From the NCBI GenBank assembly GCA_027486525.1, contig JAIXOY010000050.1, positions 1 through 36,939 on the forward strand: a DNA stretch of 36,939 nt, read 5' to 3'. A program made the position numbers and the translations under genes. This document shows, piece after piece, positions 1 through 36,939 of the stretch. The stretch comes from Pseudomonadota bacterium (GTDB taxonomy: Bacteria; Bdellovibrionota; Bacteriovoracia; Bacteriovoracales; Bacteriovoracaceae). Below the pieces are notes generated by a model. The model worked only from the letters and a program-made list of their open reading frames with translations. It searched no databases and was not told the DNA's origin. The stretch's first letter is position 1, and every line of letters starts with the position of its first letter.

Positions 1-723
1 ATACTGTGTGCGAAGTTCTTGGAACGCCTGTGAAGCTTCATCGCTCTTGCCCAAGTTTTTGAGGGCGCGGCCGATGTGCAAGAGGCTTGAAGGCGCGAGA
101 GATGACTTCGGGTACTTGGTGTAGATCTTGCTGAAGAACACGAGAGATTTTTCCCAGTTCTTTTGCGCGAATTCAATCTCACCGAGACCGTGAAGAACTT
201 TGTTCATGTCGCCCGGCGAGACGTTCGAGTCGTTGATCATCCCTTCGAGGATTGACCGGGCATCCGAAAGTTTGCGGCGACCGATGAGCTTGCGTGCCTC
301 CGCGATTTCGTCTTTCGGGCCTTTCTTTTGACCAGTGCTGGTCGATTTATTTAAGTTGCCGAGTTTCTCTGTGACCTTCTCGATGAAGCCGCGCTGAAGC
401 TTGAGCTCTTCGCTTTGTGCTTCTTGGCTTTTCTGAACAGTATCAAGCTGCGTCTTCATGACATTGAGACTCTCAGTCATGCCCTTCAGGTCAGCGCCTT
501 GCAGTTGTTGTTGGTTTTTTTGCAGCTCTTCAACTTTGCCGTTCAGAGTGTCGATTTGGCTTTGAAGGTTTTTCAGCATGACCGTGAGGTCTGCGACGAT
601 GTTTTGCGAGTCAGAAAGCTGCTGAGACATGTTGTCCACCCGCTGTTCGCGGCGAACTTGCTCGGCTGTTTTAAAACAGCTTGTGAGAGTCAGCAAAAGA
701 GCGAGAACGAGGATTGATTTCAT
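1..723 (-). CDS. ybgF: YbgF/CpoB-type Tol-Pal accessory lipoprotein, 3' end cut by window
   Basis: I translated this by hand because the reading frame runs off the left edge; 241 codons are visible. It begins MKSILVLALLLTLTSC, a lipoprotein signal peptide with lipobox LTSC, so the mature protein should be lipid-anchored in the envelope. Residues about 30-120 are rich in Gln, Leu, Glu and Lys with heptad-like spacing, which looks like a coiled coil. From about residue 135 the sequence is TPR-like (for example ARKLIGRRKLSDARSIL and later FAQKNWEKSLVFF). That order, lipid anchor then coiled coil then TPR, matches the YbgF/CpoB family, which links peptidoglycan synthesis to Tol-Pal-driven outer membrane constriction. 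I chose the ATG at 723 because GGAG lies 6 bases upstream; another in-frame ATG at 729 lies directly against that GGAG. It follows pal and a DUF4398 gene on the same strand. Family assignment is confident; the missing C-terminus cannot be judged. Confidence 0.85.
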   Translation of the reverse strand, partial: MKSILVLALLLTLTSCFKTAEQVRREQRVDNMSQQLSDSQNIVADLTVMLKNLQSQIDTLNGKVEELQKNQQQLQGADLKGMTESLNVMKTQLDTVQKSQEAQSEELKLQRGFIEKVTEKLGNLNKSTSTGQKKGPKDEIAEARKLIGRRKLSDARSILEGMINDSNVSPGDMNKVLHGLGEIEFAQKNWEKSLVFFSKIYTKYPKSSLAPSSLLHIGRALKNLGKSDEASQAFQELRTQY

Positions 724-781
724 GGCCATCTCCATTAAGGGAATATGGCTAGATTCTATGTCTTCGAGGAGCGTTGGGCAA

Positions 782-1084
782 TTACGGGGGAGTGCCTTCG
801 AGGGCTTTCTTGCGAACAGCCTCGTACTCCGCTTTCTCGGCGTATTGCTTAGACAGGATGGCGTACTGTTGGGCCTTGTTGAAATACTTGCGCTTGTAGG
901 CGGATTTCGCCTTCAAATAGTACTCTTCAGCTTTGCGATACATGGTGGGAGAGAGTGAGTCGGCCCCGGCTTCTTTGGCCGCCAGGAAGGCAGCTTGGGA
1001 GAGGCTCATTTCCATCTTTGGGCGTGTGGTCGTCAAACCACACGCGCCTAAGACGAAAAGTAAAAAGAACGAGAGTAGACGCAT
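782..1084 (-). CDS. DUF4398 domain small lipoprotein
   Basis: About 100 residues starting MRLLSFFLLFVLGACG, a short lipoprotein signal with lipobox LGAC. The mature part has the DUF4398 pattern: Ala-rich helices with 'LSQAAFLAAKEAGA', then 'LSPTMYRKAEEYYLKA', then further Lys/Ala/Tyr-rich helix. DUF4398 proteins are small, helical, envelope-located and often encoded near OmpA/Pal-like genes; their biochemical role is not established. The in-frame ORF extends further upstream, but the ATG at 1084 is the convincing start: it gives a clean signal peptide, and its A overlaps the last base of the pal stop codon (TAATG), which suggests translational coupling to pal. The gene sits between pal and ybgF, so I infer that it works with the Tol-Pal peptidoglycan tether. 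Confidence 0.8.
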   Translation of the reverse strand: MRLLSFFLLFVLGACGLTTTRPKMEMSLSQAAFLAAKEAGADSLSPTMYRKAEEYYLKAKSAYKRKYFNKAQQYAILSKQYAEKAEYEAVRKKALEGTPP

Positions 1085-1584
1085 TACTTCGCAGTGACGA
1101 CGAAGTTCGCGCGACGGTTTTTCTCCCAAGCGCCTTCATCGTGACCGAAAGCGACTGGTTTTTCTTTACCGTAAGAAACGACACCGATGCGCTTCTGAGC
1201 TACGCCCAAAGCAACCAAGTACTCGCGAACGGCTTTCGCGCGTTTCTCACCGAGGGCCAAGTTGTACTGGATGCCGCCGCGCTCATCAGCGTGACCTTCG
1301 ATCTGCACGTCAACTGAAGCATTCGTCTTCAAGAATTCAGCGTTCGCTTTCAAAGCTGTTTGAGCGTCTGAGCCCAAAGTTGAAGAGTCGAAACCGAAGT
1401 AAACAGTTTGCAAGCCGCCGGCCGTACCTGAATCAGAGTCGCCCTTGAGTTCAAGTGAAAGACCAGTGTTGTTGCCGCCGTTGTTCGCAGTGAGGCTGTC
1501 AGGGTTGTTGCCTGGCTTCTTAGAAGCGCAGCCGACTGCCATGAGAGAAGCCGCTACGAGAGCGAGAAGGGAAGAACGGATCAT
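1084..1584 (-). CDS. pal: Peptidoglycan-associated lipoprotein Pal (OmpA C-terminal domain)
   Basis: 166 residues. The N-terminus MIRSSLLALVAASLMAVGC is a lipoprotein signal with lipobox AVGC. A Gly/Asn/Ser-rich linker follows to about residue 55. The OmpA-like peptidoglycan-binding domain then fills the rest: VYFGFDSSTL, IEGHADERG, the NLALGEKRAKAV helix, and the closing ENRRANFV-like motif (here KNRRANFVV). The Asp and Arg expected to bind diaminopimelate in this family are present in HADERG and KNRRA. Pal anchors the outer membrane to peptidoglycan and partners TolB. I chose the ATG at 1584, not the one at 1602, because AAGGAG lies about 7 bases before it and it starts the signal peptide cleanly. 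It is the first gene of pal-DUF4398-ybgF. TolB, usually just upstream, is not adjacent; the next gene upstream is an unrelated ureohydrolase behind a terminator. Confidence 0.93.
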   Translation of the reverse strand: MIRSSLLALVAASLMAVGCASKKPGNNPDSLTANNGGNNTGLSLELKGDSDSGTAGGLQTVYFGFDSSTLGSDAQTALKANAEFLKTNASVDVQIEGHADERGGIQYNLALGEKRAKAVREYLVALGVAQKRIGVVSYGKEKPVAFGHDEGAWEKNRRANFVVTAK

Positions 1585-1636
1585 GAAATACTCCTTATGC
1601 AAGTATTGGTTAATGATGATTTAGTAAGCGTCCACG

Positions 1637-1665
1637 ATTATGCGGTTTTAGCTCAGGTATTAAAA
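1637..1665 (-). promoter_or_regulatory. Candidate sigma-70-type promoter for pal
   Basis: On the minus strand, TTTTAA (1665-1660) and CATAAT (1642-1637) are separated by 17 bases. The -10 matches 5 of 6 consensus bases; the -35 is weak, at 3 of 6. It lies about 50 bases upstream of the pal start. A terminator upstream (1903-1935) means pal needs its own promoter, so one is expected here. The exact boxes are tentative. Confidence 0.3.
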
Positions 1666-1902
1666 GTCTTTTCAGGTCTTTGTCTAATGAGTGCGGTGTG
1701 GCGTAGAATTTTTGACTCGTGAAGCCTGGTGTTGCCACAACTTTGACATACGACTCCTTACTAGCGGCGCGTCTTCTGTTTGTAATTGCTCGTCAGTGAT
1801 CTCATTTCGAGAAAAGAAACATTGGCACGGGCTTTGCTACTAAGAAGATGTGTGTGTGAGTGGCCCTGAGAAGGATTCTTAAGGCCCTTGCGATGTCTCT
1901 CG

Positions 1903-1935
1903 AAAAAAACCCGGTGTTCGCATCGGGTTTTTTTT
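1903..1935. terminator. Bidirectional rho-independent terminator
   Basis: Arms AAAAAAACCCG (1903-1913) and CGGGTTTTTTTT (1924-1935) enclose a 10-base loop. A-tract and T-tract make it usable on either strand. It lies 20 bases past the stop codon of the minus-strand ureohydrolase gene, so that is its main assigned client. Confidence 0.75.
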
Positions 1936-1955
1936 CGCCTTTTTTCAAATTCCCG

Positions 1956-2840
1956 CTAAAAAACCATATCGTACATGAGCCCAGCAATGGCACGAGCGCC
2001 CCGACCGGAAACAGTGTCGTAGAGCGGATTGTATTCGTAGATTCCCCAAATAGGCGCCTGGCCTCGACGCTGGCAAAGATCGCGATAGAACAAAGCCAGT
2101 TGGCGCACAAACTGCAAAGAAAGACCGTCGTGGTTGGGGGCGCTGACAGCCTCTACGTCTGACGCCATCAATGCATCACAATCTAGACTAAAAACCACGC
2201 GGGCGTCCTGCGGCAGCGTCATCTCGAGGCGCTGGAGGAAAGCCGCCACATGCGCGGGGTCATCGCACTGGCGACGCCAGAGTATCGGCATCTCTCCGCG
2301 AGCGAGTTCCGTTTGCGTCGAGAGAGCATTGGCATAAGGATGAATGCCCACTTGATGCAGTTGCAGCGGAAATTTTCCTCTCTGAGCAAACTGACGGAAC
2401 GGGTTCCCTGAGTGCGGCTCAGGATCCATACGGGTATCGAGGTGAGCGTCAACGTTTAGAACACACACCGGACGATCATCGTGCGCCTGTAGAAGTGGAA
2501 GAATGTGGTCATGGCCTCCACCGAGGTGAATCAGTGGCTCATTCCGGAGGAGCGAACGGAGAGTTTGTGCTTGTTGCTCAACCATTGCTTCGAAGCCCTG
2601 CTCTTCTTTCTGCTGGTGAGTGACCGCGTGGTAGCTAAAACAGGCATCGCTCGCAGGTGCGGCGAGTTTTTTCCATGCTGCTATCAAGGCCTGCGGTGCC
2701 CAACGCGCTCCGGCCCGTCCGCCATTGCGAAGCACACCGTGGTCCGATGGGGCCAGAGCGATGATCGTGCCCTTGCCTGTGCGAGCGGATAAACTTTCTT
2801 GCAGGCGTTGTGGCCGGCTTTGATTTAGAATAGGGTCCAT
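1956..2840 (-). CDS. Ureohydrolase (arginase / agmatinase / formimidoylglutamase family)
   Basis: 294 residues from the start at 2840. The three metal-site motifs of the ureohydrolase fold are present in order: GGGHD (His about residue 110), NVDAHLDTR (Asp131, His133, Asp135) and SLDCDAL (Asp220, Asp222). These are the expected ligands of a dinuclear manganese centre that hydrolyses guanidino or formimino groups. The third motif lacks the usual DP...PG of arginases and agmatinases and reads DCDALMASDVEAVSAPN, which is closer to formimidoylglutamase (HutG-type) proteins, so histidine degradation is one possibility. No other hut gene is nearby, so the substrate is open. The frame is open to an ATG at 2894. 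I prefer 2840 because it matches family length, though no good ribosome binding site is seen for either. Its ATG overlaps the divergent ATG at 2839. Confidence 0.85.
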   Translation of the reverse strand: MDPILNQSRPQRLQESLSARTGKGTIIALAPSDHGVLRNGGRAGARWAPQALIAAWKKLAAPASDACFSYHAVTHQQKEEQGFEAMVEQQAQTLRSLLRNEPLIHLGGGHDHILPLLQAHDDRPVCVLNVDAHLDTRMDPEPHSGNPFRQFAQRGKFPLQLHQVGIHPYANALSTQTELARGEMPILWRRQCDDPAHVAAFLQRLEMTLPQDARVVFSLDCDALMASDVEAVSAPNHDGLSLQFVRQLALFYRDLCQRRGQAPIWGIYEYNPLYDTVSGRGARAIAGLMYDMVF

Positions 2841-4194
2841 GAGCAATAGTATAGACGAACTCCCTGACCGCGGCGAGAAAGTCTGGTTTATCATCCGCCA
2901 AGATTCTCACGAAGGGCCTTACTCGTTGAGTTCTTTGGAAGAGAGACTGGCGGCAGGTGAGTTTAAGAAAGATTCTCTAGTGTGGGCCCGTGGTTGGCCT
3001 GAGGCTTTGCCGTTTTTTCGTGTTCAAACGGCCTACCGGGGTGAGGTTCATGCTGAACCCCAAGAAAAACCTGCTCGCTTCGTGAGACCCGCGCCCCAAG
3101 AAGAAGACTTTGCGAGCGACACGCCGCCGGCTTCGCAGTCTGTTCCTGCTCCTGCTCGCTGGCCACTGGTTGTGGGAGTGCTGCTGATGCTCGGTGCTGG
3201 GCTGTGGGCCACGAGCGCTCTGAAGCCTCAGGTCGAACTGACCCGTCCGTCGGATATGAATATCGACGCGTTCAGAAAGATGCGAACAGCTTTCGAGCAA
3301 ATCGATCGCCCCGTGCCTATTCCGGAAGTGGTGGTGGCCGCCGATTATCGCAAAATTTGGCTCGCCGATGGCACCACGCAGATGTGTCACTATCAGGCGA
3401 CTTTTCGCTCAGAGCCGCAAGACAACTTAGGTGGTCAACCGGTGAGCTTTCAGACGGACGCACCGTTACTCCAGCACTGGGCGATGTTCGATCGACTGAA
3501 TTTTACCGAGGGTCAAAAGCTCATGCCGGGTCGCTACTTGCTGACTGTTGTGAGACAAGATTGCGTACCTCAAGGGATCTTTGGTTTTTGGGAGACGGCC
3601 CATCCGACTCTAAATCTCTCATTTAACGTTGAGGTCTTTCACGGTTCGCCTGATGAGCTGCAGGCCCGCATGGCGTTGGTCGCAAAGAAAAAAGAAGCTG
3701 AAGAAAAACAGCGTCGGGAACTTTCATTGCAGGCCTGGCGGGATGTCGGCGAAAAACTGCGGACTCTCTCTGCAATCTCACAGCAGATCGAAAGCGGCTT
3801 TAACGAGCTCTTGAATCGTAAGCTTGCGTGGAAGCCGAGGATGCAACGAGTGATAGATGGCTATACCATGCGCTTTGGTGGTTTTTTGACAAACTTCACG
3901 GTGAAGAACGACGAAGACTTCTCCACTCTCGCCTCACAGGATTTTCCAGACAAAGTTGAGCTGATGGGGCGTCAACCACTCATCAATGCCCATGCTAAAC
4001 GCATCGGTTTCTTGAGCATGGGGCTGATCGAAAAATTGCAAAAATCCGCCGACGCTCCCAGCCGCAGCGATCTGCAAGACTGGCTGCGTTCTCTTCAGCA
4101 AGACTTCGCCGTGGAAAGAGAAAACATCCGTCGCGCTATAGCGGAAGCGACTCAGATGGTTGACCCGTCGACGCAAACTCCTGCGCAACCTTAG
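2839..4194 (+). CDS. Membrane-anchored GYF_2 (DUF4339) domain protein with coiled-coil periplasmic part
   Basis: 451 residues. Residues about 15-60 form a GYF_2/DUF4339 domain (starts VWFIIRQD, contains GPYSLSSLEERL and SLVWARGWPEALPF). GYF-type domains bind proline-rich peptides; this subtype is usually cytoplasmic and fused to membrane segments. A Pro/Glu-rich linker follows. One transmembrane helix lies near residues 108-127 (WPLVVGVLLMLGAGLWATSA), then about 320 residues that should be periplasmic. These include a beta-rich stretch (about 165-265) and a Lys/Glu-rich helix (KKKEAEEKQRRELSLQ) suggesting a coiled coil. Only two cysteines are obvious in the beta-rich part. I do not recognise a function. 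ATG 2839 is the only usable start, because an in-frame stop lies just upstream; AGGG before it is a weak ribosome binding site. The 3' end overlaps the convergent MBL gene by 59 bases. Confidence 0.75.
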   Translation: MSNSIDELPDRGEKVWFIIRQDSHEGPYSLSSLEERLAAGEFKKDSLVWARGWPEALPFFRVQTAYRGEVHAEPQEKPARFVRPAPQEEDFASDTPPASQSVPAPARWPLVVGVLLMLGAGLWATSALKPQVELTRPSDMNIDAFRKMRTAFEQIDRPVPIPEVVVAADYRKIWLADGTTQMCHYQATFRSEPQDNLGGQPVSFQTDAPLLQHWAMFDRLNFTEGQKLMPGRYLLTVVRQDCVPQGIFGFWETAHPTLNLSFNVEVFHGSPDELQARMALVAKKKEAEEKQRRELSLQAWRDVGEKLRTLSAISQQIESGFNELLNRKLAWKPRMQRVIDGYTMRFGGFLTNFTVKNDEDFSTLASQDFPDKVELMGRQPLINAHAKRIGFLSMGLIEKLQKSADAPSRSDLQDWLRSLQQDFAVERENIRRAIAEATQMVDPSTQTPAQP

Positions 4195-5005
4195 CATCAT
4201 GCCCCGTTAGCTGAACGCGCGCGCCCCAGCGCTTGATGTCGTGTTCAAAGATCATCACGAGATCTTTCTTAGAGATGAATTGGTAGAATTGTTCTTTATC
4301 AAGCGTTGTTCTTCCCGGTGCAATGTCGTAGCCCATCACCCAAGGAATCGGCACGTGGGCGGCCGTCGGGACGAGATCGGCCATGTAGATGAGTTTGTCG
4401 TCGTAGGGATGCATGAGCCACGGGGTGTGGCCGTGACTGCATTTGAAATTCAGCTGGTAAACTCCGTCACGAAGTACCGTGCCATCTTCACCGTGATGCC
4501 AGACGACGCGCTTGTGCTGATCCAATTTTTGAATCACGGGATGAGAGTACTGGGTTTGAAACGAGCCCATGTCACGTTGAGTGGGAGCGAGTGAGTAGTC
4601 GTAGTGCGCTTTGTGTAGATGTAATTGCGCCTTTGGAAAAAGAAAATCTCCACTCGTGTTCCCGAGTCCACCGACATGATCAAAATGCAGATGGGTTACA
4701 ACCACGTCCGTGATGTCTTCAGGATTGAGGTTATGTTCTTGCTTCAAGACATTGAGCAGAGGGTCAGAAGCGCCAGTTATCGCGAAGCGCTGTGAGAATT
4801 TCCCATCGTGATAATCGCCAATGCCGGTATCAATCAAAATGACACGAGTATCAGTCTTGATGCACAAAACTCTTAAGCTTAAATGAATCCGATTTAACTC
4901 ATCCGCCGGAATCTGTTTTTCCCAGAGGGGCTTAGGGATAATTCCAAACATGGCGCCGCCATCGAGTTTGAAAGTCGCTGGATGAAGGGCGAAATATTTA
5001 ACCAT
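4136..5005 (-). CDS. MBL-fold metallo-hydrolase
   Basis: 289 residues with a full metallo-beta-lactamase fold signature. THLHFDHVGG (His105, His107, Asp109, His110) is the central metal motif. It is followed by His193 in SHGHTPW, Asp210 in YMADLVPTA, and a late His in IFEHDIKRWG. All ligands for a two-metal hydrolase are present, so it should be catalytically competent. The shape (N-terminal VILIDTGIGD, then TDVVVTHLHFDH) matches the lactonase/hydrolase-like branch with quorum-quenching and general esterase members; the substrate cannot be told. No signal peptide is seen, so it is probably cytoplasmic. The start ATG at 5005 faces sucC across a 100-base intergenic region. The C-terminal 59 bases overlap the end of the convergent GYF_2 gene, so both C-termini are encoded by the same DNA. 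Confidence 0.85.
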   Translation of the reverse strand: MVKYFALHPATFKLDGGAMFGIIPKPLWEKQIPADELNRIHLSLRVLCIKTDTRVILIDTGIGDYHDGKFSQRFAITGASDPLLNVLKQEHNLNPEDITDVVVTHLHFDHVGGLGNTSGDFLFPKAQLHLHKAHYDYSLAPTQRDMGSFQTQYSHPVIQKLDQHKRVVWHHGEDGTVLRDGVYQLNFKCSHGHTPWLMHPYDDKLIYMADLVPTAAHVPIPWVMGYDIAPGRTTLDKEQFYQFISKKDLVMIFEHDIKRWGARVQLTGHDAKVAQEFASTGQPSESLPL

Positions 5006-5025
5006 TAGCTAACCTTTAAGAGTTA

Positions 5026-5070
5026 TTGCCGGGTAGGGTGAAATGCCTATAATGATTGAGTATTTCACCC
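5026..5070 (+). promoter_or_regulatory. sucC promoter with inverted-repeat operator around the -10
   Basis: TTGCCG (5026-5031), 16-base spacer, and a perfect TATAAT (5048-5053). Two perfect 9-base arms, GGGTGAAAT (5036-5044) and ATTTCACCC (5062-5070), flank the -10, with the repeat centred on its last base. The right arm would fall at about +2 to +10 of the transcript. The position is typical of a repressor operator. The same DNA is the upstream region of the divergent MBL-fold gene, so the site could act on both. Confidence 0.6.
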
Positions 5071-5105
5071 ATCATCGTCCAGCGGAAGTTTTCGAAGGAG
5101 TTCCC

Positions 5106-6272
5106 ATGAACGTTCATGAATATCAGGCCAAAGAGCTCATGCGTGCTCAAGGCATCAGCGTGCTTCGCGGAGGAGTTGCGACAACTCCCGACGAAGCCGT
5201 AAAAGTCGCCGAAAAACTCGGCGGAAAAATTTGGGTTGTGAAGGCCCAGATCCATGCTGGCGGTCGCGGCAAAGGCGGCGGAGTCAAACTCGCGAAGTCT
5301 TTGGACGAAGTGAAAAAACTTGCTGGCGAAATTTTGGGAATGACTTTGGTCACACACCAAACTGGCCCAGAGGGCAAAAAAGTTTTGAAGATCCTCATCG
5401 AAGAGGGTTGTGACATCGACAAAGAATACTACGTCGGTATTGTCCTTGATCGCTCCATCGGCAAGTTCGTCATGATGGCCTCGTCTGAAGGTGGCGTTGA
5501 GATCGAAAAAGTTGCTCACGAGAACCCAGAGAAGATCATCAAGTCAATCATCGATCCCGCAGCAGGTTACACCGCAGCAGCAGGTCGCAAACTTGGCTTT
5601 GGCATCGGACTAAGAGGCGAGCAGCTCACGAAGGCCAACAAGTTCTTCGAAGGTCTCTACAACATGTTCATGAAGAATGACTGTTCAATCGCGGAGATCA
5701 ATCCTCTCGTCACGACGAAGTCTGGCGACGTCATCGCGCTCGATGCGAAACTGAACTTCGACGACAACGCTCTCTTCCGGCACCCAGAGATCGAAGCTCT
5801 CCGTGATCCGAGCGAAGAAAGCGCCCAAGAGCTCGAAGCCGGGAAGTACGGACTCTCGTACATCTCGCTTGATGGCAACATCGGTTGCCTCGTGAACGGT
5901 GCCGGGCTTGCCATGGGCACACTCGACATCATCAAATTGTTCGGCGGTAACCCGGCCAACTTCCTGGATGTTGGCGGCGGCGCGAACAAGGAAACTGTTG
6001 AAAAAGCCTTCTCGATTATTCTTCAAGACAAGAACGTGAAAGCTATCCTCGTGAACATCTTCGGCGGCATCATGAAGTGTGACATCATTGCAGAAGGCGT
6101 GATCGCTGCTGCGAAATCACTCGGTGTGCAAGTGCCCTTGGTGGTTCGCTTGGAAGGCACCAACGTCGCGCTTGGCAAAAAAATGTTGAACGAGTCAGGA
6201 CTCAAGATCATCGCTGCCGACGATCTCGCCGATGCGGCGAAGAAAGTTGTTGCCGCTGCTGGAGGCAAATAA
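5106..6272 (+). CDS. sucC: Succinyl-CoA synthetase beta subunit (ADP-forming)
   Basis: 388 residues, the normal SucC length. It catalyses succinyl-CoA to succinate with ATP or GTP formation, as an alpha-beta complex with SucD in the TCA cycle. It starts [12 protein letters not shown], the standard SucC N-terminus. The ATP-grasp domain shows the nucleotide-binding loop [10 protein letters not shown] near residues 45-55. AEINPLVTT and [13 protein letters not shown] supply the metal-binding Glu/Asn/Asp. The C-terminal CoA-ligase domain has [15 protein letters not shown] and the ILVNIFGGI motif. The frame is open upstream to 5043, but the ATG at 5106 has GAAGGAG 6 bases before it and fits family length. 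It is followed by sucD after 2 bases. All residues expected for function appear present. Confidence 0.97.
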
Positions 6273-6274
6273 TT

Positions 6275-7150
6275 ATGGCCATTCTCATTAACCGCAATAC
6301 AAAACTCATCACCTTGGGCCTCACCGGCAAACAAGGATCTTTTCACTCTTTGCAGTGCCGCGACTACGGCACGCAAGTGGTCGGCGGCGTGACTCCTGGT
6401 AAGGGTGGGATCACTCACGAAGGTATCCCCGTTTTTAACACGGCTTTCGAAGCGGTGAAGCAGACCGGCGCCAACGCGGCGATGGTTTTCGTTCCACCAC
6501 CATTTGCGGCGGACTCGATCCTCGAGTGCATCGAGATGGAAATGCCTCTCGTGATCGCCATCACCGAAGGTATTCCGGTCCAAGACATGATTAAAGTGAA
6601 GAACGCCCTCAAAGGTTCGAAGACACGTTTGATCGGTCCGAACTGCCCGGGTGTGATCACTCCAGGTGAATGCAAAATTGGGATTATGCCAGGACACATC
6701 CACATGCCAGGTCGCGTGGGCGTGATTTCGCGTTCAGGGACTTTGACGTACGAAGCTGTTTTCCAGCTCACTCAACGGAACATCGGCCAATCGACCTGCG
6801 TCGGTATCGGCGGGGATCCCGTGAACGGCACGAACTTCATCGACGTACTTGAAATGTTCCACAACGATAAAGACACCGACGCCGTCATTATGATCGGCGA
6901 GATCGGTGGGAGCGCTGAGACGGAAGCCGGTCGTTGGATCAAGAAAAACTTTAAGAAGCCTGTCGTCAGCTTTATCGCAGGCGCAGCGGCACCTGCCGGG
7001 AAGCGCATGGGTCATGCCGGAGCGATCATCTCGGGTGAAGACGATTCTGCGGAATCAAAATTCAAGGTGCTACAAGAGTGCGGCGTCACGATCGCCCGTT
7101 CTCCAGCAGAACTCGGTCAGAAGGTTGCAGAAGTTTTGAAGAAAGTGTAA
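6275..7150 (+). CDS. sucD: Succinyl-CoA synthetase alpha subunit
   Basis: 291 residues, normal for SucD. The N-terminal Rossmann domain binds CoA ([12 protein letters not shown], then GGVTPGKGG). The phosphorylated active-site histidine is His247 in [13 protein letters not shown]. The glycine-rich phosphate loop [10 protein letters not shown] near residue 151 is also intact. Together with SucC it forms the ATP- or GTP-yielding step of the TCA cycle. The start is 2 bases past the sucC stop, so the two are co-translated. Ndk follows 34 bases later on the same strand. That fits a shared nucleoside-triphosphate role, because Ndk interconverts GTP and ATP made by this enzyme. Confidence 0.97.
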
Positions 7151-7184
7151 GTTTCCGCGCAAGTAACTTATTGAAGGAGCATTT

Positions 7185-7613
7185 ATGGCCATCGAAAAAA
7201 CTCTGAGCATTGTTAAGCCAAACTCAACTTTGGATAACAACATCGGTAACATCATCAGCATTTTTGAGAAGAACGGCTTGCGCGTTTCTGCAGCTCGCTT
7301 TGCAAAACTCTCTAAAGAAAAAGCTGAAGGCTTCTACATCGAGCACAAAGAACGTCCATTCTTCGGCGAACTGGTCACGTTCATGACTTCAGGTCCTGTG
7401 TTGTTGATGGTTCTCGAAGGTGAAAACGCAGTCGCGAAGAACCGCGAGCTCATGGGCGCCACGAACCCAGCGAACGCTGCTCCCGGCACCATTCGCAAGC
7501 TCTACGCGAAGTCTGTCGGCGAAAACTCAGTGCACGGTTCAGACTCATCATCTGCCGCTGAACGCGAGATCGCTTACTTCTTCGAGAAACACGAAGTGGT
7601 CAATCGCTTTTAG
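7185..7613 (+). CDS. ndk: Nucleoside diphosphate kinase
   Basis: 142 residues, the family's usual size. It moves the gamma phosphate between nucleoside di- and triphosphates through a phosphohistidine. The active site is His117 in the signature NSVHGSDS. Other conserved segments are [10 protein letters not shown] at the N-terminus, the RPFFGELV loop and [21 protein letters not shown] lies 7 bases before the ATG. It sits 34 bases after sucD and is followed at once by a strong terminator (7638-7664), so sucC-sucD-ndk look like one transcript. Nothing is unusual in the protein. Confidence 0.97.
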
Positions 7614-7637
7614 TCTTTTCTAAAATCGTTTTAACGG

Positions 7638-7664
7638 AGCCCCGCTTTTGCGGGGCTTTTTTTT
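7638..7664 (+). terminator. Rho-independent terminator after ndk, abutting the next gene's RBS
   Basis: Arms AGCCCCGC (7638-7645) and GCGGGGCT (7650-7657) with a TTTT loop are followed by a run of eight T. The T-run touches the GGAG ribosome binding site (7665-7668) of the following beta-barrel gene. A transcript that ends here would exclude that gene. Confidence 0.9.
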
Positions 7665-7673
7665 GGAGAACAC

Positions 7674-8246
7674 ATGAAACTACTGATGATCGTTTTGATG
7701 AGTTTGTTTTTTTCTCAGTCTTTTGCAGCTCAAAAACTAGTCGAGCTCACGGCCGACTCTGACAGCAGTGGCAAGGTCAGTTACAGCAAAACTAAGTACC
7801 AAGGTGAGAGTTCAGAGGATGCAACTTATTTGTCTTTCTCTGTGAACGGAGCCTATCAGTTGGGCGAAAGTTCATTCATGGCAGGCCTGCGGGGCGCCTA
7901 CGGTATTGGCCGCAGTGATGGCTACAGAGCGTCTACTCAAAGTTTACTGGTCGGCGGCTATTACAACTTCGATCCGAAGTTCAACGAGGCTTTCTACGTC
8001 TCATTGCACACCGGCCTAGGTTTGAACATTGTGGGCGGCAATGACACCGAGGACTCTCGGAATGAATTTACGGAGACCGTCGCCACTTTCGGCAAACGCT
8101 TTCCGATCAAGATGTTCGGTTCCGAGAACATCACTTACTCACCGTCTGTTTCCTACAGCATCGTGAACTTCACTGAATCGACTTCATACAGTGAGTATCG
8201 CAACGATCTATCAATTGACTTTCTTAAGTTTGCAGCCGTGTTCTAA
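7674..8246 (+). CDS. Small outer-membrane beta-barrel protein
   Basis: 190 residues. Residues 1-18 are a Sec signal peptide (MKLLMIVLMSLFFSQSFA, then AQK). The mature part alternates polar and aromatic residues as short amphipathic strands (YLSFSVNGAYQL, SLLVGGYYNFD, FYVSLHTGLGLNIVGG). It ends in FLKFAAVF, with the terminal phenylalanine that the BAM machinery recognises in outer membrane proteins. This supports an 8-strand-type barrel, but I recognise no specific family and cannot name a ligand. GGAG sits 5 bases before the ATG, immediately after the T-tract of the ndk terminator, so expression needs read-through or a promoter inside the end of ndk. The stop codon lies inside another terminator hairpin. 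Confidence 0.75.
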   Translation: MKLLMIVLMSLFFSQSFAAQKLVELTADSDSSGKVSYSKTKYQGESSEDATYLSFSVNGAYQLGESSFMAGLRGAYGIGRSDGYRASTQSLLVGGYYNFDPKFNEAFYVSLHTGLGLNIVGGNDTEDSRNEFTETVATFGKRFPIKMFGSENITYSPSVSYSIVNFTESTSYSEYRNDLSIDFLKFAAVF

Positions 8247-8275
8247 GAAAAGCCCCGCACAGCGGGGCTTTTCTT
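8245..8275. terminator. Bidirectional terminator shared by convergent genes
   Basis: This is a perfect 14-base inverted repeat: AAGAAAAGCCCCGC (8245-8258) and its complement (8262-8275) around a 3-base loop. Each arm ends in an A/T-rich tract, so it works in both directions. It contains the last bases of the plus-strand stop (8244-8246) and of the minus-strand stop (8274-8276). Confidence 0.88.
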
Positions 8276-9908
8276 ATGGTTGTTCGAGAAAATCTGATCG
8301 CAGACAGTGCTCTTCAACATCCGCACAATCTTCGGGGGTGCTAGCGTAAGCGTTCTTGGCGCAATCGTTGTAGGACTGGACTTGCGTCATGCATGAACCG
8401 GCCAAGATTCTTTGAACTTGCTTTGGATGAATGAAGGCCGTCGAACCTGGATTCGCATCAAAGCTGAATTTGTTATCAGTGACAACATCTCCGAGCGTCG
8501 TGGCCCCCCATACGAAACTTTCTTTTAATCCGAAGTGGCACCCGCGATTGTTGACCTTCAGCTGTCCACCGACGATTTGCGCCAGTGTTTCGCGGCAACG
8601 AGCGTCGGCCTCCGGACAGGTGCACTCGGTCGAGCTACCATAGATAGTCTTCCAGTCGTTTTGGTTCATGTAGTAGTCAGTCATGGAAAGTTTGAGTCCA
8701 TCCGGTGACAGCGTAGCAGTGAAGGGTTGTTTCGGAGGATTCGGATACGTGGATGGCCATGCTAACGATGCCGTACCCGTCGGTGTCGTGCAGAAAGCAT
8801 TGCGGAATCGAGCTGATGTCCGATCGTCCCAGCGAAGCGCTTTGAGAAAGTTCAAGCGTCCAGGTTGTGCGATGGCCGCCGCACAATCTGCATTGGGACA
8901 TTCACAAGTCACTCGGCGGGGAACCGAGGCATTAAAGGCTTCGAAGTTATCGACCATCACGTTATTTTGCTTCGATGTCGCGCGACAGATGTACCCATCC
9001 GATTCACCGGCATATTCGTCGCAGAGGCCCACGAGGTGAAGAATCTCATGCACGATGGTAGGGCAGCCCACGTCGTGAGCGTAGTTCTTTGAGTGTGAGC
9101 GCACGTCCGGGGCATGGTCTATGGTGATGGTGTTGGCCTTAGGTTGTACGTCAGTGGGGAGTCGCGCAGCTTCCGTGGGAGTGAGAAGATCAAACTGCAT
9201 GGGCTCTCCGGTGGGGCCCTTGATGAGACCACCCACCGCCTGCATGCAGCCACGGGCCTGAGCCATCATCCTCTCACTACTCACCATTTTATCCGACGGA
9301 GCGGTGGTACCAGCGGCCTGTACAAAATTGATGTTGAGGGCCACTCGGATTCCAGCAGAACTTTTGTTGAGACTGTAGTCGACGGTGTTACCGTAGGCAG
9401 ATGCGCCCGAGACACGTTTCCATGTGTTATTGATCAACGGAGCACACTCGTTCACGCTCTGAGCATTGGCGGCTAAAGCCAGAAGCGACTCGATCCCACT
9501 TTCGTGGACTTGACAGGCCAATGCTTTATAGTTGTTACCCCATACGATCGGCTCGTAGGAATTGAGGCGCTCCATGATGCGTTTTATCGCAGGCGTTGGA
9601 GGCGTAACGAGAGCGAGGTTCTGCAGCAGAGTATCCACACACTCTGCGGGATAGTCGGTGGCGATGTTACCCACCGTTTTCTCTATGGCCGTCGTCGCTT
9701 CTGCAAATTCCATGGGACCCGTTGGCCCTTCGAGAGGGGCGAGGAGTTCGGCGCAGTCAGTGGAGTTCGAAGCTCCACGTTTAAGGATTTCATCCATCTG
9801 CTTCTTCATGATTTCACCGCGAACCGCGGCGTCAGTAATCATGGCGACAGCATCAACCGCTAACGCCGTGGTCGGTAACCAGGCCAGCAGCATGAGGGTC
9901 TTAATCAT
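8274..9908 (-). CDS. Secreted metzincin-like zinc metalloprotease, paralog 2
   Basis: 544 residues from ATG 9908, with a Sec signal peptide (MIKTLMLLAWLPTTALA). The motif HEILHLVGLCDEY at about residues 287-299 gives HExxHxxGxxD (His287, Glu288, His291, Asp297). That is the metzincin zinc site with Asp as third ligand, as in snapalysin-like enzymes. About 15 cysteines, including a CECPNADC cluster soon after the active site, suggest a disulfide-rich exported domain. The first 150 residues could be a propeptide; they share the pattern GPTGPMEF and LLQNLAL with the upstream paralog. The longer upstream start at 9965 adds an implausible N-terminus. ATG 9908 overlaps the preceding gene's TGA (ATGA), showing tight coupling. 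The catalytic assignment comes from the motif only; the family is not one I can name. Confidence 0.75.
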   Translation of the reverse strand: MIKTLMLLAWLPTTALAVDAVAMITDAAVRGEIMKKQMDEILKRGASNSTDCAELLAPLEGPTGPMEFAEATTAIEKTVGNIATDYPAECVDTLLQNLALVTPPTPAIKRIMERLNSYEPIVWGNNYKALACQVHESGIESLLALAANAQSVNECAPLINNTWKRVSGASAYGNTVDYSLNKSSAGIRVALNINFVQAAGTTAPSDKMVSSERMMAQARGCMQAVGGLIKGPTGEPMQFDLLTPTEAARLPTDVQPKANTITIDHAPDVRSHSKNYAHDVGCPTIVHEILHLVGLCDEYAGESDGYICRATSKQNNVMVDNFEAFNASVPRRVTCECPNADCAAAIAQPGRLNFLKALRWDDRTSARFRNAFCTTPTGTASLAWPSTYPNPPKQPFTATLSPDGLKLSMTDYYMNQNDWKTIYGSSTECTCPEADARCRETLAQIVGGQLKVNNRGCHFGLKESFVWGATTLGDVVTDNKFSFDANPGSTAFIHPKQVQRILAGSCMTQVQSYNDCAKNAYASTPEDCADVEEHCLRSDFLEQP

Positions 9909-11527
9909 GGCGTACCTTCTTGAAGCCAGCTGGCGCTCTGACAATAGTCTGGTGCATAGGCGCATACGCTGGGATCAGTTTCATAAGCAAATGAAGCGCA
10001 AGTGTTATAGCGAGTAGACTTGGTAGGGCAGGTGCCATCGAGGATTCGATTGAAGTGGGCCGGTTGTAAGAGAGACGCGCCGGGGACAGCGGGTACATCG
10101 AAGGTGACTGTATTCTCTGTCGCAGAGCCGCTTCCAGACGTGGCACCCCATGTAACCTCGGTGCGTTTTGTGTGCGGAGGGCAATCATGTCCCACGCTTT
10201 CATGCGGACCTTGAATCAGACGGGCTGACGCGCGCTGGCACTCGGCAATGTTCCCCGTCGCGCATTTGCAGGTGTAAACAAATCCTTCGACCTGACCATT
10301 ATTGTTCAGGTTGATTTCTCGAAAGATAACCCCACCGTTGGTGTTCTCACCTTTCTCTGCATATGTTTGATCTTTATAGGTTTCATTCTTGAGCCATGCC
10401 TCGACGTAGTCACTATCGAGGTCACGCTTTTTGCAGTAGAGGTTACGAAAACGAATGTTCGTGATCTGCTCAAAACGTGGCTGGCGTATGAATTCACGAT
10501 TCGCGGGGCTTGCTTTTAAGGCACGACACAGGTCTTTGTCTTCACACTCGCAAGTCACGCGACGTGGAACTGAACGTGCGAATGCTGTTTCAGCACTTTC
10601 CATCACAGAATCAAGCGGGCCGCGGGCACGGCATGCGAAGCCGTCGCGGTCGCCGCTGTACTCATCGCACAGACCCATTAGGTGCATCACTTCATGGACG
10701 AGCGTGGGGCACGCAATATTCTCCTGGTAGTTGCCGGCGTTGCTGCCGATCGCACCCGGCGAAATGTTTACCGTCTGCGCCTTCGGGCGATTTCCCTCAG
10801 GAATTCCGCTCGCCGCCATTTCCGCAGGAGAGAGGAGCTCAATTTGCAGGCTCTTGCCTCCCGGGCCCTTCATCGATCCGCCGGCTGCAGCGAGGCAGCC
10901 CTTAGCACGAGCGAGCATTTGCGCCGAAGTCACCGTGCTGCCATTTTGTTTGAAATCGACATTTAAGACTGCGCGATAGTTGTTCGGCTTGTCACGCGCG
11001 AGGAGGTAGTCAATAGTTCTATTCCCGAAGGGTGCCTTGCCATTCACGCGCTTGGCTTTGCCCACGTTGAGTGAACCACATTCAGTGGCAGAGCTCACCG
11101 ACCGCATGAGTTCTTTGAGCTCTGGGAAATCGACGGGGGCAGCAACACAGGCTCGCTGAGCACTGAGGTCGTCCTCGAAGATCGGGCGCGAGATATCAAT
11201 CAGTCTTTGCATCACCGTGCGGGCATTCGCCGATGCGGGGAGGGTGGCCAGGTTTTGCGTGAGCAGGTTCATGCACTCCGAAGACAGGAACCGCTGCAGA
11301 TTAGCGGCTTGGTTTTCGATCGCTGCCACAGCAGTGTGAAACTCGATGGGGCCGGTTTTTCCAGGAAGGGGCTCAAACATGTCGTCGCAGTCATCGCCAT
11401 CATCATTGAGGCGGCCCGCGATCGTCTGCGTTTGCTGATTCATCAGCGCGATGTTCGCGTTGATGTCTTCCTGCGTGAAGGCCCAGGAATTCGAAGCCAG
11501 AAGTAGTGCGGCGAAGAATAATTTCAT
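9905..11527 (-). CDS. Secreted metzincin-like zinc metalloprotease, paralog 1
   Basis: 540 residues with signal peptide MKLFFAALLLASNSWA. The zinc site is HEVMHLMGLCDEY at residues 278-290 (His278, Glu279, His282, Asp288), again HExxHxxGxxD. Shared landmarks with the downstream paralog run the full length: GKTGPIEF and LLTQNLA near the N-terminus, MLARAKGCLAAAGG, IACPTLVHE, the post-active-site RRVTCECEDKDLC, RFRNLYC, and a late VTWGATSGS. The two genes are thus a tandem duplication that has since diverged. Cysteine number and spacing are largely kept, which fits a disulfide-stabilised exported enzyme. It lies 3 bases after the 196-residue exported protein gene and overlaps the next gene by 4 bases. 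Activity and substrate are inference; degradation of prey or environmental protein would fit. Confidence 0.77.
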   Translation of the reverse strand: MKLFFAALLLASNSWAFTQEDINANIALMNQQTQTIAGRLNDDGDDCDDMFEPLPGKTGPIEFHTAVAAIENQAANLQRFLSSECMNLLTQNLATLPASANARTVMQRLIDISRPIFEDDLSAQRACVAAPVDFPELKELMRSVSSATECGSLNVGKAKRVNGKAPFGNRTIDYLLARDKPNNYRAVLNVDFKQNGSTVTSAQMLARAKGCLAAAGGSMKGPGGKSLQIELLSPAEMAASGIPEGNRPKAQTVNISPGAIGSNAGNYQENIACPTLVHEVMHLMGLCDEYSGDRDGFACRARGPLDSVMESAETAFARSVPRRVTCECEDKDLCRALKASPANREFIRQPRFEQITNIRFRNLYCKKRDLDSDYVEAWLKNETYKDQTYAEKGENTNGGVIFREINLNNNGQVEGFVYTCKCATGNIAECQRASARLIQGPHESVGHDCPPHTKRTEVTWGATSGSGSATENTVTFDVPAVPGASLLQPAHFNRILDGTCPTKSTRYNTCASFAYETDPSVCAYAPDYCQSASWLQEGTP

Positions 11528-11530
11528 GGT

Positions 11531-12121
11531 CTACTCCAGGTAGAGTGCGCCCCACTCACGGGCGAGACAGCGAGTTGGAAAGCGCGAACTCTCGCAGAAG
11601 AAGCGCGCATTGAAGGCCTCGCGCTTCACTTCTTTTCCATCGGCGTAGAACACGTAGTTCTTGCGGTCTTTGTCGAGCTCCACTCCTTGCATGAGTTTCA
11701 AGGGAGCTTCCTGTAACTTCTCAGCGATCTTCTCGAGACGGCCGTAGAGGCTCGAGCCTTCCTGAACCTTAAATCCATTAACGCGGAAGAAGGGCGCATG
11801 GGGCTTGTCGTTGTTGTTGAGTTCGTTGAAGCCTCGCCCGAGCGCATTGAGACGTTGATCGGCGGCTTTTATTTCGCTTTCGATCTGGCCAAGTTCCGCG
11901 GTGACCACTTTGAGGGGGCCCGGGTTTTGGACGGCGAATTCACCGAGGCGTGTGTCTTCTTTCTTATCAAACCAGTTACTCGTTTTTTTGATGATGAGCT
12001 GGCCGTCTTCGTCATGCACTTCCATCTTGTCGGTGCCCAAGGAAGTCGAGCGTTCCATGGCGAACTTAAGTGCGGCCTGGCCGGTAAGAGGAATGAGGAG
12101 TAAAACGAGAAGGAACTTCAT
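11531..12121 (-). CDS. Exported 196-residue protein, first gene of the protease operon
   Basis: Signal peptide MKFLLVLLLIPLTGQA, then 180 residues I cannot assign to a family. Residues about 75-100 are predicted helical (ELGQIESEIKAADQRLNALG), with another helix at about 130-145 (LEKIAEKLQEAPLKLMQ). Two cysteines near the C-terminus (FFCESSRFPTRC) could form a disulfide. AGGGAGAG lies about 6 bases before the ATG. It is the promoter-proximal gene, followed after only 3 bases by two metalloproteases. That position would fit a protease-specific chaperone, inhibitor or secretion partner, but the sequence itself shows none of these. Confidence 0.7.
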   Translation of the reverse strand: MKFLLVLLLIPLTGQAALKFAMERSTSLGTDKMEVHDEDGQLIIKKTSNWFDKKEDTRLGEFAVQNPGPLKVVTAELGQIESEIKAADQRLNALGRGFNELNNNDKPHAPFFRVNGFKVQEGSSLYGRLEKIAEKLQEAPLKLMQGVELDKDRKNYVFYADGKEVKREAFNARFFCESSRFPTRCLAREWGALYLE

Positions 12122-12158
12122 GTGGGCTCTCCCTTAAAGACGCGAGGGCCCCCGACCG

Positions 12159-12170
12159 TACTGGCCAGTA
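12159..12170 (-). promoter_or_regulatory. 12-bp palindrome in the leader of the protease operon
   Basis: TACTGGCCAGTA is a perfect palindrome about 40 bases upstream of the operon's first start codon. It is in the right place for an operator, downstream of an A/T-rich stretch (12180-12200) that may hold the -10. No convincing -35 was found. The rest of the 233-base gap to carD shows nothing else clear. Confidence 0.3.
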
Positions 12171-12354
12171 AGCTCCCCTTAACAACTTAAATAGTTTACC
12201 GAGGGTGTGGGAGCGGCATAAGCCAGGGCAAGAACGTCCGGACTAAACAAGTCGGAGATGTCCAAGAGGGGGCCGTAATTATTACAGCCTAACTGGCTAA
12301 AATTGGGGGAGCGCGTTATAAAGAAGGGCAGCGTAATGTGTCAGAGGAAAAAAG

Positions 12355-12828
12355 ATGTTTAACCTAGGTGAGCATGTAGTTTGTCCCGGCCATGGTGTCG
12401 GACAAATTCTAAGTGTCGAAACCAAGAATATGGGAGAGGCCGTAAAGTCTTTCTACATCATCAAGGTCGTCACGAATGGCATGAAAGTCATGATCCCTAC
12501 GGACAGCAAAGAAGGCGTCCGTCAGCTCGTAAATATCAACGAGATCGACAACGTTTTCAACTTGTTGGGCGACCATAATGTGAAGGTCGATAACTCGACC
12601 TGGAACCGTCGTCACCGTGAATACAGCCTCAAAGTGAAGACCGGATCTTTGATCGAAATCGCCGATGTCCTGCGCCAACTATTGCTCTTAAAAATGAGCA
12701 AAAAGCTTTCTTTCGGAGAGCGCAAAATGTTGGATCAGTGCAAAGAGCTCTTGGTGAAAGAGATCGCTCTTTCTTCAGGGACCCCGGAGCCGGAAATCTC
12801 TAACAAAATTGACTCTTTATACAACTAA
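12355..12828 (+). CDS. carD: CarD/CdnL-type RNA polymerase-binding regulator
   Basis: 157 residues. The N-terminal CarD_TRCF RNA-polymerase-interaction domain is clear: FNLGEHVVCPGHGVGQI, then a beta-rich segment to about residue 60 (KVMIPTDSKEGVRQL). The C-terminal helical DNA-contacting part has the family's WNRRHREY motif near residues 82-89. CarD/CdnL proteins bind the RNA polymerase beta subunit and stabilise open complexes at many promoters, including rRNA promoters. This length and layout match the stand-alone CdnL type; larger CarD forms carry extra domains. AGAGGAAAAAAG precedes the ATG as a plausible ribosome binding site. gltX follows 39 bases later, so the three genes carD-gltX-cysS may share transcripts. 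Confidence 0.92.
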   Translation: MFNLGEHVVCPGHGVGQILSVETKNMGEAVKSFYIIKVVTNGMKVMIPTDSKEGVRQLVNINEIDNVFNLLGDHNVKVDNSTWNRRHREYSLKVKTGSLIEIADVLRQLLLLKMSKKLSFGERKMLDQCKELLVKEIALSSGTPEPEISNKIDSLYN

Positions 12829-12867
12829 GCGCTTAGGGTAGGCTGTCCTCTTAATGAGGAGCCTCCC

Positions 12868-14310
12868 ATGAGCGTTCGAGTTCGTTTTGCCCCCTCCCCC
12901 ACAGGCTATTTACATATCGGCGGTGCTCGCACCGCTCTCTACAACTGGCTGTACGCCCGCGCCGTCGGCGGAACGTTCGTCCTTCGTATTGAGGACACCG
13001 ATCTTGAGCGCTCGAAGCGCGAGTACGAAGAACTCCAGAAAGAAGACCTGAAGTGGCTCGGCATCATCCACGATGAAGGGCCAGATAAGCCGAACCCTAA
13101 ATACGGCCCTTACCGTCAGTCTGAGCGCCTTGATATCTACATGAAACACGCTCTCGAGTTGATCGAGAAGGACCTCGCTTACTACGACTTCACCACCGGC
13201 GAAGAGCTTGAGGCGATCAAAGCAGAAAACGAAGCGGAAGGTGTTCACACGCACTATCAAGGGAAGTGGAAAAATCCCGGCATGAAGCAAGAGGCCCTCG
13301 CGAAAATCGCCGCCGGCGAGAAGCCCGCGATCCGTTTCCGCGCACCCATGAAGGCCTACACTCTTTATGATAAAGTGAAGGGCGAAGTGGTTTATCCTGC
13401 CGACATGGTGGGGGACTTTGTCATCATCCGCTCGAGCGGATTGCCCGTGTATAACTACTGCTGCGTGGTCGACGACATGCTGATGGAAATCACCCACGTC
13501 ATTCGTGGCGAAGACCATCTCAACAATACCGTTCGTCAGTTGATGCTCTACGAAGCTTTTAAGGCGAAGCCTCCGGTCTTCGCACATGTTTCACTGTTGA
13601 TCGGCCAAGACCGTCAGAAGCTCTCAAAGCGCCATGGCGCAACGTCGGTGCATCTCTATAAAGACGAGCACTACATGCCTGAGGCCATGTGCAATTACCT
13701 CACGCTCTTGGGCTGGTCGCATCCAGAAGAGAAGGACATCTTCAGCAAAGAAGAAATCGTGCCGATGTTTGGGCTTGATCGTTTCTCGAGCCACTCAGCG
13801 ATTTATGATTTGGTGAAGTTTAAGTATGTGAACGGTCAGCATCTGCGCAAGCTCTCGAACGGAGAACTCGTTGCACAGCTCGCGACGATCATTCCTGCTG
13901 GCCATGCGTTCCATGCGCAAACGGCGGCTTGGAAAGAGCAGTGCGTGGAGCTCCTAAAACAGAAAGTTGATTTCATCACGGAAATGCAGCCGATGATGGA
14001 CGACATGATCTTTGACGAGAATGTCGCTATGACCGATGAGCTCAAAGAGATCCTCGCGTGGGAGACCACGCCGAAAATCGTGAGCTATATTGCTGGGGAA
14101 GTCGCCAAAATCGAAGGCTTCGCCTCTGAGGCCCAGTTGAACGTGTGGTCTGAACATGCCAAGAAAGAACTCGGCATTAAAGGCAAACCGCTGTTCATGG
14201 GTCTGCGTGCGGCCCTGACTGGCAAAGGCCACGGCCCTGATTTGAAATTCTTGATCCCCCTCACACCCGTGAGTGTCTTGAAAAAGCGTGCAGCGAAGCT
14301 CGGAGCTTAA
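12868..14310 (+). CDS. gltX: Glutamyl-tRNA synthetase
   Basis: 480 residues, the normal class I GluRS size. It charges tRNA-Glu, or tRNA-Glu plus tRNA-Gln in bacteria that use the transamidation route. The signature motifs are PSPTGYLHIGGARTALYNW (HIGH-type motif His16-Gly19) and KLSKRHG (residues 251-257, the KMSKS-type motif). LRIEDTDLERS matches the active-site loop. The zinc-binding cysteines seen in some GluRS (E. coli type) are absent: the region after YYDFTTGEELE has none. GAGGAG lies about 6 bases before the ATG. cysS starts 2 bases after the stop. The protein appears intact. Confidence 0.95.
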   Translation: MSVRVRFAPSPTGYLHIGGARTALYNWLYARAVGGTFVLRIEDTDLERSKREYEELQKEDLKWLGIIHDEGPDKPNPKYGPYRQSERLDIYMKHALELIEKDLAYYDFTTGEELEAIKAENEAEGVHTHYQGKWKNPGMKQEALAKIAAGEKPAIRFRAPMKAYTLYDKVKGEVVYPADMVGDFVIIRSSGLPVYNYCCVVDDMLMEITHVIRGEDHLNNTVRQLMLYEAFKAKPPVFAHVSLLIGQDRQKLSKRHGATSVHLYKDEHYMPEAMCNYLTLLGWSHPEEKDIFSKEEIVPMFGLDRFSSHSAIYDLVKFKYVNGQHLRKLSNGELVAQLATIIPAGHAFHAQTAAWKEQCVELLKQKVDFITEMQPMMDDMIFDENVAMTDELKEILAWETTPKIVSYIAGEVAKIEGFASEAQLNVWSEHAKKELGIKGKPLFMGLRAALTGKGHGPDLKFLIPLTPVSVLKKRAAKLGA

Positions 14311-14312
14311 CT

Positions 14313-15746
14313 ATGGAATTGAAGATTCATAACAATCTGTCTCGGAAGAAAGAGACCTTTGCGCCCATCGAAGCGGGTAAAGTGCGTTTCTATTCTTGTG
14401 GACCGACCACCTATGACTTCATTCATGTGGGCAACGGCCGTGCTCTCGTGGTGGGGGATCTCTTCCATCGCGTGATGAAGTTCTTGGGCTACCAAGTGAC
14501 CTTCGTGCGCAACTTCACGGACGTGGACGACAAGATCATCGAGCGCGCGAATGAAAATAAAGAAGACCCGATCAAGTTGGCGGCTCGTTTCGTGGATGAG
14601 TGCTTGAAGGACATGGACAGCTTGGGCATGTTGCCGGCGACCCATACGCCGAAAGTCTCGGATACGATGCCCGAGATCATTCGCATGATCGAAGAGATCA
14701 TCACGAATGGTGCGGGCTATGTGATCGATGGGGAAGTCTTCTTCAACGTGGAGAAGGCGATTGATTACGGCAAACTCTCTAAGAAAGATCTCGATGGTCT
14801 CCAGGCCGGGCAGCGCGCGGAAGTGGATAAGCGAAAGAAACACTCTTCTGACTTTGTGCTTTGGAAACCGGCCAAGGCCGGTGAACCTTTTTGGGAGTCG
14901 CCTTGGGGCAAAGGCCGTCCAGGCTGGCACATCGAATGTTCGGCCATGGCAAAGAAGTTCCTCGGCGAAACGTTAGATATCCACCACGGCGGCGTGGATC
15001 TGATGTTTCCGCACCATGAGAATGAAATCGCGCAATCAGAAGCCGCGAATAAAAAAACCTTCTGCAATTGCTGGGCCCACCACGAATTCCTTAACTTCGG
15101 CTCTGAGAAGATGTCGAAGTCTCTGGGCAACGTGGTGACCACCCGTGCGTTCATTGAAAAGTTCGGCGGCCAGGTGCTGCGCCAGTTGCTCTTGTCGGTG
15201 CACTACCGTGCGCGTATTGATTGGACTGATGAAGTTATTGAGCGCGCCACGCAAGACGTGAAACGCATTCACGAGTTTGCCGTCGAACTCCAGGGCCTGG
15301 CGGGGACAGCTGTGGCCACGGATGCAGCAGCTATGAGCGAAGTGAAAGCGTTCATGCAAAGCTTCACCGAGGAACTCGCGAACGACTTCAACAGCGCGGG
15401 TGCTCTCGGACAGTTCTTCAGTTTTATTCGTTTTGTTCGTCGTGATGTCATCGGCAAGGCAGCTTCAGTCGAACTCGTCGCGGCCGTAAAAGAAGCTGTG
15501 GAGAAATCCAAGCTTGCGCTTGGGCATATCGCTCACGATCCCGCAGCGATTCTAGCTGCGCTTGAGACGAACAAGGGCTCCGGGGATGTGGATGAGACCT
15601 GGATTCAAAGCATGATCGAGCAGCGCAAGACGGCCAAAGCCACGAAGGACTGGAAGCGGGCGGATGAGATCCGTGATGAGCTGAAAGCGAAGAACATCGT
15701 GCTGTTAGACAACAAAGACGGTTCCATCACTTGGAAGATGCAATAA
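14313..15746 (+). CDS. cysS: Cysteinyl-tRNA synthetase
   Basis: 477 residues, normal CysRS length. It attaches cysteine to tRNA-Cys. Cys29 in YSCGPTTYDF, Cys209 in HIECSAMA and the His/Glu of FPHHENEIAQSE provide the zinc site that recognises the cysteine thiol. The HIGH-type motif reads HVGN (residues 38-41), a variant like the HIGN seen in other bacteria. The KMSKS motif is exact at residues 266-270 (EKMSKSLGN). NFTDVDDKIIERA is another hallmark. The C-terminus (RADEIRDELKAKNIVLLD) is the usual ending. It follows gltX after 2 bases, so the two synthetases are co-translated. Confidence 0.96.
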   Translation: MELKIHNNLSRKKETFAPIEAGKVRFYSCGPTTYDFIHVGNGRALVVGDLFHRVMKFLGYQVTFVRNFTDVDDKIIERANENKEDPIKLAARFVDECLKDMDSLGMLPATHTPKVSDTMPEIIRMIEEIITNGAGYVIDGEVFFNVEKAIDYGKLSKKDLDGLQAGQRAEVDKRKKHSSDFVLWKPAKAGEPFWESPWGKGRPGWHIECSAMAKKFLGETLDIHHGGVDLMFPHHENEIAQSEAANKKTFCNCWAHHEFLNFGSEKMSKSLGNVVTTRAFIEKFGGQVLRQLLLSVHYRARIDWTDEVIERATQDVKRIHEFAVELQGLAGTAVATDAAAMSEVKAFMQSFTEELANDFNSAGALGQFFSFIRFVRRDVIGKAASVELVAAVKEAVEKSKLALGHIAHDPAAILAALETNKGSGDVDETWIQSMIEQRKTAKATKDWKRADEIRDELKAKNIVLLDNKDGSITWKMQ

Positions 15747-15769
15747 CTGGGGTCAGTCTGGCCCCAGTT
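15745..15769 (+). terminator. Possible terminator hairpin after cysS
   Basis: AACTGGGG (15745-15752) and CCCCAGTT (15762-15769) form an 8-base stem around a 9-base loop directly on the cysS stop codon. No T-tract follows, so if it terminates transcription it is not a standard intrinsic terminator. Confidence 0.4.
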
Positions 15770-15793
15770 CCGCTTGTAAGTTTTACATCCTCT

Positions 15794-15831
15794 CACAACG
15801 CCTTGGACTCCCGTAAAAGCGTTGTGATAAT
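15794..15831 (+). promoter_or_regulatory. Promoter with inverted repeat upstream of the secreted-protein gene
   Basis: TTGGAC (15803-15808), a 17-base spacer and GATAAT (15826-15831) form a promoter with a TG two bases before the -10. Perfect 8-base arms CACAACGC (15794-15801) and GCGTTGTG (15819-15826) bracket it: the left arm ends just before the -35, and the right arm overlaps the first base of the -10. A protein bound across both arms would control this gene. Confidence 0.5.
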
Positions 15832-15875
15832 GACCACATACATTTTGCACCACCAACCTTTCCAAGGGGAGTTCC

Positions 15876-16775
15876 ATGAAAACTATGCTTTTCGTAGCAT
15901 TGCTTACGATTGTCACCGGCGCCTTCGCCAGCACAATTGATAGCGAAACCGTTCGCTTCGACGGCTCAAACGGCGAAGTCTCAATGCAGTTGAACGCCGA
16001 AGAAACTCGGACTGAATACCGTCGCGAAACTGTCGCTCGCACGTGCTACCGCACCGTGCTTGTCGGCAACCGTCGCGTTTGCCGTCGTCCCACTCAGGGC
16101 GGCCCAGCTCAGTGCTGGAACGATCCGATCTACCGTACCGTTCCGTACACTTGCTACGAGACCGTCAGCGTTCCTTACGAAGTTTTTGAGAACTACGTAC
16201 AAGCGAACGTGACCATCAACTTCGGCGCGGTTCCTGCGGGCTTCACGCCAGCTGAAAACGTGACAGCTCAGTTGAATGGCGACGTGCTTACCTTGCGTTC
16301 AACGGGCAGCAAAACGTTGTTGTTGGAACTTGCTGACCTTCAGCAAACACGCGGCATGAGCGGCAACATCGAGCAGATCAACGCTGTGGCGACGGTGAAG
16401 TTTCACGATGCAGCAGCTGTGAAGAACGCTCTTAAATTGAGCGACGCTTCGATCAAGAAAGGCGTGATGACTTACAACCTGGGTCCGATCGCTGGTGTGC
16501 AGATCGCGCACTCGTTGAAGATCGTCGACAATCCATTGCTCGGTGGAAGCACAACATTGTTTGATGCGGAGCTGGGCGCTGAACTTTCTCGCGAAGTTCG
16601 TGGCAACACGACAGCGATGTCAATTGCATTCAAAGACGTCCTTGGGCGTGACCTCGGGGCTGGCCGTTTCAACGTGACCGCAAAAGCTTCCTTCAAAGCT
16701 GGCGTTGCGGTTATGAACGCAGCCGAGTTGGGCGATGTTTCTGTTGAGAAGTCGATTCTCTACAAAATTCGCTAG
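15876..16775 (+). CDS. Exported protein of unknown function with N-terminal Cys/Arg-rich segment
   Basis: 299 residues. Signal peptide MKTMLFVALLTIVTGAFA with cleavage near AFA-STI. Mature residues about 45-110 contain an unusual basic, cysteine-bearing segment (TCYRTVLVGNRRVCRRP, then AQCWND, then YTCYETVSVPYEV). The remaining 180 residues look beta-rich with many Val/Asn/Ala and no cysteine. I do not recognise the family. Two near-repeats of the form YRTV-(LVGN or PYTC) suggest duplicated short strands. AAGGGGAG lies about 5 bases before the ATG. The gene has its own promoter with an inverted repeat and is closed by a terminator at 16805-16829. Location should be periplasm or outside the cell. 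Confidence 0.7.
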   Translation: MKTMLFVALLTIVTGAFASTIDSETVRFDGSNGEVSMQLNAEETRTEYRRETVARTCYRTVLVGNRRVCRRPTQGGPAQCWNDPIYRTVPYTCYETVSVPYEVFENYVQANVTINFGAVPAGFTPAENVTAQLNGDVLTLRSTGSKTLLLELADLQQTRGMSGNIEQINAVATVKFHDAAAVKNALKLSDASIKKGVMTYNLGPIAGVQIAHSLKIVDNPLLGGSTTLFDAELGAELSREVRGNTTAMSIAFKDVLGRDLGAGRFNVTAKASFKAGVAVMNAAELGDVSVEKSILYKIR

Positions 16776-16804
16776 AAAAACGTCTCAATCGTTTTTCTTT
16801 TTTG

Positions 16805-16829
16805 GGCCGGCTTTTGCCGGCCTTTTTTT
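16805..16829. terminator. Rho-independent terminator between convergent genes
   Basis: Arms GGCCGGC (16805-16811) and GCCGGCC (16816-16822) around TTTT are followed by seven T. It ends the plus-strand exported-protein gene and overlaps the last codon of the minus-strand lipoprotein gene. Confidence 0.88.
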
Positions 16830-17736
16830 ATGGGCTGAAGTCGGGGACGACGAAGACGTGGAAGGGAGCATCGAGGAAACCGAGTCCGATGCGCTGAACT
16901 TCTGTGCCGGCGGGCGTGACTTCTAAGACATAATCAAAAGTGTTATCGGCAACGAGGAAGTTGCCATTCTTCTTAACGGCTACTCCGCGAGGTACAGCGA
17001 GTAGGCCTTGGTTGTTGCCAACCACATGGCCATCAAGAGTCAGGTCGGCGTTGTAAACTGATAAGTAGTCTGTGGCAGCGCCTTCCCAGGAGATCAAGAA
17101 CTGACCATTGGGCATCTGACTTACGCCGAATGATCCAGTTGTTCCCACAGGGGCTGTGGCCGTTGCGGAAGCTGCAAAGACGGCAACGGAGTCTGGAAAA
17201 ATACGCACGCCGGTGGAAGATGAAGCGGTGGCAAAGCCGCCGCCTTCGAGAGCTGTTAGGTCTTGGACGTTGGTGGTGACTGTTGATGGCCAAACACCGG
17301 CGTGAGTTTCACGAATGCCAGTCTCGGTGGTTCGTTCCATAGAAGTCGTTTCAGATACGATGATGTCTCTAGAGTCCATCAGCTGAGTGGCCGTGCGCAT
17401 GGTTCCGGCAATGTTGACGTTGTTGATCAGTACACGCTCAGTTCCGTCGCTCACTGAAACGGCCACGACACGATCGGGGGTGCCATCGACGGAGATGAGG
17501 ACTTCATTGGTCGAATGCATCCACCCCAGTCCTGCGACGGTCTCGGAAGCCAGTACGGTTCTCCAGAGAACGCGCTTGTAGGTGCCGTTGACGTCAAACT
17601 GAATAACCGAATCCAGCACGCTCGAGGAAACGAGGATATCTCCGGCCGCCACATGCAGCGAACTGCTCGTGGGTTTTGATTCTTCCGGAAGGCAGGAGGT
17701 AAGGAGTAAAAGAAAGGGAATGATGATTCTCTTCAT
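16828..17736 (-). CDS. Lipoprotein with NHL/YncE-like beta-propeller repeats
   Basis: 302 residues. MKRIIIPFLLLLTSC is a lipoprotein signal with lipobox LTSC; the next residues LPE give no Asp at +2, so outer-membrane sorting is expected. The mature part repeats a pattern of hydrophobic strands ending in short turns, for example ILVSSSVLDSVIQFDVNGT, GLGWMHSTNEVLISVDG, and near the C-terminus GVAVKKNGNFLVADNTFDY. This resembles the blades of NHL/YncE-type propellers, which usually bind proteins or ligands and have no single function. It diverges from a beta-barrel gene across a 109-base region carrying two copies of one palindrome. Terminator sharing with the convergent gene marks its end. Fold assignment is inference from pattern. 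Confidence 0.65.
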   Translation of the reverse strand: MKRIIIPFLLLLTSCLPEESKPTSSSLHVAAGDILVSSSVLDSVIQFDVNGTYKRVLWRTVLASETVAGLGWMHSTNEVLISVDGTPDRVVAVSVSDGTERVLINNVNIAGTMRTATQLMDSRDIIVSETTSMERTTETGIRETHAGVWPSTVTTNVQDLTALEGGGFATASSSTGVRIFPDSVAVFAASATATAPVGTTGSFGVSQMPNGQFLISWEGAATDYLSVYNADLTLDGHVVGNNQGLLAVPRGVAVKKNGNFLVADNTFDYVLEVTPAGTEVQRIGLGFLDAPFHVFVVPDFSP

Positions 17737-17748
17737 CCGGTAATCATA

Positions 17749-17762
17749 CCCAGAAATCTGGG
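17749..17762. promoter_or_regulatory. Palindromic operator site 1 (CCCAGAnnTCTGGG)
   Basis: CCCAGAAATCTGGG is a perfect palindrome except for its central two bases. It begins at about the predicted transcription start of the minus-strand lipoprotein gene, whose promoter I place at TTGTCA (17798-17793) and TAATAA (17774-17769), spacer 18. That is a classic repressor position. The same 14-base pattern recurs 52 bases away in site 2. Confidence 0.55.
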
Positions 17763-17788
17763 CTGAGTTTATTAAGGAAATCTTTACC

Positions 17789-17825
17789 CTTATGACAAAG
17801 CCCAGATCTCTGGGCTTATCATAAG
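17789..17825. promoter_or_regulatory. Palindromic operator site 2 within the beta-barrel promoter
   Basis: AAGCCCAGATCTCTGGGCTT (17798-17817) is a perfect palindrome except for its two central bases. It fills the 19-base gap between ATGACA (17792-17797) and TATCAT (17817-17822), which match the -35 and -10 consensus at 5 of 6 bases each. The symmetry extends to CTTATGA (17789-17795) and TCATAAG (17819-17825), with one base of slippage. A 19-base spacer filled by a dyad is the layout of MerR-family-activated promoters. The -35 overlaps the -35 of the divergent lipoprotein promoter. Confidence 0.55.
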
Positions 17826-17845
17826 AAGGGATTAAAGGAAGGTTC

Positions 17846-18415
17846 TTGATAAAAATACTCGGTCTTCTCGTTTTACTTCATACCTTTTCTGCTTGGGCCG
17901 CTCAAGACGCCTACATCAATTTGTTTGGTGGCTGGGCCGCACACAATCAAGATTCCATGCAAGACTCCAGCACACGTCCTACCGGACTCAACTACGGTAT
18001 TGGTATCGGCCGTCGCACGGGCTTTTACGAGTTTGAATTGAATGCGAGCAAGGGCAAGCTCACGGCAGACATCGAGCACGACGGGGCAAGCAACACTCTT
18101 GTGCAAGAACAGTTCCAGGTCACGCTTGCGCTTAACTTTTATTTGCTGCGAAACATTTATGCTCGCATGGGTTATGCCATCACCAGCGTAGAGCAGAGCA
18201 CTGAAACAAAAGTGACCGGAGCTTCGGGGGAAGGCCTCACAAAAGAGTATGGGCTCAAGGATGTAAAATCAGATGGTCTGATCTTAGGCGCAGGCTGGGT
18301 GTTCGGAGATTTCGCCACGGCCAAGTTCTACACACAATACGACTACTACATGTTGCCGGACATCAAGGCGACTCAGCATCACATCAGTGCCGGCCTTCGC
18401 TGGTTCTTTAACTAG
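17846..18415 (+). CDS. Small outer-membrane beta-barrel protein (OmpW/OmpA-barrel-like size)
   Basis: 189 residues from a TTG start at 17846, with GGAAGG about 4 bases before it. Signal peptide (M)IKILGLLVLLHTFSAWA. The mature part is a run of amphipathic strands: YINLFGGWAA, LNYGIGIGRRTGFYEFELNAS, VTLALNFYLLRNIYARMGYAI, GLILGAGWVFG, and ISAGLRWFFN at the end. The penultimate phenylalanines fit an outer membrane barrel. The size suggests eight strands. Loops carry Asp/Glu/Ser-rich segments. Its promoter region carries two palindromes shared with the divergent lipoprotein gene, so the two are probably co-controlled. The stop codon overlaps the convergent lysA stop by 4 bases. Confidence 0.72.
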   Translation: MIKILGLLVLLHTFSAWAAQDAYINLFGGWAAHNQDSMQDSSTRPTGLNYGIGIGRRTGFYEFELNASKGKLTADIEHDGASNTLVQEQFQVTLALNFYLLRNIYARMGYAITSVEQSTETKVTGASGEGLTKEYGLKDVKSDGLILGAGWVFGDFATAKFYTQYDYYMLPDIKATQHHISAGLRWFFN

Positions 18416-19716
18416 CGCAACTCTTCATAGGTTTGCGCCTTGTTCACCAATCTAATTTCCTGCTCGCCCGTGACCAACAACTCCGTCGGTTTCCCGCGCA
18501 AGTTGTAGTTCGAGCCCATGCTAAAACCATAAGCACCCGCATCCGAGAGGATGAGTAGCTCGCCCGCTTTCATGGGTGGCATAGGCCGTCCGTGAGCAAA
18601 ACAATCGGTGCTTTCGCAGATCGGTCCAACGACATGGGTCGCTAATTTTTTTCCAGACGGCTTCTTGGCGGGAACTAAATCATGAAACGCATCGTAAATC
18701 GCCGGGCGCATGAAATCATTCATACCGCCATCAACGATCAAGAAACGCTGATCTTCCGAGACTTTGTGTCTCAAAACAGACATCACGAAAAAACCGGCCT
18801 TGGCGATGATGCGACGGCCCGGCTCAAACACGACTCTGATAGGTGGCTTCACCTTGAAGTGGCGGAAGAAAGACGCGTCCAATGACTTTGCAACCAGCGC
18901 CATGTAGGTCGAGATCGCCGGAAGTTTCTTTGCTTCATCGGGATGGTAAGCGACACCGAGACCGCCGCCCACGTCAAGAAACTCAAGCTGCTGAGGTAAC
19001 TTGCGAGCGAGCTCTCCCATCGTGACAATCGCGCTTTCGGTGGCCTTCAAATCCAAAAGCTGGCTGCCGATGTGGATCGACAAACCCACGAGCTTAGAAT
19101 GCTTCCAGTGCTTTTTGTCTTTGGCGGCTTTGAGAATATCTTTTTGCAGCAACCCAAACTTATGGGTTTTGTTGCCGGTAGAAATATACTTGTGTGTTTT
19201 CGCTTTCACCATCGGGTTCAAGCGGAAACAAATGCGTGCCGTCTTACCGAGCTTCGCCGCGACCGCATTGATGTGTTCAAGTTCTTCGACGGATTCAACG
19301 TTGAAGCTGTAGACGCCTTCCGGCCCGCACGTGAGAGCGAGAGCAATCTCATCGTTGGTTTTGCCAACGCCTGAGAAAACGATGCGCTCAGCAGGAATGC
19401 CAGATTCCAGTGCACGACGTAGTTCGCCGCCAGAAACGATGTCAGCGCCGGAGCCTTCCGCCGCGAGAAGTTTCAAAAGTTCTTTATTAGGATTGGCCTT
19501 CAAAGCAAAGCACACCAAGGGGCGCGGCAGGCCTGCCATTTGCGCCTCACCAAAAAATTCTTGGTAGTTTGAGAGAAGAGTTTTTTGGCCGTAGACGAAA
19601 AACGGCGTGGCATGTTGGGCCGCGATCTTTTTGACCGGCACACCCTCAATGCAAAGCTCACCCTTGTCGTAAGTGAGAGCAGGAGAGTTTAGGGAAACAC
19701 CACGTTTTGTCGCCAT
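18412..19716 (-). CDS. lysA: Diaminopimelate decarboxylase
   Basis: 434 residues. It converts meso-diaminopimelate to lysine with pyridoxal phosphate. The PLP lysine is Lys73 in FALKANPN. Other fold-III landmarks are SGGELRRAL, KFGLL, SIHIGSQLLD, VGGGLGVAY, EPGRRII, and GPICESTD, whose Cys/Glu contact substrate. AGGA lies about 9 bases before the ATG. The start lies inside the end of pyrE (28-base overlap), so it is coupled to the pyrimidine operon. Finding lysA as the last gene of a pyr operon is uncommon. The 3' end overlaps the convergent barrel gene by 4 bases. Residues for catalysis look complete. Confidence 0.95.
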   Translation of the reverse strand: MATKRGVSLNSPALTYDKGELCIEGVPVKKIAAQHATPFFVYGQKTLLSNYQEFFGEAQMAGLPRPLVCFALKANPNKELLKLLAAEGSGADIVSGGELRRALESGIPAERIVFSGVGKTNDEIALALTCGPEGVYSFNVESVEELEHINAVAAKLGKTARICFRLNPMVKAKTHKYISTGNKTHKFGLLQKDILKAAKDKKHWKHSKLVGLSIHIGSQLLDLKATESAIVTMGELARKLPQQLEFLDVGGGLGVAYHPDEAKKLPAISTYMALVAKSLDASFFRHFKVKPPIRVVFEPGRRIIAKAGFFVMSVLRHKVSEDQRFLIVDGGMNDFMRPAIYDAFHDLVPAKKPSGKKLATHVVGPICESTDCFAHGRPMPPMKAGELLILSDAGAYGFSMGSNYNLRGKPTELLVTGEQEIRLVNKAQTYEELR

Positions 19717-20312
19717 GACTTGATATCCTCAGCTTGAGCGGGGCGCAGAGACCCCTGTTGCACGGCCCAAGTGAGCATGTCATCCAACGTACAGAGCGGC
19801 AGAGCGCGTACGTTACGTTTGAGAAACACCTCGTGAGCCTGAGGAAAATTGTAATGAAAGAGACCCACCACGGCGAGGACTTTCATGTTTTCTGCGTCGA
19901 GCGCATCCACTGCGGCCAGTGAGCTTTTTCCGGTAGAAATCAGGTCCTCCACGAGAAGGGTGCGAGCACCGGGGGTGACCTGACCTTCGATGAGATTTTT
20001 ACGCCCATGGTCTTTGGCACTTGAGCGCACGTAAACCATGGGAAGGTTTAGGGCGTCGGCCAACCATGCCGCCCAGGGGATTCCGGCGGTGGCCGTTCCG
20101 GCAATGACGTCGGGTTTCAAGTCTTCTTTTATGACCAAATTTTTGAATGATTCGGTAATAAAGCGGCGCACATCCGGTCGCGAAATGAGCAAGCGGTTAT
20201 CGCAGTAGATAGGGGATTTGATGCCTGAAGCCCAGGTGAAAGGTTCTTCGGGGCGCAGGAACACGGCTTTTTCTTTTAAGAGTGATTCTGCAATTCGTGC
20301 GGCCGCTGACAT
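19689..20312 (-). CDS. pyrE: Orotate phosphoribosyltransferase
   Basis: 207 residues, normal for PyrE. It joins orotate to PRPP to form orotidine 5'-phosphate. The PRPP-binding motif is TLLVEDLISTGKS near residues 117-129. FTWASGIKSPIYCDNR matches the N-terminal substrate segment, and VRSSAKDHGRKNLIEG the flexible catalytic loop. AGGAG overlaps the preceding pyrF stop codon (TAG), 8 bases upstream. It is followed by lysA with a 28-base overlap. Nothing looks broken. Confidence 0.95.
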   Translation of the reverse strand: MSAAARIAESLLKEKAVFLRPEEPFTWASGIKSPIYCDNRLLISRPDVRRFITESFKNLVIKEDLKPDVIAGTATAGIPWAAWLADALNLPMVYVRSSAKDHGRKNLIEGQVTPGARTLLVEDLISTGKSSLAAVDALDAENMKVLAVVGLFHYNFPQAHEVFLKRNVRALPLCTLDDMLTWAVQQGSLRPAQAEDIKSWRQNVVFP

Positions 20313-20320
20313 ACGAGCTC

Positions 20321-21004
20321 CTAAAAAAGTTCTTCCAAGGCGCGGGCCGGATCCTGGGCTTGGGTGATCGCGCGACCCACCACCAAGTAATCGGCGCCGG
20401 CCCGAATGGCATCAACCGGTGTCATGAGACGTTTCTGATCGTGGGCCTCGCTTCCGGGTGGACGAATGCCGGGCGTGACACAGACAAATTTAGATCCACA
20501 CACGAGCTTGATGGCGGTGGCTTCTTGAGCGGAACAGACCACACCGTGAAGACCAGCCTCGTGCGCAAGTTTTGCGTATGAGGTGACACATTCAATGAGG
20601 CTGCCGGGAATGCGCAGTTCTTTTTGCATCATTTCCTCTGTGGTGCTGGTGAGTTGTGTCACAGCAATGAGGCGAACATCTTTGCGGCCAGAATCGTTCA
20701 AGGCCTTAGCTGCCATTTGCATCATCTGCGTTCCCCCTGCCACATGCACGTTGTACACGACTGCCGGAAGCTGCAAAAGGTTGCTCATGGCTTTTCCGAC
20801 GGTGGTGGGAATGTCGTGGAGCTTGAGATCAAGAAACACAGAGAAGCCATGGGAGTGGATGAAGTTCACGGCCTTGGGGCCATGGGCGTAAAACAATTCC
20901 ATGCCCACTTTCATGCCGCAGCCACTGCCCTTGAGAGCGGCCGTGAGTCGCTCGATGTCCTTCCATTCCGTTTGGTCCAGCGCTACAAAAACTTTGCTTT
21001 TCAC
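20321..21004 (-). CDS. pyrF: Orotidine 5'-phosphate decarboxylase
   Basis: 227 residues, group I length. It converts OMP to UMP, the last step of the pathway. The catalytic Asp-Lys-Asp array is [10 protein letters not shown] (Asp59, Lys61, Asp64). TPGIRPPG near the C-terminus is the phosphate-binding loop, and VALDQ opens the barrel. The start is GTG at 21004, overlapping the carB stop by 4 bases (GTGA); no ATG fits. PyrE follows after 8 bases. Confidence 0.94.
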
Positions 21005-24000
21005 ATCGGGCTCAAATCAAAGGATTGGCGTTCGAGGGTTCTAATCAACGCATCCACAGTATCCAGTGAGGTCAGGCAGCAGATGCCGCGTTCTACTGCG
21101 GCCCTGCGCATTTTGAATCCATCCGATTCAACATTTCTTCCGCGCGAGATGGTGTTGATCACGAGGTCACATTGACCCGCTTTGATGATCGCCAAGATAT
21201 CATTAGCAGCTTCACCGATGCGCGCGACGACTTTGACCGGAATCTTTTCGGCGGCGATGAGTTTGGCCGTGCCCTCTGTGGCGACGAAGTTAAACCCGAG
21301 GACGTGGAAGCGGCGAACGAGTGCCATGCCTTCTTCTTTGTCTTTGTCGGCCACCGTCACAAGTACAGTTCCAGATTGGGGGATGTTGATCCCCGAAGCG
21401 AGGAAGGCTTTGTGAAGGGCGCGCTCATAGATCGTATCGCGTCCCATGACTTCGCCCGTGGACTTCATTTCAGGGCCCAAGGCGGTTTCCACATCCACCA
21501 GTTTGGCGAAGGAGAAGACCGGACCTTTGACAGCGATTTCATCCGTCTCGGCGAGTTGACCGTGGACATAACCTTGCTCAAGGATCGTTTTTCCTAAGAT
21601 CGCGCGGGTGGCGACTTTGGCCATTGCCACATCCGTCACCTTGCTCAAGAAAGGCACCGTGCGCGATGAGCGCGGGTTCACTTCCAAGACAAACACTTCG
21701 CCTTTATGAATCACGAACTGGATGTTGATCAATCCCTTGATTTGCAAGGCGAGGGCGATCGAGGTGGTGAGCTGAATGAGTTTGTTTTGGGTGGTCACAT
21801 CGACGTTCTGCGGAGGATACACCGCAAATGAGTCACCGGAGTGAACGCCAGCTTTTTCAATGTGCTCCATGATGCCCGGGATGAACACCGTTTTACCGTC
21901 GCAGATCGCATCGACTTCCATCTCGCGGCCGATCATGTAACGGTCGATGAGAACTGGATGCTGGGGAGTGACCTTCACCGCGCGCGTGAAGTAGTCGGTG
22001 AGCTCATCAGCATCGTAGACGATTTCCATCGCGCGACCACCAATCACGTACGACGGGCGCACCACCACGGGGTACCCCAAGACATTGGTCTTCTCGAGTG
22101 CTTCTTCCATGGAGGTCACGGTGTGCCCCAGGGGTTGCGCGATATTGAGTTCTTTCAAGAGAGCTTCAAAGCGCCGGCGGTCTTCGGCGCGATCGATGCC
22201 ATCCAGCGACGTTCCCAGAATCTTTATGCCGGCGTTGTGCAACGGCTCCGCGAGATTAATCGCCGTCTGGCCACCGAACTGAACAATCACACCGATTGGA
22301 TTTTCTCTCCGAATCACGTGGAGAACATCTTCGGGCGTCAGGGGCTCAAAGTAGAGTCGATCCGAGATGTTGAAGTCGGTCGAAACCGTTTCCGGGTTGT
22401 TGTTAATCACGACGGCTTCATAGCCCATTTCACGAATCGCTTGGATGGCGTGAACCGTAGCATAGTCAAACTCAATGCCCTGGCCGATACGAATCGGGCC
22501 CGACCCCAAGACCACCACTTTCTTTTTATCGCTGGGAAGAACTTCGTCCTCCGTTTCCCAGGTGGAGTAGTAGTAAGGCGTCGAACTTTCAAACTCAGCG
22601 GCGCAGGTGTCGACCATCTTGTAGACGGGATAGAAGCCGTTCTTCGCGCGCATGTCATGAATGGTCATTTCCGTCAGTCCGCTAAAGAGCGCGATGGCAC
22701 TATCCGCGAAGCCTGTCTTCTTGGCCCTCAGGAGGAGTTCCGGAGAAAGTTTCGCGCCGGCGTCACGCAGTTCGCTTTCGATTAAAACGATGCGACGGAT
22801 GCAGCTCAGGAAAAGATGATCGATCTTCGTGCGGGCGTGAATCAGTTCGAGCGGAATACCTTGGCGGATGGCTTCGGCGACGATGAACAGGCGCTCATCG
22901 TCCGGGCGCTCCATGCGATTCAAGAGTTCTTCGCGCGGGCGATCTTTAAGACTCGGCAGCATCACATGGTGCACACCGATCTCAAGAGAGCGCACACTCT
23001 TCAAGAGCGCTTCTTCGAGCGTGCGGCCAATGCCCATCACCTCGCCGGTGGCTTTCATTTGTGTCCCAAGACGGCGGTCGGCCTTGATGAATTTATCAAA
23101 GGGCCACCGGGGAATCTTGCAAATCACATAGTCTAAGGCCGGTTCGAAGCAGGCGTAGGTTTTCTTCGTCACAGGATTGATGATCTCGTCCAGGCCAAGA
23201 CCTAAAGCGATCTTCGCTGCGATCTTCGCGATGGGGTAGCCGGTCGCTTTAGAGGCAAGGGCCGATGAGCGCGAGACGCGGGGGTTTACTTCGATCACGT
23301 AGTACTGGAAAGACTCTGGATCAAGAGCGTACTGGACGTTACACCCACCGCGAATGTCCAGCGCGCGGATGATCTTGAGCGCACTGGTGCGTAGCAGTTG
23401 GTATTCTTTATCTGAGAGCGTCTGGCTTGGAGCGAAGACGATCGAGTCGCCGGTGTGGACACCGACGGGATCGAAGTTCTCCATGTTACAGACGATGATG
23501 CAGTTATCTTTGCCGTCGCGGATGACTTCGTACTCAAGTTCTTTGAAGCCGGCAATCGAGCGCTCGATCAAGCACTGGTTGATCGGAGAAGCGTTAATTC
23601 CTGACGTCGCCACGGCGTTGAGTTCGTCGATGTTCTTCGCGATACCGCCGCCGGTTCCACCCAGCGTGAAGGCCGGACGGACGATGAGCGGAAAGCCAAT
23701 CTTACGAGCGAAGGCTTGGGCTTCTTCCACCGTGTGGACGATGGCGCTGTCCGGAACCGGCTCGCCGATCTTGATCATCAACTCTTTGAAGAGCTTGCGG
23801 TCCTCCGCTTGGTTGATCGTGTCGACTTTACAGCCCAAGAGCTCGACGCCCAGTTTATCCAGCAGGCCACTCTCTTTCAGCTTTACCGCGAGGTTGAGGG
23901 CCGTTTGTCCGCCGAGAGTCGGAAGCAATCCATCTGGGCGCTCCTTGTAGAGGATGCGGGTGAGGAAGTCTTCATTCAGCGGTTCGATGTACACCTTATC

Positions 24001-24183
24001 CGCCGTTTCTTTATCGGTCATGATGGTGGCGGGGTTACTGTTCACGAGTATCACTTCCACGCCTTCTTCGCGCAGTGAGTGCACCGCCTGTGTGCCCGAG
24101 TAATCAAACTCCGCGGCCTGGCCAATGACGATGGGCCCTGAACCGATGACCAAAACTTTTTTCAGATGACTTAAACGTGGCAT
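21001..24183 (-). CDS. carB: Carbamoyl phosphate synthase large subunit
   Basis: 1060 residues, full CarB length. It makes carbamoyl phosphate from bicarbonate, ATP and glutamine-derived ammonia. Two homologous ATP-grasp halves are visible: the first starts [22 protein letters not shown], the second near residue 560 with [20 protein letters not shown]. The glycine-rich loops [10 protein letters not shown] and the metal-ligand motif [20 protein letters not shown] are intact; the second half has [17 protein letters not shown]. The last 130 residues form the allosteric MGS-type domain ([14 protein letters not shown], then TEGTAKLIA). carA precedes it by 9 bases, with AAGGAAAG as ribosome binding site; pyrF overlaps its stop by 4 bases. 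Confidence 0.97.
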
Positions 24184-24192
24184 GGGCTTTCC

Positions 24193-25260
24193 TTATTTCA
24201 TACTTTGGATGAAGGCATCGAATAACCACTGGGTGTCTTCCGGCCCTGGGTAGGCTTCGGGGTGATACTGAACCGAGAAGGCCGGCAAACTTTTGTGCGC
24301 AAGACCTTCGCAGGTCCCATCGTTCAGATTGACTTGCGTGAGCTCCAGCGGCGATGCGCCGATGGATTCCAGTGTCACCGCATACCCATGGTTTTGCGAC
24401 GTCATGTAGGTGCGGCCATTCTTAAGGTCCTTCACCGGAGGGTTCGAACCACGGTGACCGAACTTCATCTTGGCGGTGTCCGCACCGTTCGCGAGTGCAA
24501 AGAGTTGGTGACCCATACAAATCGCCATCACGGGCAGGGCCTCTTGAAGCGCGCGGATGACGGGGAGGGTATGGAGGGCATCTTTCGGATCGCCCGGGCC
24601 GTTGGAGAGCATGACTCCATCGGGCTTGAACTTCATGATCGATGCGGCGCTTGAGTCCCACGGGACGACCACCACGTCGCATCCCCGACGGAGCAGAGAG
24701 CGCAGAATGTTTTTCTTATAACCAAAGTCCATGAGAACGACCCGCTTCCCCTCACCGGGAAAGTGGATGGAGTGTCGAGTCGAAACACGTGAGATTTGAT
24801 CTTTGGGCAAGGGCTGTTTTAACTGCTCCATCACCTCTTCTTTAGAAACCGCGGGGTTCGCGAAGAGCGCGCGCATGGAACCGGAGCTGCGAATTTTTTT
24901 CGTAAGAAGGCGCGTGTCGAGTCCTTGAATCCCGGGCACACCGAACTCTTTTAAGAGCTGGGGGAGTGTATATTCCGAGCGCCAGTTCGACGGTGTTTCA
25001 CATGCTTCGCGGACCACAAAGCCTTTGAGGGCCGGCACCATGCTTTCGAAATCGTCTTTGTTCACCCCGTACTGACCGATGAGTGGAAAGGTCATCATCA
25101 CGATTTGATCACAGTAAGAAGGATCGGAAAGAATTTCTTGGTACCCGGTCATGCCAGTGTTGAAGACGAGTTCACCCAACATGGAAGTTGTTTTCACTTC
25201 GGCACCAAAGGAGGCGCCCTCAAAACTCTCACCCGTTTCGAGCCATAATTTTAGATTCAT
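24193..25260 (-). CDS. carA: Carbamoyl phosphate synthase small subunit
   Basis: 355 residues, a little shorter than typical. It is the glutaminase that feeds ammonia to CarB. The catalytic triad is present: Cys248 in MAICMGHQL, His333 and Glu335 in VQYHPEAYPGP. The usual motifs read GICLGHQ and QFHPEASPGP, so there are small substitutions (Leu to Met next to Cys, Phe to Tyr before His, Ser to Tyr after Glu). The N-terminal domain has the normal FNTGMTGYQE and PLIGQYGVN motifs. The ATG overlaps the pyrB stop (ATGA), and carB follows after 9 bases. Confidence 0.96.
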   Translation of the reverse strand: MNLKLWLETGESFEGASFGAEVKTTSMLGELVFNTGMTGYQEILSDPSYCDQIVMMTFPLIGQYGVNKDDFESMVPALKGFVVREACETPSNWRSEYTLPQLLKEFGVPGIQGLDTRLLTKKIRSSGSMRALFANPAVSKEEVMEQLKQPLPKDQISRVSTRHSIHFPGEGKRVVLMDFGYKKNILRSLLRRGCDVVVVPWDSSAASIMKFKPDGVMLSNGPGDPKDALHTLPVIRALQEALPVMAICMGHQLFALANGADTAKMKFGHRGSNPPVKDLKNGRTYMTSQNHGYAVTLESIGASPLELTQVNLNDGTCEGLAHKSLPAFSVQYHPEAYPGPEDTQWLFDAFIQSMK

Positions 25261-26159
25261 TGTGAGTCCCTGTTAAGAATCCATTCAAGTATGCTCATGC
25301 GAACGAACACACCATTTTCCATTTGTCTGAAAATTCGTGAAGCTGGTGCTTCCACCAGTTCGTCAGCGATCTCAATACCCCGATTCACCGGAGCGGGGTG
25401 CATGATAATCGCGGTTGGTTTCATGCGAGTCGCCCGGGCCGTGGTCAGCCCAAAGTCCCGATGAAAAGCAGCGTGGTCCATCTCTAGCCCTTCGTGGCGC
25501 TCGAATTGATTGCGCAGGCACATCACCGCATCCACATCCGGGATCACGTGATCGAGCGTTTGCTTGGAACAGTTAGCGGCCAACTGAGTGGGTAAAAAAT
25601 CATCGGCTGCGCAAAGGCTCACTTTGATGCCCAGCCGGTGCGCAACCAGCATCATGGAGCCTGCGACACGACTGTGGCGGATGTCGCCTAGGATGGCGAT
25701 GTGCAATCCTTCGAGACGTTTAAACTCCCGCTGAAGGGTGAAGAGATCGAGGAGACCTTGGCTTGGGTGTTCGTGCTTTCCCGCGCCGGCATTCACCAGC
25801 GGCGTGCTGATTTTATGACCGAGTGTCTCGAAGATGCGGTCATCGGCGTGGCGGAGTACCAGCGCGTCTGAGCCGATGGCTTCCAGTGTGCGAAGCGTGT
25901 CGTAGAGAGATTCTCCCTTCTTCACGCTCGAGTTTGAGAGATCGAAGTTGATCACCTCGGCACCGAGGCGTTTTGCCGCCATTTCAAAGGATATCCGCGT
26001 CCGTGTGCTAGGTTCGAAGAACACATTGGCGATGACATTGTGTTCGAGAACGCGCGGAAGTTGAGAGGTGGTTTGATGGAAAAAAAAGTGGGCCCTATCC
26101 AATAAGGCCATGATGGTGGAAACGGGTAAATCAGCGAGGGCAGTGAAATGCTTGCTCAC
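25257..26159 (-). CDS. pyrB: Aspartate carbamoyltransferase catalytic subunit
   Basis: 300 residues, normal for the catalytic chain. It condenses carbamoyl phosphate with aspartate. The carbamoyl-phosphate site is FFEPSTRTRISFE (STRTR at 51-55). HEHPSQGLLD and MHPAPVNRG complete the active site. No pyrI regulatory chain follows. The start is GTG at 26159, with AAGGAGA about 5 bases before it. It is the first gene of pyrB-carA-carB-pyrF-pyrE-lysA. No dihydroorotase (pyrC) or pyrD is in the operon, so those steps must be encoded elsewhere. Confidence 0.96.
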   Translation of the reverse strand: MSKHFTALADLPVSTIMALLDRAHFFFHQTTSQLPRVLEHNVIANVFFEPSTRTRISFEMAAKRLGAEVINFDLSNSSVKKGESLYDTLRTLEAIGSDALVLRHADDRIFETLGHKISTPLVNAGAGKHEHPSQGLLDLFTLQREFKRLEGLHIAILGDIRHSRVAGSMMLVAHRLGIKVSLCAADDFLPTQLAANCSKQTLDHVIPDVDAVMCLRNQFERHEGLEMDHAAFHRDFGLTTARATRMKPTAIIMHPAPVNRGIEIADELVEAPASRIFRQMENGVFVRMSILEWILNRDSQ

Positions 26160-26248
26160 AGGTCTCCTTGGAAGACTTAGACTGTTGATGATGATTTTTC
26201 AGGGGTAAAGTGGCGAATCTAGCAGTGACAAAAACGACAACGGGAGAG

Positions 26249-26275
26249 ACAATCTGGCTCGTGCGAACAATCTGG
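26249..26275 (-). repeat. Tandem CCAGATTGT repeats in the pyr operon leader
   Basis: On the minus strand CCAGATTGT occurs twice (26275-26267 and 26257-26249), 18 bases apart, about 90-115 bases before pyrB. Same-face spacing near two helical turns could suit a regulator. The promoter itself was not identified in this 216-base divergent gap, and no terminator-type attenuator was seen. Confidence 0.35.
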
Positions 26276-26375
26276 ATGGCAGGGCATCCTTGCATCAGAA
26301 ATCCCTCTCTCTGGGTTTTAGATTTTTTCCCACATTGCGAGGCCGCCTGACAAGGGCCAACGCTTAGGAATTTTC

Positions 26376-28382
26376 ATGAGCGACTCGAAATTCAAATTAG
26401 TGTCAAAATTCAAACCCATGGGGGACCAGCCCGCGGCGATTGAGCGTATTTCAGAGGGATTTGCCGAGGGAAAAATGCGTCAGACTCTGCTGGGTGTGAC
26501 GGGGTCCGGCAAAACCTTTACCGTCGCCAATATCATTCAGAAACTCCAAAAAAGAACTTTAGTCCTGGCGCCCAATAAAACGTTGGCGGCTCAGCTTTTT
26601 GCCGAGTTCCGAGAGTTTTTCCCCGAAAATGCCGTGGAATACTTCGTCTCTTATTACGACTACTACCAACCAGAAGCCTATGTCCCCGGCACGGACACAT
26701 TCATTGAGAAAGATTCCGCTGTTAACGAAGAGATCGATAAGCTCCGCCACGCGGCCACGCGCTCACTCCTCGAACGTGAAGATGTCATCGTGGTGGCATC
26801 CGTTTCGTGCATCTACGGTATCGGCTCGCCGGACGAATACGGCGCGCAACGTTTGACGCTTTTCACTGGCGATAAGTGGGAGCGCGATGATTTTCTGCGC
26901 GCCCTTGTCGCCATCCAGTATCAACGTAACGACATCGATTTTAAACGGGGAACTTTCCGTGTGCGCGGCGATCTTGTGGAAGTGTTCCCGGCCCACGAAG
27001 ACTCCCAGGTCATCCGCGTCGAATTCTTTGATGATGTGATCGATTCACTCTCTTTCGTCGATCCCTTACGGGGCCGCGTGCTCGAGAGCACGAAACGCGT
27101 CGTCATCTATCCCTCCAGTCACTATGTGGTCGGGGAAACTCGTCTCAAAGCAGCGGTTGAAACCATTAAGGTTGAGCTGCGTGAACGGCTGCAACAGCTA
27201 GAACAAGAAAACAAGCTCGTCGAAGCTCAGCGCCTTCAACAGCGCACGCTGCTTGATCTGGAGATGCTCGAGGAGATGGGCTTTTGCCCGGGGATTGAAA
27301 ACTACTCGCGCCATTTCACCGATGCCAAGGAGGGTGATCCTCCGCCCACGCTGGTAGATTACTTCAAAAGAGATTTTCTCCTGATCGTCGATGAGTCCCA
27401 CATCGCCGTCTCTCAGGTTGGCGGCATGTACCGCGGCGACCGCAATCGCAAGCAAACGCTCGTAGATTACGGCTTCCGTTTGCCGAGCGCTCTCGACAAC
27501 CGTCCTCTGCAGTTCGAGGAGTTCGATAAGCGCTTAGATCAAGTGCTCTATGTTTCTGCGACACCGGCCAACTACGAACTCGAACAGTCCCAGGGTGAAT
27601 ATGTTTCTCAGATCATCCGTCCCACGGGGTTGCTAGACCCCATCATTGAATTGCGGGATGCCAAGAACCAGGTCGATGACATGCTGGTGGAGACGCGCAG
27701 GGCGATCGCCGCTGGCTTCCGCGTCCTCATCACAACGCTCACGAAGAAACTTGCTGAAGAGCTCACCACGTTTTACCGGGGCGCGGGACTCAAAATCCGC
27801 TATCTCCACTCGGATATTGATACGCTTGAGCGCATGGAGATCCTGCGCGATCTTCGCCTCGGTGAGTTCGATGTCCTGGTGGGCATCAACCTCTTGCGAG
27901 AAGGCCTGGATCTTCCAGAAGTGGCCTTGGTGGGGATCTTGGACGCTGACAAGGAAGGCTTCTTGCGCTCCACACGCTCCCTGATCCAGACCATCGGTCG
28001 AGCGGCCCGTAACAGCGAAGGGCGAGTGCTGCTCTATGGATTCAAGACCACGCCGAGTATTCGCGAGGCCATGAAGATCACGGCCGAGCGCCGCGAGAAG
28101 CAAGAGGCGTGGAATACCCAAAACGGCATCACTCCTAAAACGATCCTAAAAAACATCAGTGGCGGCGTGATCGACATTCTTCGTTCATCGAAGAAGTCCG
28201 ACAAAAAAGATCGGGACTCAGTGGGCAAGGGTGACCAGGACCTCACGCCCGAGTCCATCGATGCTAAAATCAAGCAGTTGAAACAAGATATGAAAGAAGC
28301 GGCCAAGGGGCTGCGCTTTGAGGAAGCTGCGAAGATGCGCGATGAAGTAAAAAAACTAACTGAATGGAGACTTCTCCTTTGA
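26376..28382 (+). CDS. uvrB: UvrABC excision repair protein UvrB
   Basis: 668 residues, standard UvrB length. It is the damage-verifying helicase-like subunit that receives DNA from UvrA and recruits UvrC. Walker A is GVTGSGKT (residues 40-47). The damage-probing beta-hairpin appears as [17 protein letters not shown]. Walker B is VDESH with Asp339 and Glu340. RATP-type motifs follow ([13 protein letters not shown], then QTIGRAARN). The C-terminal UVR domain ([14 protein letters not shown], then [13 protein letters not shown]) binds UvrC. AGGA lies about 7 bases before the ATG. No LexA-like box of the kind reported for Bdellovibrio (TTAC-N3-GTAA) was seen upstream. Confidence 0.97.
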
Positions 28383-28723
28383 AGCACCTTCTTCTTGCGC
28401 TCTTTTTTTCTGCGCCAGCTTTTGCGATAGAAGCGTTTAAGATTGAGCTGCACGATCGCAAGATTCGTGTGGAGGCGCCTAAGAGTGTTTCAAGTCAGTA
28501 CGCCGTGATCGTCGAAAACCTTTCCTTGAATGATGTTGTTGGTAAATTCCATTCCGCCGGCAAGGATCTCAAGTTTATTAATGTGAAAGCTGGTCTCACT
28601 CGGACGGTAGAGTTTCGCCATACCGGGAAAGGCGCCGTGCGCTTCCAACCGCTGGCCCCTGCCTTCCAAGAAGTTGAGCTAACCGCCGGCAAGAAGACCT
28701 ATGAAATCCCGTCGCAGCCATGA
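28379..28723 (+). CDS. Small exported protein, possibly cupredoxin-like
   Basis: 114 residues from a TTG at 28379. That start gives [16 protein letters not shown], a clean signal peptide, and overlaps the uvrB stop by 4 bases (TTGA). An in-frame ATG at 28364 would add five residues with no ribosome binding site; GGAG at 28366-28369 suits the TTG. The mature part is beta-rich: [69 protein letters not shown]. The pattern resembles a compact Ig- or cupredoxin-like sandwich, but no Cys or copper-binding set is evident, so the function is unknown. The gene overlaps the following phosphoesterase gene by 23 bases. Confidence 0.6.
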
Positions 28724-29849
28724 TTGGAAAAAACTTGTCTTGGTGATTTCCGACCTCCACCTGGGGGCCGGTAAGCACGTGAAAGGCCGCCGCAACATGC
28801 TGGAGGACTTTCATTTTGATAACGAACTCATCGAGTTTTTGAACTACCACTGCGCCGGTGAGTACGAGACAAAAAACGTCGAACTCATCATCAACGGTGA
28901 CTTCCTCGATTTCTTGGCCGTGCCCTATGTTGAGTATTTCGACGATGAGTTCTGGAGCGAAGAGGCCTGTCTCGAAAAAGCTCGCCTCATCATGCAGGCC
29001 CACCGTCCGGTCATGCAGGCGCTTAAGAATTTCGTTTCGAAGCCTCAGAAGACGATCACCTATATCATCGGTAACCACGACGCGGAACTGGTGCTCGACT
29101 CGGTGAAAAAAGAGTTCACGGGTTTCTTTGGGCCAGAGCTCGAAAGCCGCATCACCCTACAGAATGAGCTCCACACCCACGTGCCAATCCCGGGTGTTTA
29201 TATTCAGCACGGTCACCAATACGAACGCGCCCACGAGTATGATCCGGAAACATCCGTCGTGGATGCCCAGGGTGGGGGACGCTTCTTCATTCCGTCTTGG
29301 GGCTCGTACTACGTCATCAACGTCATCAACCGCTACAAACAAGAGCGCCCGCACATCAACGCCGTCAGGCCGATTAAGCACTTCATCATTCACGGCTTGA
29401 TCTTCGACACGTTCTTCACCATGCGGTTCATCCTCTCCAACATCCACTACTACTTCATGGTGAGATTTTGGTACTACATCATGCTCAAGGTTGGCTGGAA
29501 GAGGGTCGCCGGTGATCTAGTGCGTGAGCTCACACTGTTTCAGGACTTCGAGACACTCACACGGGACTTCTTCACCAGCAAGCCCCAGGCTCGTTTGCTA
29601 GTGGTGGGACACACTCATAATCCGACACTTCGTTTGTTCAATGACGGCACGGCCTTTATCAACACCGGCACCTGGACGAAGATGGTGAACCTAGATCTCT
29701 CGCAAGGGCACGACGCTCAGGCATTGCCCTATGCACGGATCGTTTCCTACGAGGACACGGTGGACGTGACCCAGTTTGAAAACCATGTCGAGTTTGATTT
29801 GAAGGTGTGGACCGGACTCCACAATCTTCCATACAAGGACTTCAATTAA
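28701..29849 (+). CDS. Calcineurin-like metallophosphoesterase
   Basis: 382 residues with all five metallophosphoesterase motifs: ISDLHLGAG (Asp, His), INGDFLDF (Asp), IIGNHDAE (Asn, His), IQHGHQYE (His) and VVGHTHNP (His, His). A two-metal phosphoesterase active site is therefore complete. Between the fourth and fifth motifs lies an extra segment (about residues 220-270) rich in Phe, Tyr and Ile (HFIIHGLIFDTFFTMRFIL, then YYFMVRFWYYIMLKV). This could lie on or in the membrane, as in UDP-2,3-diacylglucosamine hydrolase-like lipid enzymes. Substrate is not determined. The ribosome binding site is weak. The last 4 bases overlap the convergent receiver-like gene. Confidence 0.85.
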   Translation: MKSRRSHDWKKLVLVISDLHLGAGKHVKGRRNMLEDFHFDNELIEFLNYHCAGEYETKNVELIINGDFLDFLAVPYVEYFDDEFWSEEACLEKARLIMQAHRPVMQALKNFVSKPQKTITYIIGNHDAELVLDSVKKEFTGFFGPELESRITLQNELHTHVPIPGVYIQHGHQYERAHEYDPETSVVDAQGGGRFFIPSWGSYYVINVINRYKQERPHINAVRPIKHFIIHGLIFDTFFTMRFILSNIHYYFMVRFWYYIMLKVGWKRVAGDLVRELTLFQDFETLTRDFFTSKPQARLLVVGHTHNPTLRLFNDGTAFINTGTWTKMVNLDLSQGHDAQALPYARIVSYEDTVDVTQFENHVEFDLKVWTGLHNLPYKDFN

Positions 29850-30208
29850 TTTTTGAGCGCGTATTCGAGTTGCGTACGTCCGTAGGGACGAAAAACTAGG
29901 CGTGAGATGCCAACCTTGGCAGCGAGACGCAGGTTTTGCGGGTTCGTGGCGTGAGAGAAAACTACCATCGGTGTCTTCTCGACAAGATCGAAAAAACTCA
30001 AGGCCCCACCGGCCACACTATCGTCACACACGACGAGTTGAAACGGACGTTGCTTCTCGAGAGAGTTTTTCCACAAGCGCTCGGCCTGTTGGACATCGTT
30101 GGCATAGACGACGTGACGGAAACCCATCTCGTCGAGCAGGGACATGGTGTAGTTGGCGAGTTCACCCTCCGGCTGGACGAGTAAAACGCGATCGATGGCG
30201 GTCTTCAT
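29846..30208 (-). CDS. Degenerate receiver (CheY-like) domain protein
   Basis: 120 residues, one domain. Strand order follows a response-regulator fold: VLLVQPE, LLDEMGFRHVVYAND, LVVCDDS, PMVVFSHATN, ISRLVFRPYGR. The likely phosphorylation Asp is in LVVCDDS and the Ser/Thr in FSHATN. The acidic pair after strand 1 is replaced by QPE, and the strand-5 lysine is replaced (RLVFRPY where LVKP is usual). It is therefore probably not phosphorylated normally and may act as a binding partner. It reads toward the metallophosphoesterase gene and overlaps its end by 4 bases. Its start lies 268 bases from the flagellin ATG, on the other strand. The motility link is inference. Confidence 0.65.
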   Translation of the reverse strand: MKTAIDRVLLVQPEGELANYTMSLLDEMGFRHVVYANDVQQAERLWKNSLEKQRPFQLVVCDDSVAGGALSFFDLVEKTPMVVFSHATNPQNLRLAAKVGISRLVFRPYGRTQLEYALKN

Positions 30209-30325
30209 GGCCTTATCTTAGCAGATTTTGTGAGACGAAAAGAAGCAAGTTTTTCGCTCGGGTATTCATAACTCCGCGAACCCGTTCGAGAAAACAGCAC
30301 TCATAAAAAAACCATTGCGGATGCG

Positions 30326-30352
30326 TTAAGTTCTTTTGTGCAGCACCGAAAC
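30326..30352 (+). promoter_or_regulatory. Sigma-28 (FliA)-type flagellar promoter
   Basis: TTAAGTTC (30326-30333), exactly 11 bases, then ACCGAAAC (30345-30352). The sigma-28 consensus is TAAAGTTT-N11-GCCGATAA; matches are 6 of 8 and 5 of 8 with perfect spacing. It lies about 115 bases upstream of the flagellin start, the expected client of this sigma factor. Confidence 0.65.
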
Positions 30353-30364
30353 GGTTTGTGTCTA

Positions 30365-30448
30365 CCCCATTGGGGAGGCGATACACCAGAGCATGGATGC
30401 TCATCATTTTCTCAAGGTTGGGAAAAAGAATCACCACGGATCGGGTGA
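30365..30448 (+). promoter_or_regulatory. Structured 5' leader of flagellin mRNA
   Basis: Three small stem-loops follow the sigma-28 promoter: CCCC-ATT-GGGG (30365-30375), GAGCA-TGGA-TGCTC (30389-30402), and TCACC...GGTGA (30431-30448). The AAGGAGG ribosome binding site stands free after them at about 30463. The leader could set mRNA stability or be a target for a flagellin translation regulator, but each stem is short. Confidence 0.35.
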
Positions 30449-30475
30449 GGGATTACACAACCAAGGAGGATTCTG

Positions 30476-31309
30476 ATGGGTTTTCGTATTAATACTAACA
30501 TTGCTTCAATTGCCGCTCAACGCAGCTTGGGAGTGAATAACCGTGAAAGTGAGAGCGTGCTCTCTAAGCTTTCTTCGGGTACTCGCATTACCAAAGCCGC
30601 CGACGACGCTGCAGGCTTGGCCATCTCTGAAAAGATGAAAGCCAACATCCGCTCGATGAAACAAGCGGACCGCAACGCCAACGATGGTGTCTCGATGATT
30701 CAAACTGCGGAAGGCGGTTTGAACGAAGTGTCTTCAATTTTGACTCGTATGCGTGAATTGGCCATCCAGACGGCTTCTGACACCGTGGGTGATTCAGAGC
30801 GCACCATGACCAACATGGAATACCAGAACTTGAAGCAAGAATTGGATCGTATTTCACAAGTGACTGAGTTCAACGGCCAAAAACTGTTGGATGGTAACGG
30901 CAAGAAGTATGACTTCCAGATCGGCGTGAACAACGACGACTTCCAAGACCGCATCGGGTACGATTCAGCGCAGGTGAACGCTCGCATCGACGACTTGGGT
31001 GTTTCCGAACTCGACGTTATGTCGAAAGAAGGCTCACAGTCTTCCCTCGCAAACGTGGACCAAGCGATCGAAAAAGTCTCTGGTTACCGCGCTTTCTTGG
31101 GTGCAATTCAAAACCGCTTGACTTCTACAAGCAACAACTTGCAGGTCAACGTTGAGAACTTGAGCCAAGCGAACTCGCGTATCCGCGACGTCGACTACGC
31201 AGACGCAACAGCACAACAAGCGAAGAACAGCATCTTGACCGCAGCTGGTACTTCGGTGTTGGCGCAAGCAAACGCAAGCAGCCAAAACGCTCTCAAACTG
31301 ATTGGCTAA
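30476..31309 (+). CDS. fliC: Flagellin
   Basis: 277 residues, a short flagellin. The N-terminal D0/D1 part is highly typical: MGFRINTNIASIAAQRSL, SSGTRITKAADDAAGLAISEKM, and then AEGGLNEVSSILTRMRELAIQ. The C-terminal part has the reciprocal helices (LSQANSRIRDVDYADATAQQAKNSIL..., with NALKLIG at the end). The middle is only about 60 residues, so the surface-exposed D2/D3 domains are missing, as in other minimal flagellins. AAGGAGG lies 6 bases before the ATG. Upstream is a sigma-28 promoter and a structured leader; a terminator follows at 31340. It forms the filament of a flagellum. Whether it is the main or one of several flagellins cannot be seen here. Confidence 0.95.
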   Translation: MGFRINTNIASIAAQRSLGVNNRESESVLSKLSSGTRITKAADDAAGLAISEKMKANIRSMKQADRNANDGVSMIQTAEGGLNEVSSILTRMRELAIQTASDTVGDSERTMTNMEYQNLKQELDRISQVTEFNGQKLLDGNGKKYDFQIGVNNDDFQDRIGYDSAQVNARIDDLGVSELDVMSKEGSQSSLANVDQAIEKVSGYRAFLGAIQNRLTSTSNNLQVNVENLSQANSRIRDVDYADATAQQAKNSILTAAGTSVLAQANASSQNALKLIG

Positions 31310-31336
31310 TTGATCGTCTATCCTGCATAAAACGAA

Positions 31337-31362
31337 AAACCCGGCGAATGCCGGGTTTTTTT
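31337..31362 (+). terminator. Rho-independent terminator after flagellin
   Basis: AAACCCGGC and GCCGGGTTT enclose a GAAT loop (core arms 31340-31345 and 31350-31355), followed by a T-tract. It lies about 28 bases past the flagellin stop. Confidence 0.9.
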
Positions 31363-31390
31363 ATTTTGTGTGTTAAGTGAGATTTAAAAT

Positions 31391-32692
31391 ATGAAGCAGG
31401 TCATCGGAAGTTTAGTCACTCCAGTGCTGAAAGACATCTTAGCAGCGCAACTTCATGCTCGGAGTGACGTCAATGCGGTGATCAAGTCAGATGCGGCAGA
31501 GGCCGTGCAGCTTGCCCTCCTGGCGGGAAACGTTGACGTGTTCATCGTGGAAGAAATTCCTGGGAATGACACTTTTGGCAAATTAAAAAAGTTGATCAAA
31601 GACAACGTAACCGTCATGGGAATCGGTGATCCGACGTCTCCGCATGCTCCCCGGCTGTGCTTCCGTCCGACAGAGTACGAACAGCTTGGCGATCAGCTCA
31701 AAAAGCTACTCGGCGATGAGAAGGCGGTTGAAGCGGATTATGTTTCCATGCCAGCGAATCTGTTTTTTCACTTCGAAGAACTCGCGGTAGATGTCTTCCT
31801 CCAAATAAAAAAAGACGGGCGTCCACACTGGGTTCGCCGGTTCTTTGCGGGGGAGAAGATCGAGCCGGACGAGATCGAGAGGTACCAAGCGAAAGGTGTT
31901 AGCGAGTTTTGGATCGAGAAAGACAAGGTGAAGGGATTCTCCAAAACGCTGATATCCCGTTTGCACCAGCGTGCCCACGACACGTTGAACAGCGGTATGG
32001 AACAGTTTAAAGAAGCTGAACAAGTGTTCACGTCCATCGCCGAGATCACAAAAAAAATGGGTGTGAGGGGCCAGATGGTGGCCCTGTGCGAAGATTGGAT
32101 GAGGCAGCTCGCGAATGACTGCATGAAAGCACAGGACAGTGACGTGCGCGATTGGTGGAAGCGGTTGTCTGAAGATCCGAGCCTGGATTTTCACTATAGG
32201 TTGGTGCGTCTGACGTCGTTGCTCTGCACTCAGCAGATCATGCTGACGGATTGGAAGAGAAAGGAGGAACAGGCACAAAAGCTTAACGGTGTTGCTTTCT
32301 TTGCGGACATGCATTTGAGCAAGCCTGAATGGATCCATTTGAGGCTCCCTGCCGACCTCGAAAATCTCAGTACCGATGACAAAATCGCCGTTGCTGGGCA
32401 CGCCGCATTTTCAGCACAAAAGTTAAGAGACGTGCCCTTCGTGACCAAAGACATCACTCTCTTAGTGGCCCAGCACCACGGTCACCTGCAAGGCGACTGG
32501 CTGCCAGAGAGAGTGTCGGTGACGGTTTCGCCGTTGGCGCTTCTCTATGCCGCCTGCGAAGAGATGGCCTATGCAAGTTTAAGAAACCCGGAAATCGCAC
32601 CACGGGACATCCATGCGAAGCTGCTTTTGCGGCATAAAGACACGGGCTTACTGAGGCATTTAGAGCAGATGCCTACAATCTTTGGTTGGTGA
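31391..32692 (+). CDS. Degenerate HD-GYP domain protein
   Basis: 433 residues. The N-terminal 100 residues look like a receiver-type alpha/beta fold (VDVFIVEEI, TVMGIGD) without a clear phosphorylation Asp. Residues about 125-195 form a linker common in HD-GYP proteins (LFFHFEELAVDVFLQI..., WVRRFFAGEKI). The C-terminal half follows HD-GYP: His268 in FHYRLVRL, AFFADMHLSK where LLHDIGK is expected, GHAAFSAQKL (His337), and AQHHGHLQGDWLP where HHExxDGxGYP is expected. The HD His, the HHE Glu and the GYP are altered, so cyclic-di-GMP hydrolysis is unlikely. It may instead sense or bind. It lies 81 bases after the flagellin, whose terminator intervenes. Confidence 0.7.
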   Translation: MKQVIGSLVTPVLKDILAAQLHARSDVNAVIKSDAAEAVQLALLAGNVDVFIVEEIPGNDTFGKLKKLIKDNVTVMGIGDPTSPHAPRLCFRPTEYEQLGDQLKKLLGDEKAVEADYVSMPANLFFHFEELAVDVFLQIKKDGRPHWVRRFFAGEKIEPDEIERYQAKGVSEFWIEKDKVKGFSKTLISRLHQRAHDTLNSGMEQFKEAEQVFTSIAEITKKMGVRGQMVALCEDWMRQLANDCMKAQDSDVRDWWKRLSEDPSLDFHYRLVRLTSLLCTQQIMLTDWKRKEEQAQKLNGVAFFADMHLSKPEWIHLRLPADLENLSTDDKIAVAGHAAFSAQKLRDVPFVTKDITLLVAQHHGHLQGDWLPERVSVTVSPLALLYAACEEMAYASLRNPEIAPRDIHAKLLLRHKDTGLLRHLEQMPTIFGW

Positions 32693-32782
32693 TAAAATTT
32701 TTTAAGCAGAAACTCGTAGTCTATTCCTCCTAGATTTTAATAGCATACCGCCTCACTCGGATTACCCCCTCCAGGAGTTGGC

Positions 32783-35059
32783 ATGCTGCGCAAAATTCTT
32801 CCTTTTCTCGCTTTTTTGAGCTCAACGGCGATGGCCTATGAGGCCCGCTATACCCAAGCTCAAATCGCGGCCGATCTGAGTGCTGTGCTTGTGAAGGCTA
32901 ACGAGGCCACCGGGGCTAACTTCACGACGGCCGACTTCCTCCAAGTTGAATCACGACTCCTCGCGACCTCTAGCTACACGATGTGGGTCCAAACCGTTGA
33001 AGGCGTTCCCGTCGGTGGAACGGCCGTTCGTTTTTGGACGAAAAATGGTGACTTGATCCAGGGTGAGTTGCATCTCGACGAGACGGCTTCAAGTGAAAAG
33101 AGCCGGATGGCGAACAAGTTCCGCCAGGCGCGTTTTTCGAAGAGCGCGCTCAGCTCACAGAAGCTTTCCAACTTTATCACCTCGCTCGTGAGCGAAAGCG
33201 TAACGAAGAGTGCTCAAGATGCTCGTATCATCAGCATGAAGTCGCGTGATGAGTGGCAGAACGGCGACCTCGTTCGCATCGTCGAAGTGCGCGCTCGTCG
33301 TGGTGTTCACACGATTGTGGTTTCTTTGTTCAAAGGTGTCATCACCGAGCAGAGCTACCGCGAGTTCCAAAAAGCCGATCAAACCTTTGAAGCCAATGTC
33401 TTTGCCATGTACGAAGAAGTCGAAGGCACGGGCCAGCGTCTCACAACTGTGCCAGCACAGTTGAAGTATGTTGATGTCACGATGCCTTCAGTAAATGCCA
33501 ATGATCCCTACGCTCCTTTGCGTCACCGTCACTACTCAGAAGCTGATTACAATCCGCTTCTCGCTCAAACAGTAGAAGGCCGTGCCGCCGGCGCCTGGTC
33601 TTCTGAGTGGTTGCGATCACAGGCCGAAGTGCTCGCTGCCAGTTTCCCTGTTGTGAACAATGATTTCACCACCGGACTCTTGCTCCGTGGGCGTTTTGCC
33701 ACCATCAACTTGCACCCCGACGTTCAAACAGCGTTCCCAGGCATCAGCTTTCCTTTGCGGGCTTCAGCAGGCTACCTCGGTTCCTGGAAACAAGATGCAC
33801 AAGGGCAGTGGGAAGTTGTCCCTACCAGCGGTTTTGCCGGCAAGCCATTGACGTCTGCAGAAGAAATTCTAAGCCGCATTCCTGTGCGCCTGGCGGATCA
33901 CAACACCACCAGCTACATCAACAACGGTTTCGATGAAATCCAAGTCTACTACGCGGTCACGACGTTCATGGAAGCGTTGAATGAAATGGGGCTCACTGAC
34001 CCAGAACTTTCAACGAAGCCGTTCGATGCGTTCTTGTACGATCCAGATATCGGCATGCGCGACAACGCTTACTACACAGACAACACCATTAACTTCACGA
34101 CCTACAGCGCAGGTTCGATGAACTATGCGCGCGACAACTCAACGATCTGGCACGAACTCGGCCACGGGATCATGGACCGCGTGATGGGCCCTTTCCTTCG
34201 CCTTGCTGATACCGGGGGGCTCTCCGAAGGCATGGCGGATTTCTTAGCGATGTTGGTGGTGCAGCACCAGACCAACAACCAGAGCTTCCCGGGCAAGGAA
34301 GGCTTCCGCATCATCAACCAAACGGGCTTCTATCTCACGAACGAAGTGCACGATGACGGCGAGGCTTACGGCGGAACCATGAACGACATCTTGGATGCCT
34401 TCATTGCGCAAGATGGCCGTGCAGGGCTCGTGGCCATGAGCGATCTCACGATGGAGACCATGCGCCTCACTCGTAACCACCCGGGTCTCACGGCACAAAG
34501 CTGGTTCGAGCACATGTTGTATGCGGATGAACTCGGCAGCGATCTTCGTGCTCCCGGCGCTTACCGTGCATTGATCCTCAGTTCACTCGCAGGCCGCAAC
34601 TTCACTTTTGACGAGACCATCAAGCGTGGAACTTTGAAAATACTCGTCGGAAGTCGTGAGCTCGACAGCACAGGTGCTGGTAGCCGCGAGAGACCGATCA
34701 AGGCCTGCAGCCCAACCGGCACTGTGAGCTACGATTTGAACGTGTCTCTCGAGCAAGGTGCAGAATTTGGCTTTGTTTTCCCTGTCACTTTGAAAGTTGA
34801 GTTTAAGAAAGGGGCCTTGCAAGGGGCGATCAACTGGGCCGGCGAAGCGCAAAACCCGTTGGTCTACACGGTCAACTCACCAGGCGAAGTTGTGGCCTTG
34901 AAGCTCGCGGCTTCGATGACGTGTGACGAAGTGAACCAACCCGACGGCAGCTGTAAGGACTACGCTTACATCCAAGCGTACAATAGCGGCGAGAGCCGCC
35001 CACGCGCCAAGAAGCGCTTTTACCTGAAGATTCAAGACGGTCAAACAAACTGCAGATAA
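32783..35059 (+). CDS. Secreted gluzincin metalloprotease (M4/M36-like)
   Basis: 758 residues with signal peptide MLRKILPFLAFLSSTAMA. Residues about 60-220 resemble a fungalysin/thermolysin propeptide (FTP-like: MWVQTVEGVPVGGTAVRFW). The catalytic motif is WHELGHGIMDRV with His457, Glu458 and His461. The third zinc ligand is Glu482 in GGLSEGMADF, 21 residues on, which is gluzincin (GluExxxAsp) geometry. The 20-residue spacing resembles thermolysin and fungalysin. Asp486 completes the ExxxD pattern. A C-terminal region of about 150 residues (ACSPTGTVSYDLNVSLEQ..., then TCDEVNQPDGSCKDYAYI) has paired cysteines and looks like a beta-sandwich accessory domain. CAGGAG precedes the ATG by about 6 bases. 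It has no partner gene beside it and is closed by a terminator. Active-site residues are intact. Confidence 0.82.
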   Translation: MLRKILPFLAFLSSTAMAYEARYTQAQIAADLSAVLVKANEATGANFTTADFLQVESRLLATSSYTMWVQTVEGVPVGGTAVRFWTKNGDLIQGELHLDETASSEKSRMANKFRQARFSKSALSSQKLSNFITSLVSESVTKSAQDARIISMKSRDEWQNGDLVRIVEVRARRGVHTIVVSLFKGVITEQSYREFQKADQTFEANVFAMYEEVEGTGQRLTTVPAQLKYVDVTMPSVNANDPYAPLRHRHYSEADYNPLLAQTVEGRAAGAWSSEWLRSQAEVLAASFPVVNNDFTTGLLLRGRFATINLHPDVQTAFPGISFPLRASAGYLGSWKQDAQGQWEVVPTSGFAGKPLTSAEEILSRIPVRLADHNTTSYINNGFDEIQVYYAVTTFMEALNEMGLTDPELSTKPFDAFLYDPDIGMRDNAYYTDNTINFTTYSAGSMNYARDNSTIWHELGHGIMDRVMGPFLRLADTGGLSEGMADFLAMLVVQHQTNNQSFPGKEGFRIINQTGFYLTNEVHDDGEAYGGTMNDILDAFIAQDGRAGLVAMSDLTMETMRLTRNHPGLTAQSWFEHMLYADELGSDLRAPGAYRALILSSLAGRNFTFDETIKRGTLKILVGSRELDSTGAGSRERPIKACSPTGTVSYDLNVSLEQGAEFGFVFPVTLKVEFKKGALQGAINWAGEAQNPLVYTVNSPGEVVALKLAASMTCDEVNQPDGSCKDYAYIQAYNSGESRPRAKKRFYLKIQDGQTNCR

Positions 35060-35062
35060 AGA

Positions 35063-35084
35063 GAAGGCCCCTTTCGGGGCCTTC
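35063..35084. terminator. Bidirectional hairpin between convergent genes
   Basis: GAAGGCCCC (35063-35071) and GGGGCCTTC (35076-35084) around TTTC form a 9-base stem. It lies 3 bases past the protease stop and 1 base before the end of the dehydrogenase C-terminal ORF, so both transcripts end here. The T-tract is weak in both directions. Confidence 0.75.
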
Positions 35085-35085
35085 T

Positions 35086-35607
35086 TCATTTCGTAGCTTT
35101 TAAAGTCGCGGCAGGTCTGTACCGCTCGTCTTTTGTTTCTGCCAGCAGAGTTTCGAGCAGCCTCACAACCACTTGCTCGCGGCCCTTGGCCCAAGCGAAA
35201 GGGCCTAAAGGGTAGTTCACTCCAAAGCGCATGGCCCGGTCGATATCTTCTTTCGATGCCGTCTTTTCTTCCCAAGCATAGAAGGCTTCGTTGATGATCA
35301 CCGCCATGGTGCGAGCAACGACAAATCCAGCACCAAGGAAAGTCGTCGGCACAGGTGAGAGTCCAGTTTCTTGCAAAAGCTGCAGGCCACTTTCAAAACC
35401 CGGTTTGGCGTGGGCTTCACACTTCTTATTATGTGAGAGTAACGTCGAGCACACGGCCTTGAGTTGGGGGAAGCGCTGGTAGAAGTCCTGTGGATCAAAG
35501 CACGTCAGATCCATTAGCACATTCTTGTCAGCGTGCTGCTCTAAGAAAGCTTCCTTCGTTTCCTTATCGCTGGCGGACAGATCCAAGACCCAATCATTCG
35601 TAGGCAT
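35086..35607 (-). CDS. 3-hydroxyacyl-CoA dehydrogenase, C-terminal part (second half of a PaaH-type enzyme)
   Basis: 173 residues from ATG 35607. It lacks a Rossmann NAD domain. Residues about 10-65 match the linker domain found in long 3-hydroxyacyl-CoA dehydrogenases, and from about residue 85 the second C-terminal dehydrogenase domain is clear: VPTTFLGAGFVVARTMAVI, INEAFYAWEEKTASKEDID, RAMRFGVNYPLGPFAWA, and a final DERYRPAATLK. In E. coli-type PaaH (about 475 residues) this region is fused after the catalytic part. Here it is a separate ORF that overlaps the upstream catalytic ORF by 14 bases in another frame. The upstream ORF plus this one total 460 residues. The frame is open to 35646, but ATG 35607 falls exactly at the domain junction. 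Separate subunit, or a split gene, are both possible. Confidence 0.75.
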   Translation of the reverse strand: MPTNDWVLDLSASDKETKEAFLEQHADKNVLMDLTCFDPQDFYQRFPQLKAVCSTLLSHNKKCEAHAKPGFESGLQLLQETGLSPVPTTFLGAGFVVARTMAVIINEAFYAWEEKTASKEDIDRAMRFGVNYPLGPFAWAKGREQVVVRLLETLLAETKDERYRPAATLKATK

Positions 35608-36457
35608 AAAAACCCCGCTTGGTTTTTTTGCCATGCCGTTTCGCATCGACTAATTTTTTTTGCAAAGGATGGGGCGTCAGACGAGGTGACTTATGGAGCG
35701 CTTCCCAAACCGAAGTGGTGACCGCGTAGTTAATATCCACGCCGATGAGATCCATCAATTCAAAAGGGCCCATTTTAAAGCCACCGACTTCGCGCATGAG
35801 CTGATCAATTTCTTTGAATTGAGCTTCATCATCGCCAGTCACAATTCGCAAGGCCTCGCCATAGAAGCCACGGGCCACGCGGTTCACAATAAATCCAGGG
35901 GTATCCGCACAAAGCGCCGGCTCTTTGCCGCATTTCTCGAACCACGAGTAGAGGTTTTGCGCCAAGGCAGGATCTGTCGATGGGCCGGCAATCACTTCGA
36001 CGAGCTTCATCAAGGTCGCCGGATTAAAAAAGTGCAAACCGAGCAAGCGCTTTTGGCGATCAGCTCCAACAGCAGCAGCGATCAACTCGATGGGAAAGCT
36101 CGAGGTGTTCGTGGCAAAAATCGTCCCGGCGCTAAATTGCTGATCAATGGCAGCGAAGAGACTTCTTTTAACATTCAAATCTTCAATGATCGCCTCAATC
36201 ACGAGTCCCGTTTGAGGATGAGTCGCCGAGAGCGGCTTTGCTTCGAGGAGCGACTTCATTTGCGAGACCTGGCAGGCGGTGAGTTTTTCTTTTTCGACGA
36301 GTTTGTCCCAGGAGGCATGAATGCTCGCGAGGGCCTTCTGGCTTTGCGTCTCATTGTTGTCGCAGAGGACAGTGGGAACCATCTGCTGGGCAAACCATTG
36401 AGCAATGCCCGCCCCCATGGTGCCTGCTCCAATCACAACAACTGATGTGGGAGTCAT
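35594..36457 (-). CDS. 3-hydroxyacyl-CoA (3-hydroxybutyryl-CoA) dehydrogenase, catalytic part
   Basis: 287 residues, the length of a stand-alone 3-hydroxybutyryl-CoA dehydrogenase. The NAD Rossmann motif is VVVIGAGTMGAGIAQWFA. NTSSFPIE and GLHFFNPATLMKLVEVI carry the catalytic His and neighbouring Asn. NRVARGFYGEALRI and GGFKMGPFELMDLIGVDI complete the dimer-forming helical domain. It ends KKTKRGFYAYE, the natural end of this domain. It oxidises 3-hydroxyacyl-CoA to 3-ketoacyl-CoA in beta-oxidation or phenylacetate degradation. The start overlaps the enoyl-CoA hydratase stop (TAATG). All catalytic residues are present. Confidence 0.9.
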   Translation of the reverse strand: MTPTSVVVIGAGTMGAGIAQWFAQQMVPTVLCDNNETQSQKALASIHASWDKLVEKEKLTACQVSQMKSLLEAKPLSATHPQTGLVIEAIIEDLNVKRSLFAAIDQQFSAGTIFATNTSSFPIELIAAAVGADRQKRLLGLHFFNPATLMKLVEVIAGPSTDPALAQNLYSWFEKCGKEPALCADTPGFIVNRVARGFYGEALRIVTGDDEAQFKEIDQLMREVGGFKMGPFELMDLIGVDINYAVTTSVWEALHKSPRLTPHPLQKKLVDAKRHGKKTKRGFYAYE

Positions 36458-36939
36458 TACTGGCCTTTGAAAACAGGTTTTCTTTTTTCTAGAAACGCCG
36501 TTACGCCTTCGCGATAGTCATCGCTGAAACCTAGAGTCCGCTGGGCGACTTTTTCAGTCTCCAAGACCTGGGCCCACTGTGTCTCGGCTGCGAGCTGGAA
36601 ATTTTTCTTCGTGGCTTTCAATGACATCGGAGCCAGCTGATTCAGTTCCTCGGCAAGTTGCAAGGCGGCCGCAAGGGGATACTGGTGAACCTCATTGATG
36701 AGTCCAAAATTCACAAGCTCTTCAGCGAGGAGCGGTTTTCCTTTCAGTGAGAAGGCCAGTGCACGAGCGTAGCCGAGATGGCGGACGAGTTGAAAAGATA
36801 AGCCAGCATCGGGGGCCAGGCCAATTTGAGTAAAGCCGGCGATGAAACGTACCCCGGGGGCAGATATTTTTAGATCACAGGCCAGGGCAACGGAAAGGCC
36901 CGCACCAGCGCAAACGCCAGCGTCGACTTGCCGGTGCCG
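36457..36939 (-). CDS. Enoyl-CoA hydratase/isomerase family protein, N-terminus cut by window
   Basis: 161 codons are visible; the frame is open to the right edge. The conserved crotonase segments are GAGLSVALACDLKISAPG (oxyanion hole and helix) and IGLAPDAGLSFQLVRHLGYARAL. The GLxPDxG motif has Asp where many hydratases have Glu, as in PaaG-type isomerase-hydratases of phenylacetate degradation. The ending is the family's RxxLGFSDDYREGVTAFLEKRKPVFKG. It forms an operon with the two dehydrogenase ORFs (1-base overlap, then 14), so substrates pass from 2-enoyl-CoA to 3-hydroxyacyl-CoA to 3-ketoacyl-CoA. The N-terminal third is missing here. Confidence 0.85.
   Translation of the reverse strand, partial: RHRQVDAGVCAGAGLSVALACDLKISAPGVRFIAGFTQIGLAPDAGLSFQLVRHLGYARALAFSLKGKPLLAEELVNFGLINEVHQYPLAAALQLAEELNQLAPMSLKATKKNFQLAAETQWAQVLETEKVAQRTLGFSDDYREGVTAFLEKRKPVFKGQ

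Follow-up and report, generated by a model that had tools for sequence, protein, structure and literature searches.

Recurrent pairing of exported metzincin-like proteases with a cognate exported partner in Bdellovibrionota

Systems in which a secreted protease is encoded together with its own cognate factor are known. In Erwinia chrysanthemi, inh lies in one locus with prtG, prtB, prtC and prtA (PMC3034196), and the products of the protealysin-emfourin operon bind one another 1:1 in the region of the active site (PMC9505478). Bdellovibrionota include predatory bacteria and carry many uncharacterised exported proteases, and here we describe, in dozens of genomes of this phylum, a recurrent protease family and its cognate partner, neither of which has a name in Pfam or NCBIfam. 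What is new is the pairing, the two unnamed families and the association of the partner with an N-terminal region of the protease; a literature search found nothing describing the WP-WA-WB system or the protease family.

The locus and its two proteases

The window, i.e., the whole stretch of DNA analysed (36,939 nucleotides), forms contig C101 in a draft genome of 331 contigs and 3.49 Mb. All three ORFs, WP, WA and WB, are carried on its minus strand, with the following features.

12121-11531, minus strand: WP, a 196-aa exported partner (ORF; profile matches adjoining protease genes phylum-wide; AF2 model)
11527-9905, minus strand: WA, a 540-aa exported metzincin-like protease (ORF, AF2 model, family profile, weak M6 match)
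11189-11473, minus strand: helical N-terminal module of WA, candidate prodomain (residues ~19-113; AF2 secondary structure)
10658-10696, minus strand: active site of WA, HEVMHLMGLCDEY (residues 278-290; from sequence)
10601-10603, minus strand: Met309 of WA, candidate Met-turn (invariant in the 39-row and 44-row alignments)
9908-8274, minus strand: WB, a 544-aa paralog of WA counted from the ATGA start, overlapping the WA stop
9012-9050, minus strand: active site of WB, HEILHLVGLCDEY (residues 287-299; from sequence)
8244-8276, no strand assigned: predicted intrinsic terminator with a 15-bp stem at the WB stop, common to the operon and the convergent gene 7674-8246

The ORF check bears out the three-gene exported operon of the initial annotation, including the coordinates, the gap of 3 bases between the WP stop and the WA start, and the ATGA by which WA and WB overlap. 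An alternative ATG at 9965 would extend WB to 563 aa. The annotated signal peptides are likewise present on all three products, as Sec-type sequences read from the sequence (SWA-F, ALA-V and GQA-A for WP, WA and WB, respectively), and no lipobox Cys was seen in any of the three when these were read by eye. The predicted terminator stem at 8244-8276 is the longest among four terminator-like matches, in a scan that as a whole did not rise above shuffled expectation.

On one side the operon is flanked by an ndk-like gene (7185-7613) followed by the small exported convergent gene, and on the other by a CarD-like gene and gltX, from 12355 onward; the order ndk, protease cluster, carD, gltX is kept in two congeners (G001 and G003). 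The convergent gene 7674-8246, which would share its terminator with WB, encodes 190 aa with a signal-like N terminus and matches no Pfam family above cut-off. Elsewhere in the window, the 758-aa product of positions 32783-35059 matches the M36 fungalysin metallopeptidases of Pfam weakly, though above cut-off (26.2 bits).

WA and WB are paralogs over their whole length, as annotated, with about 33-35% identity (35% over residues 27-537, E 1e-82), and each of the 20 cysteines of WA has a counterpart among the 20 of WB. One HExxHxxGLCDEY site is present in each, and WA residues H278, E279, H282, G285, L286, D288, E289 and Y290 are invariant among 39 homologs. The N-terminal pattern said to be common to the two proteins is real, and consists of a C followed by P..G.TGP[IM]EF. 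The Cys-rich segment after the active site, annotated as CECxxxxxC in both, has this spacing in WA (CECx5C) and is one residue shorter in WB (CECx4C).

A profile built from 39 members found relatives in 81 of the 369 genomes of the phylum. Of 103 homologous copies whose motif could be read, all keep HExxH and the Asp at position 11 and 101 keep the Gly at position 8, and the Met equivalent to Met309 is absent only in a few divergent ones; the motif, found in both WA and WB by the initial annotation, is therefore not a chance find. None of the Pfam or NCBIfam models reaches its cut-off with the proteases, in agreement with their having been left outside any named family. Judged from sequence, the family spans Bdellovibrionota and has no family name assigned. 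Named relatives in a pattern scan belonged to Bacteriovoracaceae, Halobacteriovoraceae and other Bdellovibrionales MAGs, and with this one scan as its scope beyond the phylum, the family appears so far confined to Bdellovibrionota. A match in Virgisporangium (L137), which covers 63 residues at the motif, was set aside. A mobile origin of the system was dropped, since plasmids, phages and viral contigs yielded no relatives.

Congeners carry three to five family members each. In the core tree, WA and WB group with two operon copies of G001 and one copy of G004 (SH-aLRT 98), and WB pairs with the single partner-adjoining copy of G004 (SH-aLRT 99); the core of WB is 64% identical to its counterpart in one congener. 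The simplest reading of this sequence-based grouping is a local duplication inside the operon lineage. Three distant proteins of G026 (L028, L029 and L030) carry HExxHxxGLxDEY near the C terminus, and each lies next to an ORF of 264-304 aa that begins with a signal-like sequence and escapes the partner profile.

The partner and its association with the N-terminal region

A search for the partner in the 369 genomes gave 52 matches (E<1e-10), among which 46 lie beside a family protease, four at contig ends and two, in G312 and G362, are orphans. When only partner genes not cut by a contig end are counted, 46/48 adjoin a family protease, which upholds the annotated view of a dedicated partner. 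Three of the 46 stand 0.6-0.85 kb from the protease, and one is next to a motif-less protease (L172). The partner frame of that last locus (L172:4644-6246, G226) is open, and the neighbouring protease ORF lacks the zinc motif and contains a stop. The orphan in G312 (L225:5613-6296) lies near sucC-sucD-ndk, a neighbourhood that it shares with the window. WP homologs adjoin proteases in each of the four congeners as well as in further genera, and iterated profiles extend this across the phylum. The partner was found downstream of the protease in 33 cases and upstream in 11, with frames that mostly abut or overlap. Distances among partners correlate with those among proteases (r 0.76, 0/2000 permutations), a correlation that is also expected from shared inheritance and is not decisive for a direct link. 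In G124 and G125, three-protease arrays (L195 and L196) carry three and two divergent partners, and partner orthologs match between the two genomes at 66-67%, more closely than partners do within one.

Nearly all complete partner copies begin with a signal sequence. Conserved residues of WP include N49, F51, G60, H108 and a C176/C185 pair near the C terminus; in the partner alignment G60 never varies, and the Cys pair and G191 seldom do. The AF2 model (pLDDT 89, pTM 0.82) confidently predicts an alpha/beta protein in which a meander of four strands is followed by a long helix, then a hairpin, another helix and additional strands. As the initial annotation had it, the partner is outside any named family: WP has no relative in Pfam, NCBIfam or the PDB, and in a set of 29 diverse partners the matches to Pfam, its known inhibitor families included, were isolated and all sub-threshold. 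Foldseek searches with WP against the PDB and viral models gave nothing significant, the best E values being 0.3 and 0.19, with Mago nashi at a TM score of 0.26-0.36. An emfourin-like fold for WP was dropped, there being no Pfam match and no emfourin in the top 50 Foldseek matches, and homology of WP to the protease core was rejected at a profile comparison probability of 0.1%.

WA consists of a signal peptide, the helical N-terminal module (~19-113), a linker (118-129), the catalytic domain (~150-330) and a Cys-rich C-terminal part. In the AF2 model the linker, with pLDDT<50, divides the module from the catalytic domain. Two cysteines of the module, C47 and C85, co-occur (0.81). Across the family, copies are either short forms, in which the catalytic domain comes soon after the signal, or long forms with an extra N-terminal region. 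Rather than being missing beside most homologs, the partner adjoins 41/77 assessable protease copies, among them nearly every copy with the N-terminal region. At least 240 residues precede HExxH in 37/41 copies with a partner and in 5/36 without (Fisher p 4e-12, uncorrected for phylogeny). Two copies with a partner that look short (L163 and L150) encode the N-terminal domain in an ORF that is separate from, or overlaps, that of the protease, and a further short copy (L018) has its partner in common with a long copy; true short forms with a partner are L145, L158 and L167. That the partner follows the N-terminal region, and that short forms without a partner exist, goes beyond the initial annotation. 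One such case is a second tandem pair in the same genome (contig C17, L013:6680-9564), made up of the short forms HELLHFAGLCDEY and HEFLHHAGLCDEY without a partner, whose relatives recur in congeners. On the protease tree, partner presence changes ~11 times and yields a single independent pair on supported branches, too few to give the test power, so that shared ancestry may still underlie the association of the partner with the N-terminal region.

An orphan 286-aa exported protein of G240 (L227:4791-5648) contains a partner-like domain at residues 145-283 (E 5e-7), preceded by a domain resembling the W-x-C domain at the N terminus of the large proteases; this second match is weak (E 0.05, among ~2,400 ORFs with filters off), and the layout was checked post hoc. 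No protease of the WA/WB family was found in G240. The fusion-like layout is suggestive of, and not decisive for, a link between the partner and the N-terminal domain.

Possible roles of the partner

WP probably controls the proteases before their release. We tentatively favour the possibility that it is a co-exported cognate factor which, docked on the prodomain-like N-terminal region, either holds the precursor latent or serves as its escort. The operon would then encode an exported module for proteolysis with two components. WA and WB would be zinc endopeptidases that are translocated by the Sec system and held by many disulfides, with the N-terminal module, flexibly linked ahead of the catalytic domain, most likely acting as a prodomain. 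WP, exported alongside, would bind this module in the periplasm and keep the precursor latent or escorted until release, after which the enzymes may degrade protein outside the cell. For the use on prey or in the environment suggested by the initial annotation, no supporting evidence was found. As the partner accompanies the N-terminal module and is lacking when the module is, it is likelier to act through the module than at the active site, and a low-confidence linker between module and catalytic domain is expected of a prodomain. It is for these two reasons that latency or escort is favoured over the roles of inhibitor, foldase and targeting subunit.

The first of these, an inhibitor of the classical periplasmic type, would protect the cell by plugging the active-site cleft of WA and WB, as Inh does for serralysins or emfourin for protealysin; this is the main rival, if an unlikely one. 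The partner is adjacent and exported, its signal is of the cleavable type and it lacks a membrane anchor; a single small gene can serve several proteases in tandem, as inh does in Erwinia chrysanthemi (PMC3034196), and emfourin and protealysin, from one operon, associate 1:1 at the active-site region (PMC9505478). However, short forms keep the same catalytic domain without a partner, and a plug should guard them too. In addition, mature WP has ~180 aa, whereas Inh is a 10 kDa protein, and strand 1 of the WP model starts from residue 19, two or three residues past the likely signal cleavage, which leaves no counterpart to the free five-residue trunk at the N terminus of Inh.

We consider it improbable that WP is a dedicated foldase for these disulfide-rich proteases, in the way that lipase foldases serve lipases. 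Strict linkage, co-export and the 20 cysteines per enzyme would fit such a role, which overlaps with the escort half of the reading we favour. Known lipase foldases are membrane-anchored, however, and WP shows no anchor; moreover, short forms that have the catalytic and the Cys-rich C-terminal parts in common with the long ones manage without a partner. A stable secreted subunit, targeting the protease to a surface or substrate in a complex that is proteolytic outside the cell, would agree with how widely the partner occurs with long proteases and with the duplicated partners alongside the tandem proteases of L195 and L196, but no binding-domain homology was found for WP, and we regard this role as highly improbable.

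Returning to control through the N-terminal module, it is tempting to speculate, although we would judge it rather unlikely, that WP founds a family of exported protease-control proteins with a PDB-unmatched fold, recognising the prodomain and not the active site of this metzincin family. If so, partner-dependent zymogens would coexist in one phylum with short enzymes that share their catalytic domain and do without a partner. The association of the partner with the N-terminal region offers a direct and simple test of how the maker stays safe from such enzymes, and suggests an annotation rule in which the long form goes with a partner and the short form without.

Metzincin assignment and comparison with known systems

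The metzincin reading of the initial annotation is supported by the motif, and for the fold by the predicted order of elements but by no Foldseek match. WA and WB have the zinc motif HExxHxxGxx(H/D), with Asp in the third-ligand position, and a downstream Met by position (39 and 44 aligned sequences). In the AF2 model of WA (pLDDT 87; catalytic blocks 90-98), the predicted elements follow the metzincin order of strands, helix A, strands, active-site helix, Met and helix, with helix 312-319 straight after Met309. A Foldseek search of the PDB with the full-length model, run without a positive control, returned no metzincin and no match with E<0.001; we therefore call the family metzincin-like, and make no claim of new folds for WA or WP.

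M6 peptidases have an HExxHxxGLxDxY-type site with Asp. The nearest known models are metzincins, with M6 foremost: the M6 domain model gave sub-threshold matches to 34/44 catalytic cores (best E 4e-5); WA reached 16.3 bits against a curated cut-off of 110.8 (E 0.007, over ~46 residues round the active-site helix), short of membership of the family. M64 also stayed below its Pfam cut-off (3/44 cores, best E 0.13), and PF09471 had no match in the window's own genome. Astacins (M12A; HExxHxxGxxHE) and serralysins (HExxHxxGxxH) have His as the third ligand, whereas all copies here have Asp, and PF01400 matched WA at E 0.18. Profile comparison gave 92% with astacins against 2% with an M48 control, aligned at the motif only. 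The best metzincin PDB chains for the core profile (1c7k, 4hx3 and 4l63; snapalysin and EcxA) were sub-threshold (E 0.24-1.4), with alignments at HExxH that for EcxA extend through the Met. That WA and WB are unrelated zinc proteins with a similar motif would agree with the Foldseek result, but is extremely improbable given the conservation of HExxH and Asp in every readable copy, the nearly invariant Met, the M6 and astacin comparisons and the predicted order of helices and strands.

Among described systems, M6 proteases such as immune inhibitor A (TIGR03296, PF05547) share the Asp-type site and the weak match in most cores, and WA and WB differ from them in scoring far below the curated cut-off, in their Cys-rich flanks and in their partner. 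Snapalysin (M7) and EcxA are alike at HExxH, and in EcxA through the Met, with all matches sub-threshold. Protealysin and emfourin resemble the present system in combining a protease and a small partner gene in one operon, but protealysin is a different protease type (M4) described as intracellular (PMC9505478), and WP, unlike emfourin, has a Sec signal and no Pfam match. Compared with the RTX serralysins (M10B), WA and WB have Asp and not His in the third-ligand position and their own Sec signals, and neither RTX repeats nor adjacent type I secretion genes were seen; WP is larger than Inh, does not match it in sequence and has no free N-terminal trunk in the model. Despite the different third ligand, serralysin with Inh/AprI is by analogy the known system whose working may be nearest, since it likewise has a metzincin-type protease, an adjacent Sec-exported small partner and several proteases per partner gene (PMC3034196).
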